From: Bacteroidetes bacterium SCGC AAA795-G10
GTDB lineage: Bacteria > Bacteroidota > Bacteroidia > Flavobacteriales > Flavobacteriaceae
NCBI GenBank assembly: GCA_003130815.1
Contig: QFDA01000001.1
Location: 696,131-760,130 of the forward strand
Direction: 5' to 3'
Length of the DNA stretch: 64,000 nt
Made by a program: the position numbers and the translations under genes. Shown here in pieces: positions 1 to 64,000 of the stretch; the first letter of the stretch is position 1; each line of letters begins with the position of its first letter. The notes beneath the pieces were generated by a model that worked only from the letters and a program-made list of their open reading frames with translations, searched no databases and was not told the DNA's origin.

Positions 1-718
1 TTCTTTAGAAGCTGCTACTACGGCCTTAATAAAAAACAAAATAGATGTTTTAGTTACAGCACCAATCAACAAAAAAAACATTCAATCGAAGCGGTTTCAA
101 TTTAAAGGTCACACTGATTATTTGGATAAAGAAATTAATGGTGAGAGTTTGATGTTTATGATATCCGATCAAATAAAGCTTGCACTTGTAACTGATCACA
201 TCCCTTTAGCCAAAGTAAATGAATTTGCAACAAAAAATACAATCATAAAAAAAATTAAAATTCTAGAACATAGCTTAAAAAGTGATTTTAATATTTCTGA
301 GCCAAAAATTGCCATTTTAGGCATTAATCCACATGCTGGTGATTATGGAGTTATTGGAGAAGAAGAGGAGACTTTTTTAAGACCATTGGTAAAAGCTCAA
401 TTTGATAAAGGTATTAGAATCGATGGCCCTTTTCCTGCTGATGGATTCTTTGGAAGTCAGTCATACCAAAAATTTGACGCTATACTTGCTATTTACCATG
501 ATCAAGGGCTGATTCCATTTAAAACATTATCATTTGGGGAAGGTGTCAATTTTACTGCAGGACTCGATAGAGTTAGAACATCTCCTGATCACGGTACTGC
601 ATATGATATTGCTGGACAGGGAAAGGCGAATCATAATTCTTTTAAAAAAGCACTTCATGCGGCAGGAGAAATTTTCTTAAATCGTAAAAAATTTAATGAC
701 GCTGTCAATCAAAATTAA
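1..718 (+). CDS. pdxA: 4-hydroxythreonine-4-phosphate dehydrogenase, 3' part (5' end outside window)
   Basis: PdxA oxidises 4-phosphohydroxy-L-threonine with NAD in the DXP-dependent route to pyridoxal phosphate. The frame is open from base 2, so the gene begins upstream of the window; 238 C-terminal residues are visible and roughly 100 are missing compared with the usual 330-350. Visible family motifs are VTAPINKKNI, the GHT metal/substrate site, NPHAGDYGVIGEEE, PFPADGFF, YHDQGLIPFK and TSPDHGTAYDIAGQGKAN, which include the conserved metal-ligand histidines. In related flavobacteria, as I recall, pdxA sits directly before the DUF177-rpmF-fabH-acc genes; here that cluster lies about 6 kb away on the other strand. 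It converges with the symporter gene that ends at 743. Confidence 0.95.
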   Translation, partial: SLEAATTALIKNKIDVLVTAPINKKNIQSKRFQFKGHTDYLDKEINGESLMFMISDQIKLALVTDHIPLAKVNEFATKNTIIKKIKILEHSLKSDFNISEPKIAILGINPHAGDYGVIGEEEETFLRPLVKAQFDKGIRIDGPFPADGFFGSQSYQKFDAILAIYHDQGLIPFKTLSFGEGVNFTAGLDRVRTSPDHGTAYDIAGQGKANHNSFKKALHAAGEIFLNRKKFNDAVNQN

Positions 719-758
719 TTAATTAGAAATATTTAGGAGTAATTAATTTTTATTTTTA
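711..758. terminator. possible bidirectional terminator between pdxA and the BASS symporter
   Basis: An 11-bp AT-only inverted repeat (711-721 with 740-750) flanks an 18-base loop and is followed by a T-rich run. It lies exactly between two convergent genes. The stem has no G-C pairs, so it would be weak and may be a chance feature of AT-rich DNA. Confidence 0.3.
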
Positions 759-1657
759 AATATGCTCACAAAAAAACTTCCTAAAAGAGAATGGACAAGA
801 CTGGATAATGCAGCTGGTATAGCTACCAAAGGGCTATTAAAGTTTTCACGAGCAAGAACAACTCCTAGTCCTGAGTTTTGCATTCCTACTTCTATAGAGA
901 TTGTTTTTGCAACTTTTAAGTTTTTAAATGCAATCAAACTTATCGAAAAACCAATAATAAAGCCTGAAAGATGAAGTAAAATCAATGAAACTAAAAGTTT
1001 AAATCCTGATTCCAAAATAACATCTTTTCCCTGCCCTACAATACTGCCTACAATAAGACATATTAATAACACAGCTAAAGGTGGAGCATAATGTAAAACT
1101 TTTGAAACATACTTTGATAAGTACTTATTTAAAATTATACCAATTGAAATAGGAATTAAAACAACCTTAAGAGTACTATAAAATAGTCCCATTGCAGATA
1201 TATCAAGATAACTTCCAGAAAGTTTGAGAGTTAAAAAGGGGGTCATAAAAATTGCAATCATCGTTGAGCAGGCAGTCATACAAACTGAAAGAGCAACTTC
1301 AGCTTTAGACAAATATGAAATTACATTAGAAGCTGTTCCCCCAGGACAGCATGAAACTAAAATCATACCTACGGCAAAAAGAGGAGGCAAATCAAAAATC
1401 TTAGCAATTCCCCATCCTAAAAAAGGCATAATAAGAAACTGAAGTATTAACCCTGTAATTACCCAATTAGGACTTTTTAGTACTTCAATAAAATCAGAAC
1501 TTTTTAATGTAAGACCCATCCCAAGCATTATTCCTGCCAAACCAAGTGTTATTGATGATCCACTAAACCATGTTGTCAATGGAGGATGTAATAAACCCAA
1601 AAAAGCGAAAATTGAAACAATCCATGGGAATGCATTAGTAAATCGAGTCATAACCAT
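743..1657 (-). CDS. bile acid:sodium symporter (BASS) family transporter
   Basis: This 304-residue integral membrane protein has the hydrophobic pattern and internal motifs of the BASS/SBF family (Na+-coupled symporters of organic anions). They include GIMLGMGLTL near residue 40, a CCPGGTASNV segment near residue 103 that matches the conserved sodium-site region, and a late EVGMQNSGLGVVLA segment near residue 256. Eight to ten membrane helices are apparent. In bacteria such proteins move pantoate, pyruvate or other small organic anions; the substrate here cannot be told from sequence. It is a single-gene unit divergent from the SulP gene. The start is the first ATG of an ATG-GTT-ATG pair; the second is equally possible. 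Confidence 0.88.
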   Translation of the reverse strand: MVMTRFTNAFPWIVSIFAFLGLLHPPLTTWFSGSSITLGLAGIMLGMGLTLKSSDFIEVLKSPNWVITGLILQFLIMPFLGWGIAKIFDLPPLFAVGMILVSCCPGGTASNVISYLSKAEVALSVCMTACSTMIAIFMTPFLTLKLSGSYLDISAMGLFYSTLKVVLIPISIGIILNKYLSKYVSKVLHYAPPLAVLLICLIVGSIVGQGKDVILESGFKLLVSLILLHLSGFIIGFSISLIAFKNLKVAKTISIEVGMQNSGLGVVLARENFNSPLVAIPAALSSLVHSLLGSFFVSIFKNKN

Positions 1658-1809
1658 TCAATTAAAAATAATAAATGTAGCACTTTAACAGGATTTAATT
1701 ATCCGTAAAAAAAGCAATATATTTTACAATAAAAAGATTCTTTTTTATTTTTGCTCCTCATTAATAACCATATGTGTTTAGTTAATTAAAATAATTCGAA
1801 TAAGATTGT

Positions 1810-3336
1810 ATGAAAAATTCCACTTTACTTTCAAATTTAAAAAGCGACATACCAGCAAGTATAGTAGTATTTTTTGTCGCACTGCCACTTTGTTTAGGGA
1901 TTGCTTTAGCAAGTGGTGCCCCACTATTTTCTGGTCTAATTGCTGGAATAATAGGTGGAATAATTGTGGGTATTATCAGCGGTTCTCAAATAGGAGTAAG
2001 TGGTCCTGCTGCAGGACTTGCGGCTATCGTTTTTACTGCGATTGGAGATCTAGGTGGCTTTCAAAACTTTCTTCTAGCTGTAGTATTAGGTGGACTTATT
2101 CAATTTGTCTTCGGTATACTTCGAGCAGGAGTTATAGGTTATTATTTCCCTTCATCAGTTATAAGGGGAATGTTAACAGGTATAGGTATCATAATTATTA
2201 TTAAACAGGTAAGACATTTTTTTGGTTATCAAAGTCCTGGAGAAGAATTTCCTGGAATTTTAGAGGCTTTAAATTATATAAATCCTGGAGCAACATTAAT
2301 TGCTATTGTAAGTATGGGAATATTATTGCTTTGGTCAAATATTTTGAGTAAAAAAGGGAAGATTTTTCAATTAATCCAAGGACCACTCGTTGCCGTTATA
2401 ATTGGGATTATTTATGTTGTTTTCACAAAAGGGAATAATTATTGGGCGATTCAGTCAGAACTTTTGGTTTCAGTTCCGGTTCCTGAGGATATGAATTCGT
2501 TTTTTGGTCAATTTAGTTTTCCAAACTTTCAAGGCATCACAAGAGTTGAAATTTGGATAACAGCATTTACGATAGCTCTTGTTGCAAGTCTAGAGACACT
2601 TTTATGTGTCGAGGCAACGGACAAATTAGATCCAGATAAACGAATAACACCTACAAACAGAGAACTCATTGCTCAAGGGACAGGGAATTTTATTTCTGGT
2701 TTAATAGGAGGTTTACCAGTAACTCAAGTTATTGTGAGAAGTTCCGCAAATATTCAATCTGGAGGTAAAACAAAAATGTCTGCTATCATTCATGGATTCT
2801 TTTTGTTAATATCCATTCTTCTCATTCCTGCATTACTTAATCAAATTCCATTATCTGTATTAGCAGCTATACTTTTTATAGTGGGATATAAACTTGCAAA
2901 ACCAAGCTTATTTGTTACGATGTATAAATTAGGCTGGAAACAATTACTTCCATTTTTGATTACTATTATCGGGATCGTTTTCACGGATCTTTTGATAGGT
3001 ATTGGTTTAGGATTAATATTAGGAATAGTAATTATATTAATTAATAGTTTTCAAAATTCACATTCAATTTCAACAGAGGGGAAAAATAAAACTAAAATCA
3101 CATTAGCAGAAGAGGTTACTTTTTTTAATAAGGCATCAATACTTAAGGAATTAAATAAATTACCAGAAGCGACATCCCTTGAAATAGACTTAAGAGGAGC
3201 GAAATTTATAGATAATGATATAATTGAAATTTTTGAAGATTTTTTGGCAAAACAAAAAAATAAGAACTTTGAATTTAAAATTATATCGGAAAAAGGGGAA
3301 TACAAAAACCCAGAAAATCTTGCCGAATTATTTTAG
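1810..3336 (+). CDS. SulP family inorganic anion transporter with STAS domain (candidate bicarbonate transporter)
   Basis: The 508-residue protein has the SulP/SLC26 layout: a hydrophobic core of about 12-14 membrane segments up to roughly residue 420, then a cytoplasmic STAS domain (about 430-505, with the LEIDLRGAKFID core). The N-terminal ALPLCLGIALASGAPLFSGL and GVSGPAAGLAAIV segments are typical SulP signatures. SulP proteins carry sulfate, bicarbonate (BicA type) or other anions. The next gene, 73 bases downstream on the same strand, resembles an iota-class carbonic anhydrase, which makes bicarbonate the best guess. SulP genes beside carbonic anhydrases have been reported in marine flavobacteria with proteorhodopsin. 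Family assignment is firm; substrate is inferred from context. Confidence 0.92.
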   Translation: MKNSTLLSNLKSDIPASIVVFFVALPLCLGIALASGAPLFSGLIAGIIGGIIVGIISGSQIGVSGPAAGLAAIVFTAIGDLGGFQNFLLAVVLGGLIQFVFGILRAGVIGYYFPSSVIRGMLTGIGIIIIIKQVRHFFGYQSPGEEFPGILEALNYINPGATLIAIVSMGILLLWSNILSKKGKIFQLIQGPLVAVIIGIIYVVFTKGNNYWAIQSELLVSVPVPEDMNSFFGQFSFPNFQGITRVEIWITAFTIALVASLETLLCVEATDKLDPDKRITPTNRELIAQGTGNFISGLIGGLPVTQVIVRSSANIQSGGKTKMSAIIHGFFLLISILLIPALLNQIPLSVLAAILFIVGYKLAKPSLFVTMYKLGWKQLLPFLITIIGIVFTDLLIGIGLGLILGIVIILINSFQNSHSISTEGKNKTKITLAEEVTFFNKASILKELNKLPEATSLEIDLRGAKFIDNDIIEIFEDFLAKQKNKNFEFKIISEKGEYKNPENLAELF

Positions 3337-3409
3337 TTAAAAAAAAATTGAAATTATATTTAACTATTAACTGCGAAATGAAAAGAACTATTAACTTAAA
3401 TTATATATA

Positions 3410-3871
3410 ATGATTACTAGAGAACATGTTTTAGAAGCTCAAAAATTATGGGGTGACGGTGTTGTAAAAATTGGATCCTTAAAACAAAGTAGAACTGAAT
3501 GTGAAGAATATGCTAGCAATTTTCTTGATAATCGTTATGCTTTTGAACAAGGCGATGTTTTATTCAAGCCTACGAAATGTGAATTAGAACAATTTAGGCC
3601 AACTAAATCAGAAGCATTATCATATTTTATTGCTGGTGATGATAGAGCATGCCAGGAAGATAAAGGATTTGCAATAAATCCTTGGACAAATGTGAGATTT
3701 GAGAACACTGGCTTTATTTTAGAAGAAAACAGAGCTATCGCAATGGGAAATTATTTTTTCACTGATTTACAAGGTGTTGAAGCTAAAGTAGAGTACACAT
3801 TTGGTTATAAATTGTCAAATGGGGAGCTAAAAATTGATTTACATCATTCTTCATTCCCATTTACAAATTAA
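3410..3871 (+). CDS. iota-class carbonic anhydrase-like protein (COG4337 type, NTF2-like fold)
   Basis: This 153-residue soluble protein has no signal peptide or membrane segment. It matches, from memory, the widespread bacterial family opening with WGDGVVKIG (often mis-named phosphoribosyl-AMP cyclohydrolase), which belongs to the SnoaL/CaMKII-association-domain-like group. Conserved blocks are GDVLFKPTK near residue 62, EALSYFIAG, NPWTNVRFENTGFIL, AMGNYFFTD and a C-terminal LHHSS at about 144-148. COG4337 members from a cyanobacterium and an alga have been shown to be metal-free carbonic anhydrases, and an HHSS motif is a mark of that class. It follows the SulP gene and ends at a clear terminator, so the two may form one unit for bicarbonate use. 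The fold family is likely; activity is inferred. Confidence 0.65.
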   Translation: MITREHVLEAQKLWGDGVVKIGSLKQSRTECEEYASNFLDNRYAFEQGDVLFKPTKCELEQFRPTKSEALSYFIAGDDRACQEDKGFAINPWTNVRFENTGFILEENRAIAMGNYFFTDLQGVEAKVEYTFGYKLSNGELKIDLHHSSFPFTN

Positions 3872-3899
3872 TAAGACTTTTAAAATTAAATTAACTTAT

Positions 3900-3937
3900 C
3901 CCTTATTCATATTAAATTTGTGAATAAGGGATTTTGT
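3900..3937 (+). terminator. Rho-independent terminator after the carbonic anhydrase-like gene
   Basis: A perfect 10-bp stem (3900-3909 with 3921-3930; cccttattca and its complement) with an 11-base loop is followed by attttgtta. It lies 29 bases after the stop codon of the upstream gene and would separate the SulP/carbonic-anhydrase pair from the peptidase gene. Confidence 0.7.
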
Positions 3938-3960
3938 TATTGAAACAAAGTTTAATAATT

Positions 3961-6108
3961 ATGAGAATATACATCTATTTTATTTTTGTGAGTTTAATTT
4001 TCCTTTCATGTAACGAAAGCCATAAAAAAAATAGTTATCCAGAAACAAAAAAAATTCCAGTAACCGATATTTATTTTGATGAATCAGTAACTGACGATTA
4101 TCGTTGGCTTGAAGATGATAACTCTGATGACACCAAAAAGTGGGTAATTAATCAGAATAATACAACTTTCAAATATTTAGATGAAATTCCTTTTAGAAAT
4201 GATCTTAAGGTTCGACTAGAACAACTTTGGGATTATGAAAAAATTTCAGCACCATTTAAAGAAGGACAATACACTTATTTCTACAAAAACGACGGTCTTC
4301 AAAATCAATCTATTCTTTACCGAGAAAATAATAAAAATGACGTTGAGGTCTTTTTAGATCCAAATAGTTTTTCTAAAGATGGCACTACTTCCCTATCTAC
4401 CTTAAGCTTTTCTAAATCAGGAGATTTAGTTGCATATTCTATAAGCGAAGGTGGAAGTGATTGGAGAAAAATTATAGTTATGAACGCCACTAATAAAAAA
4501 ATTATTGAGGATACTTTAGCAGATTTAAAATTCAGTGGTATACAATGGAAACTTGATGAAGGTTTTTTCTATTCTAGTTATGATAAACCGAAAGGAAGTG
4601 AGCTTAGTGACATGACCGATCAGCACAAATTATATTATCATAAGTTAGGTACCAAACAATCTGAAGACATATTAGTGTATGGTGGAGAAAACGATCAAAA
4701 ACACAGATATGTTGGAGCAAAAGTTTCTGACAATGGGAAGTATCTTTTTATTTCAGCCTCTAAAACAACATCTGGCAATATTAGTTTTTTAAAGGACTTA
4801 AATTTGAATTTGAAAACTAGTCCCTTAATTAGAGTAGATGAAAACTATCAAACAGATAGTTATTTATTACACTCAGATGGGGAAAGGCTGTATATAGTGA
4901 CTAACAGCAATGCACCAAATCAAAAGCTTATAGTGGTTAATGCCAGAAAACCACAAGAAAAATACTGGAAGGATTTTATACCTGAAGGTAAGTATGTTCT
5001 TTCACCAACTGTTGGAGGGGGATATTTTTTTGCTCGTTATATCGTTGATGTGATAACTAAAGTAATTCAATATGATATGGATGGAGTAAATATGGGAGAA
5101 ATAGAATTACCAGGATTAGGAACAGCCTCTGGTTGGAGTGGAAAAAAAGATCAAGAAGTTTTATATTTCAGTTTCACAAACTACCATTCCCCTAGTCAAA
5201 TATATTCTTATAATCCAAAAACAAAAACATCAATAAAATACTGGGAGCCACGAATTGATTTTGATTCAAATGATTATAAGTCAGAACAAATTTTTTATAA
5301 ATCAGAAGATGGAACTAAAATTCCGATGATTATTACATATAAAAAGGGGATCAAATTTAATGGACAAAACCCTACAATATTATATGGCTATGGAGGCTTC
5401 AATATAAGCATCCGACCGTCTTTTAGTATAGCTAATGCCGTTTGGTTAGAACAGGGTGGCATCTATGCTGTTCCAAACCTCAGGGGGGGTGGAGAATATG
5501 GAAAAGAATGGCATAGAGCTGGAACACAACAAAAAAAACAAAATGTGTTTAATGACTTCATTGCAGCAGCAGAATTTCTAATAAAAAATAAATTTACCAA
5601 TCCAGAGTTTCTTGCTATTAGGGGAGGTTCAAATGGTGGTTTACTAGTTGGGGCCACAATGACTCAAAGGCCTGAACTAATGAAGGTCGCATTACCTGCA
5701 GTAGGAGTTTTAGATATGTTACGTTATCATAAGTTTACTGCAGGTGCAGGCTGGGCATACGATTACGGGACTTCTGAAGATTCTAAGGAGATGTTTGATT
5801 ATTTAAAAAGTTATTCTCCAGTTCATAATGTAAAAGAGGATACAAATTACCCTGCCACTTTAATTACAACTGGGGACCATGATGACCGCGTTGTTCCTGC
5901 ACACTCTTTTAAATTTGCAGCCCAGCTACAGAACAAACAAAATGGAGAAAATCCAGTTTTAATTCGGATAGAGACCAACGCTGGACATGGAGCTGGGACT
6001 CCTGTATCAAAAAGAATTGAGCAATATGCGGATATCTTTGGATTTACTCTATTCAATATGGGATTTAAAGTATTACCTCAAAAGGTTAAAAATAAAGTAA
6101 AAGGGTAA
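3961..6108 (+). CDS. prolyl oligopeptidase (S9A family), lipoprotein
   Basis: A 715-residue serine peptidase of the prolyl oligopeptidase family, which cleaves short peptides after proline. The N-terminus is a lipoprotein signal with lipobox L-S-C (Cys17), so the enzyme should be anchored in the envelope after LspA processing. A beta-propeller (about residues 70-430) precedes the alpha/beta-hydrolase domain. The catalytic triad is visible: Ser557 in GGSNGGL, Asp near 642 in DHDDRVVP and His676 in AGHGAG. I chose the ATG at 3961 over an in-frame TTG at 3934 because it puts the lipobox at the normal distance and leaves the upstream terminator outside the gene. It probably digests peptides in the periplasm. 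Confidence 0.93.
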   Translation: MRIYIYFIFVSLIFLSCNESHKKNSYPETKKIPVTDIYFDESVTDDYRWLEDDNSDDTKKWVINQNNTTFKYLDEIPFRNDLKVRLEQLWDYEKISAPFKEGQYTYFYKNDGLQNQSILYRENNKNDVEVFLDPNSFSKDGTTSLSTLSFSKSGDLVAYSISEGGSDWRKIIVMNATNKKIIEDTLADLKFSGIQWKLDEGFFYSSYDKPKGSELSDMTDQHKLYYHKLGTKQSEDILVYGGENDQKHRYVGAKVSDNGKYLFISASKTTSGNISFLKDLNLNLKTSPLIRVDENYQTDSYLLHSDGERLYIVTNSNAPNQKLIVVNARKPQEKYWKDFIPEGKYVLSPTVGGGYFFARYIVDVITKVIQYDMDGVNMGEIELPGLGTASGWSGKKDQEVLYFSFTNYHSPSQIYSYNPKTKTSIKYWEPRIDFDSNDYKSEQIFYKSEDGTKIPMIITYKKGIKFNGQNPTILYGYGGFNISIRPSFSIANAVWLEQGGIYAVPNLRGGGEYGKEWHRAGTQQKKQNVFNDFIAAAEFLIKNKFTNPEFLAIRGGSNGGLLVGATMTQRPELMKVALPAVGVLDMLRYHKFTAGAGWAYDYGTSEDSKEMFDYLKSYSPVHNVKEDTNYPATLITTGDHDDRVVPAHSFKFAAQLQNKQNGENPVLIRIETNAGHGAGTPVSKRIEQYADIFGFTLFNMGFKVLPQKVKNKVKG

Positions 6109-6120
6109 AATTTATTCACT

Positions 6121-6600
6121 ATGATACGTGAGGCAAAGTCTAAGGATGCAAAAGCTATTGCTTCAATTTATAATCACTACATTTTAAATTCTGCTATAAG
6201 TTTTGAAGAAAAACCTATAAATGAAAATATTATAATTGAGAGAATAAATTCTAATGAAAAGAATAAATGGTGGATTTATGAATCTGCAGATGAGTTATTA
6301 GGTTATGCATATTCTACTAATTGGAAATCTAGGTCAGCATACCGCTATACGGTCGAAAGTAGTATTTATTTAAAGCCTAATAATTTTCGAAATGGAATAG
6401 GAACAGCACTTTATATAAAACTTTTAGAATCATTAAAAAAAGAGGGATTTAGAAGAGTTCTGGCTGGAATCTCTTTGCCTAATGACTCAAGTGTTCTGTT
6501 TCATGAGAATTTTGGATTCAAAAAAGTAGGGCAACTTGAAGCTGTGGGATATAAGTTCAAAAAATGGATAGATATTGGGTATTGGGAGCTTAAAATTTAG
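6121..6600 (+). CDS. GNAT family N-acetyltransferase (phosphinothricin acetyltransferase-like)
   Basis: The 159-residue protein fits the single-domain GNAT acetyltransferases related to Pat/Bar/MnaT, which acetylate small amines such as phosphinothricin, methionine sulfoximine or related amino acids. Visible marks are the N-terminal IREAKSKDAKAIASIYNHYI, the substrate-side SISFEEKP-like segment (here AISFEEKP), the acetyl-CoA pyrophosphate loop RNGIGTALY near residue 98, and the C-terminal NFGFKKVGQLEAVGYKF block. It begins 12 bases after the peptidase gene, so it may be co-transcribed. It converges with accC. The true substrate is unknown. Confidence 0.85.
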   Translation: MIREAKSKDAKAIASIYNHYILNSAISFEEKPINENIIIERINSNEKNKWWIYESADELLGYAYSTNWKSRSAYRYTVESSIYLKPNNFRNGIGTALYIKLLESLKKEGFRRVLAGISLPNDSSVLFHENFGFKKVGQLEAVGYKFKKWIDIGYWELKI

Positions 6601-6605
6601 AAATA

Positions 6606-7946
6606 CTAGTCTTCCATTTTAAAACTCTCCATAAATTTTGTGGTATATTTTCCACTCAAATAAGCTGGATTACTCATTAATTTTAAATGAAATGGTATAG
6701 TTGTTTTTACTCCTTCTATAATGAATTCCTCTAAAGCACGCCTCATTTTATGTATTGCACCCTCTCTTGTTTGAGCTGTAGTGATTAGTTTAGCAATCAT
6801 CGAGTCATAGTTAGGAGGAATCACATAACCACTATAAACATGAGTATCTAGTCTTACCCCGTGGCCTCCTGGGAAATGCATTGTACTTATCATTCCAGGA
6901 CTAGGTCTAAAATCATTAAATGGATCCTCAGCATTGATTCTACATTCTATAGAATGAAGTTTAGGATAGTAATTTTTACCTGAAATTTTTTCACCAGCTG
7001 CTACCTTAATTTGTTCACAAATAAGGTCAAAATCAATTACCTGCTCAGTTATAGGGTGTTCTACTTGAATCCTAGTATTCATTTCCATGAAGTAGAAGTT
7101 TTTATTTTTATCTACTAGAAATTCAATTGTACCTGCTCCTTCATATTTAATAAATTCAGTTGCTTTTACTGCTGCCTCTCCCATTTTATTTCTCAGTGTA
7201 GATGTCATAAATGGAGAAGGTGTTTCTTCAGTTAATTTTTGATGGCGTCGCTGGATTGAACAATCCCTTTCTGAAAGATGACAAGCTTTTCCACTTGAGT
7301 CGCCAACTACTTGAATTTCGATATGACGTGGTTCTTCGATGAGCTTTTCCATGTACATACCATCATTTCCAAATGAAGCAGCAGCCTCTTGCCTTGAACT
7401 ATTCCAAGCTTTTTCAAGTTCGTTTGACTTCCATACAGCGCGCATCCCCTTTCCACCACCTCCAGCTGTAGCTTTTAACATTACAGGATAGCCAATTTCA
7501 GATGCTATTTTTTCAGCTTCTTTAAAACTTCCTATTATCCCTTTCGAACCTGGTATTGTTGGGACACCTGCCTCTTGCATAGTTTTTTTTGCTGAAGCTT
7601 TATCTCCCATCTTACTTATCATAGAAGGAGAGGCACCAATAAATTTAATTTTGTGCTCCTTACATATTTCTGAAAATTTTGCATTTTCAGATAAAAAACC
7701 ATAACCAGGATGTATAGCATCTGCATTTGTAATTTCGGCTGCAGCAATAATATTTGACATTTTCAAGTAAGATTCGTTACTAGCAGCAGGACCAATGCAA
7801 ACGGCTTCATCTGCAAATCTAACATGAAGACTATCAGTATCTGCTTTTGAATAAACAGCAACTGTTTTTACACCCATTTCTTTGCAAGTACGGATAATTC
7901 TCATAGCTATTTCACCCCTATTTGCAATTAGAATTTTATTGAACAT
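6606..7946 (-). CDS. accC: acetyl-CoA carboxylase, biotin carboxylase subunit
   Basis: AccC carboxylates the biotin on AccB with ATP and bicarbonate, the first half of malonyl-CoA synthesis. The 446-residue length is normal. Domains in order are the N-terminal biotin-carboxylase fold ([17 protein letters not shown]), the ATP-grasp with its glycine-rich loop ([14 protein letters not shown] near 160-172) and metal/active-site block ([15 protein letters not shown] near 290), and the C-terminal domain (RPSPGMI). It is the last gene of the minus-strand run DUF177-rpmF-fabH-accB-accC, 9 bases after accB, and needs AccB and an AccAD carboxyltransferase encoded elsewhere. Confidence 0.97.
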
Positions 7947-7955
7947 TTTTAAGAG

Positions 7956-8453
7956 TTAATGGGGTTTGATTAGAAATAAAGGTTGATCAAATTCTACTGG
8001 TGAAGCGTCATCCACAAGGATTTTGACAATTGTACCAGCTAATTCAGATTCAATTTCATTAAAAAGTTTCATGGCTTCAATAACACAAAGAACGTCTCCT
8101 TCCTTAATAGTGTCTCCAACTTCAACAAATGGAGGTTTATCAGGGGCAGATTTCCTGTAAAAAGTACCAATTATGGGGGATTTTATTGTAATTAATCCGT
8201 CATCTTCAGATGAGGAATCATTTTTTTTATGATCAGCACCTTTAGACTCACTCAAAGGGACTTCTGAAGATTGAGGGGTAACAGCTGATATTGACAATGG
8301 ATTTACATTTTGCAAAATTCCATTAGGTTCTATATTATTTGATTTTCCTCCAGTTTTGATTGTTATTTTAATATCCTCCATCTCAAGTTTTACCTCTTGA
8401 GCTCCAGATTTGGCTACAAATTTTATTAGGTTTTGAATGTCTTTTATATCCAT
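7956..8453 (-). CDS. accB: acetyl-CoA carboxylase, biotin carboxyl carrier protein
   Basis: AccB carries the biotin that shuttles carboxyl groups from AccC to the carboxyltransferase. The 165-residue protein has a short N-terminal helical region, a low-complexity Ser/Pro/Asp linker (about 45-85) and a C-terminal biotinyl domain with the EAMKLFNEI motif, whose Lys (about residue 128) is the biotinylation site. It sits between fabH and accC with short spacings (18 and 9 bases), as in the standard acc arrangement. Confidence 0.97.
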
Positions 8454-8471
8454 TTTTATTTTTATTTTATT

Positions 8472-9476
8472 TTAATATGCCCATGTAAGGTAAGCTGCAC
8501 CCCATGTGAAGCCACCACCAAAGGCAGCAAAAACTAGCTTATCTCCTATATTTAATTTATTTTCATAATCATTTAACAATAGCGGTAGGGTTGCCGCAGT
8601 AGTATTCCCAAAATACTCAATGTTCATCATTACTTTATTTGGGTTTAAATCCAGACGCTGAATTGTTGCATCAATAATTCTTTTATTTGCTTGATGAGGA
8701 ACAAGATAGTCAATACTCTCTTTATCAAGTTGGTTTCTTTTCATAATTTCTTTTGTGACTGTGGACATTTCTGAGACTGCATACTTAAATACAGTTTTGC
8801 CATCTTGATGAATATTGTGCCACCCTTTTTTTAATGTGTCCTTCGAAGTAGGATGCAGTGAGCCTCCTGCTTTGATTCTTAATGACATTCTATCGGAACC
8901 ATCACTTCTAAAGTATTCGTCTTCCCAACCATTTTCATTTAAACTGGGTTCAAATAAAACAGCCCCCCCTCCATCACCAAAAATTATACAAGTTGTACGA
9001 TCTGTGTAATCAACAATTGAGGACATTTTATCAGCACCAATCAGTAATACTTTTTTATATTGACCTGAATTTACATATGCAGCTGCAACACTCATACCAT
9101 AAAGAAAACCTGAACAAGCAGCATTTAAATCAAATGCAAAAGCATTCTTTGCTCCTATTGATGAGGCAACATAAGCTGCCGTTGCTGCTACATGTAAATC
9201 TGGTGTAACTGTGGCAACAATCACAAGATCAATAGTGTTTGCGTTTGTATTTTTCTTATTTAAGAGATCTTTAGCTGCTTTTATTGCCAAATAAGACGTA
9301 GCTTTATTTTCATCCAATAGGATTCTACGCTCTTTTATACCAGTTCTACTTCGAATCCATTCATCGCTGGTATCAACCATAGTTTCTAACTTTTCATTAG
9401 AAAGGATTGTTTTAGGTGTGTATCCTCCAACAGCTGTTATTGCTGCTTTAAGGATTTTTTTCCCCTTTAGTTGCAT
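8472..9476 (-). CDS. fabH: beta-ketoacyl-ACP synthase III
   Basis: FabH condenses acetyl-CoA (or branched acyl-CoA) with malonyl-ACP to start fatty-acid elongation. The 334-residue protein shows the Cys-His-Asn triad: Cys in NAACSGFLYG (about 120), His in VPHQANKRI (about 257) and Asn in YFGNTTAAT (about 287). The DEWIRSRTGIKERRI segment and FGDGGGAVLFE are typical. Position between rpmF and accB couples chain initiation to malonyl-CoA supply. Branched-chain primer use is common in flavobacteria, but specificity cannot be read here. Confidence 0.96.
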   Translation of the reverse strand: MQLKGKKILKAAITAVGGYTPKTILSNEKLETMVDTSDEWIRSRTGIKERRILLDENKATSYLAIKAAKDLLNKKNTNANTIDLVIVATVTPDLHVAATAAYVASSIGAKNAFAFDLNAACSGFLYGMSVAAAYVNSGQYKKVLLIGADKMSSIVDYTDRTTCIIFGDGGGAVLFEPSLNENGWEDEYFRSDGSDRMSLRIKAGGSLHPTSKDTLKKGWHNIHQDGKTVFKYAVSEMSTVTKEIMKRNQLDKESIDYLVPHQANKRIIDATIQRLDLNPNKVMMNIEYFGNTTAATLPLLLNDYENKLNIGDKLVFAAFGGGFTWGAAYLTWAY

Positions 9477-9595
9477 TTAGTTGTCTGCTTTTAAAGCGAA
9501 ATTAAGGTGATGAAAATAATTTTTTAATGTAACCAAAATAAACAATAAAAAAGATTTTTGATTGATCAAGCCTGATAATGCGGATCTATTTATGA

Positions 9596-9793
9596 TTACG
9601 CAGTCTCAGTTTCAGTAGCATCAATAAGTACTTTACCTCTGTAATAAAGTTTACCTTCATGCCAATGAGCTCTATGATAAAGATGTGCTTCGCCAGTCTT
9701 CGAACATGTCGAAATCTGTTGGTTAGCAGCTTTATAATGAGTTCTTCTTTTATCTCTTCTTGTCTTGGAAATTTTTCTTTTTGGATGTGCCAT
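9596..9793 (-). CDS. rpmF: 50S ribosomal protein L32 (bL32)
   Basis: The 65-residue basic protein starts [22 protein letters not shown], diagnostic for bL32 of the large subunit. The zinc-ribbon cysteines of some L32 proteins are not kept: only one Cys ([12 protein letters not shown]) remains, as in other Bacteroidota as far as I recall. It follows the DUF177 gene by 11 bases, the pairing seen across bacteria (yceD-rpmF), and is followed by fabH after 119 bases. Confidence 0.97.
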
Positions 9794-9804
9794 GGTTTTA
9801 ATTT

Positions 9805-10329
9805 TTATAATAAACTTTCTAACTTTTCCCAGCGTGGGTCTTTACTAATAGCAGGTTTTTTATTTTGTGGGTCTAATTGTTCTAATTTGCTTAGAATATC
9901 ATTTTTTAATGTTCCATTTTTAATACCTGGATGTACTCTTTTTAAAGGGATAGATAAAACAACCATTTCATAAAAATATTGTGCAACATTAATCTGATAA
10001 CTCCCTTCGGGAATAATTAAAATTTCATCGGGATCAGTTTCTCTAGTTGCACCGAATTTAACAATCATATCATATTTGGATTTTACAATGTGGCTAAAGA
10101 ACTCAGTTGAAACGTCACATGATAAAATTACCTCGCCTTCGATATCAAAGTGTAACTCTAAGAATGAAGGTTTTTTGTCCAAAACTAATTTACCTTCAAG
10201 TTTTGTTTTGTGAAAATCATCAAACCCAAAATGTTTAAAGAACTTATTGTCTATTGCAAATGAAAAGTTGTGTTTGCCTTGTTTTAGTCCTACAAAAGGT
10301 AATGTGAATTCCTTTAATTCCATTTGCAC
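9805..10329 (-). CDS. DUF177 (YceD-like) family protein
   Basis: A 174-residue soluble protein of the DUF177/YceD family, whose members lie directly upstream of rpmF in most bacteria and have been linked to 23S rRNA maturation in plants and bacteria. Visible features include the core [17 protein letters not shown] with a single Cys in place of the usual pair, then the acidic [12 protein letters not shown] block and the [13 protein letters not shown] segment typical of the family. Its first gene position in the minus-strand cluster fits. Start could also be the second Met two codons later. Confidence 0.88.
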
Positions 10330-10402
10330 TATTTAGCTGACAAATTTATTAATTTTTTTCACTAATAGCATTAAAATTTCTTTGTGTAATACAATAGTGA
10401 AC

Positions 10403-11392
10403 TTAGACTATGTTGTTATGAATTAAATATTCAGCTATCTGAATTGTATTGGTTGCAGCTCCCTTTCTTAAGTTATCTGAAACAATCCAGAGATTTAAAC
10501 CATTTTCTATAGATTCATCTCTTCTTATACGGCCAATAAAAACTTCATCTTTTCCTTCTGCATTTATTGGCATAGGATACAAATTTTTCTTTGGATCATC
10601 AATTACCTCCACTCCAATTGTTTTATTTAAAATTGTTCTTACTTTTTTTATATCATATTTTAATTCAAATTCAATATTTACTGATTCACTATGACCTCCT
10701 ACAACTGGAATTCTTATAGCTGTTGCTGTAATTCCTATTGAAGGGTCTTCTAAAATTTTATGTGTTTCTTGAACTAATTTCATTTCTTCTTTAGTGTAGT
10801 CATTTTTAAGAAAAACATCACACTGTGGAAGGGCATTTTTGTGGATTTGATAAGGATATGCCTTATCGCCTATCTTGTCATACATTTCATTATTAAGCTG
10901 CTCAACCGCTTTTACTCCAGTACCTGTAATTGACTGATAAGTAGAGATAACTAAACGTTTGATTCTAAAAACTTTGTGCAAAGGGGCTATTGCCATAACC
11001 ATTTGAATAGTTGAACAGTTTGGATTAGCGATTATTTTATCAGTTGAAGTCAATTGGGATGCATTAATTTCTGGAATAATAAGTTTTATATGTTTTTTCA
11101 TTCTCCAAGCTGAGGAATTATCGATCACAGTTGTTCCATTTTCTGCAAATTTTGGAGCCCATTTTAGAGAAGTGTCTCCACCAGCAGAAAACAAAGCTAT
11201 GTCTGGCTGAGTATTAAGTGCTTCAGCTAATCCAATAACCTCCAAATTTTCCCCCTTAAATAAAATAGTTTTCCCTATTGATTTTTCAGATGCAACTGGT
11301 ATTAATTCACTAATTGGTATATTGCGTTCTGTTAAAACATCTAACATAACTTTTCCTACCATTCCTGTTACCCCTACAACAGCAATTCTCAT
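10403..11392 (-). CDS. asd: aspartate-semialdehyde dehydrogenase
   Basis: Asd reduces aspartyl phosphate to the semialdehyde, the branch point to lysine/diaminopimelate, threonine and methionine. The 329-residue length is normal. The N-terminal NADP site (VVGVTGMVGKVML), the active-site Cys in IANPNCSTIQMV (about 127), and the substrate-binding region with RIPVVGGHSESVNIE, including the catalytic His (about 233), are all present. It is upstream of DUF177 on the same strand (73-base gap) and downstream of alr; asd and alr both supply cell-wall precursors. Confidence 0.96.
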   Translation of the reverse strand: MRIAVVGVTGMVGKVMLDVLTERNIPISELIPVASEKSIGKTILFKGENLEVIGLAEALNTQPDIALFSAGGDTSLKWAPKFAENGTTVIDNSSAWRMKKHIKLIIPEINASQLTSTDKIIANPNCSTIQMVMAIAPLHKVFRIKRLVISTYQSITGTGVKAVEQLNNEMYDKIGDKAYPYQIHKNALPQCDVFLKNDYTKEEMKLVQETHKILEDPSIGITATAIRIPVVGGHSESVNIEFELKYDIKKVRTILNKTIGVEVIDDPKKNLYPMPINAEGKDEVFIGRIRRDESIENGLNLWIVSDNLRKGAATNTIQIAEYLIHNNIV

Positions 11393-11492
11393 TTATTAAA
11401 TTTTGTTAAAATTACTACTTAATGTGTTTTTGACAATAACCGTGGACATTTATAACAAATATTATTGTTTTGTTATTTGATGAATATTTTTT

Positions 11493-12581
11493 CTAATCAT
11501 AAATTACTCTTTTCACTCTTGGACCAATAGCAGTTAGTAATTCATAACTTATTGTACCAGCACTGTGTGCCAGATCTGAAACAGAGTTTTCATTTCCAAA
11601 TACATAAACTTTATCTCCTTCACTACATGAAATTTTGGTTACATCTACCATGAACATGTCCATACAAATATTACCAACAATAGTCGCAATTTTTCCGTTA
11701 ATTAAAACTTTCCCTTTTTGATTTCCAAGTTTTCTATTTATTCCATCTGCATGACCTAGTGGAATTGTTGCAATCTTTTTTTCTTCATTGACTTTACATC
11801 CAAAATCATAACCAACATATTCCCCTTTTTTGACAAGGTGGATTTGACTTATCGAAGTTATTAATTCAGCTACAGGTATAAGTTGTTTGTCCCATTCTGG
11901 ACGGTTTGCGAATCCATGAAGTGCTATACCACATCTTACAGCATCAAACTGAAACTCAGGGAAATTGAATAATCCTGAGCTATTTAAAAGATGAAATTTT
12001 GGATTTATTTCAGAAATTGCAATGTGTTTATCTCTAAGTTTTAAGAATGATTCAATTTGTTTTTTATTTAATTCTATTTCTTTTTTAGCCTGAGACACGG
12101 CTAGATGGGAATATATACTTTTAAGTGTAAAAGCGTCATCTTTAAGTTGATTTATAATCCAGTCAAAACAACTTGGCTTAAAACCTAACCTATTTAGGCC
12201 AGTGTTATATTTAATGTGAACAGGGAAATTTCTTAATTTCTTAAAGATCAATTTTTCATGAAATTTTTTCAATATGTTGACACTATATAAGCAGGCTTCT
12301 AATTTATTGTCAATAATGTCATCAAATCCAGAAGGTTGGGGATAAAAGACCATAATTCGGGACTTGATTCCATTTTTTCTTAAAATCTTTCCTTCATTTG
12401 AATAAGCTACTGCAAAGGTATTAACCCCTAATTTTTCTAGTCGTTTTGTAATTGCTAGTAATGCGCTTCCATAAGCTGAAGCTTTTACAACAGCTATAAG
12501 GTTAGTTCCAGAATTCAAATTTCCTTTAAGAAATTTATAGTTGTGCTCTAAATTTGATAAATAAATATTAAGCTGATTCAA
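11493..12581 (-). CDS. alr: alanine racemase
   Basis: Alr interconverts L- and D-alanine with pyridoxal phosphate for peptidoglycan. The 362-residue protein has the PLP lysine in VVKASAYGS (Lys about 33), the catalytic Tyr in YVGYDFG (about 252) and the substrate-carboxylate segment VGNICMDMFMVDV near 300. The common GYADG motif reads GHADG, a variant I associate with flavobacteria. It is a free-standing racemase, not fused to MurF as in some Bacteroidota. Its start overlaps the tdk stop by 4 bases, indicating translational coupling. Confidence 0.95.
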   Translation of the reverse strand: MNQLNIYLSNLEHNYKFLKGNLNSGTNLIAVVKASAYGSALLAITKRLEKLGVNTFAVAYSNEGKILRKNGIKSRIMVFYPQPSGFDDIIDNKLEACLYSVNILKKFHEKLIFKKLRNFPVHIKYNTGLNRLGFKPSCFDWIINQLKDDAFTLKSIYSHLAVSQAKKEIELNKKQIESFLKLRDKHIAISEINPKFHLLNSSGLFNFPEFQFDAVRCGIALHGFANRPEWDKQLIPVAELITSISQIHLVKKGEYVGYDFGCKVNEEKKIATIPLGHADGINRKLGNQKGKVLINGKIATIVGNICMDMFMVDVTKISCSEGDKVYVFGNENSVSDLAHSAGTISYELLTAIGPRVKRVIYD

Positions 12582-13180
12582 GGCTTTTCTTTTGTGTGTT
12601 TATTTTTCTGAATCAATTTTTGAAATTCAACTCTTGAAAGAGGCATATAACTTTCTTTTTGTCCTAGATGAACCAATGATTTGTCATTAGAAATTCTATG
12701 ACTATGATTTGCCAAATTTCCACTTTTCGCACATATTGCATGAAGTTTAGTTACATATTCTGCAATTGCCATTAGATTAGGCATAGGGCCAAAGGGAACA
12801 CCCTTATAGTCCATATCTAAGCCCGCCACAATAACCCGAATACCCTCATTAGCTAAATCATTACATATTTTAACTATTCCGTTATCAAAAAACTGAGCCT
12901 CATCAATCCCAATAACATCGTAACCCTTAGCTTTGATTTTTATATCAGAGGATTTTGATACAGATTTTGATTCAATTTGATTTTTATCGTGAGAAAAAAC
13001 AAAATGCTTGTTAAAACGAGAATCTATAATTGGTTTAAAAACTTTAATTTTTTGTTTTGCGTATTTTGCACGATTTAATCTACGAATTAGCTCTTCTGTT
13101 TTACCAGAAAACATTGAGCCACAGATTATTTCAATCCAGCCAAATTGTCCATCAGTCATTAAGGTATTTTCTAAAAACAT
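12578..13180 (-). CDS. tdk: thymidine kinase, type II
   Basis: Tdk phosphorylates thymidine in the salvage pathway. The 200-residue protein has the P-loop GSMFSGKT (about 22-29), the DEAQFF switch (about 105) and the lasso region ending in a YMPLSRVEF segment. The four zinc-ribbon cysteines of most type II kinases are reduced to one: the CxxC pair reads C-A-K-S and the CRxC pair reads S-R-V-E. This appears typical of Bacteroidota. The MFLENT start is conserved in the lineage, so I keep the upstream ATG. It overlaps alr by 4 bases. Confidence 0.95.
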   Translation of the reverse strand: MFLENTLMTDGQFGWIEIICGSMFSGKTEELIRRLNRAKYAKQKIKVFKPIIDSRFNKHFVFSHDKNQIESKSVSKSSDIKIKAKGYDVIGIDEAQFFDNGIVKICNDLANEGIRVIVAGLDMDYKGVPFGPMPNLMAIAEYVTKLHAICAKSGNLANHSHRISNDKSLVHLGQKESYMPLSRVEFQKLIQKNKHTKEKP

Positions 13181-13191
13181 TTTGTAATTTT

Positions 13192-13222
13192 CAAAATTAA
13201 TCTAAGGTTTATTATGAATCAA
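13192..13222 (-). promoter_or_regulatory. candidate tdk-alr promoter
   Basis: On the minus strand TTG (13220-13222) is separated by 20 bases from TAATTTTG (13192-13199). This fits the flavobacterial consensus TTG-N17-23-TANNTTTG and lies just upstream of the tdk start, giving a leader of only a few bases. The short leader is a mild concern. Confidence 0.42.
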
Positions 13223-13266
13223 TTATCCAAAGGTATTAATAAAGATGGCTTTAAACTATATATCAG

Positions 13267-13944
13267 ATGACTGAAAAAATTAAAACTGCATTGGTTCAGT
13301 GGGCAACAAATATTATTAAAGATCAATCCAATTGGGATGATGAGAAAACACATGAAGCCATTCAAAAAATTTATGAGCTTTCTATTTTTCAAAAAATGCT
13401 AACTGATCAAGAGGAAATTGATCAAAGCCTTTGGGAAAGGCATCAAAAAAAGCTTGACGAGGTAATAAATTCTCTCACAGAAGGTACGAATAAAGAAAAG
13501 ACAAAAGATGACGATATGGAAGTAGCGCCAATGATGGAGACAATAAAAAATATGGTTACTGAAATGCCAGAACCCGAAACATATGAAAAGCTTTTTGAAT
13601 CTGTTGGAACTCCACCAACTTTCATGTCAAAAAAGAACGACAGTATTAGAAACAGGTTGGATACTGAAAAAGATATTTCGAAAGACAAAAAAAATATTAA
13701 TGACCAATTCTCAAAAAAACTAAGCGTTGATAACAATGAACGATTAGCCTTTATTAAACATCTTTTTGATGGCGATACAATAAATTACGAGCGTGTTCTT
13801 AATCAAACATTAACTTTAGGATCTTGGTCAGAGGTATCTAATTTAATTAGCTCCAAAGTAAAAATTGAATATAATAATTGGAAAGGAAAAGAGGATATTG
13901 CAGATCGTTTTTTAACTGTTCTACAGAAAAGTTTTAAATCATGA
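13267..13944 (+). CDS. conserved flavobacterial protein of unknown function
   Basis: I do not recognise a named family. The 225-residue protein is acidic and predicted soluble, with no signal peptide or membrane helix. It seems to have an N-terminal helical domain (residues 1-75), a charged low-complexity linker rich in Lys, Asp and Glu (about 75-155, including an MPEPETYEKLFE segment), and a conserved-looking C-terminal helical domain starting NNERLAFIKHLFDG and including YNNWKGKEDIADRF. The C-terminal block resembles proteins I recall from other flavobacteria next to rsmI and tdk. It is divergent from tdk and lies 33 bases before rsmI, so co-expression with the rRNA methyltransferase is plausible. 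No function is claimed. Confidence 0.8.
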   Translation: MTEKIKTALVQWATNIIKDQSNWDDEKTHEAIQKIYELSIFQKMLTDQEEIDQSLWERHQKKLDEVINSLTEGTNKEKTKDDDMEVAPMMETIKNMVTEMPEPETYEKLFESVGTPPTFMSKKNDSIRNRLDTEKDISKDKKNINDQFSKKLSVDNNERLAFIKHLFDGDTINYERVLNQTLTLGSWSEVSNLISSKVKIEYNNWKGKEDIADRFLTVLQKSFKS

Positions 13945-13977
13945 GATATCCTAAATTGAAATTATAATAATACTACC

Positions 13978-14646
13978 TTGCTTTATTTAATACCAACTCC
14001 TATTGGTAATTTAGAGGATATCACGTTAAGAGCTTTACGTTTGTTAAAGGAGGCAGATCTAATTTTGGCTGAAGATACTAGGATTAGTTCGATTCTTTTA
14101 AATCATTATAGTATATCCAAACATGTTGAAAGTTATCATCTCAAAAACGAGCACTATAAAACTTCAATAATAATAGAAAAACTAAAAAAAGGAATAATAA
14201 TTGCGATGATTTCTGATGCTGGCACACCAGCTATTTCAGATCCGGGATATTTGTTAGTTCGACATGCTTTAGAAGAAGGGATAAAAGTAAAATGCTTACC
14301 TGGTCCAACCGCATTAATTCCAGCAATAGTTCAAAGTGGAATCCCATGTGATCGTTTTACTTTTGAAGGATTCCTACCTCATAAAAAAGGACGAATTAAT
14401 AGATTAAAAAATATGGCAAAAGAATCAAGAACAATTGTTCTATACGAATCCCCGCATAAACTCTTAAAGCTATTTGAACAGATGATTCCCTTTTTTGGGA
14501 GTGAACGTAGATTAGCAGTAATAAAAGAAATTTCAAAAATATACGAAGAGACTTATAGTGGTACTTTAGAAGAAGTAAAGTCATTTTTTGAAGCGAATCA
14601 TCCTAAAGGCGAATTTGTAATCGTTGTTGAAGGAATAAAAAAATAG
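13978..14646 (+). CDS. rsmI: 16S rRNA (cytidine(1402)-2'-O)-methyltransferase
   Basis: RsmI methylates the 2'-O of C1402 in the decoding centre of 16S rRNA with S-adenosylmethionine. The 222-residue protein begins LYLIPTPIGNLEDITLRAL and has the SAM-site AEDTR, the ISDAGTPAISDPGYLLV loop and the FEGFLPHKKGRI segment, all diagnostic. The start codon is TTG; no nearer ATG keeps the conserved N-terminus. Length matches the short Bacteroidota form lacking the C-terminal extension of E. coli. It is 4 bases before recJ. Confidence 0.95.
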   Translation: MLYLIPTPIGNLEDITLRALRLLKEADLILAEDTRISSILLNHYSISKHVESYHLKNEHYKTSIIIEKLKKGIIIAMISDAGTPAISDPGYLLVRHALEEGIKVKCLPGPTALIPAIVQSGIPCDRFTFEGFLPHKKGRINRLKNMAKESRTIVLYESPHKLLKLFEQMIPFFGSERRLAVIKEISKIYEETYSGTLEEVKSFFEANHPKGEFVIVVEGIKK

Positions 14647-14650
14647 ATTT

Positions 14651-16342
14651 ATGAAATGGGGGAAAATTCCTGAACCACAAATTGAAAATGTTAAAAAACT
14701 TTCTACTGAACTAGGAGTTAGCGATATCGTTTCAAAACTTTTGATTCAAAGAGGTATTAATAATTTTGCCAGCGCAAAGAACTATTTTCGTCCTGAGTGG
14801 AACCACCTCTATGATCCTTTTCTAATGAAAGACATGCAAATCGCTGTTGACCGAATAAAACGAGCTATCGATAAAAATGAAAAAGTAATGGTCTTAGGCG
14901 ATTATGATGTAGACGGAACGACTTCTGTATCACTAATTATTTCATATTTAAATGATAAGATCACTGATTTAAAACCATATATTCCGGATAGATATTCTGA
15001 AGGTTATGGAATTTCAGAGAGGGCTATTAACTATGCTAATTCTGAAGGGGTCAACTTAATTATAGCTCTTGATTGTGGAATAAAAGCTTTTGAAAAAGTA
15101 AAATATGCAAGTTCATTAGGGATTGATTTTATAATATGTGATCATCATATGCCTGAAGAAATATTACCTGATGCAGTAGCAGTTTTAGATCCCAAAAGAA
15201 CAGATTGTAATTATCCATTCAAGGATCTTTGTGGATGTGGAATCGGTTTTAAATTAGTACAGGCAATTAATAATCAACTTGGACTTTCTGATAGTGAGTT
15301 AATTATTTATCTTGATCTGGTAGCAACTGCTATTGCAGCAGACTTGGTACCCCTAGTTGGTGAAAATAGAACATTGATGTTTTTAGGCTTGAAACAATTA
15401 AGAGAGAATCCTCGTCTTGGGTTTAAAATTTTTATTAAAGACTTAACAAGGCCATTAAATGTATCTGATCTAGCTTTTATTGTCGCACCAAGAATTAATG
15501 CTGCTGGCAGAATGGATCACGGTATTAACGCTGTAAAATTGATGACCAGTAAAGATCAAAAAGCAGTTCTTTCCATAGCTAGGACTATTGAGTTTTTTAA
15601 TACAGAACGTAAAAGCACTGAAGAAAGAATAACGAATGAAGCTTTACAACAAATAAAGTTAGAAGATACTACAAAAAATTGTTCTACAGTTGTTTACCAC
15701 CCCTCTTGGCATAAAGGTGTTATTGGGATTGTTGCATCAAGATTAATTGAACATTATTACCGCCCTACTGTAGTATTAACTAACGCAGAAGATTTAATGG
15801 TAGGTTCTGTAAGATCTGTTTATGGATTTGATGTTTATAAAGCACTTGAAGCATGTAAACAGCACATTTTCCAATTTGGAGGGCACAAATATGCAGCGGG
15901 ATTAACATTAAATACTGAACAGCTTAATCCATTTAAAGAGGCTTTTGAAACTTATGTTAGTAAAAATTTGTCACCTGAATTAAAAGAGCCAGAGATTAAG
16001 TATGATTTAGAAGTTGAGTTCAGTGATCTAAATTCAAAATTATTACGAATTATAAATCAGATGAGACCATTTGGCCCCAAAAATATGAATCCTGTCTTTG
16101 CAACTCATAATTGCAGAGACAGTGGTTCAAGTCGTTTAGTGGGAAGTGATAAAACACATTTACGATTAGATATTTTAGACTCTAATCAAAAACATTTCCA
16201 AGGGATTGGATTCGGTTTGGGACATATGCTTAAAAAAGTAAAAGGGACAGACACATTTTCAATACTTTATACACTTGATGAAAATTACTACAATGGTGTG
16301 GTGAACCTCCAGTTTAAACTTAGAGACATAAATTTTAATTAA
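14651..16342 (+). CDS. recJ: single-stranded-DNA-specific exonuclease RecJ
   Basis: RecJ degrades single-stranded DNA 5' to 3' in recombinational and mismatch repair. The 563-residue protein has the DHH-family motifs GDYDVDGTTS (about 83), ALDCGIKA, CDHHMPE (about 163) and DLVATAIAADLVPLVGENR, followed by the DHHA1 region with FGGHKYAAGL (about 417) and a C-terminal OB-like domain. It follows rsmI closely. Its 3' end overlaps the convergent pgi gene by 8 bases. Confidence 0.96.
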   Translation: MKWGKIPEPQIENVKKLSTELGVSDIVSKLLIQRGINNFASAKNYFRPEWNHLYDPFLMKDMQIAVDRIKRAIDKNEKVMVLGDYDVDGTTSVSLIISYLNDKITDLKPYIPDRYSEGYGISERAINYANSEGVNLIIALDCGIKAFEKVKYASSLGIDFIICDHHMPEEILPDAVAVLDPKRTDCNYPFKDLCGCGIGFKLVQAINNQLGLSDSELIIYLDLVATAIAADLVPLVGENRTLMFLGLKQLRENPRLGFKIFIKDLTRPLNVSDLAFIVAPRINAAGRMDHGINAVKLMTSKDQKAVLSIARTIEFFNTERKSTEERITNEALQQIKLEDTTKNCSTVVYHPSWHKGVIGIVASRLIEHYYRPTVVLTNAEDLMVGSVRSVYGFDVYKALEACKQHIFQFGGHKYAAGLTLNTEQLNPFKEAFETYVSKNLSPELKEPEIKYDLEVEFSDLNSKLLRIINQMRPFGPKNMNPVFATHNCRDSGSSRLVGSDKTHLRLDILDSNQKHFQGIGFGLGHMLKKVKGTDTFSILYTLDENYYNGVVNLQFKLRDINFN

Positions 16343-17990
16343 CAGGCCCTTTTTTTATTATTTCAATAAGTTTATTTGTTGAAGGGTCATGAGAATTTTT
16401 ACTTTTACCTTCAATATCATCGAGTACTTTGTTTGCTAATTGTTTTCCTAATTCAACCCCCCATTGATCATAACTATAAATATTCCAGATCACACCTTGA
16501 ACATAAATTTTGTGCTCATACATTGCTATTAGCGAACCAAGAGATGCTGGAGTTAATTTGTCAATTAAAATTGTATTAGTGGGCTTGTTTCCCTCAAATA
16601 TTTTGAATGGAGCTATTTTTTTTTGTTCTAAGGGATCCATATCCAAACGATTAAGTTCTTCTAGAACTTCAGTTTCGTTTTTTCCATTCATAAGCGCTTC
16701 TGTTTGGGCAATAAAATTTGATAGTAATTTGTTTTGGTGGTCTTCATTACCATTAATTGATTTTATAAAACATATAAAGTCAGTTGGTATAAGCTTAGTT
16801 CCCTGATGAATTAGTTGAAAAAAAGCATGTTGAGCATTTGTTCCAGAAGCACCCCAAATGATAGATCCAGTTTGATAATTTACTAAATTTCCGTCACGGC
16901 CTACTATTTTACCATTACTCTCCATAAAGGCCTGTTGGAGGTATGCGGGTAAATTTCTGAGATATTGAGTATATGGAATGATAGCCTGACTTTCTGAACC
17001 CCAAAAATTATTATACCATATACTAATTAAACCAAGAATTACTGGTATATTTTTTTCAAACGGACTATTTCTAAAATGATAATCCATTTTACCAGCACCT
17101 TCAAGAAGTTCCCTGAATTGATTGGGACCAATGGCCAAACAAATAATTAAACCAACCGAACTCCATAAAGAAAATCGACCACCAACCCAATCTTTCATTG
17201 GGAAAACATTGTCAGAAGAAATTCCAAAAGAAACTGTTTTTTCAACATTACTTGATACTGCAACAAAGTTTTTTTCAATTGCACTTTTAGGAGCTTTTTT
17301 TAAAAACCAATTACGAATACTATTAGCATTAGTTATTGTTTCTTGTGTGCTGAAGCTTTTAGAAACTATTACAAAAAGGGTTGTCTCTGGATTTATTCCT
17401 TTCAATATCTCTTTGTGATGATCTCCTTCAATATTTGAAATAAAACGAATATCAAGATGATTTTTGTAATTAGCTAAAGCCTCAACTACCATTTTAGGAC
17501 CAAGATCAGACCCCCCAATACCAATATTAATAACATGAGTAATCTTTTTTCCTGTGTATCCTCTCCACTGGCCATTAATTATTTTTTCACAAAAAACATA
17601 CATTTTTTGTTGCATTGCTCTTAATTCAGGAATTATATCTTTATCATCTAAAAAAATTGGACTGTTATCTAAATTTCTTAGGGAAGTGTGCAAAACAGCT
17701 CTGTTTTCGGTAGTGTTTATTTTCTCTCCTTTAAATTGAGCTTCAATTGCCTTTTCAAGCCCGGCCTCTTTAGCTAATTTAATAAGTAAATTAAACCCTT
17801 TTCTATCGATTCTATTTTTGGAAACATCAACGATAATATTCTCCCAATCCAACCATGTATATTTAAGTCGATCGTGTTCTTTCTTAAAATGTTCTTTAAT
17901 GCTTACTGCTGAAATTTGTTTTTGATAAGCTTTTAATAATTTATAAGAATCAAGTTTAGATAAAGGCTTATCAGGAAGAATTTTTGGCAT
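16335..17990 (-). CDS. pgi: glucose-6-phosphate isomerase
   Basis: Pgi interconverts glucose-6-phosphate and fructose-6-phosphate. The sequence shows the signatures IGIGGSDLGPKMV, VSKSFSTQETITNA, the DWVGGRFSLWSSVG block and the C-terminal EHKIYVQGVIWNIYSYDQWGVELGK. I place the start at the ATG at 17990 (551 residues, MPKILPDKPLSKL), rather than an in-frame ATG at 18035, because 551 fits the family and the longer form would overlap the M23 gene by 65 bases; the short one overlaps it by 20. It converges with and overlaps recJ. Confidence 0.95.
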   Translation of the reverse strand: MPKILPDKPLSKLDSYKLLKAYQKQISAVSIKEHFKKEHDRLKYTWLDWENIIVDVSKNRIDRKGFNLLIKLAKEAGLEKAIEAQFKGEKINTTENRAVLHTSLRNLDNSPIFLDDKDIIPELRAMQQKMYVFCEKIINGQWRGYTGKKITHVINIGIGGSDLGPKMVVEALANYKNHLDIRFISNIEGDHHKEILKGINPETTLFVIVSKSFSTQETITNANSIRNWFLKKAPKSAIEKNFVAVSSNVEKTVSFGISSDNVFPMKDWVGGRFSLWSSVGLIICLAIGPNQFRELLEGAGKMDYHFRNSPFEKNIPVILGLISIWYNNFWGSESQAIIPYTQYLRNLPAYLQQAFMESNGKIVGRDGNLVNYQTGSIIWGASGTNAQHAFFQLIHQGTKLIPTDFICFIKSINGNEDHQNKLLSNFIAQTEALMNGKNETEVLEELNRLDMDPLEQKKIAPFKIFEGNKPTNTILIDKLTPASLGSLIAMYEHKIYVQGVIWNIYSYDQWGVELGKQLANKVLDDIEGKSKNSHDPSTNKLIEIIKKGPVN

Positions 17991-19266
17991 ATAGTTTAGA
18001 TTTATTTTCTGCAATTTCACTTTTAGAGTTGTCATTAAACTTTATACAGTCTAATTTTCTTTTAATGGGGATAATATGTTTAGAATACTTTGCTATTAAG
18101 TCATTCGAAATCGGTTTTGCATCTGGTAGTTTTTGTTTAAACGGGTCTACTTGCCGTCCATTTTTCCAAAACCTGTAACAAACATGGGGACCCGAAGTAT
18201 TCCCTGTCATACCAACCCAACCTATTATATCTCCCTGCTTGACAAATTGTCCAATTTTTGCTTTTCTTCTTTTCATATGCAAATATTGTGTTGTGTAGAT
18301 ATTGTTATGTTTAATTGTAACGTAGTTGCCATTTCCCCTTGAATATCGTGATTTTATAACAGTCCCATTTGCAGTAGCTAAAATCGGAGTACCGACCGAA
18401 GCGGCAAAATCAGTTCCCTTGTGAGGTCTAATCCTATTTCCATAATAGGATATTTTTCTTCGAAGGTTGTATCGTGATGTAATTCTGTTAAATTTAAGAG
18501 GACCTCTGAGAAAAGCCCTTCTTAAACTTTTCGCATTTTCATCAAAATAGTCGATTATTCCTTTTTCTGGATTTGAAACATATTCAAAAGCATACAGAGT
18601 TTTTCCTCTATGTTCAAAACAAGCAGCTTTTACACGATCAACACCTATTGATATTGAATCGTCTACAAACTTTTCAGTATAAATCACTTTGAATTTGTCC
18701 CCTTTTTGTAAGCGAAAAAAATCTATAGTCCACGCATAAATATCGGATAAATGATATGTAAGTTCTTCATTAACCCCAATATTTTTCATTGTTTCGTATA
18801 AAGAACTTTTTATCATTCCTGATACTTCAAATTCTATTTTCTTAAAAGGTTTTTTAATTACATCTCCATATAAGCTATCTTTCAGATGGACAAGAGTGTA
18901 AGCTTTTGGATCAGGGTGGTAAACGAAATATTCAGGGGTTAGTGTGCTATCTTTTGAGAAAAATAAACTGTATGGTTTGCCTGTGGCAAGTTTTCTAACA
19001 TTTACTTTTCCTTTAATTTCTTTAAGAATTTTGTAAACTTCTGGATAGTCAATACCATTATCTTCTAAAATTTTTCCAAAAGTATCACCCCATTTGATTT
19101 TCTGTGTTTTAAAGTTGTATTGATTCAAATCGATACCATATAATAAGTTAGGTTCTTTTACCTCAGAAGGTATATTTAATTTATCACTCTGATTTTGTGG
19201 TATTTTTTTACAACTAAAAAAAACTAAAAATAAAATAAACTTAAAAACACGATACATCTTATTCAT
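17971..19266 (-). CDS. M23 family metallopeptidase, lipoprotein (LytM-like)
   Basis: A 431-residue envelope protein with a lipoprotein-type signal (lipobox F-F-S-C, Cys19). The middle part resembles the opacity-associated/Csd3-like region of Bacteroidota M23 proteins, and the C-terminal half holds a LytM/M23 peptidase domain: HKGTDFAASVGTPILA (His and Asp ligands near 284-288) and TQYLHM. The usual HxH motif reads HVC (GPHVCYRFW, about 361), so the second histidine is replaced by Cys. I believe this variant is common in Bacteroidota, but catalytic competence is uncertain. Likely a peptidoglycan hydrolase or an activator of one. Confidence 0.88.
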   Translation of the reverse strand: MNKMYRVFKFILFLVFFSCKKIPQNQSDKLNIPSEVKEPNLLYGIDLNQYNFKTQKIKWGDTFGKILEDNGIDYPEVYKILKEIKGKVNVRKLATGKPYSLFFSKDSTLTPEYFVYHPDPKAYTLVHLKDSLYGDVIKKPFKKIEFEVSGMIKSSLYETMKNIGVNEELTYHLSDIYAWTIDFFRLQKGDKFKVIYTEKFVDDSISIGVDRVKAACFEHRGKTLYAFEYVSNPEKGIIDYFDENAKSLRRAFLRGPLKFNRITSRYNLRRKISYYGNRIRPHKGTDFAASVGTPILATANGTVIKSRYSRGNGNYVTIKHNNIYTTQYLHMKRRKAKIGQFVKQGDIIGWVGMTGNTSGPHVCYRFWKNGRQVDPFKQKLPDAKPISNDLIAKYSKHIIPIKRKLDCIKFNDNSKSEIAENKSKLYAKNSS

Positions 19267-19337
19267 CTTGCATAAATTTCCTAACTTATTTTGTTTCTTT
19301 TTTAAGAATTAAGAAAAGTTATCCCGTTTTTTTTAAA

Positions 19338-20135
19338 CTATTTTACAATGATTTTAAGCGGATGTTTTAAGTTTTTGAAGTTCTCTAGATCAGCTTTAAT
19401 TGAACCAACTAGAATATCGGCTTTAATACGAACAGGAATACGATTCATGTCATCGGAAACCCATAAGGTAACACTTTCTTGTTCCTCAAAAACCCTTCCT
19501 GATTGAACTATTGGTCTGAACTTCATACATTTAATTTTCCCAAATTTTGTATTAATAATTTCTTTACCTAAATATTTCAACCTAAAAACATAATTTTCAA
19601 AATCAAAAAACATGTTTATGTCAAAACTTTCATTCACTTTTATTTTATCTTTCGGGTAAAAGTTTCTTAAATAATAAAAAGATGATATTAAATCTTGCAC
19701 TCCATTTTTTATTTCAAGCTCGCTAACCTCTCCTATTTTTTTGTTATTTACAACAGCGGTTTTTTCTTGATGATTAAAATCAATTTCTATATTCTTTGTA
19801 TAACCTCCTTCATTAATATTCCTTATAAACTTATATGGTAGCCCAGTTTCTTCATCAAAATAACTTTCATAATAATCTTCTACTTTAAAAAACCAGCGTG
19901 CTAAACCTGTTGTTTCTCCAAATCCTTTAGCGTGATATACGGGATGCTCATTAATTGTATCTCGTTCCAAAGATAGGGTTGCATAGCTAGCGTTGAGTGG
20001 GCCATAGTGAAGTCTTAATTGAAACCATTCACCTTCTTGGAATGATTGGTTTGTTTTTAATAATTCACTATTATTAATTTGACCCCATAGAATTTGGAAA
20101 CTAAAAAAAACATATAAAAAGAGATTTTTTATCAT
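19338..20135 (-). CDS. DUF3108 domain-containing secreted protein
   Basis: A 265-residue protein with a cleavable signal peptide (hydrophobic stretch to about residue 18) and a beta-rich body matching DUF3108. Key stretches are GEWFQLRLHYGPLNASYATLSL, the AKGFGETTGLARWFFKVEDYYESYF block, and YTKNIEIDFNHQ, followed by VTLWVSDDMNRIPVRIKADI and GSIKADLE near the C-terminus. Family members are periplasmic or outer-membrane associated and of unknown role. It lies between uvrC and the M23 peptidase on the same strand, gaps of about 65-70 bases, so it may be linked to envelope maintenance. Confidence 0.85.
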   Translation of the reverse strand: MIKNLFLYVFFSFQILWGQINNSELLKTNQSFQEGEWFQLRLHYGPLNASYATLSLERDTINEHPVYHAKGFGETTGLARWFFKVEDYYESYFDEETGLPYKFIRNINEGGYTKNIEIDFNHQEKTAVVNNKKIGEVSELEIKNGVQDLISSFYYLRNFYPKDKIKVNESFDINMFFDFENYVFRLKYLGKEIINTKFGKIKCMKFRPIVQSGRVFEEQESVTLWVSDDMNRIPVRIKADILVGSIKADLENFKNLKHPLKIIVK

Positions 20136-20199
20136 CTCTCAAAGATAACAAATCAATAATTTGAGATTTAGTTGAAAACAATTGAAAAAAATTTAATGC

Positions 20200-21933
20200 C
20201 TAATATTTTTTTAGTGTCTCAAATATTTTTTTCCCTTTTTTATTTCCTAAAATATCAATGATTTCGTTTTCTGATGCTGATTTTATCCGGGTGAATGTTT
20301 TTAAATCTCTTAAAAGTTTTAGACGTGAAGCTTCCCCTATACCTGGTATTTGATCTAATTTGGATTGTATACTATTTTTACTGCGCTTTTTTCTATGAAA
20401 TGCAATTCCAAATCGATGTGCTTCATCTCTAGCTCGCTGCAATATTTTTAGTGTTTCAGATTTTTTATCTAAATAAAGAGGAATTTTATCACCAGGGAAA
20501 TATATTTCTTCAAGGCGCTTAGCAATTCCTAAAATTGAAATCTTACCTCTTAAACCTAAAAAATCGAGACTTTTTAATGCTGAAGAAAGTTGTCCCTTAC
20601 CACCATCAATAATAATAAGTTGCGGAAGTGGAGCTTTTTCATTCAGAAGGCGTTTATATCTTCTCAAAATTACTTCTTCCATAGAAGCAAAGTCATCAGG
20701 ACCTTCTACAGTTTTTATATTATAGTGACGATACTCTTTTTTACTTGGCTTACCTTTTTTAAAAACAACACATGCAGCCACTGGATTTGAACCTTGAATA
20801 TTTGAATTATCGAAGCATTCGATGTGAAAGGGCTCCTCAGGTAACCTCAAATCAATTTTCATTTGATTCATTATTCTTTTGGCATGACTTTCAGGATCCA
20901 ACATTTTGATTTGTTTAAAGCGTTCAATCCTAAAGTATTTGGCATTTCTGAGAGATAAATCCACTAAGCTTTTTTTATCTCCTTGTTTAGGTACAAATAG
21001 ATTTAATTCTTTTGTTAAGCTAACTTTTTCAGAAAGTAATATAGTTTTTGCATTACAGGAAAACTTTTGTCTTATTTCAATAATTCCAAGCTGTAATAGG
21101 GTTGAATTACTTTCCTGTAGTTTTTTTCTTATTTCAAGAGTGTAGGATCTTACTATAGCACCATATGATACTTGCAAAAAATTAACATATCCATAGTTTT
21201 CATCTGAAACAATAGAAAATACATCTACATTAGTAATTTTAGGGTTTACTATTGTTGATTTAGCTTGAAATTTCTTTAAACTTAGAATTTTTTCTTTTAC
21301 TAATTGAGCTTCTTCATATTTCAAATTTTCGGACATTATTTTCATTTCCTTTTTGAAATGAGTTATACAGAAATTAAAATTTCCTTTTATTAATTCTTTT
21401 ATGGAATTTTCATGCTTTTTGAATAATAAAGTGGACGATTCTTTAGAGTTTATTTTTAGTAAATGATTTAATTCATGATTTAGAAATGGGTGAATTTCTT
21501 TAATCAACCTTAAAAGAATTTTTAAGTTTTTTACACTAGTAAAAGGACCAAAATATTCACCATTTTTATTTTTTAAGTTTCTTGTTATATAAATATTCGG
21601 TTTGGGAGTTTTTTCTAAGCAAATCCAAGGATAGGTTTTATCATCTTTGAGTAGAATATTATACCGAGGTTTATATTTTTTAATCAAATTATTTTCTAAA
21701 AGTAAAGCGTCCATTTCAGATTCTACAACAATGTTTTCTACTCTTTTAATTTTTTTTACAAGGACTTTTGTTTTATGATTTTCTAAATTTTTATTAAAGT
21801 AAGATGCAACTCGTTTTTTTAGGTTTTTTGCCTTACCTACGTATATAATATTATCTTTAGAATCGAAAAACTGATATACACCTGCAACTTGAGGTAAAGT
21901 TTTAAGTTGGATTTCAATAGAATCTAATTTCAC
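20200..21933 (-). CDS. uvrC: excinuclease ABC subunit C
   Basis: UvrC makes both incisions in nucleotide excision repair. The 577-residue protein has the N-terminal GIY-YIG nuclease (AGVYQFFDSKDNIIYVGKAKNLKKR), a UVR motif near residue 207 for UvrB binding, the RNase H-like nuclease half with IECFDNSNIQGSNPVAACVVF and LIIIDGGKGQLSSA, and C-terminal helix-hairpin-helix motifs (LDQIPGIGEASRLKLLR). Length is within the usual range of about 590-610. It is divergent from the cyclo-ligase gene. Confidence 0.96.
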   Translation of the reverse strand: MKLDSIEIQLKTLPQVAGVYQFFDSKDNIIYVGKAKNLKKRVASYFNKNLENHKTKVLVKKIKRVENIVVESEMDALLLENNLIKKYKPRYNILLKDDKTYPWICLEKTPKPNIYITRNLKNKNGEYFGPFTSVKNLKILLRLIKEIHPFLNHELNHLLKINSKESSTLLFKKHENSIKELIKGNFNFCITHFKKEMKIMSENLKYEEAQLVKEKILSLKKFQAKSTIVNPKITNVDVFSIVSDENYGYVNFLQVSYGAIVRSYTLEIRKKLQESNSTLLQLGIIEIRQKFSCNAKTILLSEKVSLTKELNLFVPKQGDKKSLVDLSLRNAKYFRIERFKQIKMLDPESHAKRIMNQMKIDLRLPEEPFHIECFDNSNIQGSNPVAACVVFKKGKPSKKEYRHYNIKTVEGPDDFASMEEVILRRYKRLLNEKAPLPQLIIIDGGKGQLSSALKSLDFLGLRGKISILGIAKRLEEIYFPGDKIPLYLDKKSETLKILQRARDEAHRFGIAFHRKKRSKNSIQSKLDQIPGIGEASRLKLLRDLKTFTRIKSASENEIIDILGNKKGKKIFETLKKY

Positions 21934-21986
21934 AAAACGAAAATATTGATTTTCTTTGGGTATATATATATTAGCAATATTATTTC

Positions 21987-22562
21987 ATGAATTCTGATTT
22001 AACAAAGTTAGCTCTTCGGAGATCTTTTTTAAAAAAAAGGCATGCTCTTTCTGATAAAGAACATGAGGATATGAGTTTTGCAATTGCAAATAATTGTATA
22101 AAACTACCAATATGGCATTTAGATTATTATCATCTATACCTCCCAATAAGAGCAAAGGCTGAAATAGATACTACTTTAATTTTAACTTTACTACAAGGAA
22201 AGGATAAACAGGTAATTTTGCCTAGAATTAAAGGTTCAGAATTGGAACATATCTTATTGACAGATATCACAAAACTTAAGACTAATACTTTAGGAATAGC
22301 AGAGCCTGAAAAAGGGATAAAAATTTCTCCAGAACAAATTGATGTAATTTTTCTCCCATTGTTAGCTTGGGATAAAAGTGGAAATCGTTTGGGTTATGGG
22401 AAAGGATTTTATGATAATTTTTTATCTCTATGTAAAAAAAATACTATAAAGGTGGGGCTTTCTTTTTTTGGCCCAGTAGACAATATTGTTGACATACGTT
22501 CTGAAGATATTCGTATGGATTTTTGTGTTAATCCCGAAGGAATAAAAAAGTTTACCTCTTAA
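21987..22562 (+). CDS. 5-formyltetrahydrofolate cyclo-ligase
   Basis: The enzyme converts 5-formyl-THF to 5,10-methenyl-THF with ATP. The 191-residue protein begins with the ATP/phosphate-binding ALRRSFLKKRHALS, has LPIRAKAEIDT and the diagnostic C-terminal block VIFLPLLAWDKSGNRLGYGKGFYDNFL (about 123-151). It is divergent from uvrC, separated by 53 bases, and converges with lspA, from which it is separated by only 5 bases. Confidence 0.95.
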   Translation: MNSDLTKLALRRSFLKKRHALSDKEHEDMSFAIANNCIKLPIWHLDYYHLYLPIRAKAEIDTTLILTLLQGKDKQVILPRIKGSELEHILLTDITKLKTNTLGIAEPEKGIKISPEQIDVIFLPLLAWDKSGNRLGYGKGFYDNFLSLCKKNTIKVGLSFFGPVDNIVDIRSEDIRMDFCVNPEGIKKFTS

Positions 22563-22583
22563 TAAATTCAGGTAAAGATTTTT
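22551..22583. terminator. shared terminator overlapping two convergent gene ends
   Basis: A 7-bp stem (22551-22557 tttacct with 22570-22576 aggtaaa) and a 12-base loop is followed by a T run on the plus strand and preceded by an A run (T run on minus). It spans the last codons of the cyclo-ligase gene and of lspA and could stop transcription from both sides. Confidence 0.45.
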
Positions 22584-23149
22584 TTATTGAAAAAAATCAA
22601 TATTGCAACCCCTGTGCTTATTGCAGTGTCAGCAATATTAAATATATATTGGAAAAATAAATAGTCTTTACCGCCTATATAGGGTAACCATGAGGGCCAC
22701 GTCCATTCGACTAATGGAAATTGTAACATGTCAACAACATGGCCATAAAAAAGAGGAGCATATCCTTTTTCAGGAAAAAACTGTGCAATTTGACCGTTAC
22801 TATCAGAGAACAAAACACCATAGAAAATGGAATCGATAATATTACCCAAAGCACCGGCAAATATAAATGACAAGGCCCAACAAAGTAAAACTCCACTTTG
22901 TTTTCTTATGGAATCCAATAACCAATAACCTAAGCCAGATATTGCAGCAATTCGGAAAATAGTTAAAATCAACTTTCCAGTATTTTCGTTAATAAATGGA
23001 ATAAAATCGTTGATTTTAGTACCCATAGCCATCCCTTTATTTTCTACAAAAATAATTTTAAAATATTTCCAGTCTAAAATTGGTGAAATACCATACCCAG
23101 ATAAGGGAAAGTTTAATTTGATATAAATTTTTGTAATTTGATCAAGCAA
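22568..23149 (-). CDS. lspA: lipoprotein signal peptidase (signal peptidase II); start uncertain
   Basis: LspA cleaves prolipoproteins at the lipobox Cys in the inner membrane. The catalytic aspartates are in GALGNIIDSIF and FNIADTAIST, and VVDMLQF is conserved. The coordinates start at a TTG, the first standard start codon, but that cuts away most of the first membrane helix. The open frame continues upstream with W-A-A-G-I-I-I-L-I-L-L-L just before DQITK, back to a stop at 23243, with no ATG, GTG or earlier TTG. Translation therefore probably starts at a rare codon such as CTG (23212) or ATA (23230, overlapping the stop of the dksA-like gene). It follows ileS and dksA-like in one minus-strand unit. 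Confidence 0.9.
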   Translation of the reverse strand: MLDQITKIYIKLNFPLSGYGISPILDWKYFKIIFVENKGMAMGTKINDFIPFINENTGKLILTIFRIAAISGLGYWLLDSIRKQSGVLLCWALSFIFAGALGNIIDSIFYGVLFSDSNGQIAQFFPEKGYAPLFYGHVVDMLQFPLVEWTWPSWLPYIGGKDYLFFQYIFNIADTAISTGVAILIFFNKKIFT

Positions 23150-23226
23150 CAGGATTAAAATTATGATTCCTGCTGCCCATGATTTATCGAAATATGTTTT
23201 GTTTGTATTCAGGGCCTTTCTTGGAC

Positions 23227-23604
23227 TTATTTCTGCATATTTTTAGCCTCTATACTTAACGTAGCGTGTGGAACTAAAAACAAGCGTTTTTTATTTATTA
23301 AATTACCAGTTACGCGACAAATACCATAAGTCTTATTTTCAATCCGAATTAGGGCATTTTTAAGGTCGCGGATAAACTTTTCTTGGCGAAGAGCAAGTTG
23401 GGTGTTTGCTTCTTTTGACATTGTTTCAGATCCTTCTTCAAAAGCTTTAAAAGTTGGTGCAGTATCTTCAGTGCCATTATTACCGTCATTCATGTAAGAG
23501 CTTTTCAAAAGATCTAGGTCTGCTTTTGCTTTTTCAATCTTTTCCTCAATTAGGCTTCTAAATTCCTTAAGTTCACTATCTGTAAATCTTGTTTTCTTGC
23601 TCAT
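23227..23604 (-). CDS. TraR/DksA family zinc-finger-type protein
   Basis: A 125-residue protein with an N-terminal coiled-coil-like helical region and a DksA/TraR-type C-terminal motif YGICRVTGNLINKKRLFLVPHATLS. The C4 zinc site is degenerate: only one of four cysteines is left (CxxC reads C-R-V-T, and the second pair is absent), as in flavobacterial relatives I recall. DksA proteins bind RNA polymerase and modulate rRNA promoters with ppGpp; function in this reduced form is unproven. Its start overlaps the ileS stop by 4 bases and lspA follows, the standard Bacteroidota ileS-dksA-lspA order. Confidence 0.9.
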   Translation of the reverse strand: MSKKTRFTDSELKEFRSLIEEKIEKAKADLDLLKSSYMNDGNNGTEDTAPTFKAFEEGSETMSKEANTQLALRQEKFIRDLKNALIRIENKTYGICRVTGNLINKKRLFLVPHATLSIEAKNMQK

Positions 23605-26600
23605 GAGTTTACCTTTTTAATACGAATTTCAGTTTTAAAATTATCAAATTCTACAGGTGTTCCTTTCAAAATATTTGATTCAAATTTAAGAGTATTAGCT
23701 AATGTTTCATTTAAAATATAATTTATATTCTCTTTTATAGCTTTTTCCAGTTCAAATTCATTTTTCAGAATAATATCAATTCTGTCAGTGACCTCGAACC
23801 CTTGATCCTTTCTGTGATTTTGAATTCTATTAACAAGTTCTCTTGCTAAACCTTCATTTTTCAGTTTTTGGGTTATGGTCATATCAAGAGCTATTGTCAT
23901 GTCTGAATTTTTAGCCACTTCCCACCCTTCGATATCTTTGTAAAAGACATCAATATCACCTATATCTAAAATAATATTTTTTTTATTTACGAAAATATTT
24001 AATTCTTTTTTTTCTTCTAGAAGATTTATTTGGTGAGAATTTAGATTTTTTATAGCATCTACAACTGATTTCATTTCTTTACCATATTTAGGGCCAATAA
24101 TTTTAAAATTTGGACGGACATCCTTCACTAACATATCATTGGCATTATCTAGCAGCTCAACTTCTTTTATGTTGATCTCACTTTTTAATTGTTCAATTGT
24201 ATTTTGAATACGTTTTTTTTGTAATTCATTTTTTACAGGGATTATCATTTTCTGTAGTGGCTGACGTACTTTGATTTGCTGTTTTTTCCTTAAAGAAAGT
24301 GCTAAAGATGTAATTTCTCTAGCAATATTAGTTTGTGATTCTAATTCAGAATTTATAAGGCTTGGGTTTTGATTTGGAAATTCAGATAAGTGTACTGAGG
24401 TTTTTTTATTTCTTGTTAGATCTTGGTATAATCGATCCATAAAAAATGGAGCAACTGGTGCACCTAGCTGGGATACTATTAATAAACATTCGTAAAGAGT
24501 TTGATATGCAGCAATTTTATCTGGCCCATAATTACCTTTCCAAAATCTCCTTCTGCTAAGGCGAACATACCAATTACTTAATTTTTCCTGTACAAAATCA
24601 GAAATTGCTCTGCAGGCAATTGTCGCTTCATAATCCTGGTAAGCATCATCAACAACTTTAACTAGACTATTTAATTCTGATAAAATCCATTGGTCGAGTT
24701 CGGTTCTCTCAGTATTAGGAATAAGATCTTCATTTTTAAAACCAAATTGGTCAATATTAGCGTAAAGGCTAAAAAAAGAATAAGTGTTATATAAAGTCCC
24801 AAAAAACTTGCGCTGAACTTCAGCAATTCCTTCAATATCAAATTTTAAATTATCCCACGGATTTGCGTTTGAAATCATATACCAACGAGTTGCATCGGGA
24901 CCAAATTTATCTAATGTTTCAAAAGGATCAATAGCATTATTTAATCTCTTTGACATTTTTTGACCCTTTTTGTCAAGTACAAGGCCATTTGAAACAACAT
25001 TTTTAAAAGCCTTTTTATTAAAAACTAAAGTGGCTATAGCATGGAGTGTATAAAACCATCCTCTTGTTTGGTCAACACCCTCAGCGATATAGTCAGCAGG
25101 AAAATGTATCTCATTATCTATTAATTCTTTATTTTCAAAAGGATAATGCCATTGTGCATAGGGCATCGCACCAGAGTCAAACCATACATCAATTAGGTCT
25201 AACTCTCTAAACATAGGCTCACCTTTACTGCTAGACAGGACAATCTTATCAACTATATTTTTGTGAAGGTCAATTTTTTCATAGTTATTATCTGAATAAT
25301 CTCCAACTATAAAATCTTTAAAAGGATTTTCCTTCATAATACCAATTTTTAAAGAGATTTCAATAGCCTCACATAATTCTTTTAGTGACCCAATTACTTT
25401 TGTTTCTTTTCCATCTGAACTTCTCCAAATTGGTAATGGAATACCCCAAAACCTAGATCGAGACAGATTCCAATCATTTGCATTGCTGAGCCAATTTCCA
25501 AATCTCCCTTCACCTGTAGCCTTTGGCTTCCAGTTTATCTCGTTGTTTAGAGCGGTCATATTTTCTCTCACTTCACTTATTTTGATGAACCAAGAGTCAA
25601 GAGGATAATATAGGATAGGTTTGTCAGTTCTCCAACAATTTGGATAAGGGTGAACATATTTTTCTACTTTAAAGGCTTTATTTTCTTTTTTTAGTTGTAT
25701 TGCAATTTCAACATCTACAGAACGTTCAGGTGCTGTGCCATCTGGATAGTATTCATTTTTAACGAAGCGATTCCCTAGATGCCCGACTTCATTTCTAAAT
25801 CTTCCTTGCATATCTACTAAAGGTACTTTATTATCATTTTCATCTAAGACTAAAAGTGGGGGTATCTCTGGATTTGCTTCCTTTGCTGCTTTGGCGTCGT
25901 CTGCGCCAAAAGTAGGGGCAGTATGTACAATTCCTGTTCCCTCGTCAGTTGTTACAAAATCTCCTGAAATAATACGATATGCATTTTCGGAATTCTCAAT
26001 TGGTACTGGGGATTCCGACCAAATTTTTTCATATCTAATTCCTACGAGTTCTGAGCCCTTATGTTCGCTTTCTATTTTATAAGGTATTTTTTTATCACTA
26101 GGTTTGTAGTTATCTACACTTGGAGATTCAATAAACTTTTCGCCAAATTGTTTTTTTATAAGATCTTTAGCAATAAGAACTCGTATGGGCTTGAATGTAT
26201 ATTGGTTAAAAGTGCGAATAATCAAATAATCTATTTTCTTACCGATTGTAAGAGCTGTATTTGAGGGTAATGTCCATGGAGTAGTAGTCCAAGCAAGAAT
26301 ATAAAGGGCTATTTCATCTTTTATTTCTTCAGGAAGGCTTTCTGGAATAGTCTTAAACTGCGCAGTAACGGTTGTATCTGTAGTTTCTTGATAAGTTCCA
26401 GGTTGATTTAGTTCGTGTGAACTCAAACCTGTACCGGCCATCGGAGAAAATGGCTGAATAGAATAACCTTTATAGAGATACCCTTTTTCATGAATTTGTT
26501 TAATTAACCACCAAACACTTTCCATATATTTGGATTTATAGGTAATGTAGGGTTCTTTCATATCGACCCAATAACCTATTCTTTCTGTAAGCTTATTCCA

Positions 26601-26990
26601 AATATCTGTATATTTCATTACTGCTTTTTTGCATGCTAGGTTGTAATCTTCAACCGAAATAGTTTTTCCAATTGATTCTTTTGTGATGCCTAATTCTTTT
26701 TCAACTCCAAGTTCAACTGGAAGTCCGTGTGTATCCCAACCTGCTTTTCTATCTACTTTAAATCCTTTTTGGGTTTTATAGCGACAAAAAATATCCTTAA
26801 TTGTACGGGCCATGACGTGGTGAATACCAGGGAGACCATTTGCAGACGGGGGGCCTTCATAAAATATAAATTCTGATTTACCCTCCTTGCTTTTTATACT
26901 TTTTAAAAAGGTTTTATTAACCTTCCAGTCTGCAAGTATTTCCTTGGCTATTTTGGGTAAATCTAGTTTATCGTACTCATTGAATTTCAC
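23601..26990 (-). CDS. ileS: isoleucyl-tRNA synthetase
   Basis: IleS charges tRNA-Ile and edits Val-tRNA. The 1129-residue protein is the long form typical of Bacteroidota. Class I motifs are the HIGH-equivalent GLPGIHHVM (about 53) and KMSKR (about 680). The CP1 editing domain lies between (TAWTTTPWTLPSNTAL-type sequence near 240), with the WDTHGLPVE signature near 86 and the anticodon-binding domain with WYVRLSRRRFW (about 800). The C-terminal extension matches the lineage. It is the first gene of ileS-dksA-lspA. Confidence 0.97.
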   Translation of the reverse strand: MKFNEYDKLDLPKIAKEILADWKVNKTFLKSIKSKEGKSEFIFYEGPPSANGLPGIHHVMARTIKDIFCRYKTQKGFKVDRKAGWDTHGLPVELGVEKELGITKESIGKTISVEDYNLACKKAVMKYTDIWNKLTERIGYWVDMKEPYITYKSKYMESVWWLIKQIHEKGYLYKGYSIQPFSPMAGTGLSSHELNQPGTYQETTDTTVTAQFKTIPESLPEEIKDEIALYILAWTTTPWTLPSNTALTIGKKIDYLIIRTFNQYTFKPIRVLIAKDLIKKQFGEKFIESPSVDNYKPSDKKIPYKIESEHKGSELVGIRYEKIWSESPVPIENSENAYRIISGDFVTTDEGTGIVHTAPTFGADDAKAAKEANPEIPPLLVLDENDNKVPLVDMQGRFRNEVGHLGNRFVKNEYYPDGTAPERSVDVEIAIQLKKENKAFKVEKYVHPYPNCWRTDKPILYYPLDSWFIKISEVRENMTALNNEINWKPKATGEGRFGNWLSNANDWNLSRSRFWGIPLPIWRSSDGKETKVIGSLKELCEAIEISLKIGIMKENPFKDFIVGDYSDNNYEKIDLHKNIVDKIVLSSSKGEPMFRELDLIDVWFDSGAMPYAQWHYPFENKELIDNEIHFPADYIAEGVDQTRGWFYTLHAIATLVFNKKAFKNVVSNGLVLDKKGQKMSKRLNNAIDPFETLDKFGPDATRWYMISNANPWDNLKFDIEGIAEVQRKFFGTLYNTYSFFSLYANIDQFGFKNEDLIPNTERTELDQWILSELNSLVKVVDDAYQDYEATIACRAISDFVQEKLSNWYVRLSRRRFWKGNYGPDKIAAYQTLYECLLIVSQLGAPVAPFFMDRLYQDLTRNKKTSVHLSEFPNQNPSLINSELESQTNIAREITSLALSLRKKQQIKVRQPLQKMIIPVKNELQKKRIQNTIEQLKSEINIKEVELLDNANDMLVKDVRPNFKIIGPKYGKEMKSVVDAIKNLNSHQINLLEEKKELNIFVNKKNIILDIGDIDVFYKDIEGWEVAKNSDMTIALDMTITQKLKNEGLARELVNRIQNHRKDQGFEVTDRIDIILKNEFELEKAIKENINYILNETLANTLKFESNILKGTPVEFDNFKTEIRIKKVNS

Positions 26991-27122
26991 CTATGAAATA
27001 TTTTAGTTGCTTTTCAAAACCCTAAAAAGAAAAATAAATGTAATAATATAACAATTTGCGAAATTAATTAATTTAACTCGAAAATATGTCCCCATACCAA
27101 GGGCTTTTTTGTTACAAGTGGT

Positions 27123-29600
27123 TTAGAATTTTAGATTTAAACCTAATCTTAAATTTCTACCTGGTGCAGATACACCTGATGCAAAACTTCTATAATGAAC
27201 ATCGAATATATTTTCCAGCCCAATTGTTATTTTTCCATTTTCATTCAAACTAAATTGAGTTATAAAAGACAGTTCAGACCATGCAGGTGTACCTGCATAA
27301 ATTCCTTGAGACTCAGATATAATGGGCGTTTCTTCTAAACCGTCTTCACCACCAAGACTGTATTCTTCTGGGTTTTTACTTCCGCTGTATTTATACCTTA
27401 AACTTGCAAACCATTTCTTTTTCTCATAGTTGAGAAATAAATTAAGAAAAACTGGAGAAATCGATGGGAGAGGACCGTATTGATCATTCTTTAATGCATT
27501 AATAACACTAAAGTCTCCTTTTAATGAAATTTTATCTGTAAAAAATATATTACCATCTAGTGATGTTCCTAACATATATCGATTACCTAAATTATTATTC
27601 GCTAAGGTGATTAACTCTTCATCGTTGTATAAAATAGTATTGTTGCTACTTGTTGTTTGATCCGAAAAAATAGGATAATTATTTCGTCCAATATGTCTAG
27701 AGATTAGTGTGGTAAAACCTTGAATTGAGATATAATTCTTTTCTTTATTTAAGTATTTAGTAAGTCCCAATTCAAAATTATAGGCATATTCAGGTAAAAG
27801 CATAGGATTTGGAACAATTAGATAGCCCCTGTTTTCTCTGATTTTTCCAACATCGTCAATATTAGGGTTTCTAAAACCATTTGAAATTATTGCTTTCCAT
27901 TTTGTTTTTATACTTGGTCTGTAAATAAGTGACAAAGTTTCTGTTAATGCCTCAGAATTTAATTTTACCGAGGATAATAATGCATTTATGTTATAATACT
28001 CTTTCCACTCTCCTTGTAAAGAAGTATCGGTTAATCTAAGTCCTGCATTTAAAGTCAATTGAGTATTAAGATCCCAGACCCAATTTATGTATACAGCATA
28101 ACTTCTATAAGAGCTACCCTTACTAGGATAACGTGTGGGAAATGGAAGGGCTGGAGTAAAACCTGTTATCACATTTTCTTCAATAATTAGATCTTTTTTT
28201 GAGGCAAATGAATTAACATCATTATAAACGCCTTCAAATCCATATGCAAAAGCATGTTTTTTATCTATCTTAAATTCAAAATCTCCATTAACACTTAAAG
28301 AATTTACTTTTTCATTTTTAGTAATACGAGTCAAACTATTAAAGGTTCGAGAAATCCTTGATTCTTGAAAATTTTGAATTGCAATTGTTACCTTTCCTGA
28401 ATTTAATAGTTTTTTTCTTGGGAATATTTTTAATTGAGGTGAAAAAAGTAATCTTTTTTGGGGACCATAATACCATTCTGCATAACGTAAAAATCCGTTT
28501 CGGTTTTCAACCAATTTATCATATCTAGGAATATCTGAGGAATTTGAATATTGAAAATTAACAACTAGTTGGTTTTCAGTATTGAGTTTGAATAAAAACT
28601 TTTGAAGTAAATCAATTTGATTATAATCGGTATTTTTTTGAATTGAAGGATTTAAATTTGTGACAGGATAAGGAGAATAAGTATTTCTATTATTTAATGA
28701 ATACAAAAAGTTTAGTCCCCAATTTTCGTATCCATGGGTTCTGTTTCTACCCATTCGAATGTCTCCAAAATCAGAAAAACTGAAACTTGTTAAGCTTGCC
28801 CATTTCTTAAAACTTAATTCAGTGGATATGGAATTTATATACGAATTATTTGCCGTAGAAAAATCACTAGAAAGCTGAGTTCTTATTTTTTTTTCATTGT
28901 TAATCAATGGGTTTTTTGTGTAGTAGTGAACAACTCCTCCTAAAGCATCTGAACCATATCCAACTGATGAAGAACCATATATAACCTCTACACGCTCTAT
29001 CATATTGGGGTGAATAGTTAAAGAATTTTGTAGATGACCGCTTCTATAGATCGCGTTGTTAAGTCTAACCCCATCAACAACCAAAAGTAAACGATTTGCT
29101 TCAAATCCTCTAATAACTGGACTTCCACCTCCTCCTTGTGACTTTTGGATCCTAATTCCTGGACTAAGGCCTACTAATTCTGCTCCTGATGTAGGACGCT
29201 GATTGGAAATATCCTTAATTGAAATAATATTTACTTTTTCTGCTATTTTTGAACGTTTTGTAGCATTTCTTGCGACCGAAAGTATGACTTCATCTAAAGT
29301 CTCGTTTTCTGCCTGAATTGGAAAACGAAAATTTTGTGATAATTCTTTCAAGCTTATTTTTATACTTTCAATTTTAAAGCCATAAAATTGAATGTAAACC
29401 GTCTCACCTACAGGAAAAATAGAAAGGTCAGCGACCCCATCAGAATTACTAATTGTCCCTAATGTCTTATTTTTATTGTAAATAGCAACTCCCTCCAGAG
29501 CTTCATTTGTGAACTTATCCACAATAGTAATTTCTTGTCCAACTATCCAAAAGGGAAGTAAGGCAAAACAAAATGAACTAAGGCACCGTAAATATTTCAT
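27123..29600 (-). CDS. TonB-dependent outer-membrane receptor
   Basis: An 825-residue outer-membrane receptor with a signal peptide (to about residue 21), a carboxypeptidase-regulatory-like N-terminal domain (about 22-105, VDKFTNEALEGVAIYN), a plug domain with GVRLNNAIYRSGHLQ and VIYGSSSVGYGSDALGGVV, and a beta-barrel ending in the aromatic LRLGLNLKF. TonB receptors import iron chelates, vitamins or oligosaccharides; the substrate is not evident, although the plug resembles haem/siderophore-type receptors more than SusC types and no SusD partner is present. Its start lies inside the 3' end of recO (23-base overlap), an arrangement I recall from other flavobacteria. Confidence 0.92.
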   Translation of the reverse strand: MKYLRCLSSFCFALLPFWIVGQEITIVDKFTNEALEGVAIYNKNKTLGTISNSDGVADLSIFPVGETVYIQFYGFKIESIKISLKELSQNFRFPIQAENETLDEVILSVARNATKRSKIAEKVNIISIKDISNQRPTSGAELVGLSPGIRIQKSQGGGGSPVIRGFEANRLLLVVDGVRLNNAIYRSGHLQNSLTIHPNMIERVEVIYGSSSVGYGSDALGGVVHYYTKNPLINNEKKIRTQLSSDFSTANNSYINSISTELSFKKWASLTSFSFSDFGDIRMGRNRTHGYENWGLNFLYSLNNRNTYSPYPVTNLNPSIQKNTDYNQIDLLQKFLFKLNTENQLVVNFQYSNSSDIPRYDKLVENRNGFLRYAEWYYGPQKRLLFSPQLKIFPRKKLLNSGKVTIAIQNFQESRISRTFNSLTRITKNEKVNSLSVNGDFEFKIDKKHAFAYGFEGVYNDVNSFASKKDLIIEENVITGFTPALPFPTRYPSKGSSYRSYAVYINWVWDLNTQLTLNAGLRLTDTSLQGEWKEYYNINALLSSVKLNSEALTETLSLIYRPSIKTKWKAIISNGFRNPNIDDVGKIRENRGYLIVPNPMLLPEYAYNFELGLTKYLNKEKNYISIQGFTTLISRHIGRNNYPIFSDQTTSSNNTILYNDEELITLANNNLGNRYMLGTSLDGNIFFTDKISLKGDFSVINALKNDQYGPLPSISPVFLNLFLNYEKKKWFASLRYKYSGSKNPEEYSLGGEDGLEETPIISESQGIYAGTPAWSELSFITQFSLNENGKITIGLENIFDVHYRSFASGVSAPGRNLRLGLNLKF

Positions 29601-30318
29601 TTAGTATTTCAAGGGATTTTGGTGGCTTAAACTGTTGTAAATGTAATTCGAAATAGGTTATAACTTGATTTAGAAGTTTAAATTTATCTCTTTTCAAAAT
29701 CTTAATTTTATCTATCATATCAAAATCTATACCTAAAAGTTGAATGAAATATTTTTTTAACGGATTTTCAATAAAATTTTTACCAGGCTTTATAGATGTA
29801 AAACAACCAGTTTCTAGGTCAAAATATGGTTTGTTTGAATTCGAAATATTTGGATAGAAACCGATGTATTTTGTTATATCTAGCATTATTTTAAGATGAA
29901 ACAAACTCAATGAATGGTTTGTATCAAGCCAGATGAGTTTTTTTTTGATGTAGTCAAAAAGTAATTTATTAGGCCCTTGTTCCTCACGAGCAACCTGATG
30001 AATAATCTCTGCAAGAAATAAAACCAAAGCTTTTTTACTTAAATTATAAGGGATAGATGTAAAAACATATGCTAATTTTGCTTCATCCATATATCCAATT
30101 TTGTTTTGTTTGTTTTGAGAAGCCACAAGTTCCAAAAGGGTTAAAGGTTCAAAAAGGGATCGATGGGTTTTTTTCTTACCTCTAGACAAAATTCCTTTAA
30201 GCATGTATGACTGTAAACCGAATTCTAGAGTATAGCAATTGGCAATTAAGCTTGTATCTCCATACTTGACAATTCCTAAATTAACAGCATGAATAGTTTT
30301 TTTTGTTTTGCTAGACAT
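29578..30318 (-). CDS. recO: DNA repair protein RecO
   Basis: RecO loads RecA onto SSB-coated DNA with RecR. The 246-residue protein begins with the OB-fold (HAVNLGIVKYGDTSLIANCYT and the KGILSRGKKK strand) followed by the helical domain with LLELVAS and a C-terminal region near CFTSI, which corresponds to the zinc-binding area but shows no full four-Cys site. Length is normal. It overlaps the downstream TonB receptor start by 23 bases and begins 3 bases after gdhA ends, so all three may share a transcript. Confidence 0.93.
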   Translation of the reverse strand: MSSKTKKTIHAVNLGIVKYGDTSLIANCYTLEFGLQSYMLKGILSRGKKKTHRSLFEPLTLLELVASQNKQNKIGYMDEAKLAYVFTSIPYNLSKKALVLFLAEIIHQVAREEQGPNKLLFDYIKKKLIWLDTNHSLSLFHLKIMLDITKYIGFYPNISNSNKPYFDLETGCFTSIKPGKNFIENPLKKYFIQLLGIDFDMIDKIKILKRDKFKLLNQVITYFELHLQQFKPPKSLEILNEIFTVP

Positions 30319-30321
30319 TTG

Positions 30322-31662
30322 TCAAACAACTCCTTGAGCTAGCATCGCATCAGCAACTTTTACAAATCCTGCAATATTAGCTCCTTTTACATAATTAATG
30401 AATCCTTTTTCACTTCCAAATGAAAGACACGATTTATGTATATCTTTCATAATTGCCTGTAGACGTTTATCAACTTCCTCTCTGGACCAGCTGTAGCGTA
30501 GAGAATTTTGAGCCATTTCCAGACCTGAGACTGCAACTCCACCTGCATTTGAGGCCTTTCCAGGTGCAAATAAAATTTTATTTTTTAAGAAAATTTCTAT
30601 CGCCTCAGGAGAGCATGGCATATTTGCACCTTCTCCAACACAAATACACCCATTTTTAATAAGATTTTGTGCGTCAAATTCTCCTAGTTCATTTTGTGTA
30701 GCACAAGGTAAAGCAATTTGACAAGGAACATCCCAAGGGTTTTTACCTTCAAAAAATTTAGCATTAGGGAATTCATTAATATATTCAATGATTCTACCTC
30801 TTTTAATATTTTTAAGATTCATAATAAATGCGAGTTTATCCAAATTAATACCTTGAGGATCATAAATATACCCGGATGAATCGGACATCGTGTAAATTTT
30901 TGCACCAAGCTGCAAACATTTTTCTGCGGCGTACTGAGCAACATTTCCGGAGCCTGAAATGACAACTTTTTTGTTTTTTAAGCCATCATTTTTACTTTCT
31001 AACATCTCTTGAGCAAAGTATACAACTCCATATCCTGTAGCCTCAGGTCTTATAAGAGACCCACCCCAACTAACACCTTTACCTGTCAAAACTCCAGTGA
31101 ATTCATTTTTCAATCGTTTATATTGTCCAAACATGTAGCCTATTTCTCGACTCCCAACACCAATATCTCCTGCAGGTATATCTCTATTTGGACCAATGTG
31201 ACGAAATAATTCGGTCATAAAGCTCTGACAGAAGCGCATTATCTCTGTATCAGATTTTCCTTTTGGATCAAAGTCAGAACCTCCTTTTCCCCCTCCCATT
31301 GGTAGAGTGGTCAAACTATTTTTAAAAGTCTGTTCAAATGCTAAGAACTTTAAAACACTTAAGTTAACACTTGGATGGAATCGTAATCCACCTTTGTAAG
31401 GACCAATAGCGGAATTCATCTCGATTCTATAACCTCTGTTCACTTGAATTTCTTCTTTATCATCAATCCATGCAACACGAAACGAAATTACTCGCTCAGG
31501 TTCAGCAATCCTAAGTAAAATATTTTGTCCATAATAAATATCATTTTGAACTATGTAGGGGATAACATTTTCAGCAACCTCAGTTACAGCTTGCATAAAC
31601 TCAGGTTCATTCTGATTTCTAGCGTTTACTTCTGAAATAAATTGTGAAATGATTTCTTTCAT
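30322..31662 (-). CDS. gdhA: NADP-type glutamate dehydrogenase
   Basis: GdhA aminates 2-oxoglutarate to glutamate, assimilating ammonium. The 446-residue length and sequence fit the hexameric NADP-type: VNRGYRIEMNSAIGPYKGGLRFHP, the catalytic Lys in LPMGGGKGGSDFDPKG (about 124), GDIGVGSREIGYMFGQYK, the nucleotide-binding VVISGSGNVAQYAAEK (about 230) and APGKASNAGGVAVSGLEM. It begins 53 bases downstream of radA on the same strand. Confidence 0.97.
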   Translation of the reverse strand: MKEIISQFISEVNARNQNEPEFMQAVTEVAENVIPYIVQNDIYYGQNILLRIAEPERVISFRVAWIDDKEEIQVNRGYRIEMNSAIGPYKGGLRFHPSVNLSVLKFLAFEQTFKNSLTTLPMGGGKGGSDFDPKGKSDTEIMRFCQSFMTELFRHIGPNRDIPAGDIGVGSREIGYMFGQYKRLKNEFTGVLTGKGVSWGGSLIRPEATGYGVVYFAQEMLESKNDGLKNKKVVISGSGNVAQYAAEKCLQLGAKIYTMSDSSGYIYDPQGINLDKLAFIMNLKNIKRGRIIEYINEFPNAKFFEGKNPWDVPCQIALPCATQNELGEFDAQNLIKNGCICVGEGANMPCSPEAIEIFLKNKILFAPGKASNAGGVAVSGLEMAQNSLRYSWSREEVDKRLQAIMKDIHKSCLSFGSEKGFINYVKGANIAGFVKVADAMLAQGVV

Positions 31663-31714
31663 TTAGCTTTTATTATGTCTCTCGAAGATATACTCTTTTT
31701 TCTAAAAATCTGGA

Positions 31715-33064
31715 TTAGAAAAGAAAATTAACTAAGCTCTCGACTTTTGACAATTGATGTAACCTAATTATGCTTTGTTGACTACTAAATTTAGTGTATG
31801 ATGAAATGAAAATTCCCTCAAACCCAAGTTTTTCTGCTTCTTGAATTCGCTGGTTAGTTTTTGAAATTGGGCGTAGTTCACCAGAAAGCCCAATTTCAGA
31901 AGCAAAACATAGTTTTTGCGATATAGGAATATCATGACAGCTTGATAGAATTGCTGCTATAACAGCTAAATCCAATGCGGGATCAACCACGCTTATACCG
32001 CCAGTAATATTTATAAATACATCTTTACCAACTAAGTTAAATCCTGCTCTTTTTTCCAAGACAGCTAGTAACATATTTAAGCGCTTTGAATTGAATCCAG
32101 TACAACTTCTTTGAGGTGTGCCATAAACGGCTGTACTTACTAATGCTTGCACCTCAATCATTAAAGGCCGAATACCTTCAATAGTAGCTGCAATTGCGTG
32201 TCCGCTTAAGGTTTTCTCTTTTTCAGAAATTAATACTTCGGAGGGATTTATTACTTGACGTAATCCTTTTTGTATCATTTCATAAATTCCTATTTCAGAG
32301 GTAGCTCCAAAACGATTTTTTTGGACTCTTAAAATTCTATAAACATGATTTCTATCCCCTTCAAACTGAATAACAGTGTCAACCATGTGTTCGAGTATTT
32401 TTGGACCAGCTATTGTACCGTCTTTTGTAATATGTCCAATTAAAATGACTGGAATATTTGTACTTTTTGCAAAACGGATGAGTTCAGCTGCTACTGATCT
32501 TATTTGTGTAATACTCCCAGCATTATTGTCAACATCTGAGTCATGAAGGGTTTGTATAGAGTCTACAATTATTATTTCAGGAGTGAGACTTTGAATTTGT
32601 AAAAAAATTAATTGAATATCAGTTTCGCATAGAACATAACATGATTCCTCATTAAGCCCCATTCTTTTTGCTCTAGACTTAATTTGCTCTTGGCTTTCTT
32701 CTCCTGAAATATACAGTACTTTACTATTAATTTGGAGTGCTATTTGAAGCAATAAGGTCGACTTACCAATACCTGGTTCTCCACCCAAGAGTACAACTCC
32801 TCCTTGGACCAACCCGCCACCTAGAACTCGATCAAATTCTTCATCACCGGTTTTGAATCTAGAAGTTTCTTTAAGACCAATTTTGTCCATTCTAATTGGT
32901 TTTATGGCCTTTGTTAAATTATCAGTTTTCCAATCTTTGGAAATTTTTTTACTTATAACCTCTTCAGTGATGGTGTTCCAATCTTTACAAACCTTACATT
33001 GACCCTGCCACTGGTTGTGCTCCGCCCCACAATTTTTACAAAAAAATCCTTTTTTAATTTTCAC
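31715..33064 (-). CDS. radA: DNA repair protein RadA/Sms
   Basis: RadA is a RecA-like helicase that drives branch migration in recombination. The 449-residue protein has the N-terminal C4 zinc finger (CKNCGAE...CKVC), the Walker A GGEPGIGKST (about 92), Walker B IIIVDSIQT, the RadA-specific KNRFG (about 250) and the C-terminal Lon-protease-like domain with GGISVVDPALDLAV. It lies downstream of the YbhN-like gene with a 19-base gap. Confidence 0.97.
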   Translation of the reverse strand: MKIKKGFFCKNCGAEHNQWQGQCKVCKDWNTITEEVISKKISKDWKTDNLTKAIKPIRMDKIGLKETSRFKTGDEEFDRVLGGGLVQGGVVLLGGEPGIGKSTLLLQIALQINSKVLYISGEESQEQIKSRAKRMGLNEESCYVLCETDIQLIFLQIQSLTPEIIIVDSIQTLHDSDVDNNAGSITQIRSVAAELIRFAKSTNIPVILIGHITKDGTIAGPKILEHMVDTVIQFEGDRNHVYRILRVQKNRFGATSEIGIYEMIQKGLRQVINPSEVLISEKEKTLSGHAIAATIEGIRPLMIEVQALVSTAVYGTPQRSCTGFNSKRLNMLLAVLEKRAGFNLVGKDVFINITGGISVVDPALDLAVIAAILSSCHDIPISQKLCFASEIGLSGELRPISKTNQRIQEAEKLGFEGIFISSYTKFSSQQSIIRLHQLSKVESLVNFLF

Positions 33065-33083
33065 AATTAGTTATACGTCAAGA

Positions 33084-34046
33084 TTAATTTCTCCTGTTTA
33101 CTAAAGGTAGAATAAAAAAAGAAAGACTTCCAAAAAATAGAATCATCAATGTTTGAGATGTCCATACTATCCAACCAAATGCTAATCCAGATTCATTTGA
33201 AATTCCAAAGAATGAAAGCGTCATAGCAACAGATAAAGGGTAGATTCCAATACCTCCATTTGTTGCTGTTAAGGTAAGCCCACCAATCACGAAAGTTAGT
33301 AATAGATACTCTAGGTCTAATTTTTCCATCTCAGGAATGGTCCATTTTATTATAAAGAACATACCAAAATACATCAACCATATAAATACAGTATGTACAA
33401 TAAAATTTAGTTTGAAGGGCATACTTTTAAATGACATAATGCCTTCGATAAAGCCATTGAAAATTGTTTTTATTTTGAGCAATATTTTTGAATTACTTTT
33501 TTTCAAAAACCATTTTACAATTAAAAAGATAAAAAATAAGATAGGAGCCCCGATAGAAATAGTTTTTAAAAAGATGGGGCTTTTATTTAAAACCTCATAG
33601 ACTAATTCGAATTGTAAACTAAATGACAAAAAAATTAGACCTAAAAGTATTAAAAGGTCAACAATTCTTTCAGCAATTATAGTCCCAAATAATTTTTCGA
33701 AAGGAATCTTTTCATAACTACTTAGAGTAGTAGCTCTTAAAATTTCACCTGATCTAGGAACTCCAAGATTTGCAATGTAGGAAATTAATACAGCTAGTAT
33801 AGAATTTATAAATTTAGGTTTATATCCTAGTGGTAGTAAAAGATATTTCCAGCGAAAAGCCCTTGAGAGATGACTTAAGATTCCAAATACTATTGAAATA
33901 ATAATATACTTGAGGTCAGCATTTTTTATATAGCTAAAAATTAGTTTTCTTTCTTCAACAGATGTTATATTTATCGATAAATAAATAAAAAATATTCCTA
34001 AAAAGGGAGGGAAAAATATTTTTAAATAACTATAAAGTTTTCTCAC
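33084..34046 (-). CDS. YbhN/UPF0104-type (lysylphosphatidylglycerol synthase TM region) membrane protein
   Basis: A 320-residue polytopic protein of the LPG_synthase_TM/UPF0104 family, with about 8 helices. Marks are RAFRWKYLLLPLGYKPKF near residue 65, the NLGVPRSGEILRA motif near 93, AERIVDLL near 125 and a late TATNGGIGIYPLS segment near 260. It has only the membrane part and no soluble aminoacyl-transferase domain, so lipid aminoacylation is unlikely. Relatives are suggested to act in lipid flipping or transport, without firm evidence. It lies between panC and radA on the same strand, as in other flavobacteria I recall. Confidence 0.85.
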   Translation of the reverse strand: MRKLYSYLKIFFPPFLGIFFIYLSINITSVEERKLIFSYIKNADLKYIIISIVFGILSHLSRAFRWKYLLLPLGYKPKFINSILAVLISYIANLGVPRSGEILRATTLSSYEKIPFEKLFGTIIAERIVDLLILLGLIFLSFSLQFELVYEVLNKSPIFLKTISIGAPILFFIFLIVKWFLKKSNSKILLKIKTIFNGFIEGIMSFKSMPFKLNFIVHTVFIWLMYFGMFFIIKWTIPEMEKLDLEYLLLTFVIGGLTLTATNGGIGIYPLSVAMTLSFFGISNESGLAFGWIVWTSQTLMILFFGSLSFFILPLVNRRN

Positions 34047-34121
34047 CTTTTTTATGATTTGTTTTTTAATAGATTATTAACTCAAAACTTTATATACATA
34101 ACCAACAATATTGAAGGAAAT

Positions 34122-34970
34122 TTAATTAAATATATTTATTTCTTCGTTGTCAATCAGTCTTATATTACCTGCAAATACAGCTACAAAAATTCGGTATTTT
34201 TTAAATTTTTCAAATATTTCTACCGGGACTAAATCATCTATAGATGCAATACAAAAGTATTCAACTTTTAAATCTTTACTGTGCTCAACAGTATTAATAA
34301 AAAAACGTTTCATGTCGAAAAATTTTTTTGCACCCTTTTTTAATTTTAATTCTTGTAATGCAAAATGAATTTTAATTGCAGCAGATCTCTGTCTTGGATT
34401 TAAAAACTTATTTCTTGTGCTTATTGCAAGGCCATCTTTTTCTCTTTCTGTAGAACAAGATATTATCTTCACACCGAGCTCAAGAGATTTATTTAGAGCT
34501 TTTATTATTTGTATTTGCTGATAATCTTTTTCGCCAAAATAAGCATTATGTGGTTTTATATCCTTGATAAGTTTTTCTATGACAGTCGCTACACCATTAA
34601 AATGTCCTGGGCGAAATTTTCCTTCCATGTGATGAGAAATTGATCCAAAGTTATATGAGTTTTTTTTTATTCCAGACGGATACATTTCATCGTTATCTGG
34701 GTTATAAACAACTACATTTTTTGAAAATGATGATAAAAAAGCTTTATCTTTTTTCAAATCAAAGGGGTAGTTTTTTAAATCATTTTTATCATTAAATTGA
34801 GTAGGATTTACATATATGCTTACAACTACTATCTGATTATCTAAACAAGCTTTTTTAATTAGTGACAGGTGCCCTTGATGCAATCCACCCATAGTAGGAA
34901 CAAGGCCAATTTTAAAAGACTTAGAATTTAAATGCGCTTTAAGTTTCTCTAAGGCTTTAAATACCAACAT
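34122..34970 (-). CDS. panC: pantoate--beta-alanine ligase
   Basis: PanC joins pantoate and beta-alanine with ATP to give pantothenate, feeding coenzyme A synthesis together with CoaX encoded near the other end of the window. The 282-residue protein has the ATP-binding VPTMGGLHQGHLSLI (HxGH motif, about 25-38), SIYVNPTQFN, the pantoate-binding GKFRPGHFNGVATVI (about 117), AYFGEKDYQQI and STRNKFL (KMSKS-like region). It is divergent from the GlgA-like gene, the arrangement typical of Flavobacteriia. Confidence 0.96.
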   Translation of the reverse strand: MLVFKALEKLKAHLNSKSFKIGLVPTMGGLHQGHLSLIKKACLDNQIVVVSIYVNPTQFNDKNDLKNYPFDLKKDKAFLSSFSKNVVVYNPDNDEMYPSGIKKNSYNFGSISHHMEGKFRPGHFNGVATVIEKLIKDIKPHNAYFGEKDYQQIQIIKALNKSLELGVKIISCSTEREKDGLAISTRNKFLNPRQRSAAIKIHFALQELKLKKGAKKFFDMKRFFINTVEHSKDLKVEYFCIASIDDLVPVEIFEKFKKYRIFVAVFAGNIRLIDNEEINIFN

Positions 34971-35030
34971 TTAGCAATTTATTAACTCTGCTAAAGTAGG
35001 TAGTTTTTAATAATATGTCTATTAATTTTG

Positions 35031-35038
35031 TATTTTTG
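35031..35038 (+). promoter_or_regulatory. candidate -7 promoter element for the GlgA-like gene
   Basis: TATTTTTG matches the Bacteroidota TANNTTTG -7 element and lies 28 bases before the ATG at 35067, a fitting distance. An overlapping alternative is TAATTTTG at 35023-35030. No good TTG/TTTG element is present at the matching upstream distance, so confidence is low. Confidence 0.3.
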
Positions 35039-35066
35039 CGAGACTTTTCCCTTAGGAAAATAAAAT

Positions 35067-35867
35067 ATGAAAGATAAGAGAGTACTAATAATATCCTCTG
35101 AGGTTGTTCCTTATTTGCCTCAAACAGAACAAGCAATTAAATCATTTCAGATCCCTAAAACAGTAAATGAAAATGGCGGGCAAACACGAATTTTTATGCC
35201 ACGGTATGGATTGATAAACGAAAGAAGACATCAATTACATGAAGTAATAAGACTTTCCGGGATGAATCTTGTAATTAATGATATGGATATGCCTCTGATT
35301 ATAAAGGTTGCTTCGATACCTAAAGAAAGGATGCAGGTTTATTTTATTGATAATGAGGAGTACTTTAAACGAAGAGCGATACTTCACGATTCTGCAGGGA
35401 AAATATTTAAGGATAATGACGAACGTATGATTTTTTTTACAAAGGGAGTTATAGAAACAGTTAAGAAGTTAAACTGGTCACCGGACATAATTCATCTTCA
35501 CGGTTGGTTTACCTCCCTATTCCCTCTTTATTTAAAATCATATTATGCAGATGAGCCACTGTTTCTAGAAAGTAAGATAGTATATTCAGTCTACGAACCT
35601 GATTTTAAAGGAGTTGTTTCTAATAAAATTTATGATAAAGTTGCATTTGACAAAATTGATGCAGAACATATAGACCAGCTTAAAAAAGCTGATTATATTG
35701 GGCTTACTAATTTAGCTTCAACTTATTCTGATGGAATTATAGCAGCCTCAGAAAATTTAACTGCAGATGTTTTAAGTGACTTAAAAAACAGTGAAAAACC
35801 ATTTTTAGAGTATCCTAAATCTCAAGAAGATAAATTATTGGTAAATTTTTACTCACAAGAAATATAG
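35067..35867 (+). CDS. GlgA-like protein, N-terminal GT5 domain only
   Basis: The 266-residue protein aligns with the N-terminal half of glycogen/starch synthases (GT5): ISSEVVPYLPQT, GQTRIFMPRYGLINERRHQLHEVIRL, PDIIHLHGWFTSLFPLYLKS. Full GlgA has about 480 residues; the C-terminal Rossmann half with the nucleotide-sugar site is absent, and the KTGGL-type ADP-glucose loop near the N-terminus is replaced by KTVNENGG. The short form appears conserved in Flavobacteriia next to panC, so this is not a local truncation. It probably does not make glycogen. It ends 9 bases before the DUF4270 gene. Confidence 0.85.
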   Translation: MKDKRVLIISSEVVPYLPQTEQAIKSFQIPKTVNENGGQTRIFMPRYGLINERRHQLHEVIRLSGMNLVINDMDMPLIIKVASIPKERMQVYFIDNEEYFKRRAILHDSAGKIFKDNDERMIFFTKGVIETVKKLNWSPDIIHLHGWFTSLFPLYLKSYYADEPLFLESKIVYSVYEPDFKGVVSNKIYDKVAFDKIDAEHIDQLKKADYIGLTNLASTYSDGIIAASENLTADVLSDLKNSEKPFLEYPKSQEDKLLVNFYSQEI

Positions 35868-35876
35868 CTCGTTGTT

Positions 35877-37697
35877 GTGAGGTATTTTAAATGTTTTTTT
35901 TCAACTTACTTAATATTAATACTTGGCACTTGTAATAAAGATTATCATCCTGTAGGAGAACCTATATTTTCAGATTTAACCTTAGAAACAAAACAAAAAA
36001 ATATTCCTGTTTTTACCTATCAACAAAGTGTTAATGAGGTTCAATCAAATGTTCAGCCACTCGCACAATTAGGGCAAATCAATCACCCTGTTTTTGGAGT
36101 TGTAAAAGCGAGTATTTTTACTCAAATATCAATTGGCTCGGACCTTTTCTTTGGAAATCTAAAACAATCTTTAGAGAACTCTGGAGATCAGAATGATGTA
36201 AACATTATTCCTGAAAATGAAACCATAAAAGAAGTATACTTAGAAATTCCTTTTTTTTCTAATACAGATGATTCAGATAACGATGGAGTAATTGACCTTT
36301 TTGATGCAGATCCTAATGATCCTGCAAGTAATTCGGATAATGATAATTTAACGGATATAGTCGAGTCTCAATTAGGGTTAAATCCCTTAAGTGAAGACAG
36401 CGATGGCGATGGTATTTTTGACCACGATGACAATGACAATCAAAATTATGATAGTGAGAATAGAGTATATGAAATCGATTCTATTTATGGGAATCGTAAT
36501 TCCGAATTTAACTTGCAAATTTATGAGTTAACATACTATTTAAATAATCTAGATTCAAATGATAATTTTGAATCTGCCCAAATATATTATTCAAATCGTG
36601 ATTATTATGACGAGGGGTTTATAGGAGAAACACTTTTCAATGGACAAATCAAACTTAACTTTAACGAGGTTAGATTAAATTTTGCCGAAGATGATCCAGC
36701 TACCGAAGATATTGATGAAACAACATTAGTTGAAACGAGATTAAGTCCTCGTCTTAGGATTCCGTTAAACAAAAATTTTTTCCAAAAAAACTTGATAGAG
36801 CTTGAGGGGACAGACTTCTTATTTGATGATACGACTTATCAGAAAAAAATGAGAGGTCTAATTATACGAGGTGATAATTTTTCGGATAATCTTTACATGC
36901 TATTGGATATTCAGAACGCTTCAATTAAGATTAAGTATGACTTTGAAGACTATAATACTCAAGGAACACTAGATGATTTGTCGGATGATTTAATTGAAAA
37001 AAGGGAGAGAGATTTAACATTGACTTTGGGAAATACTCGGATAAATTCTTTAAAAAATTCAGTTTTTGATTCAGCTATTCAAAGCAGAATAGAAACTTCA
37101 CTAAATAGTCAGCCATCAGATAAATTATTTGTTCAAAGTAGCCGTTTACACGGGAAAATTAGACTTTTCTCACATGAAGACCCTGAAGTAAACGAAATAT
37201 TAAATAATATAAGGGAAGAGAAATTACTTGTAAATCAGGCAAACCTAATTTTTTATGTTGATTCTGAAATCATAACTGAGGGAATTACTGCACAAAGAAT
37301 CTATCTATATAATTATAATAATGGATTACCAATTAGTGATTACATAAGTGATGTCTCAACATCAAATTTTGGAACTAACTCAAATAAATCAACTTTTGGT
37401 GGGATTTTAGAACTAAGTGAAGATGGGAAGCCCTTTCGATACAAATTTAATTTGACTAATCACATAACAAATATTATAAAGAATGATTCTTTGAATTATG
37501 ACTTAGGTCTAACTACAACTGGAAACATAGATGACCCATTTCCTATTAAAGCTAAAACAAGCGATCAAGGCGCTGATATTGATTACCCTTTATCTGGGAC
37601 ACTTAATCCTTTAGGCACAGTCTTGGTTGGTTCTCATCCAGACAGTACCATGATGAATAAAAAAGCTAAGTTAGAGCTAATTTATTCTTCATATTAA
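35877..37697 (+). CDS. DUF4270 lipoprotein with calcium-binding-type Asp repeats
   Basis: A 606-residue exported protein with a lipobox (L-G-T-C, Cys19) and GTG start. The N-terminal QSVNEVQSNVQPLAQLGQINHPVFG and later parts match DUF4270, a Bacteroidota family of surface or outer-membrane lipoproteins of unknown role. Between residues about 131 and 188 it carries thrombospondin type-3-like repeats: DSDNDGVIDLFD, ADPNDPASNSDND, DSDGDGIFDHDD. Such repeats bind calcium. It follows the GlgA-like gene at 9 bases, a fixed pairing in the lineage, suggesting a joint but unknown surface task. It converges with the permease gene. Confidence 0.85.
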   Translation: MRYFKCFFSTYLILILGTCNKDYHPVGEPIFSDLTLETKQKNIPVFTYQQSVNEVQSNVQPLAQLGQINHPVFGVVKASIFTQISIGSDLFFGNLKQSLENSGDQNDVNIIPENETIKEVYLEIPFFSNTDDSDNDGVIDLFDADPNDPASNSDNDNLTDIVESQLGLNPLSEDSDGDGIFDHDDNDNQNYDSENRVYEIDSIYGNRNSEFNLQIYELTYYLNNLDSNDNFESAQIYYSNRDYYDEGFIGETLFNGQIKLNFNEVRLNFAEDDPATEDIDETTLVETRLSPRLRIPLNKNFFQKNLIELEGTDFLFDDTTYQKKMRGLIIRGDNFSDNLYMLLDIQNASIKIKYDFEDYNTQGTLDDLSDDLIEKRERDLTLTLGNTRINSLKNSVFDSAIQSRIETSLNSQPSDKLFVQSSRLHGKIRLFSHEDPEVNEILNNIREEKLLVNQANLIFYVDSEIITEGITAQRIYLYNYNNGLPISDYISDVSTSNFGTNSNKSTFGGILELSEDGKPFRYKFNLTNHITNIIKNDSLNYDLGLTTTGNIDDPFPIKAKTSDQGADIDYPLSGTLNPLGTVLVGSHPDSTMMNKKAKLELIYSSY

Positions 37698-37701
37698 TGA
37701 A

Positions 37702-39033
37702 CTATAAATAAAGCCAAATTGTGTAGCAAATAAATAATATTGTGAAACCTATCAGACCTTGGATAAAAGTTCCTATAGTATGGGTTTTAAGTGCAGTTTT
37801 TGTATCTATCATACTCATTTGTGATACAATCCAAAAATAAGAATCGTTTAGATGCGAAACGGTCATAGAACCTACTCCTATAGCCATTATAATCCAGACT
37901 TTACCTAATTCAGTCTCTAATCCGAATAGGGGAAGTAACGGCAAGCAAATAGATGATGAGGTAATTATTGCAACGGTAGATGAACCTTGAGCAGTTTTTA
38001 AGAACGCAGCAATTAAAAATGGAATTATTACCCCAAAAGAGTTATTAAATGAAAGATTTGTGAAATAATCTTGAAAGGGGATAGTTTGAATTATTTTACC
38101 TAAACCTCCTCCCATACCTGTAATCAATAGTATTGGGACTGCTTTTTTAAATGATTCTTTAAAAGTATAGACAATCGTTTTTTTTCGATTTTTTTTAATT
38201 AAATGAAATGAAAAAATCATTCCAATTCCCAAAGCAAAAACAGGATGTGATATGATATTAGCAATTTCAATTATAATTTGATTATTTGAAGTAAAATTTG
38301 AGATTGGTCCAAAACTAAGAAGAAAAATAGGTGCTATGATTGGTAATAACGCTTGACCAAAACTTGGAGTAATTCTAGTTTCAAGTTTGGCGAAGATTAT
38401 ATCATTACTATTACTATTTACTCCTTTTTTTTTAATTAAAAAGTTGGCATAAGTAGCCCCAATCAAAATTAGTATAAAGGCAAAAAAAGATCCGAAAACA
38501 ACAAGTAAAAAAAGATTGTCTAGCTTAAGATTAAATGCTGCTGCAAGTGGTCCTGGCGTTGGAGGTACTAAAACATGAGGGGCAAACAATCCTGTTGATA
38601 ATGCGGCTGTTAAGCCAGCTATAGGAATTTTTCCCTGTTTTGAGAGTGTCTTGTTAAGATTAGATAGAATCACAAAAGCTACATCACAAAAAATAGGAAT
38701 AGAGACTAGGTATCCTATTAAACTAATAGCATATGGTAGAGGAATTCTTTTTAGATTTTTTAGAATGCCTCTAGCTAATGAATGAGTTCCTCCGGATTTT
38801 TCTAGTAAAACTCCTATTATGATTCCGAAAATAATTAATAGTCCTAGATTTTCTACTATCCCAAATAGCCCTTTAAATATTATGAAAATATTTTGTTCAA
38901 TTGGAATTTGAAGTAAAAATCCAAGGATTATGGCAGCCAAAAATAAGACTATAGATGGATGTAGTTTAAACTTTGAAATGCCTAATATTACCAAAAGTAA
39001 GACTATGAATATACTCGCTACAGGAAATAACAT
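37702..39033 (-). CDS. GntP family (gluconate:H+ symporter-like) permease
   Basis: A 443-residue membrane protein of the GntP family with about 12-13 helices. Visible marks are HPSIVLFLAAIILGF, GIIIGVLLEKSGG (about 77), PIFCDVAFVIL, the HVLVPPTPGPLAAA motif (about 153), GMGGGLGKII and TAQGSSTVAIITSS (about 345), all characteristic. GntP proteins carry gluconate or other sugar acids such as glycerate; the substrate is not clear because no sugar-acid catabolic gene is adjacent. The flavoprotein gene on the same strand lies 39 bases upstream. Confidence 0.9.
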   Translation of the reverse strand: MLFPVASIFIVLLLVILGISKFKLHPSIVLFLAAIILGFLLQIPIEQNIFIIFKGLFGIVENLGLLIIFGIIIGVLLEKSGGTHSLARGILKNLKRIPLPYAISLIGYLVSIPIFCDVAFVILSNLNKTLSKQGKIPIAGLTAALSTGLFAPHVLVPPTPGPLAAAFNLKLDNLFLLVVFGSFFAFILILIGATYANFLIKKKGVNSNSNDIIFAKLETRITPSFGQALLPIIAPIFLLSFGPISNFTSNNQIIIEIANIISHPVFALGIGMIFSFHLIKKNRKKTIVYTFKESFKKAVPILLITGMGGGLGKIIQTIPFQDYFTNLSFNNSFGVIIPFLIAAFLKTAQGSSTVAIITSSSICLPLLPLFGLETELGKVWIIMAIGVGSMTVSHLNDSYFWIVSQMSMIDTKTALKTHTIGTFIQGLIGFTILFICYTIWLYL

Positions 39034-39072
39034 AGCTTCTAATATAGATAAATATGTATAGATAGATAAGTT

Positions 39073-40038
39073 TTATTTTTGTTGCAAGGCCACTGAATTC
39101 ATTATTATTGAAGCATGTATCCTTGAGTTTTCAATGAACCATTTATTTGTTTTGTAGCCGCCACAGACCACTCCTGCTAAATAGACCCCTTTTGAATTAG
39201 ATTCCATAGTTCCATCATTATATATCGGTGTTTTATAATCGTCTTTTTGAAATCTAACACCAACACTCTCCAACATCTCAAAGTTTGGCTCATAGCCTGT
39301 CATCGCTAAAACAAAGTCATTAGCAATCGTATAAGTTTTTTTATTGTCCTTAAAATGAATAAAATCTTTTTCAATTAATGTGATTTCAGCATTAAAATAG
39401 GCTTTAATCGATCCCTCTTTAATCCTATTTACTATATCGGGGCGGGCCCAATACTTTACATTTGTGCCGATTTCTTTTTCGCGGATTATCATAGTAACGC
39501 TTTTAGCGCCCTTTCTATAAGTTTCTAAAGCTACATCTACGGCAGAGTTTGCAGATCCAACAACTACTATATCCATTCCAAAGTAAGGATGAGGTTCAGT
39601 ATAATAATGTTTAACTTTAGAAAGGTCTTCACCAGGAACTCCAATTAAAAATGGACGGTCATAAAAACCTGTAGCAAAAACAATATTATCTGATTTATAA
39701 GTTGCATTGTTAGTTTTAACTTTAAATTGAACCTTATCTTTTTTTATATTTTCTACAGATTCGTATAGATTTAATTTAAGCTTCCAATGGCTTGTAACCC
39801 TTCTGTAATATTCCAAGGCTTCAGCCCTTGTTGGCTTTGAGTTATGGGAAATAAAAGGCACACCACCAATTTCTAGTTTATCTGACGTTGAAAAAAAAGT
39901 CATATTTAAAGGATAATTATATAATGAATTTACAAGGACACCCTTATCAAAAATCATATATTTCAACCCCTTTTTTTTTGCCTCAATTGCACATGCAAGC
40001 CCAATTGGACCTGCACCTATAATAATAACATCTATCAT
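39073..40038 (-). CDS. ypdA: YpdA family FAD-dependent oxidoreductase (putative bacillithiol disulfide reductase)
   Basis: A 321-residue flavoprotein of the thioredoxin-reductase-like group without the CxxC redox pair. It has the FAD site IIIGAGPIGLACAIEAKKKGL at the N-terminus, a second nucleotide site VVVGSANSAVDVALETYRKGAKS (about 158, NADPH) and a final GVYLAGVVCGGYKTNKWFIENSR. The VVCGGY cysteine region matches YpdA, which reduces bacillithiol disulfide with NADPH in Firmicutes. Bacteroidota also make bacillithiol in some cases. The bsh biosynthesis genes are not in the window, so the substrate is inferred from family. Confidence 0.85.
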   Translation of the reverse strand: MIDVIIIGAGPIGLACAIEAKKKGLKYMIFDKGVLVNSLYNYPLNMTFFSTSDKLEIGGVPFISHNSKPTRAEALEYYRRVTSHWKLKLNLYESVENIKKDKVQFKVKTNNATYKSDNIVFATGFYDRPFLIGVPGEDLSKVKHYYTEPHPYFGMDIVVVGSANSAVDVALETYRKGAKSVTMIIREKEIGTNVKYWARPDIVNRIKEGSIKAYFNAEITLIEKDFIHFKDNKKTYTIANDFVLAMTGYEPNFEMLESVGVRFQKDDYKTPIYNDGTMESNSKGVYLAGVVCGGYKTNKWFIENSRIHASIIMNSVALQQK

Positions 40039-40196
40039 GGTTCGAATGTATGAATCTTTTAAAAATCAATACAAACTATTATAAATAACTATCTAAAAAA
40101 AATAAGTTATAATTTTAAGTAATAATATAAAGTTTATAAATTCACTAATAACCAGTAAAATTAATTATATATAGTTTATATCTATGATAATATATT

Positions 40197-41231
40197 TTAT
40201 GATAGTAAAATCCTTTGTCTTATAAGAATAGAAACAATGCATAATGTCAAATATACTGTCATCATTGAGTTTCCAAGATAATAAGCTATAAAAATAGAAG
40301 TAAATAACCACCAAATAGGAAATAAAAATGCTCCTAAAGCATATTTCATTGAGCTAACAAAAACTTTGTCATCAAATCGATTTATTATCTTTCTCGTAAT
40401 CCATAGTGGAATTATGTTTGGAATACTTAAAACTAAAATTAGGATGGATTCTATTTTAGTAGTATTTCTTCTTTTAGGCAAATCACTTAAAGAATCTCGA
40501 AGGGCTTTTTTTAAATCATCGAAACTCATTTTTGTTGTTATGCGATTTATGCATTCCTTTTGCATATGATATTTTTCTGTTTCAAATGGGAGCCACAGAC
40601 ATTCCTGCATTCGTATCTGTAGTTCTTCTCTGATTAAATTTATATTTTCAGCTTCATTTAGTTTGGAGTCTATAAAATCTGACACCAATATTGGCTTTCC
40701 ATATACAAGATGAAGAGTAGTGCAAGTTTGTTTGTGGTGTCCATAATTAATACCCACTGGAAGAATATAGATCTTTTTATCATTATTATAATTTTGGGCT
40801 TGATACGCTAGTCTGCTACTTCCTTTTGAAAGTTTTTTTAAATAATATTCATCATGATGACCACCTTCTGAAAACATCATTAAAAATTTACCTTCTCCTA
40901 ACAATTCAAAGCATTTTTTGAAAGTAATATCATTTTTTTTTAAATTACTGTACCCATTCCTTATTCTATACACAGGGAGCATTTGTAGTGCATCTAAAAA
41001 CCATTGAAGCGGTCCACCAAATACATCACTCCTTGTTAGAGATGTAATTTTTTTTGGTGTCATAGAACCTATAAGTAGGGGGTCTAAAAAGGCACCTTGA
41101 TGATTTGGTGAAAATAGTACTCCACCGTCTTTAGGAATATTTTGATAACCATATTCCTTTATATCTCTAAAAAAAATTTGGTTATAGTATCTCAAAAAAT
41201 ACTTAAGTGAAAAATAAAAGATGTTTTTCAA
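40197..41231 (-). CDS. PlsC-like 1-acylglycerol-3-phosphate acyltransferase family protein
   Basis: A 344-residue membrane-associated acyltransferase. The catalytic block reads SPNHQGAFLDPLLIGS, where His and Asp are five residues apart instead of the usual four (HX5D), a form I associate with Bacteroidota. The acceptor-binding block is FSEGGHHDEYYLKK near residue 119, replacing FPEGTRS. C-terminal hydrophobic segments (about 255-340) suggest two to three membrane helices. It may acylate lysophosphatidic acid or another lipid. It is a single gene flanked by AT-rich spacers of 158 and 245 bases in which I see no further gene. Confidence 0.87.
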   Translation of the reverse strand: MKNIFYFSLKYFLRYYNQIFFRDIKEYGYQNIPKDGGVLFSPNHQGAFLDPLLIGSMTPKKITSLTRSDVFGGPLQWFLDALQMLPVYRIRNGYSNLKKNDITFKKCFELLGEGKFLMMFSEGGHHDEYYLKKLSKGSSRLAYQAQNYNNDKKIYILPVGINYGHHKQTCTTLHLVYGKPILVSDFIDSKLNEAENINLIREELQIRMQECLWLPFETEKYHMQKECINRITTKMSFDDLKKALRDSLSDLPKRRNTTKIESILILVLSIPNIIPLWITRKIINRFDDKVFVSSMKYALGAFLFPIWWLFTSIFIAYYLGNSMMTVYLTLCIVSILIRQRILLS

Positions 41232-41476
41232 AATACAATAAGGTTACTTGTTTTTTTACATATAATGTAGTGAGTAAACGTAGCAATTTTTTTTCTAAGA
41301 ATATAAATTAAACTTTAAAATAAATAACCTGTAAGCTAAGTCTTTGAATAAAATTCTCTTATTATAGACAAAAAAATATTAACTTGGCATTGAATAAAAG
41401 ACAAGATAAAGCCTTAAATATATTTGAATTCACTTTAGCTTGCTCGGTTATTCAAGACAAATGAAAATAAAATAAT

Positions 41477-44400
41477 ATGAAAACAAAGAATATATTTAAA
41501 AGGGTATTTTTTGCCCTATTTTTTTTAACCATCCAACTTACTCTTGCACAAAATACAATTTCAGGTAAAATAGTTGATTCTGAGAATCAAGAAGCTATTC
41601 CTGGAGCTAATGTCATTGTTTTAGGATCAAATACTGGAGCAGTGGCTGATTTCGATGGTAATTTTACATTGAATACTTCCGCTGAACTTCCTTTAACAAT
41701 AGAGGCAAGTTATGTAGGTTATAGCTCTAAAAGTTTTGAAGTTACAAGTTTAGATCAAGATATTGTTATTTCTTTAGATTTTGGTCAGAATCTTAATGAA
41801 GTTGTTATATCAGCATCGAGGAGATCAGAAAAGATTTTGGATGCACCTGCTTCTGTTTCAATAATTTCAACTCAGGACATTGAAAATACAGCTAATGTTA
41901 ATGATCCTGTGAGAAATTTGATTAACATACCTGGATTGCAATTCCAACAGCAATCTGCTAATTCAATAAATTTTGAAATGAGAGCTGGCTCTGGTGTTTT
42001 TGGGACAAGTGTTTTTCCAATACTTGACTATCGATTTCTTCAATCACCAGCATCAGGATCTTTTTTCGCTTTTCAATCAGGATTGTCTAATTTGGATATA
42101 GAGAGAATTGAAATTGTTAGAGGTGCTGCGTCTGCCTTATACGGCCCTGGTGTTGAATCAGGTGTAGTTCATTTTTTCTCTAAAAAAGCTATTGATAAAC
42201 CAGGGACATCAGTTGAGCTTATCGGAGGAAACTTAAGTACCCTTCAAGGTGCAGTTAGACATGCTTATGCAAATGATAAGAAAACCTTTGGGTTTAAAAT
42301 TAATGCTCAATACAAAAAAGGTGATGAATTCAGTTTAGATCCTGTAGAGGATGCTCAGTTTTTAGGGGCTATAAATCAGGCTACTGCCAATGGGATTGTT
42401 CAACCAGTTGTAAAAAATAATCGGATTGATCCAAGTGTTCAACCAATTGACCAAATTCCAGTCCTTTCTCGTGCAGACATAGATCCTGATGGAGACGGGA
42501 ATGCTTACTTGAATGAATATGAAACTTTTATGGCTAATGCTCATTTAGAATTTAGACCCAATGATAAAACTGATGCTGTAATTTCAGGTGGGATTAATTC
42601 AGGAAACGGACTAATAAATCAAGCACAAGGACCTGGATATGCCGCTGGAAACGACTATTGGGGTCAGGCTAGGATTAGATCTGGAGGATTTTTCGGACAA
42701 CTATCATATACAGCTAATGATGGTGGAAGTGAAAATGCACCATTTTATCTTTATTTGACCGCTCAAAGAATTATAACAAAAAGATCTGCACTTGATGTCC
42801 AATTACAATATAGCTTTGATACTGAAAACTTCCTTGATTCAAATTTCACTTTTGGTGCTGATTATAGAGATATTGGTGCAGATTCAGAAAATACACTTTT
42901 TGGTATTAATGATGGAAGTAATGATTACATAAATTATGGTGTTTATGGACAAGGGACTTCACGTTTTAGTGACAAACTAGACCTTACTTACGCCTTAAGG
43001 TACGATAAATTAAATTTCGTCGATAAAGGTAAAATAGCACCAAGGATAGCCCTTGTATTCAAGCCAAATGCTAAAAATAGTTTTAGATTAACTTACAACG
43101 AAGCTGTTTTTGGACCAAGTGCTTTAGAGACCTATGTTGACTTTCCAGTTCAAATACAAGCACCGGGAATCCTAGACGTTTGGTTATCAGGACAAACATC
43201 GGCTCAAAATTTTGATCCAAATGCACCAATTGAAGTGGTTGGTAGTGGAGGACAAGTTTATCTTCCAGCAAATACAACTGATTGGCCACTTGCTGTTCCT
43301 TATGGAGCAGTAGCAGATCAGGTACTCCCATTGCTTTATCAAGGAGTTGGAGCTAATCCTAATTATGCTCCTCTTGAACCTTTAGTTCGAAACTTTTTTA
43401 GTACGTATCAACCTGCTGGAACATCAGGAACAATCCAGGGATATAATGCGTTTAATGGAACCCCAATGCCACAAGCTGTTGGCACACCTTCGGCACTACT
43501 TGGGACTACCACATCTTGGGAAGTTGGATACAAAGGTTTACTTGGAGATAAATTTGCAATAGGATTGGATGTATATACTTTTGCTAGGACTGGATCAACA
43601 CAATTTACAGCAATTGGTCCTACATTTAGGCTTACAGGTGCTGAGAACATACCTAATGATCTAGGAGCTCAAGTTGCTGCTGATTTTGCAGCTGATCCTG
43701 TTATTAGTGGAGCAATTACTCAAGCTGTAACTGCTTTAACACAAGCTGCTGTAGAAGCTCAATATACAGCAAATGGTATACCTGAAGCAATATGGGCAAC
43801 TGGTGCTCCAGCAGGAGCATTATTTCCAGGATCACCAGCAGTCGCACCTGTTTCAGCAGCTGTTGCAGCAGCTGCGCCTGGTCAGATTGCAGCGGCGAAT
43901 GCTGAAGTAGCCACTCTAGTTGGGGGAGCTTTTGTTCAAGGAGGACAGGCTTATACATCTTTGATTAATACTGCTGCAGTAGGTGTCATTGAATCACAAA
44001 GGGTACCTCAGAACGATGGAATAGCTCATATTTCTGCAGGATATAGAATTTTTGATAATGTAACACGTTCACACTGGGGGAGTGATCTTTCAATGGAATA
44101 TTTCGCAACTGAGAAACTAACTTTCTGGGGAAATGCTTCTTGGTTAAGTCAAAATGAGTGGAATCCTGGTGAGGAAAATGATGACGATCTTCCTTTTCAA
44201 GATTTTCTCAATGCACCAAGATTCAAATTCCGTTTAGGGATGGATTACCTTGATAGAAATGGATTCCAGTTTTCTCTAGCATTCCAACACGATGACGAGT
44301 TCAACTCCAATCAAGGGTTTTATGCAGGAACTGTCCAAGAAAAAAACCTAGTGGACGCCAGTATTGGATACAGGTTATCAGACAGTGTAAAATTAGATCT

Positions 44401-44497
44401 TTCATCAACCAATTTATTTAATCAACAGTACAGAGCATTTCCAAATATGCCAGTTATCGGTAGAAGGTTAAATCTTAGATTGGTTTTTGATCTCTAA
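41477..44497 (+). CDS. large TonB-dependent receptor with alanine-rich insertion
   Basis: A 1006-residue outer-membrane receptor. It has a signal peptide (to about 25, TLAQ), a carboxypeptidase-regulatory-like domain (26-115, SGKIVDSENQEAIPGANVIV), a plug domain (about 125-250, with PASVSIIS, RIEIVRGAASALYGPG) and a barrel ending in RRLNLRLVFDL. No SusD partner follows, so it is probably not a SusC-type glycan importer. Two oddities are an EF-hand-like loop DPDGDGNAYLNE at 336-347 and an alanine-rich, low-complexity stretch at about 728-838 that would sit in an extracellular loop. A strong terminator follows, so it is monocistronic. Substrate unknown. Confidence 0.9.
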   Translation: MKTKNIFKRVFFALFFLTIQLTLAQNTISGKIVDSENQEAIPGANVIVLGSNTGAVADFDGNFTLNTSAELPLTIEASYVGYSSKSFEVTSLDQDIVISLDFGQNLNEVVISASRRSEKILDAPASVSIISTQDIENTANVNDPVRNLINIPGLQFQQQSANSINFEMRAGSGVFGTSVFPILDYRFLQSPASGSFFAFQSGLSNLDIERIEIVRGAASALYGPGVESGVVHFFSKKAIDKPGTSVELIGGNLSTLQGAVRHAYANDKKTFGFKINAQYKKGDEFSLDPVEDAQFLGAINQATANGIVQPVVKNNRIDPSVQPIDQIPVLSRADIDPDGDGNAYLNEYETFMANAHLEFRPNDKTDAVISGGINSGNGLINQAQGPGYAAGNDYWGQARIRSGGFFGQLSYTANDGGSENAPFYLYLTAQRIITKRSALDVQLQYSFDTENFLDSNFTFGADYRDIGADSENTLFGINDGSNDYINYGVYGQGTSRFSDKLDLTYALRYDKLNFVDKGKIAPRIALVFKPNAKNSFRLTYNEAVFGPSALETYVDFPVQIQAPGILDVWLSGQTSAQNFDPNAPIEVVGSGGQVYLPANTTDWPLAVPYGAVADQVLPLLYQGVGANPNYAPLEPLVRNFFSTYQPAGTSGTIQGYNAFNGTPMPQAVGTPSALLGTTTSWEVGYKGLLGDKFAIGLDVYTFARTGSTQFTAIGPTFRLTGAENIPNDLGAQVAADFAADPVISGAITQAVTALTQAAVEAQYTANGIPEAIWATGAPAGALFPGSPAVAPVSAAVAAAAPGQIAAANAEVATLVGGAFVQGGQAYTSLINTAAVGVIESQRVPQNDGIAHISAGYRIFDNVTRSHWGSDLSMEYFATEKLTFWGNASWLSQNEWNPGEENDDDLPFQDFLNAPRFKFRLGMDYLDRNGFQFSLAFQHDDEFNSNQGFYAGTVQEKNLVDASIGYRLSDSVKLDLSSTNLFNQQYRAFPNMPVIGRRLNLRLVFDL

Positions 44498-44520
44498 ATT
44501 CAGAGTTTTAAATAACTTAA

Positions 44521-44550
44521 AAGGCAGCAATAATTGCTGCCTTTTTTTGT
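44521..44550 (+). terminator. strong Rho-independent terminator after the TonB receptor
   Basis: A perfect 10-bp stem (44521-44530 aaggcagcaa with 44534-44543) with a 3-base loop is followed by a run of T. It lies 23 bases after the receptor stop codon and isolates it from atpD. Confidence 0.9.
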
Positions 44551-44641
44551 TAAAATTTTTGTCAAAAAAAAAAGAGGTATTTCTCAAAATTACAAGCAAC
44601 TCTCTTATATTTACCAATTAAAAAAATTTAAATTACGATAG

Positions 44642-46165
<1,524 letters not shown>

Positions 46166-46166
46166 A

Positions 46167-46442
46167 ATGAATCTTTCAATTGTTTCTCCCGAATCTTTGC
46201 TTTTTAAGGGTGAAGTGGAAAGTGTCACTTTGCCAGGAACTTCTGGTTACTTTCAGATTTTAAATAATCACACTTCATTAGTTTCAACTTTAGCATCAGG
46301 AAAAATAAAAATTCAAGGGAAAATTAATTTAGATGAAATAAACAAAAATAAGTTTGAATATAAAGAGGGTTTTACATATTTAAAGATCATTTCTGGTGTG
46401 GTTGAGGTTTTAAATAATAAGGTCACAATTCTAACTAACTAA
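46167..46442 (+). CDS. atpC: F1F0 ATP synthase subunit epsilon
   Basis: The epsilon subunit of the F1 rotor stalk. Only the N-terminal beta-sandwich is present (91 residues: LSIVSPESLLFKGEVESVTLPGTSG, LNNHTSLVSTLASGKI, SGVVEVLNNKVTILT); the C-terminal helical pair that acts as an ATPase brake in E. coli (about 138 residues) is absent. The short form is usual in Bacteroidota. It starts 1 base after the atpD stop and converges with recX. Confidence 0.95.
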   Translation: MNLSIVSPESLLFKGEVESVTLPGTSGYFQILNNHTSLVSTLASGKIKIQGKINLDEINKNKFEYKEGFTYLKIISGVVEVLNNKVTILTN

Positions 46443-46445
46443 AAT

Positions 46446-46913
46446 TCATATTTTCCTTAAGGCTTCAAAAATTTTCTCAACCTCCCAACCTCTATACGAA
46501 AGATAGTTGAAAACCTTTCGTTTTTGCTCAGATTCAGGTAAGTGCGATAATTCCGACAGCTTTTTATCTAAAAGCGTATTAAATGTTTCTTCATAATCTG
46601 AGTCTGATATTTCTTTCATTCCCATCTTTATGTTGTATTTTGAAATTTCTCTCTTATTTAGTTCTCGATGGATTTTGACTTTACCCCATTTTTTTATCCT
46701 AAATTTTCCCCTTGCAAAACTTTGAGCAAAACGTGTTTCATTCAAATAATTATTTTGGATTAAGTCTGCAACTATAACATCAATTGCATTTTGAATAATA
46801 CCGAGGTCTTTTAATTTATTTACTACTTCTTTATGACAGCGTTCTTGATATGCACAATAACGCTCAATATTCTTTTTTGCATCTGAAATATTTGTTGACT
46901 TTCTAGTTTCCAT
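46446..46913 (-). CDS. recX: regulatory protein RecX
   Basis: RecX modulates RecA filament growth. The 155-residue helical protein has three RecX-type repeats: YCAYQERCHKEVVNKLKDLG near 20, LNETRFAQSFARGKFRIKKWGKVKIHRELNKREIS near 57-92, and EQKRKVFNYLSYRGWEVEKIFEAL at the C-terminus. Length is normal for the family. RecA itself is not in the window. It ends 4 bases from the convergent atpC. Confidence 0.93.
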   Translation of the reverse strand: METRKSTNISDAKKNIERYCAYQERCHKEVVNKLKDLGIIQNAIDVIVADLIQNNYLNETRFAQSFARGKFRIKKWGKVKIHRELNKREISKYNIKMGMKEISDSDYEETFNTLLDKKLSELSHLPESEQKRKVFNYLSYRGWEVEKIFEALRKI

Positions 46914-46949
46914 TCTTACTAATATAAAAATTCTTTTCTTGTTTTAATC

Positions 46950-46976
46950 AAAAAAAAACCGCCTCTAAAGGCGGTT
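46950..46976 (-). terminator. Rho-independent terminator of the rng gene
   Basis: On the minus strand an 8-bp GC-rich stem (46969-46976 with 46957-46964; aaccgcct and complement) with a 4-base loop is followed by a run of eight T. It starts 5 bases beyond the rng stop codon and separates it from recX. Confidence 0.9.
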
Positions 46977-46981
46977 CTAAA

Positions 46982-48535
46982 TTAATTACGAAGTCTTTTT
47001 CGATCTTTATTTAAAAATCTGAACTCCAAATATCGGTAAGCATGGCGTGGAACAATTCTAATCCACTTTTTGTATTCGAAATACCATTTTAAGCGCAAAG
47101 ATGGGTTTCCGCTTAAAACGAATGCAGTTACAAAAGGATGAGCATGTAAAAATATCTTCTCCTTTGAATTGCTTTTATTCTTAGTAATTTTACTAAGCTC
47201 TGTGTTGATTTTGTCAATTAGTACAATAGGAGCCTCGACTTCACCATTAACGGATGGACTAGGCTCTTTTGTTTTAATACTCATTTCAGGTCTTACACGC
47301 TGACGTGTAATCTGAATGAGACCGAATCTACTTGGTGGCAGAATTTTATGTTTCGTTCTGTCCGCGCTCATTTCATCAATCAAATGATCAAATAATTTTT
47401 TACGGTTAGAGTTAGTATTTAGATCTATAAAATCAACCACAATTATTCCACCCATGTCTCGAAGTCTTAACTGTCTTGCAATTTCAGACGCTGCTATTAA
47501 ATTAACTTCCATGGCGGTCTCTTCCTGATTTTTAGAACGATTGGATCGGTTCCCACTATTAACATCAATGACGTGTAGGGCTTCGGTATGTTCTATAACC
47601 AAGTATGCTCCTTTTTGCATTGAAACTGTTTTACCAAAAGAGGTCTTAATTTGTCTTTCGATTCCAAATTTCTCAAAGATTGGGAGATGGTTTTCATATA
47701 GCTTCACAATTGATTTTTTTTCGGGGGCTATTGTCTCTAAATAATCCCTTATTTCATTTTGTATTTCTGCATCATCTACATGAATACCAGTAAAACTATT
47801 ATCAAAAATATCTCGAAGTATACTCGATGACCGATTTATTTCACTTAACACTTTCGTCGGAAATTTATCGATTTGTTTCAATTTAGAAGACAAGTTTTTC
47901 CATCTAGTCAACAATTGTTGTATATCTGCATCTAAAGAGGCTACTTTTTGACCTTCAGCAACTGTACGTATGATTAGACCAAATCCTTTGGGCTTGATAC
48001 TTTGTACGAGTTTTTTTAAGCGACTTTTTTCAGCTTTATCTTCAATTTTTTGCGAAATTGAAACACGATCTGAAAAAGGCATCAAAACCATATAACGTCC
48101 AGCCAGTGAAATTTCAGAACTTAATCTTGGGCCTTTAGTTGAAATAGGTTCTTTTACAATTTGAACTAAAACAGTTTGTTTAGGAGATAAAATGTCTCCA
48201 ATATTTCCGTCTTTATCTATGTCATTAACGAAACGAAATTGTTTTAAAAGATAATCTTTGTTTTTACCTGTGCTTACCTGCTTAATGTATTTAACAAGCG
48301 AAGGGAGTTTAGGGCCTAGATCATGGTAATGAAGAAAGCCGTCTTTTTCATAGCCTACATTTACAAATGCGGCGTTTAACCCAGGAACAGATTTTCTAAT
48401 TTTACCGACAAAAATGTCGCCTACAGAAAATTTGTTGTCTTCAATCTCTTGGTTTAGCTCAATTAACTTTCCATCTTTGAGCAGCGCAAAATCAACAGCA
48501 GAGGAATTTGAACGTATAATTAATTCTTTATTCAC
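46982..48535 (-). CDS. rng: ribonuclease E/G family protein
   Basis: An endoribonuclease of the RNase G type, acting in rRNA and mRNA processing. The 517-residue protein has an N-terminal S1 domain (GDIFVGKIRKSVPGLNAAFVNVGYEKDGFLHYHDLG), the 5'-sensor/RNase H part with RLSSEISLAGRYMVLMP, the catalytic metal block VIDVNSGN (about 323) and GGIIVVDFIDL (about 362). The zinc-link Cys pair of E. coli RNase E is not seen. A C-terminal degradosome scaffold is missing, as expected for RNase G. Confidence 0.95.
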   Translation of the reverse strand: MNKELIIRSNSSAVDFALLKDGKLIELNQEIEDNKFSVGDIFVGKIRKSVPGLNAAFVNVGYEKDGFLHYHDLGPKLPSLVKYIKQVSTGKNKDYLLKQFRFVNDIDKDGNIGDILSPKQTVLVQIVKEPISTKGPRLSSEISLAGRYMVLMPFSDRVSISQKIEDKAEKSRLKKLVQSIKPKGFGLIIRTVAEGQKVASLDADIQQLLTRWKNLSSKLKQIDKFPTKVLSEINRSSSILRDIFDNSFTGIHVDDAEIQNEIRDYLETIAPEKKSIVKLYENHLPIFEKFGIERQIKTSFGKTVSMQKGAYLVIEHTEALHVIDVNSGNRSNRSKNQEETAMEVNLIAASEIARQLRLRDMGGIIVVDFIDLNTNSNRKKLFDHLIDEMSADRTKHKILPPSRFGLIQITRQRVRPEMSIKTKEPSPSVNGEVEAPIVLIDKINTELSKITKNKSNSKEKIFLHAHPFVTAFVLSGNPSLRLKWYFEYKKWIRIVPRHAYRYLEFRFLNKDRKRLRN

Positions 48536-48674
48536 TCTGACAAATTTTGTGTCATCACTATTTTAAGTGGTGACTGATTAAACAATAATTTCAGGATTTA
48601 CCTGTAGCAACTTTCAGTTATTGAAGTTGCTTTTCAATGAACTTTTGTAAAAGTTTAAAGTGTTTTACCTAGCA

Positions 48675-48764
48675 CTATTTCTTTTTGTGGCGATTTGCTC
48701 TTAGTCTTTTTTTTCTTTTGTGAGTCGCTACCTTATGTCTTTTTCTTTTTTTACCACTTGGCAT
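48675..48764 (-). CDS. 29-residue basic ribosomal-type protein (AURKAIP1/COX24 domain)
   Basis: A 30-codon frame (ATG at 48764, TAG at 48675) encodes MPSGKKRKRHKVATHKRKKR followed by LRANRHKKK. More than half the residues are Lys, Arg or His, the mark of an rRNA-binding peptide. It matches from memory the tiny Bacteroidota proteins named AURKAIP1/COX24 domain-containing, homologous to the C-terminus of mitochondrial ribosomal protein mS38; a similar small extra protein has been seen in flavobacterial ribosomes. It lies between the HU gene and rng on the same strand and is too short for most gene finders. Confidence 0.85.
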   Translation of the reverse strand: MPSGKKRKRHKVATHKRKKRLRANRHKKK

Positions 48765-48788
48765 ATTTTATTATTAGATTATTTTGAA

Positions 48789-49082
48789 CTATTTGGGAAC
48801 AGCTACTTTAGATTTGATTCCCTGGACAAAAATTTTTGCAGGCTTGAAGGCAGGAATATTGTGTGCAGGAATTTTTATTGCAACATTTCTTGAAATGTTA
48901 CGGCCTGTTTTTTCTGCACGAGTTTTTATAATGAAACTACCAAACCCTCTTAAATAAACGTTTTCTCCCTTTTCTAAAGAGATCTTAACTTCTTTCATGA
49001 ATTTCTCAACTGTGGCTTGCACGTCCGCTCTATCAATTCCAAGTTCGTTAGATATATTCGATACAATGTCTGCTTTTGTCAT
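48789..49082 (-). CDS. HU/IHF family DNA-binding protein
   Basis: A nucleoid protein of 97 residues starting MTKADIVSNISNELGIDRADVQ, with the DNA-binding arm region YLRGFGSFIIKTRAEKTGRNISRN and IPAHNIPAFKPAK. An in-frame ATG 33 bases upstream (49115) would add 11 residues, but the shorter start matches the family and the candidate promoter at 49117-49124 would put transcription start near 49110. The next gene on this strand is the 29-residue basic protein. Confidence 0.94.
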   Translation of the reverse strand: MTKADIVSNISNELGIDRADVQATVEKFMKEVKISLEKGENVYLRGFGSFIIKTRAEKTGRNISRNVAIKIPAHNIPAFKPAKIFVQGIKSKVAVPK

Positions 49083-49116
49083 AGTTTTTAATTTGTCACC
49101 CAAAATTGAAGGCAAG

Positions 49117-49124
49117 CAAATATA
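49117..49124 (-). promoter_or_regulatory. candidate -7 promoter element of the HU gene
   Basis: On the minus strand TATATTTG matches the Bacteroidota TANNTTTG -7 element, giving a leader of about 28 bases to the HU start at 49082. A TTTG lies only 15 bases upstream, shorter than the usual 17-23, so the -33 part is not convincing. Confidence 0.38.
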
Positions 49125-49203
49125 TTAATTTTTGAATTACAAATCTCTCTGTCCAAAGTTTTTATATTATAATTGTTCAAGGAAAAATAACTTGTAAAAT
49201 AAT

Positions 49204-50247
49204 TTGAATTGGACTCAAATTTTATTGGAGTGGTTTTATAAAAATAAAAGAGATTTTATTTGGCGTAAAACAAAAGATCCATACAATATTTGGATATCAG
49301 AAATAATTCTTCAGCAAACAAGAGCTGCTCAAGGTTTACCTTACTATAAAAAGTTTATAGACGTTTTTCCAGATATTCCCACACTAGCTTTAGCAAGCCA
49401 GGATGAAGTTTTAAAATTATGGCAAGGTCTAGGATATTATTCAAGAGCAATAAATCTTCATTCTACTGCTCAGTATCTTTATTACGAGTGTGACGGCAAA
49501 TTTCCGAATACATTTAATGAAATAATTAATTTAAAAGGTATTGGTGATTATACAGCAAGCGCGATTGCTTCAATCTGTTATAATCTTCCAGAAGCTGTTG
49601 TGGATGGAAATGTTTATCGGTTTTTATCTCGTTTTTTTGGTATTTCCATTCCAATTAATACAAAAAGTGCTCATAGCCACTTCAAAAAAAAAGCAACAGA
49701 ATTAATTGATTTAGATAATCCAGGTGAATTTAACCAAGCAATGATGGAATTTGGAGCTTTACAATGCAAACCCAAAAACCCTTTATGCTTAAAATGCCCG
49801 TTTAAAGATAATTGTGTAGCGTACAAAAATCAAAAAATTGATCTTTTCCCCGTTAAAAAGAGAAATAAAAATATGAAAATCAGGTATTTAAACTATTTTG
49901 TTATTCAAGATAAGAACCAAAAAATGATTTTAGAAAAAAGGAAAGAAAAAGATATTTGGGAAAATTTATTTCAATTTCCTTTGATTGAGTTACCAAAGCT
50001 TGAATGTAAAAGGGAGGAACTATTATTTCAGATAAAATCTAAATATAATTTTACAGTAAAGTTTGACAAACTTAAATTGTGGAATTCTGCACCTCTAATA
50101 CATAAGCTTTCGCATCAAAAACTATACATATATTTTTGGATTTTAAATTCAAACGAGTCTCTACAAAATGGGGTTAGTATTAATGATTCAAGAAATTTTG
50201 CCATGCCAATTGTTATTCAAAATTTTATTGATAATTTTTATAATTGA
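49204..50247 (+). CDS. mutY: A/G-specific adenine glycosylase
   Basis: MutY removes adenine mispaired with 8-oxoguanine. The 347-residue protein has the N-terminal catalytic region (ISEIILQQTRA, with the catalytic Glu in SEI), the helix-hairpin-helix LKGIGDYTASAIASIC (about 114) with VVDGNVYRFLSRFFG, the 4Fe-4S cluster ligands CKPKNPLCLKCPFKDNC (about 192-208) and a C-terminal NUDIX-like 8-oxoG sensing domain. The start is TTG. It heads the mutY-ssb-gldE-gldD group known from gliding flavobacteria. Confidence 0.95.
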   Translation: MNWTQILLEWFYKNKRDFIWRKTKDPYNIWISEIILQQTRAAQGLPYYKKFIDVFPDIPTLALASQDEVLKLWQGLGYYSRAINLHSTAQYLYYECDGKFPNTFNEIINLKGIGDYTASAIASICYNLPEAVVDGNVYRFLSRFFGISIPINTKSAHSHFKKKATELIDLDNPGEFNQAMMEFGALQCKPKNPLCLKCPFKDNCVAYKNQKIDLFPVKKRNKNMKIRYLNYFVIQDKNQKMILEKRKEKDIWENLFQFPLIELPKLECKREELLFQIKSKYNFTVKFDKLKLWNSAPLIHKLSHQKLYIYFWILNSNESLQNGVSINDSRNFAMPIVIQNFIDNFYN

Positions 50248-50298
50248 CACACGATGTTTAAATTTACTAATAATCCATTTTAATAAAAATAAATAATT

Positions 50299-50724
50299 AT
50301 GAGTGGAAGCCTAAATAAAGTAATGCTTATTGGACATCTAGGTGATGACATAAAAATGCATCACTTTGATGGTGGTGGTTCAATTGGGAGATTTCCTCTT
50401 GCTACAAATGAAACTTTCACAAATAAAAATACTGGCGAAAAAATCACCAATACAGAATGGCACAATATTGTGGTAAGAAATAAAGCTGCTGAGATATGTG
50501 AAAAATATTTAAGTAAAGGCGACAGGATCTACATTGAAGGAAGAATCAAGACCCGTAAATGGCAAGCAGAAGACGGAAAGGATAGATATTCAACCGAAAT
50601 AAATGTAAATGATTTTACTTTTTTAACCACAAGAAAAGACAGCTCAAAACTATCTTCAAACGGTTTAGATCAAAATTCTAATTTTGATTCTAAACCAAAT
50701 CAATCTGATGATTTACCATTTTAA
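50299..50724 (+). CDS. ssb: single-stranded DNA-binding protein
   Basis: Ssb coats single-stranded DNA in replication and repair. The 141-residue protein has the OB-fold (LNKVMLIGHLGDDIKMH, TEWHNIVVRNKAAEICEKYLSKGDRIYIEGRIKTRKWQ) and the acidic C-terminal tail ending DDLPF that recruits RecO and other partners. The gap from mutY is 51 bases; gldE follows after 10 bases. Confidence 0.97.
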   Translation: MSGSLNKVMLIGHLGDDIKMHHFDGGGSIGRFPLATNETFTNKNTGEKITNTEWHNIVVRNKAAEICEKYLSKGDRIYIEGRIKTRKWQAEDGKDRYSTEINVNDFTFLTTRKDSSKLSSNGLDQNSNFDSKPNQSDDLPF

Positions 50725-50734
50725 AATCTAAATA

Positions 50735-52066
50735 TTGGATTATTCCCAATTGTTTTTTTTTACAAGTTTAATTGAAAATCTACAAGCAATCTGGTTTCAG
50801 TTTATAGCAATAATTTTTCTACTAGTATGCTCGGCATTAATTTCTGCATCAGAAGTGGCTTTTTTTTCTCTTCAAGTAAAATCACTAGAGGACAGTGATG
50901 AAGATCAAATAACCCCTGGAACCTTACGCATAATATCTTTATTAAAAAACCCAAAGCGTCTTTTAGCTACTATTTTGGTTGCTAATAATTTCATCAATAT
51001 TGCAATTGTTCTATTGTTTACCATTTTAAGTAAAAAAATATTTATTGGAATAAATAATCCATTTTTACTCCTATTCATTGAAATTGGTATTGTTACCACT
51101 TTAATTTTAATTTTTGGTGAAATACTACCGAAGGTATATGCAAACCGAAATGCATACGCTTTTTCGCTACGAATGGCTCCAATAATCCAATTTTTAGACC
51201 GTTTTATTTTATTTTGGATAACTTCACCTATGAGTAGGACCACTGCTTTTCTTGAAAAGAAGCTTGGGGATAAAAAAAATAAGATTTCCGTCGATCAACT
51301 TTCTCAAGCACTTGAACTAACTGATGACCAAGAAACAACTTCTGACGAACAAAGGATGCTTGAAGGAATTGTAAATTTTGGGAACACTGACACTCGCGAA
51401 GTAATGTGCCCCAGAATTGATATTTTTGCCCTTTCAGATCAAATGAGTTTAAAGGAAATCATTCCTTCGATATTGAATAAAGGCTTTTCGCGGATACCAG
51501 TTTACAGCGAAAAAAAAGACAACATTAGGGGAATTTTATATACCAAAGACTTACTTCCTCACTTAGGCAAGCCAGACTATCAATGGCAAAAACTCTTAAA
51601 AACCCCATTATATGTTCCAGAAAACAAAAAACTTGACGATTTACTCAAAGAATTTCAGCAGAAGAAAAATCATCTAGCAATTGTAGTAGACGAATACGGA
51701 GGAACTTCGGGATTAATTACGCTTGAAGACATTATGGAAGAAATTATTGGAGATATAAGTGATGAGTTTGATGAAATAGATCTTAATTTTTCTAAAATTG
51801 ATGAATCGACATATGTTTTTGATGCAAAAATAAGTTTAAAAGATTTTTTTAGAGTAATAAATATAGAAGATTCAGGACTATTCGATAACATTAAAGGTGA
51901 GGCAGAAACCTTAGCAGGTCTTGTTCTTGAGATGACTAAAAAATTTCCAAGGCGCGGACAAAAAGTTTCTTTCAAGGGCTATAAATTTATTGTTGAAGAG
52001 ATTGATCAGTTTCGCGTTAAGCAGATAAAAGTTTATTTGCCAGAGAAATACAATTTGATAAAGTAG
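50735..52066 (+). CDS. gldE: gliding motility-associated protein GldE (CBS/CorC domain membrane protein)
   Basis: A 443-residue membrane protein of the HlyC/CorC type: an N-terminal CNNM/DUF21 transmembrane domain (about 20-190, SALISASEVAFFSL), two CBS domains (about 210-335, with PRIDIFALSD and GLITLEDIMEEIIGDI) and a C-terminal transporter-associated domain. Its place between ssb and gldD identifies it as GldE, which in Flavobacterium johnsoniae supports GldD in gliding and type IX secretion. The start is TTG; no ATG lies nearby. It abuts gldD directly. Confidence 0.92.
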   Translation: MDYSQLFFFTSLIENLQAIWFQFIAIIFLLVCSALISASEVAFFSLQVKSLEDSDEDQITPGTLRIISLLKNPKRLLATILVANNFINIAIVLLFTILSKKIFIGINNPFLLLFIEIGIVTTLILIFGEILPKVYANRNAYAFSLRMAPIIQFLDRFILFWITSPMSRTTAFLEKKLGDKKNKISVDQLSQALELTDDQETTSDEQRMLEGIVNFGNTDTREVMCPRIDIFALSDQMSLKEIIPSILNKGFSRIPVYSEKKDNIRGILYTKDLLPHLGKPDYQWQKLLKTPLYVPENKKLDDLLKEFQQKKNHLAIVVDEYGGTSGLITLEDIMEEIIGDISDEFDEIDLNFSKIDESTYVFDAKISLKDFFRVINIEDSGLFDNIKGEAETLAGLVLEMTKKFPRRGQKVSFKGYKFIVEEIDQFRVKQIKVYLPEKYNLIK

Positions 52067-52621
52067 ATGCCAATCAAAAAATTTTTCTTTTTTGGAATTC
52101 TGTTGTATTTATTTGGCTGTAAATCAGATGTGCAACCTAAGCCCAAAGCTTATTTAAGATTAACATATGAAAGACCAAATTACAAGATAATTAAGACAGC
52201 ATCTAACTTTTCATTTCAACACAATCTTTCGGCAAAATTAAAAATCAGTAAAAATAAATCTCTACAACTGATGTATCCGGATATGAAAGCAACGCTTTAC
52301 ATGAATTATAATTCTGTTCGGGAAAATATTGATTCTCTTTTAAATGATGCATATCAACTTCCTTTTAAACATATTTCAAAAGCAGAATCAATACCTGAAA
52401 AAATATTCATAAATGATGAGAAAAAAGTTTATGGAACACTTTTTTCAGTTGTGGGTGACGCTGCATCTCAATTTCAATTTTTTTTAACTGATAGTGTAAA
52501 CCATTTTTTAGTGGGTTCAGTTTATTTCTATGCTAGACCAAATTATGATTCTTTATTTCCAGCTATAAAATTCTTAGAAAAAGATTTATTTCATCTTATA
52601 GAAACTTTCGAGTGGAAATAA
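52067..52621 (+). CDS. gldD: gliding motility lipoprotein GldD
   Basis: A 184-residue lipoprotein with lipobox L-F-G-C (Cys18), followed by PKPKAYLRLTYERPNYK and a conserved body including LMYPDMKATLYMNY, typical of GldD. GldD is needed for gliding motility and type IX secretion in F. johnsoniae, though its exact role is unknown. It starts at the base after the gldE stop codon, so the two are translated together. Other gld/spr/por genes are not in the window. Confidence 0.93.
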   Translation: MPIKKFFFFGILLYLFGCKSDVQPKPKAYLRLTYERPNYKIIKTASNFSFQHNLSAKLKISKNKSLQLMYPDMKATLYMNYNSVRENIDSLLNDAYQLPFKHISKAESIPEKIFINDEKKVYGTLFSVVGDAASQFQFFLTDSVNHFLVGSVYFYARPNYDSLFPAIKFLEKDLFHLIETFEWK

Positions 52622-52696
52622 CAGCATTACTTATTTTTAGTTTGGGAATTATATAGATTTAATTACTCCAAAAAAAAGATGCATTTTTGCATCGCT

Positions 52697-53599
52697 ATGA
52701 ATCTATCAATAAAAAAATGGTTGTACTTAATTATACTTTCAATTATTTGGGGAAGTTCCTATATTTTAATTAAAAAGGGGCTTTTAGGCCTTAACCCACT
52801 ACAATTAGGATCTTTAAGAATAATTTTTACAACACTAATCTTATTTATTTTTGGGTGGAGTAAATTGAGTAAAATACCGAAAGACTCATGGAAATGGATT
52901 GCTTTGACCGGTTATTTTGGAACCTTTTTCCCTACATTTTTGTTTGCATATGCTGAGACAGCTATTGATTCTTCAGTAGCAGCAGTTCTCAATGGAATGA
53001 CACCCTTATTTACTCTTTTGATAGGAATTACTTTTTTTAGAAGTGAATTAAAATTGAAAAAATTGTTTGGTATTTTAATTGGTTTTGTAGGGACATTAGT
53101 ATTGGTTTCTAACGAATTCACAATCAATAATGGACCAAAAAGTTGGTATTCTTTTTTAGTTGTTTTAGCAGCCTTTTGTTATGCAATAAATGTAAACCTA
53201 ATAAAATATAAACTAGAAGGTATATCTGCGCTTGCCATTGCTCTCGGTAATTTTATAGCTATTTTATTTCCAGCTATATTAATATTAATTTTTTCGAATT
53301 TCCCTTTGCAAGATGTCTTTATAGGGAAAACGGTGTCAATTTCAATTGGGTATGTTTTTATCCTGGCCTTCTTTGGCACTGCCCTTGCAAAAGTCATGTT
53401 CAACGATTTAGTTGCAATTTCATCTCCTGTTTTCTCAATTTCTATTACCTACTTACTACCAATTGTCGCAATTTTATGGGGTGTTTTGGACAACGAAATA
53501 TTTACTTTTATTCAATGGATTGGGTGCGCTTTCATACTTTTGGGGGTATACCTAGTTACAGAAAATAAAAGGTTTAAGAATAAAAAAACACTTAAATGA
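52697..53599 (+). CDS. EamA family (DMT superfamily) transporter
   Basis: A 300-residue membrane protein with two EamA repeats of five helices. The first opens LIILSIIWGSSYILIKKGL and includes AYAETAIDSSVAAVLNGMTPLFTLLIG; the second includes FCYAINVNLIKYKLEG and ends in an ISITYLLPIVAILWG segment followed by WIGCAFILLGVYLV. Such proteins export metabolites or amino acids; the substrate is unknown. I prefer the ATG at 52697 over one at 52679 because it fits the family N-terminus. Confidence 0.9.
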   Translation: MNLSIKKWLYLIILSIIWGSSYILIKKGLLGLNPLQLGSLRIIFTTLILFIFGWSKLSKIPKDSWKWIALTGYFGTFFPTFLFAYAETAIDSSVAAVLNGMTPLFTLLIGITFFRSELKLKKLFGILIGFVGTLVLVSNEFTINNGPKSWYSFLVVLAAFCYAINVNLIKYKLEGISALAIALGNFIAILFPAILILIFSNFPLQDVFIGKTVSISIGYVFILAFFGTALAKVMFNDLVAISSPVFSISITYLLPIVAILWGVLDNEIFTFIQWIGCAFILLGVYLVTENKRFKNKKTLK

Positions 53600-53627
53600 T
53601 TATTTAATACTTTTATAAAAAAATCAC

Positions 53628-55046
53628 ATGAAATTCCTATTTAGCTTTATTTCCTTTATGTTCATTTCACTTTCAGTTGCTCAAAAAAAGTATGATATAA
53701 TTTTGAAATCCATTGAAAAAAGTACATCAAAATATGAAAATGTAGCAAACCAAATATGGTCTTTCGCAGAAGTAGGTTACCAGGAAGAACAAAGCAGTAC
53801 TTTGCTACAAAAAACACTATTGGAAGAAGATTTTTCTATAGAAAATGAGGCAGCAAATATTCCGACAGCTTTTGTAGCTTCATACGGTACGGGTAGTCCA
53901 GTTATTGCTATTTTAGGAGAATATGATGCGCTACCAGGTCTTTCGCAACAAGCAGTACCCTATAAACTAAGTGCTAATGAAAAGGCAGGACATGCTTGTG
54001 GACACCATCTCTTTGGTACAGCTTCAGCCGCAGCTGCAATAGCAATTAAGAATTATATTAAAAATCAGAAAATATCAGGGACTATAAAATACTATGGTTG
54101 TCCTGCTGAAGAGGGAGGATCTGGTAAAGTTTACATGGTTAGAGAGGGTCTTTTTGATGATGTAGATATTGCTCTTCACTGGCATGCCTCAGACGAAAAT
54201 TCAGCTAGTGCAGGAAAATCTCTAGCAAACAAAACTGCAAAATTTAGATTTTATGGTGTCTCTTCTCATGCTTCTGGGTCTCCTCAAAATGGACGCTCAG
54301 CTTTGGATGGTGTCGAAGCAATGAATAATATGGTTAATATGTTAAGGGAACACACAACTGAAAGTACAAGAATTCACTATGTTATAACCAAAGGCGGCAA
54401 TGCGCCAAATGTTGTACCAGACTTTGCTGAAGTATACTATTACGCTAGACATGAAAAAAGAGATGAAGTTCAAAATATATTTAATAGAATTGTTAATGCA
54501 GCCAAAGGTGCAGCTATCGGAACTGAGACAACAATGGATTACGAGGTAATAAGCGGTGTTCATGAACTTTTACATATAGAAAGTTTGCAAAGAAGAATGC
54601 ATGAAAATTTAGAAAAAATTGGAGGTTATTTTTATGATGAAAAAGAAAAAGCTTTCGCAGAAAAAATTTCTAAAACATTAGGATTGAAATTAAACACAAA
54701 GTATGTTGAAGGTGTTGTACCTTATGACCCAGAAGGGAAAGCCGGGGGTTCAACAGATGTAGGAGATGTTAGTTTTGCAGTTCCCACTGTTGGATTAAGA
54801 GCGGCAACTTGGGTGCCTGGAACTTCTGCTCATAGCTGGCAAGCAGTTGCAGCAGGAGGTACAAGTATTGGTATAAAGGGTATGATAGTTGCAGCAAAGA
54901 CGCTTGCTTTAACTGGCATGCAGTTAATTGATGACCCTAAAGCAATTTTGCTAGCCAAAAAAGAGTTTATAAACCAGAGAGGACTTAATTTTAAATATAT
55001 ACCACTTTTAGGTAATAGAGAACCTGCTTTAGATTATAGAAATTAA
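53628..55046 (+). CDS. secreted M20 family amidohydrolase (AbgB-like)
   Basis: A 472-residue zinc amidohydrolase with a signal peptide (to about 19, LSVAQ). The M20 metal-binding motifs are GEYDALPGLSQ (about 102), AGHACGHHLFGTA (about 122) and PAEEGGSGK (about 161), followed by LHWHASDENSASAG and the dimerisation domain, and a late WVPGTSAHSWQAVAAGG. Closest named relatives are the aminobenzoyl-glutamate hydrolase subunit B group. Export to the periplasm or outside suggests use of extracellular acylated amino acids or peptides. It is 9 bases before the next gene, so the two are co-transcribed. Confidence 0.9.
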   Translation: MKFLFSFISFMFISLSVAQKKYDIILKSIEKSTSKYENVANQIWSFAEVGYQEEQSSTLLQKTLLEEDFSIENEAANIPTAFVASYGTGSPVIAILGEYDALPGLSQQAVPYKLSANEKAGHACGHHLFGTASAAAAIAIKNYIKNQKISGTIKYYGCPAEEGGSGKVYMVREGLFDDVDIALHWHASDENSASAGKSLANKTAKFRFYGVSSHASGSPQNGRSALDGVEAMNNMVNMLREHTTESTRIHYVITKGGNAPNVVPDFAEVYYYARHEKRDEVQNIFNRIVNAAKGAAIGTETTMDYEVISGVHELLHIESLQRRMHENLEKIGGYFYDEKEKAFAEKISKTLGLKLNTKYVEGVVPYDPEGKAGGSTDVGDVSFAVPTVGLRAATWVPGTSAHSWQAVAAGGTSIGIKGMIVAAKTLALTGMQLIDDPKAILLAKKEFINQRGLNFKYIPLLGNREPALDYRN

Positions 55047-55055
55047 ATATCTGTT

Positions 55056-55715
55056 ATGAAAAAAATTATTTTTAAAATTCTATTTCTTTTTTGCTCAATT
55101 TCATTTTCTCAAGTTTATAATTTTAATTCCCTAAGTAACGGGGAAAATATCACTCATAAAATAATGTTAGATGAAAATTATTTTGTTGAAACACAATATC
55201 TAACAAAAACTGCAGAATTCATATTAACTCGTGGAGGATATTACAATAAAACAGAGTCAAATATTTTTAAAGTTAATTTAGAATTCAATTCAAATTTTTC
55301 AAAAGACAGTCTTAAGTTATTAAGGATTGAAAAAAAAGTTTCCTGGATTAAATCTTTTGGAAAACCAATTGACTTAAATGGGAAATGGTTGATGGCGGGA
55401 AGAATAACTGATGAGGGAGAAAAAAGAAGAGACATTTCCACGCCAAGAAAAACAATGAAATTTTTGAAAAATGGGAATTTTCAATGGATTGCATTTAACG
55501 CTGAAACCTTTCAATTTTTTGGTTCAGGAGGTGGGACTTACTCTGCTGAAAATGGAATTTATACAGAAAATATTCAGTTTTTTTCACGAAACAATAATAG
55601 TGTTGGAAAAATTTTACCATTTAATTACAGTCTTAAAGGTGTTGATTGGCATCATTCAGGTAAGAGTAGCAAGGGAGATCCAATTTATGAAATTTGGACA
55701 AAAAGAATCGATTAA
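55056..55715 (+). CDS. secreted protein of unknown function (lipocalin-like, Bacteroidota-specific)
   Basis: A 219-residue exported protein (signal peptide to about 19, SISFSQ). The body has a beta-rich, lipocalin-like look with a conserved core I recall from Bacteroidota: LNGKWLMAGRITDEGEKRRD, STPRKTMKFL, FQWIAFNAETFQFFGSGGG, TYSAENGIYTENIQFFSRNN and WHHSGKSSKGDPIYEIWTKR. I do not know a function. It starts 9 bases after the amidohydrolase gene and may help that enzyme or bind its product. Confidence 0.8.
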   Translation: MKKIIFKILFLFCSISFSQVYNFNSLSNGENITHKIMLDENYFVETQYLTKTAEFILTRGGYYNKTESNIFKVNLEFNSNFSKDSLKLLRIEKKVSWIKSFGKPIDLNGKWLMAGRITDEGEKRRDISTPRKTMKFLKNGNFQWIAFNAETFQFFGSGGGTYSAENGIYTENIQFFSRNNNSVGKILPFNYSLKGVDWHHSGKSSKGDPIYEIWTKRID

Positions 55716-55776
55716 TTACTTCACAAAAATTTACCTTTGAAGAGATATTTAAATCAGAATACTTTTTAAAACGACC

Positions 55777-56637
55777 ATGATATCCAGTCAAGAATTAATA
55801 GATCTTTTAACAATTGATAGGAAAGAAAAGTACCACTTTGTAGGTCAAAATTATAAAACCGCCTGGGGCCGAGTCTTTGGGGGTCAGGTTCTTGGGCAAT
55901 CACTTCATGCAGCCTATCAAACAGTTCCTAATAATCGAATTGCCCATTCTATGCACGGTTACTTTATTCTTGGAGGAGATGTTAATATACCGATCGATTA
56001 TCATGTTGATGATATTCGAGATGGAAGGAGCTTTACAACAAGACGTGTAGTAGCGTTTCAAGAGGGTAAAGCCATTTTTAATATGGCTGCATCATTCCAT
56101 ATAAAAGAAGAAGGGGAAAATCATCAAATACAAATGCCAAATGTACTTACACCTGACTTACTATTAACAGATATTCAACAAGCAGAAGCATTACAAAAAA
56201 AAGACCCAATACGTTTTCAGAGATTAATGAAAGCACATCCACAAATTTTCGAATTTAAACCCGTCAATAAAGCCATTTATCTACAAACTAGAAATTCACT
56301 ACCATTGGCTCATATTTGGTTTAGAATAAAAGATAAAATCACCGCAGATATTGCTCTTCAACAACAGATTTTAGCTTTCGCCTCGGATTATAGTCTTTTA
56401 TTAACAGCAACTTTACCACACAGACAAAAAATTGTGGACTCAAAAATGTATTACGCAAGTTTGGACCATGCATTATGGTTTCACCGTGATTTTAAGATTG
56501 ATGATTGGTTACTCTACGCAATAGAGAGTCCTAGTGCCTCTAATGCTAGAGGTTTTTCAAAAGGTAGTATTTTTGACCGAAAAGGGAAAATGATTGCTTC
56601 TGTAACTCAAGAAGGACTGATGCGTAAATTTAAATGA
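55777..56637 (+). CDS. tesB: acyl-CoA thioesterase II
   Basis: TesB hydrolyses acyl-CoA to free fatty acid and CoA. The 286-residue double-hotdog protein shows GRVFGGQVLGQSLHAAYQTV near 30, SMHGYFILGGDVNIPIDYHVD near 62, GRSFTTRRVVAFQEGKAIFNM, then in the second hotdog FASDYSLLLTATLPH (about 206; catalytic Asp), SLDHALWFH and ESPSASNARGFSKGSIFDRKG with the conserved Ser/Gln region. It overlaps the next gene by 4 bases (ATGA). Confidence 0.95.
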   Translation: MISSQELIDLLTIDRKEKYHFVGQNYKTAWGRVFGGQVLGQSLHAAYQTVPNNRIAHSMHGYFILGGDVNIPIDYHVDDIRDGRSFTTRRVVAFQEGKAIFNMAASFHIKEEGENHQIQMPNVLTPDLLLTDIQQAEALQKKDPIRFQRLMKAHPQIFEFKPVNKAIYLQTRNSLPLAHIWFRIKDKITADIALQQQILAFASDYSLLLTATLPHRQKIVDSKMYYASLDHALWFHRDFKIDDWLLYAIESPSASNARGFSKGSIFDRKGKMIASVTQEGLMRKFK

Positions 56638-57365
56638 AGATGAGGTTAGTTAGTTTTTTAATTTTTTCTCTTAGCATATGCTTTATTAATAAATCCATTT
56701 CACAGGAATATGAAAAGGTCAATGGCTTATGGAATGCAGCTTTTGTGGATTTACCAATTTCAAAAAAAATAAGTTTTAGAACGGAATTTCATTCACGAAC
56801 CATATCTTATTTTGGTATTTGGGATCAACAGCTCTTAAGACCTCAATTTTCATACAAATCATCAAAAAATGTATCATGGAGAGCAGGATATACATTAATT
56901 AAAAACTTTGATCAAGATAATACTGCTGATCCAAGGATAAGGAGAGAGCATAATATTTGGGAGCAGGTTGAATTTACTGCACCACTAAATAAATCTTCGT
57001 TTAGGACTTGGATTCGCCTTGAGCATAGATTTCAGGAGAATTTACCACTTCAAAAAAATAGAAGGTTAAAAACTTTTGACTTTTCAAGTAGACTTAGATT
57101 TAGATTGACTTATTCAAAAAATCTATCTAAAGAAGATGCTAAAACCACTTGGGACCTTATAATTTATGATGAGATCTTCTCATTGTTAAATACTCAGGGC
57201 ATTCCTTATAAGTTCAACCAAAACTGGACTTTTCTTGGCTTCAACATAAAATTTAATAACAAGTTGAATGTTCTTACCGGCTTTCAAAAAAATACTATTC
57301 TTAAGGCATCTAGTAATTACTTAATTAATAGGTTTTGGAATACTATAATATTCTACAAAATTTAG
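56634..57365 (+). CDS. DUF2490 outer-membrane beta-barrel protein
   Basis: A 243-residue exported protein (signal peptide to about 23, NKSISQ) matching DUF2490, a Bacteroidota/proteobacterial family of small outer-membrane barrels. Alternating hydrophobic strands include ISFRTEFHSRT, ISYFGIWDQQLLRPQFSYK, VSWRAGYTLI, REHNIWEQVEF, WIRLEHRFQEN and a C-terminal FWNTIIFYKI. No function is known. The start overlaps the tesB stop (ATGA), so it is translationally coupled. Confidence 0.82.
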   Translation: MKMRLVSFLIFSLSICFINKSISQEYEKVNGLWNAAFVDLPISKKISFRTEFHSRTISYFGIWDQQLLRPQFSYKSSKNVSWRAGYTLIKNFDQDNTADPRIRREHNIWEQVEFTAPLNKSSFRTWIRLEHRFQENLPLQKNRRLKTFDFSSRLRFRLTYSKNLSKEDAKTTWDLIIYDEIFSLLNTQGIPYKFNQNWTFLGFNIKFNNKLNVLTGFQKNTILKASSNYLINRFWNTIIFYKI

Positions 57366-57484
57366 CAAAGATCAGTTCTATAGATATAAATTTTAAGTGG
57401 ACTTTATCTGATTAATTGGGTTTGTAATTAGATTTTAATTATAAACTAAAAGATTTTTTTATTTTTAGGTTAAATAGTAAAATC

Positions 57485-57853
57485 ATGATAAAAGACAGTG
57501 CATGGAGACCATTGCCTGATTTTTTAACAATTGGCAATAGTAAAATCGAGGGATTAGGACTTTTTGCATTAAAAGATCTTCCTGAGGGTAAAGATTTAGG
57601 GATGACACATATTTTTGACAAAAGATTTAAAGACCAATATATAAGACTCCCTCTTGGAGCATTTATTAATCACCATGAAATACCAAATTGTGAAGCGATT
57701 TTTTCAGATTTTGATTCGGAAATAGGTAAGCTCAAACACATACGAATAATAACTTCCAAAAAAATAAACAAGGGAGAAGAAATTACAGTTAAGTATATAA
57801 TAAACAAACTTAAAAATCCAAATTGGGAGCATGAATACGAAGCTACCCAATGA
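57485..57853 (+). CDS. SET domain protein
   Basis: A 122-residue single-domain SET protein, the fold of protein-lysine methyltransferases. Marks are KIEGLGLFALKDLPEG (GLG-F segment), LGAFINHHEIPNCEAIF, matching the NHSxxPNC motif, and NKGEEITVKYI, matching GEELxxDY. The pre- and post-SET zinc sites are absent. The final Tyr of the second motif is present as KY. Small SET proteins are scattered among bacteria; targets are generally unknown. It stands alone, with 119 bases upstream and 414 downstream without clear genes. Confidence 0.87.
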   Translation: MIKDSAWRPLPDFLTIGNSKIEGLGLFALKDLPEGKDLGMTHIFDKRFKDQYIRLPLGAFINHHEIPNCEAIFSDFDSEIGKLKHIRIITSKKINKGEEITVKYIINKLKNPNWEHEYEATQ

Positions 57854-58267
57854 TATATTTTAATACCACCTCAAAAATTTGTGCCAATACGATATCTGTT
57901 TTAAGTAATTACAATTTCTAAACAGAAATTATTTTCTGAATATAGATTATTTTTTAGTAACAAAATTTAATTTAAATTTTTTCTCATTCGTCAAAATTTT
58001 TGGAATTCTAGTATTATTAAATAGTATATTATTACCGAATTATTAATAACCTGTTAATTATTTATACTATTTTTTATTAAAAACATAATTAAAATAGTAA
58101 ATTCTTATAAAGATTTTATTAAATTTACAATATCAATTCTTCGATAATGAATTGGTTTATGGTTATAGCCTTTGGGAATAATTCCCAAAGGCTTTTTTGT
58201 TAATCTATTTATTGAAAATTGAAATAGGTCTAAAATTTGTCGTAATTAAAAGAATCAATATTTAATT
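57854..58267. other. 414-base gene-free AT-rich region
   Basis: The longest stretch without a gene. It is very AT-rich, with many TTATTAA-type words and a small inverted repeat (cagaaattattttctg near 57920). No frame of note is present apart from an 18-codon one that runs through the terminator at 58168-58200. No tRNA or known riboswitch shape was seen. The one structured element is that terminator, far from the SET gene stop (315 bases), so a long 3' leader or a small RNA ending there is possible. Confidence 0.6.
58168..58200 (+). terminator. strong terminator without an adjacent gene
   Basis: An 11-bp perfect stem (58168-58178 gcctttgggaa with 58182-58192) with a 3-base loop is followed by a T run (ttttttgtt). 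It lies 315 bases after the SET gene and 74 bases before the next start codon. Confidence 0.85.
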
Positions 58268-58273
58268 TTGAAA

Positions 58274-59089
58274 ATGTATCATTTTTTTTTAGCTACAATG
58301 ATTTACTTTGTTGGATCTGCTCAGATTTCTTACAAATCATTTAAGTTACCTAAATCAGTCTCAGAAACATCTGGACTTGAGACCTATGGTGACTATCTAA
58401 TAACACATAATGATTCGGGTGACAAACCTAAACTTTATATAATTTCTAGAAATGGAGAAAAAATAATTGAGATAAAAATAAATAATATAGAAAATTATGA
58501 TTGGGAGGATATTACCTCTGATTCAGATCATTTTTATATTGCTGATACTGGAAATAAATATGGAACAAGAGAAAATTTGAAAATCTACACTTTAAATAAA
58601 AATTTTATACCTAAGGGAACTATAGGAATTAGATATTCTAAACAGTCAAGTTACACAAGAAATAAAAAAAGTGAATTTGATGCTGAAAGTTTAGCTGTTG
58701 TGGGAGATGAACTGGTATTGTTCTCTAAAAATAGGAAAACATTGAAATCAGAAATATATGCTTTCCCCAAAAAAAAAGGTAATTATATTCTAAAACCAAA
58801 GGCAATAATTAATTCGCGAGCCCTTATTACAAGTGCAGATTATGACCATATCAATGACCTTATGGTCTTAACAGGATATAGTTTAAAGGGTGATCAATTT
58901 CTTTTTAAAATAAATAATTTTAAAGGGAATGGCTTTAAAAACTTGAAGCTTGACCGATATAAAATACCAGTTGAAAATGCCCAGATTGAAGCTATAAAAA
59001 TAATTAATCAAAAAGAGTTTTGGGTTAGTTCTGAAAGTGAAGAGCAAAACACGCCCAGACTATTTCGTATTAAAATAGAATCTGAATAA
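58274..59089 (+). CDS. secreted protein, probable beta-propeller, unknown function
   Basis: A 271-residue exported protein (signal peptide to about 17, FVGSAQ). The SETSGLETYGDYLITHNDSGDKPKLYIIS opening, WEDITSDSDHFYIADTGNKYGTRENLKIY and the FDAESLAVVGDELVLFSKN block are repeated blade-like strands found in SdiA-regulated-like or PhyB-like propeller proteins of Bacteroidota. Repeated DSGD/ADTGN turns could bind metal. I do not assign a function. I use the ATG at 58274 in preference to a TTG two codons upstream. Confidence 0.78.
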   Translation: MYHFFLATMIYFVGSAQISYKSFKLPKSVSETSGLETYGDYLITHNDSGDKPKLYIISRNGEKIIEIKINNIENYDWEDITSDSDHFYIADTGNKYGTRENLKIYTLNKNFIPKGTIGIRYSKQSSYTRNKKSEFDAESLAVVGDELVLFSKNRKTLKSEIYAFPKKKGNYILKPKAIINSRALITSADYDHINDLMVLTGYSLKGDQFLFKINNFKGNGFKNLKLDRYKIPVENAQIEAIKIINQKEFWVSSESEEQNTPRLFRIKIESE

Positions 59090-59160
59090 TTTCTATTTAG
59101 TCATCTTGAATCAAACAAAATTTTTATAATAAATTGCGATCAATAAAAATTTAAAAATTA

Positions 59161-59859
59161 ATGGGTGGGAAGCGTGAAATTAGTTTAAAAATAAGAAAAA
59201 TACACCGCTATTTGGGAGTATTCATTGGATTACAGTTTTTAGCGTGGACTGTATCGGGTCTTTATTTTAGCTGGACTGATATAGATGAAATTCATGGAGA
59301 TCAGTTTAAAAGAGAGTCTGTGCCAAAAAAGAGTTTATATTCTAATCTTATTTCTTTCGATAGTATTCCAGTAAATGTTGGAAAGCTTAATTTGGTATCA
59401 ATTGACAATCAACCATATTATTGGATCAATGAACAATTACTTTATGACGCTCTAGATGGAACTTTAAAAAAAAATATTTCAGAAAAAGAAGCCATAAGTG
59501 TTGCAAAACAAAACTTGATTGAGGGTCTTAAAGTAGATCATGTTGAATTATTAAAAACTACTGATTCTCATCATGAGTATAGAGGTCAGAAACTACCAGT
59601 TTATGCAATCCATTATGATCATCCTGATCTATTAGTTGCATACGTAGATGCAAAGAGTGGTATTTTTAAAAAAATACGTCACGAAAGTTGGCGATGGTTT
59701 GACTTTCTTTGGATGGGACACACAATGGATTATAACGGAAGAGATAATTTTAACAATTTATTACTCCGGATTTTTTCACTTTTCGGGTTATTTACAGTCA
59801 TTAGTGGATTTTTACTTTGGGGAACTAGCTCCCCAACTCTAAAAAGAATATTAAAATGA
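59161..59859 (+). CDS. PepSY domain-containing membrane protein
   Basis: A 232-residue protein with the N-terminal helix typical of PepSY-TM proteins (KIRKIHRYLGVFIGLQFLAWTVSGLYFSW), a periplasmic PepSY-like region (about 105-170, ISEKEAISVAKQNLIEG) and a second helix near the C-terminus (LRIFSLFGLFTVISGFLLWG). Such proteins often serve ferric reductase or iron uptake systems, but no iron genes are adjacent. It ends 7 bases before the PhoD-like gene, suggesting co-transcription. Confidence 0.85.
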   Translation: MGGKREISLKIRKIHRYLGVFIGLQFLAWTVSGLYFSWTDIDEIHGDQFKRESVPKKSLYSNLISFDSIPVNVGKLNLVSIDNQPYYWINEQLLYDALDGTLKKNISEKEAISVAKQNLIEGLKVDHVELLKTTDSHHEYRGQKLPVYAIHYDHPDLLVAYVDAKSGIFKKIRHESWRWFDFLWMGHTMDYNGRDNFNNLLLRIFSLFGLFTVISGFLLWGTSSPTLKRILK

Positions 59860-59866
59860 TAATATC

Positions 59867-60868
59867 GTGAGAATTATTTGGGCCCTTTTGTTGATTTGCT
59901 CAATAAATGTAAAATCTCAGGATATTCATTTTTCAAATGTTATCAAATCCCTTGGATTTGGATCTTGTAATCGTACAGATTTAAACCAGAAAATTTGGGA
60001 TGTAATAGCAAATCAGTCAATGAATGCTTGGGTTTGGTTAGGAGATATAGTATATGCTGAAGAGGAGAATATGGAAGACCTTGCTTTAAAATATTCAATT
60101 CAAAAATCATTACCGGCTTATAGAAAATTATCATCTAATACAAATATATTTGGGGTTTGGGATGATCACGATTTTGGAAAAAATGATGGTGGAAGTGGAT
60201 TTAAAAAAAAACAAATAAGTAGAGATCTGTTATTTGATTTTTTAGATTTGCCCACTGATCATCCAGCGAGGGCCAGAAATGGTGCTTATCAAAGTTATTG
60301 TTATGGAGTTCAAAGAAATAAAGTATGCCTTTACCTTTTAGATGTAAGATATTTTAAAGAGGAATACGAAAAAGATTTAGGTTTAAAACAGCGCTATAAA
60401 AAAAATAATGGGAGTTTACTGGGAGAACAACAATGGCGATGGTTGGAGAAAGAATTATTGAAAAATTGTGCAGAGGTAAATTTATTTGCAGGAGGGATAC
60501 AATTAATTTCTTCTGAACACCCATATGAGAAATGGGCAAACTTTCCAAAAGCCAGGCAGCGCCTATTTGACATACTAAAAATAAATAAAATAAAAAATCC
60601 TATATATTTGAGTGGTGATCGTCATTTTGCTGAGGTTTCTATTGTTGAACTTCTTCCAAATTACAAACTTTACGATATAACTTCAAGCGGTTTAACTCAT
60701 TCATATGAAGGGTTGGAAGAAGAATTTAATTCTAAGAGAATAAGCCCATTAATTACATCAAAAAATTTTGGGATGATAAAGTGGAATTGGGATACTAGAA
60801 AAATTGCTTTACAAATTTATAATATTGAAGGAAGGATTTTGTATGAGAAAACACTTAAAATTCAATAA
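59867..60868 (+). CDS. alkaline phosphatase D family protein (PhoD-like phosphodiesterase)
   Basis: A 333-residue exported metallophosphoesterase (GTG start, signal peptide to about 17). Metal and catalytic residues are seen in FGSCNRT, WVWLGDIVYAEEEN (about 56), GVWDDHDFGKNDGG (about 97) and YLSGDRHFAEVS (about 246). PhoD-like enzymes hydrolyse phosphate mono- and diesters and some cleave teichoic acid or phospholipids; in marine bacteria they help scavenge phosphate. No Pho-box-like regulatory site was found. It follows the PepSY gene at 7 bases. Confidence 0.9.
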   Translation: MRIIWALLLICSINVKSQDIHFSNVIKSLGFGSCNRTDLNQKIWDVIANQSMNAWVWLGDIVYAEEENMEDLALKYSIQKSLPAYRKLSSNTNIFGVWDDHDFGKNDGGSGFKKKQISRDLLFDFLDLPTDHPARARNGAYQSYCYGVQRNKVCLYLLDVRYFKEEYEKDLGLKQRYKKNNGSLLGEQQWRWLEKELLKNCAEVNLFAGGIQLISSEHPYEKWANFPKARQRLFDILKINKIKNPIYLSGDRHFAEVSIVELLPNYKLYDITSSGLTHSYEGLEEEFNSKRISPLITSKNFGMIKWNWDTRKIALQIYNIEGRILYEKTLKIQ

Positions 60869-60910
60869 TCTATTTTTATTTTCTTCAATTTTAAATATTA
60901 ATTTTAGCTA

Positions 60911-62203
60911 ATGGAAAACATATCCTTTGTTTTGTTCTTTGTTGCTTTAGCATCATCATTATTTTTTCTTTACAGGAGCAGAAATTCGTTAAGCAAATTT
61001 TTACTTGATGAACTAAGAGGTCAACTTCAAAAAGAGTTTCTATTTAACAGAGAAGAACTCTCAAAAAATTTGCATGAAAATCGAATTGAGCTTACTCAAA
61101 GCCTTCAAAGCTTAAATGATACTATTTTAAAAAAAGCAAAAGATGATCGTGATGAATTAAGGAAAACACTGAAAGAATTTGAATCTAGTTTTGTAAAAAA
61201 TGTTGAGACATTTAATACAGTCCAAAAAGAGAAGTTCGATCAGATGAAATTTAAACAAGACGAGATGATTAAAACAACTGAAATTCGTTTAGAAAGAATG
61301 CGAGAAACAGTTGATGAAAAGCTTCATAAAACACTTGAAGAGCGCCTTGGGAAATCATTTGAAATGGTCACCAAACAATTATTAGTTGTTCAAAAAGGAT
61401 TAGGTGAGATGCAAAATATTGCTTCTGGAGTTGGAGATTTAAAAAAAGTACTGAGTAATGTAAAAACTCGTGGAGTTTTGGGAGAAATTCAATTAGGGAA
61501 TATTTTAGAAGAAATTATGACTCCAGATCAGTATGACAAAAACGTAAAAACAAAAAAAGGATCTGATTTCCAAGTTGAATTTGCTATAAAATTACCCGGG
61601 CGGAACAAAACTGATAATCCAGTCTATTTGCCTATTGACGCAAAGTTTCCACAAGAAGATTATATAAGGCTTCAAAATGCTTATGAAGCAGGTGACCCTG
61701 TCGCGGTAGAATTATCTTTGAAAGCTATTCTTCAGTCAGTAAAAAAATTTGCTAAAGACATTTCGACGAAATATATCGATCCTCCAAACACAACCGATTT
61801 TGGAATAATGTTTCTACCAATTGAAGGTTTATTTGCAGAGGTGGTAAGACAACCAGACATGATTGCTTTGCTACAAAGAGAGTACAAAATCGTTGTTACT
61901 GGACCTACAACCCTTGCTGCTATGCTAAATAGTCTTCAAATGGGTTTCAAAACTTTAGCTATTCAAAAAAGAAGTAGCGAAGTTTGGAATGTACTAGCAG
62001 CAGTAAAAAAAGAATTTAATTCTTTTGGAGGAGTTTTGGAGAAGGCACAGAAAAAAATCAACGAGGCTAATCAAGAGATTGAAACTTTAGTTGGTACAAG
62101 AACAAGAATTATGCAATCCAAACTCAAAAATGTAGAACAGCTTAAAGAAAATAATTCAGAAAAAGAGTCAACAAATAACTTGATTGATTTAAAGGATAAA
62201 TAG
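60911..62203 (+). CDS. rmuC: DNA recombination protein RmuC
   Basis: A 430-residue protein with an N-terminal membrane helix (FVLFFVALASSLFFLYRS), a long coiled coil (about 30-170) and the RmuC core (about 180-370): LSNVKTRGVLGEIQLGNILEEI, LPIDAKFPQEDYIRL, and a FLPIEGLFAEVVR block followed by GPTTLAAMLNSLQMGF. RmuC limits inversions between short repeats in E. coli and has a nuclease-like fold. It is the last plus-strand gene before the tRNA and the hairpin at 62249-62270. Confidence 0.95.
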   Translation: MENISFVLFFVALASSLFFLYRSRNSLSKFLLDELRGQLQKEFLFNREELSKNLHENRIELTQSLQSLNDTILKKAKDDRDELRKTLKEFESSFVKNVETFNTVQKEKFDQMKFKQDEMIKTTEIRLERMRETVDEKLHKTLEERLGKSFEMVTKQLLVVQKGLGEMQNIASGVGDLKKVLSNVKTRGVLGEIQLGNILEEIMTPDQYDKNVKTKKGSDFQVEFAIKLPGRNKTDNPVYLPIDAKFPQEDYIRLQNAYEAGDPVAVELSLKAILQSVKKFAKDISTKYIDPPNTTDFGIMFLPIEGLFAEVVRQPDMIALLQREYKIVVTGPTTLAAMLNSLQMGFKTLAIQKRSSEVWNVLAAVKKEFNSFGGVLEKAQKKINEANQEIETLVGTRTRIMQSKLKNVEQLKENNSEKESTNNLIDLKDK

Positions 62204-62240
62204 TAATCTAGGGATGTACAAGTAATTTAGAGGCTTATCT

Positions 62241-62270
62241 AAATACGAAACCCCAAATACTTTTGGGGTT
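62241..62270 (-). terminator. terminator of tRNA-Phe
   Basis: A 9-bp stem (62249-62257 aaccccaaa with 62262-62270) with a 4-base loop lies 5 bases beyond the tRNA 3' end and is followed on the minus strand by TTCGTATTT. On the plus strand it lacks a T run, so it serves the tRNA rather than rmuC. Confidence 0.75.
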
Positions 62271-62275
62271 AAAAG

Positions 62276-62348
62276 TGGTACCTCCAGGAATCGAACCAGG
62301 GACACAAGGATTTTCAGTCCTTTGCTCTACCAACTGAGCTAAGGTACC
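62276..62348 (-). tRNA. tRNA-Phe (anticodon GAA)
   Basis: The minus strand folds as a complete 73-base tRNA. The acceptor stem pairs GGTACCT with AGGTACC, the D arm is GCTC/GAGC, and the anticodon stem AAGGA/TCCTT encloses loop CTGAAAA with anticodon GAA at 62313-62315. The T arm is CCTGG-TTCGATT-CCTGG, and the discriminator is A. The CCA end is not encoded. It stands alone between rmuC and coaX with its own promoter and terminator. Confidence 0.97.
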
Positions 62349-62364
62349 ATTAACGGAATTCAAA

Positions 62365-62397
62365 CAAATATAAAGGGCTTTTGAATTCTCACAAAAA
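62365..62397 (-). promoter_or_regulatory. promoter of tRNA-Phe (Bacteroidota consensus)
   Basis: On the minus strand TTTTTG (62392-62397), exactly 19 bases, then TATATTTG (62365-62372) is a full match to the Bacteroidota sigma consensus TTTG-N19-TANNTTTG. The -7 element ends 16 bases before the mature tRNA 5' end, leaving a short leader for RNase P. This is the clearest promoter in the window. Confidence 0.75.
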
Positions 62398-62444
62398 CAT
62401 TTCACTAATTTTCTTTGTAATTTTACGCGAAGAAATAACTAATA

Positions 62445-63173
62445 ATGCATTTGGTTATAGACTTAGGTAATAGTAAGATCAAATTTTTTGTATTTCAAGA
62501 AAGCAGAATTTTATATAGAGCATTTGAGCCTGTACTTAAATGGGAAAATACTCTAAAACAGATACAAAAAAAATATCCTACTATATCGAATTGTATAATA
62601 TCTGATGTTAATGGCTCAATTACAAATGACCTGAAAAAAAGTCTAGGATCAATTTCAGTTCTTTTTTGTTCTTCTAAACTAAAACTTCCATTCAGAACAC
62701 TTTATAAACCAAAAAAACAATTAGGTGCAGATCGAATAGCTTTATTATCAGCTTGTATTTTAGATTACCCTAAAAAAAATGTTTTTGTAATAGATTTAGG
62801 GACTTGTATTACTTATGATTTTATTGATAAGAAAAGTCTTCATCATGGAGGTGCAATTAGCCCCGGATTTAAAATGCGTTACAAGTCTTTAAATTTCTAC
62901 ACAGGGAGTTTACCCTTGTTAAATCCAAAAATTAGCAAGAAATTTTTGGGGGATTCAACTAAAAGCTCTATTCATACCGGAGTTACTAATGGTATAATAG
63001 CTGAAATTAATGAGCATATTTGCTATCATAAAAATAGATTTGAGGAACTTACTGTAGTTTTTTCAGGAGGAGATGCTCTGAGGTTGTCAAAACCATTTAA
63101 AAATATGATATTTGCAGACACAAATTTTCTAGCTAAAGGATTGAATTTCATTTTAGTAAGTAATTTAAGTTGA
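62445..63173 (+). CDS. coaX: type III pantothenate kinase
   Basis: CoaX phosphorylates pantothenate in the first step of coenzyme A synthesis. The 242-residue protein has the ASKHA-fold ATP site IDLGNSKIKFFVF (residues 4-16), the pantothenate-binding LGADRIALLSA (about 97), the second phosphate loop VIDLGTCITYDF (about 115) and the GGAISPGFKMRYKSL segment. It completes the route started by PanC at 34122-34970. Its stop codon overlaps the next start by 1 base (TGATG). Confidence 0.96.
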   Translation: MHLVIDLGNSKIKFFVFQESRILYRAFEPVLKWENTLKQIQKKYPTISNCIISDVNGSITNDLKKSLGSISVLFCSSKLKLPFRTLYKPKKQLGADRIALLSACILDYPKKNVFVIDLGTCITYDFIDKKSLHHGGAISPGFKMRYKSLNFYTGSLPLLNPKISKKFLGDSTKSSIHTGVTNGIIAEINEHICYHKNRFEELTVVFSGGDALRLSKPFKNMIFADTNFLAKGLNFILVSNLS

Positions 63174-64000
63174 TGATTCGAAAAACATTAATGTTATTTA
63201 TTTTGATTTCGGCCAATATAGTTGGACAAAATAACTCAGCATCTCCCTATTCTTCAGCTGGGTTGGGAGAAGATAGTTTTAATGGCACACAGGCCACAAG
63301 GCACATGGGAGGACTAGACGTTTTAACAGACTCAATTCATGCAAATCTTTTAAATCCTGCTAGCTATGCATTTTTAAAATTTACTACTTATTCAGTTGGA
63401 GTAAATTATACGAATAATAATCTGGCGTCAGTTTCAGAGTCAAAAAACATCGAATTAGCAGCTTTAGATTATTTATCAGTCAGTATCCCAACCAAAAATT
63501 TTAGTTTTGGTTTTGGGATAGTTCCTTTTTCATCAGTAGGATATCGTATTCAATCAATTACTGAAAACGAAAATCAAAATATTTTTAATAGATATGAAGG
63601 CTCAGGAGGACTCAATAGAGCATACTTTTCTCTGGGTATTCCTATTACAAAGTATTTTGCTTTGGGATCGACAGTAAATTATAATTTTGGGAGTTTATTT
63701 TATAGAACTGGCCAATACATTGATGAAGTTGATAATGGGACTTTTGTCACGTATGATTCGAGCGTTTCGGGTTTTAGTTATCAGTTTTCTGCTCAAGCTA
63801 TAATTCCTGTAGGTAAAAAATTTAGTACACAGCTAATGTTTTCTTATCAACCATTGGGATCTTTAGATTCTCAAAATAGTAAAATTTATTACACTCAGTC
63901 TATTTCTAGACAAACCATTATTGAATTTACTGAAGTTAATTTGTCTTCTTCTGGACTTGAAAAAACTAATTTAGATGTTTCCCCAACCACTAGCTCAGGA
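63173..64000 (+). CDS. outer-membrane beta-barrel protein, 5' part (3' end outside window)
   Basis: The frame opens with ATG inside the coaX stop (TGATG) and runs to the window edge without a stop (276 codons). The start MIRKTLMLFILISANIVGQN is a signal peptide; then comes SPYSSAGLGEDSFNGTQ, a segment I recall from flavobacterial outer-membrane proteins encoded next to coaX. The following part alternates in a beta-barrel pattern: FSFGFGIVPFSSVGYRIQ, RAYFSLGIPITKYFALGSTVNYNFG and KFSTQLMFSYQPLG. It may relate to the OmpP1/FadL-like barrels. Function unknown. Confidence 0.85.
   Translation, partial: MIRKTLMLFILISANIVGQNNSASPYSSAGLGEDSFNGTQATRHMGGLDVLTDSIHANLLNPASYAFLKFTTYSVGVNYTNNNLASVSESKNIELAALDYLSVSIPTKNFSFGFGIVPFSSVGYRIQSITENENQNIFNRYEGSGGLNRAYFSLGIPITKYFALGSTVNYNFGSLFYRTGQYIDEVDNGTFVTYDSSVSGFSYQFSAQAIIPVGKKFSTQLMFSYQPLGSLDSQNSKIYYTQSISRQTIIEFTEVNLSSSGLEKTNLDVSPTTSSG

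Follow-up and report, generated by a model that had tools for sequence, protein, structure and literature searches.

A metal-free iota-carbonic anhydrase in the probable place of a zinc beta-carbonic anhydrase beside a flavobacterial SulP transporter

Within the 64,000-nucleotide stretch of DNA analysed here (the window), from Bacteroidetes bacterium SCGC AAA795-G10, a gene for a SulP-family transporter is followed by one for a iota-class carbonic anhydrase (CA). The pair probably constitutes a two-gene inorganic-carbon supply operon in which a metal-free iota-CA has taken over, in place, from the usual zinc-dependent beta-CA. The order of the genes and the breakpoints in the DNA both show that the metal-free CA stands in the operon slot occupied by the zinc CA of a sister genome. 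Bicarbonate is the likely substrate of the SulP protein, and the saving of zinc the likely advantage of the swap. Both the enzyme class and the operon type are known; what is new is their combination and the direct evidence of replacement. Among the literature matches listed, none joined iota-CA to SulP or to Zur/COG0523, a weak negative given that the Greek letter may escape matching. Nor was the pairing of SulP and CA in proteorhodopsin-bearing flavobacteria, cited as a precedent in an initial annotation of this DNA, found as such among those matches.

The locus

The window is part of a draft genome, G000, of 1.93 Mb and 88.7% completeness. The initial annotation described SulP and iota-CA-like genes adjoining on one strand, 73 bases apart, and the open reading frames confirm this layout, which is that of a SulP-CA operon, a SulP and a CA gene adjoining on one strand (Table 1). 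The terminator that it placed at 3900-3937 exists as a hairpin, although at slightly different coordinates. Nor is the pairing peculiar to one genome, since the arrangement recurs in three further genomes of the genus (G145, G149, and G154).

Table 1. Features of the SulP/iota-CA locus (window coordinates)
Feature	Position	Strand	Details
SBF-family transporter, upstream anchor	743-1657	-	PF01758, E 3.3e-46; G155 DNA 94.6% identical over 719-1657
Intergenic region 5' of SulP	1658-1809	.	zinc-type palindrome absent
SulP-family transporter	1810-3336	+	508 aa, ATG start; short, weak STAS-like C-terminus; PF00916
Segment divergent from G155 (beta-CA there)	3336-4026	.	blastn match breakpoints 3335/4027
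COG4337-type iota-CA	3410-3871	+	153 aa, ATG start; 7c5v, 7c5x, and NF047901 matches
Terminator-like hairpin, closes SulP/iota-CA pair	3898-3932	+	14-pair stem, loop of 7, T-rich tail
Prolyl oligopeptidase, downstream anchor	3964-6108	+	PF02897 and PF00326; common to G155, G145, G149, and G154

A iota-class enzyme with a conserved active site

Two iota-CAs of solved structure match the window CA, 7c5x at E 1.2e-81 and 7c5v at E 1.7e-29. The homology extends over the whole domain, residues 24-176 of 7c5v aligning with residues 2-151 of the window CA, and places the protein in COG4337. The NCBIfam model NF047901, 'metal-independent carbonic anhydrase', matches as well (E 2.9e-32), with 111.7 bits against an equivalog cut-off of 350 bits. 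This cut-off is passed in no genome among the sets of 120, 38, and 395 searched, indicating that it shuts out the whole branch to which the window CA belongs. A PF08332 match elsewhere in G000 (C44:638714) is a different protein and falls below the cut-off.

Mutation showed Thr106, Tyr124, His197, and Ser199 to be essential in the iota-CA all2909, as reported in PMC8132391. The corresponding residues of the window CA are T55, Y72, H145, and S147 (7c5v alignment, one constant numbering offset), with 7c5v taken to be all2909 from the perfect numbering fit, and all four are kept in 85 of 85 aligned rows of relatives. The metal-free COG4337 enzymes all2909 and Bn86287 (7c5v and 7c5x; PMC8132391) are of the same fold family as the window CA over its full length and have the same Thr, Tyr, His, and Ser active-site set; set against them, the window CA is a single domain and the operon partner of a SulP. 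These comparisons support the assignment, already made in the initial annotation, to the metal-free class, with an intact active site and predicted hydration of CO2 without a metal. The homologous domain begins at residue 2 and leaves no space for a signal peptide, so the enzyme should be cytoplasmic. COG4337 enzymes are reported in PMC8132391 to hydrate CO2 and not to catalyze the reverse reaction, in which case a cytoplasmic iota-CA would trap CO2 as HCO3-.

It is very improbable that the 153-residue protein is instead an NTF2-like protein devoid of CA activity in a coincidental neighbourhood. Such a protein would account for the lack of a Pfam match at E <= 1 and for the score below the NCBIfam equivalog cut-off, but not for the unbroken conservation of the essential residues, for the location of the gene at the beta-CA position of the sister genome G155, or for the recurrent pairing with SulP.

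A SulP transporter distinct from BicA

The transporter belongs to the SulP family by its PF00916 match (E 4.6e-64; 217 bits against a cut-off of 23.2), and its STAS domain (PF01740) is matched at only E 0.021. The initial annotation leaned toward a BicA-type bicarbonate importer, an identification that is rejected here. Among NCBIfam models the protein scores best with DauA (209 bits; cut-off 614), above the BicA model NF050096 (156.9 bits), whose curated cut-off of 880 is not reached. Moreover, none of the six residues of the BicA Na+/HCO3- site is kept: Thr69, Asp258, Thr262, Gly300, Ala301, and Thr302 are A, E, C, Q, V, and I in the window SulP. The Na+ ligands described in PMC13249358 include Asp258 and Thr262, and the Glu and Cys at these positions make Na+ coupling of the BicA kind unlikely. 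BicA, the cyanobacterial SulP bicarbonate transporter (6ki1, NF050096), resembles the window protein as a member of the same family, with about 390 residues aligned, and differs from it in the site residues (PMC13249358) and in the weak STAS part of the window SulP.

These same features could suit a transporter that takes up another anion (sulfate, chloride, or a dicarboxylate) in exchange for HCO3- made by the CA from respiratory CO2, or that serves pH balance, as SLC26 exchangers do with CAs. The preference for DauA and the loss of the BicA site, with Glu in the position of Asp258, both agree with such an exchanger, which hydration-only COG4337 enzymes of the type reported in PMC8132391 would supply with HCO3-. 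This alternative is nevertheless considered unlikely, as related operons point to inorganic carbon. Of the 76 family loci with SulP and beta-CA, 37 have a second, BicA-like SulP (SulP2) downstream of the beta-CA, and BicA-like SulPs also adjoin iota-CA in L132, L128, and L093; SulP2 of L132, beside the iota-CA, matches BicA 6ki1 at E 5.9e-85 with all six site residues. Bicarbonate is retained as the preferred substrate.

Loci in which SulP, beta-CA, and a BicA-like SulP stand in succession (e.g., L139, L143, L147, and L157) are possibly dual-transporter carbon operons. G000 also encodes a SulP of 736 residues (L163:2419-4626; G000:C44 about 571900), and lengths of about 740 residues recur in the genus. 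The long C-terminal region of this protein has no Pfam match at E <= 0.01; a SulP-CA fusion, which would have provided a second carbonic anhydrase, is ruled out by the lack of a Pro_CA domain.

Replacement of the usual beta-CA

The usual partner of this transporter is a beta-CA. SulP orthologues (E <= 1e-60) occur in 231 of 299 genomes of the family, and in 76 of 90 family loci the SulP gene is followed on the same strand by a beta-CA open reading frame; the window is the single locus with a iota-CA, and 13 have neither. The 90 loci consist of 30, the window's own genome included, and 60 picked by the author from the further matches listed, and 6 of the 13 loci without a CA had no more than about 1.5 kb of downstream DNA. 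Within the genus, 18 of 38 genomes have a SulP orthologue, at 19 loci. By coordinates, the CA beside it is of the beta class in 11 and of the iota class in 4 (G000, G145, G149, and G154), with none seen in 4 and both in 0. In G147 the iota-CA starts at the contig end, its upstream neighbour lying beyond the contig. An open reading frame with CxDSR and HxxC, which we take to be beta-CA motifs, is present at 21 of 21 genus beta-CA loci, CxDSR having also served to select the frame. The window operon is comparable to the flavobacterial SulP-beta-CA operon, the usual form of the locus, in its orthologous SulP and in a CA gene directly or shortly downstream on the same strand, and differs from it in that the CA is of the metal-free iota rather than the zinc beta class.

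The sister genome G155 has the same genes flanking the locus. Its SulP is 98% identical to the window SulP and is followed by a beta-CA (PF00484, E 7.2e-41) and then by the same prolyl oligopeptidase gene. In blastn alignments the two DNAs are 94.3% identical over window positions 1-3335, up to the SulP stop codon, cannot be aligned across the CA gene, and are 91.7% identical again from 4027, 63 bases into the oligopeptidase gene. The breakpoints, from blastn and sliding windows, bracket little beyond the CA gene. This pattern in the aligned DNA points to replacement in place of a zinc beta-CA by an unrelated metal-free iota-CA beside SulP. The spread of the beta-CA favours the direction from beta to iota, and G155 could have regained its beta-CA.

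Other genomes display further rearrangement of the locus. G154 (L169) is 91-97% identical to most of window 1810-3600 between flanks of 64-73% identity. Identity is 64-72% 5' of SulP, rises to 93.8% in SulP, is 93.2% across the gap and 91-95% over the initial part of the iota-CA before falling to 75-81%, and is 73% in the oligopeptidase gene. This profile points to recombination between two species at the locus. In G143 and G156 (L172 and L173), the corresponding slot, flanked by the SBF and oligopeptidase genes, is taken by an inverted iota-CA of another lineage, and SulP is absent.

Two settings of one iota-CA subfamily

The wider distribution of the enzyme was followed in 86 related loci, comprising the best 80 of 566 confirmed, which are the nearest relatives, and 6 from the genus; the window is not among them. 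The set holds 84 distinct loci (L172 = L074 and L173 = L089), the repeats being neither zinc- nor SulP-linked. Zinc-homeostasis genes lie within five genes of the iota-CA in 38 of these loci and SulP in 15, with both in 0 and neither in 33. When adjacency to SulP is mapped as a label on the iota-CA tree, it calls for 7 changes of state, and well supported branches force no fewer than 4 of these. The 16 SulP rows of the tree are the window, 14 loci, and L055, which is cut at a contig end and counted as SulP by synteny; L172 and L173 were dropped, and L085, whose SulP lies on the other strand, was classed as other. Chance adjacency of SulP and iota-CA is rejected by this recurrence (15/86 loci and at least 4 forced tree changes), in a test whose 0.6% chance rate is an author's estimate and not a measured value.

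Linkage to SulP is restricted to a single iota-CA subfamily. A count of how often COG4337 genes neighbour SulP, proposed in the initial annotation, gives a divided answer: the pairing holds in three other genus genomes and 15 of 86 related loci, but SulP lies within about 1.5 kb of the iota-CA in none of the 10 further iota-CA genomes sampled from the family and is a neighbour in 3 of 58 order-wide loci, so that a general SulP linkage of COG4337 is rejected. The order-wide sample contains iota-CA in 59 of 395 genomes. Among its 58 other loci, 3 have SulP, 2 have zinc genes and the palindrome described below, 3 have the palindrome alone, and 50 have nothing recognised; 9 of the 58, including all 3 with SulP, were already in the best-80 set, and no new SulP case was added. 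Because only 11 of the 58 belong to the window's subfamily by profile score, the two wirings describe that subfamily and not COG4337 at large. The order-wide loci (L304-L361) include a more distant iota-CA group, mainly from small genomes in a different family of the order, in whose vicinity neither SulP nor zinc genes occur.

The zinc-type neighbours, whose families were named from one representative each, are COG0523 (25 loci), Fur-family (24), MerC (23), and FolE (16) genes. De novo motif discovery detected a palindrome, AATGCAAC-NNN-GTTGCATT, upstream of the zinc-type operons, presumably a Zur box. It scores above 15 in 30 of 38 zinc-type loci, the top of 760 shuffles being 13.9; the palindrome was discovered in the loci that define the zinc class, and the shuffles preserve base composition only. 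It is also found in 7 of 32 held-out loci of neither class, both repeats included, and in 0 of 15 SulP-linked loci, although SulP-linked and held-out loci compared on their own do not differ significantly (p 0.08). At the window pair, the palindrome was found neither upstream of SulP nor in the 73-base gap: scores are 18 to 28 in the zinc-type loci that have it, against a best score of -8.2 in window 1600-1830. On these features the pair, whose neighbours are the SBF and prolyl oligopeptidase genes, does not belong with the presumed Zur-regulated zinc-sparing clusters.

Such clusters have precedents in proteobacteria, in which PMC2770081 describes Zur-controlled replacement of zinc enzymes, including a gamma-CA, beside COG0523. 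The sister iota-CA genes lie likewise near COG0523, Fur-family, and FolE genes, like the alternative enzymes described there. In contrast, the window pair has no such neighbours and no palindrome, and the CA described in PMC2770081 is of the gamma class and proteobacterial.

G000 does contain a perfect palindrome core, TGCAACTCAGTTGCA, beside a gene for a 129-residue Fur-family protein (L296:4317-5351; G000:C44 about 82800-83850) and a TonB-receptor operon that also encodes a lipoprotein-like protein. The Fur-family protein and the receptor probably serve G000 in zinc regulation and zinc uptake, respectively, suggesting that a Zur system exists there and that the SulP/iota-CA pair lies outside it. 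Loose matches number 28 against 22 for a backwards control pattern, so only the perfect match merits weight.

Several further features of these loci may relate to zinc. In 30 of the 86 loci, the gene directly 3' of the iota-CA and in its orientation (e.g., L063:1683-2177, + strand) encodes a 165-residue protein of unassigned family. It is often found in zinc-type clusters and may belong, so far overlooked, to the zinc-starvation response; the one example searched had no Pfam or NCBIfam match. A gene for a PhoX-type phosphatase (PF05787), an enzyme not known to use zinc, lies near the iota-CA in 11 of the 86 loci (L057, L061, L126, and 8 more) and is perhaps a further zinc-sparing enzyme; it was not used to define the zinc class. 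A different palindrome, resembling TTGGAAAC-N-TTGTTTCCAA, stands 5' of the iota-CA in L064 and L070 and may be the site of another regulator.

Carbonic anhydrase content of the genomes

No beta-CA match (PF00484) was found in the draft genome G000. Among the 38 genomes of the genus, 21 have a beta-CA, 11 a iota-CA, 2 both (G139 and G140), and 8 neither, 7 of these 8 being less than 80% complete. The two classes tend to mutual exclusion (Fisher p 0.005, inflated by kinship). In G139 and G140, the iota-CA has a Fur-family gene as its neighbour, and the palindrome is present.

The same contrast was drawn between the two settings in 50 of the 80 loci, 15 SulP-linked and 35 zinc-linked, of which the zinc-linked L124 was left out. 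A beta-CA (PF00484) is present in 0 of 15 genomes with a SulP-linked iota-CA as against 26 of 34 with a zinc-linked one (p 3e-7), the other 8 zinc-linked genomes likewise having none. SulP-linked iota-CAs come from small genomes, of 1.1 to 2.7 Mb, but the contrast persists among genomes of up to 2.5 Mb (0/14 vs 6/11; p 0.003) and when the SulP side only is collapsed to its 7 lineages (0/7; p 3e-4). All the key genomes are drafts, those of this last comparison being of unstated completeness, and kinship inflates the p values. G000 also has a gamma-CA-like gene (NF050158, 153.6 bits; cut-off 250), and the iota-CA may not be its sole CA; the gamma-CA-like search model TIGR02287 matched 14 of 14 control genomes.

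The swap could be real and zinc not its reason, a smaller CA having been acquired by chance through shuffling and genome reduction, or one-way hydration having been favoured. Small SulP-linked genomes, the recombination seen in the G154 tract, and the presence of other iota-CA lineages in the same slot without SulP in G143 and G156 would all fit this account. Weighing against it are the sister genes of the same subfamily in zinc-starvation clusters (38 of the 86 loci) and the survival of the beta-CA contrast in small genomes, which together leave it doubtful. Zinc sparing remains the preferred reason for the swap. The argument from zinc-poor seawater put forward in the initial annotation gains genomic support from the in-place replacement and the neighbourhoods of the sister genes, and PMC8132391 had earlier proposed that a metal-free CA is of benefit in metal-poor open-ocean water.

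Proposed role and implications

In the proposed mechanism, the SulP protein would carry bicarbonate, or an anion exchanged for bicarbonate, across the inner membrane, and the cytoplasmic iota-CA would hydrate CO2 entering or released in the cell, trapping it as HCO3-. Several carboxylases use HCO3- as a substrate, and they would be supplied with it by a CA that costs the cell no zinc. The initial annotation put forward anaplerotic fixation as a putative role of the unit. The iota-CA of the same subfamily would act in related Bacteroidota as a zinc-starvation back-up to the beta-CA, and in the window as the standing partner of SulP, outside presumed Zur control and with no beta-CA found.

The evidence on balance favours two wirings of this enzyme in Bacteroidota: a Zur-controlled back-up to the zinc beta-CA, and a permanent, Zur-free partnership with SulP, acquired several times over in small-genome marine lineages without beta-CA. 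The window would lie near the swap itself, its near-identical sister locus still holding the zinc enzyme or having regained it. That the coupling of SulP and CA outlasts the exchange of one CA class for another suggests conservation of the reaction rather than of one protein contact. The zinc-starvation response of Bacteroidota would gain an enzyme with a predictable regulator, and G155 and the window would provide a natural allele pair for zinc sparing in bacterial inorganic-carbon supply.
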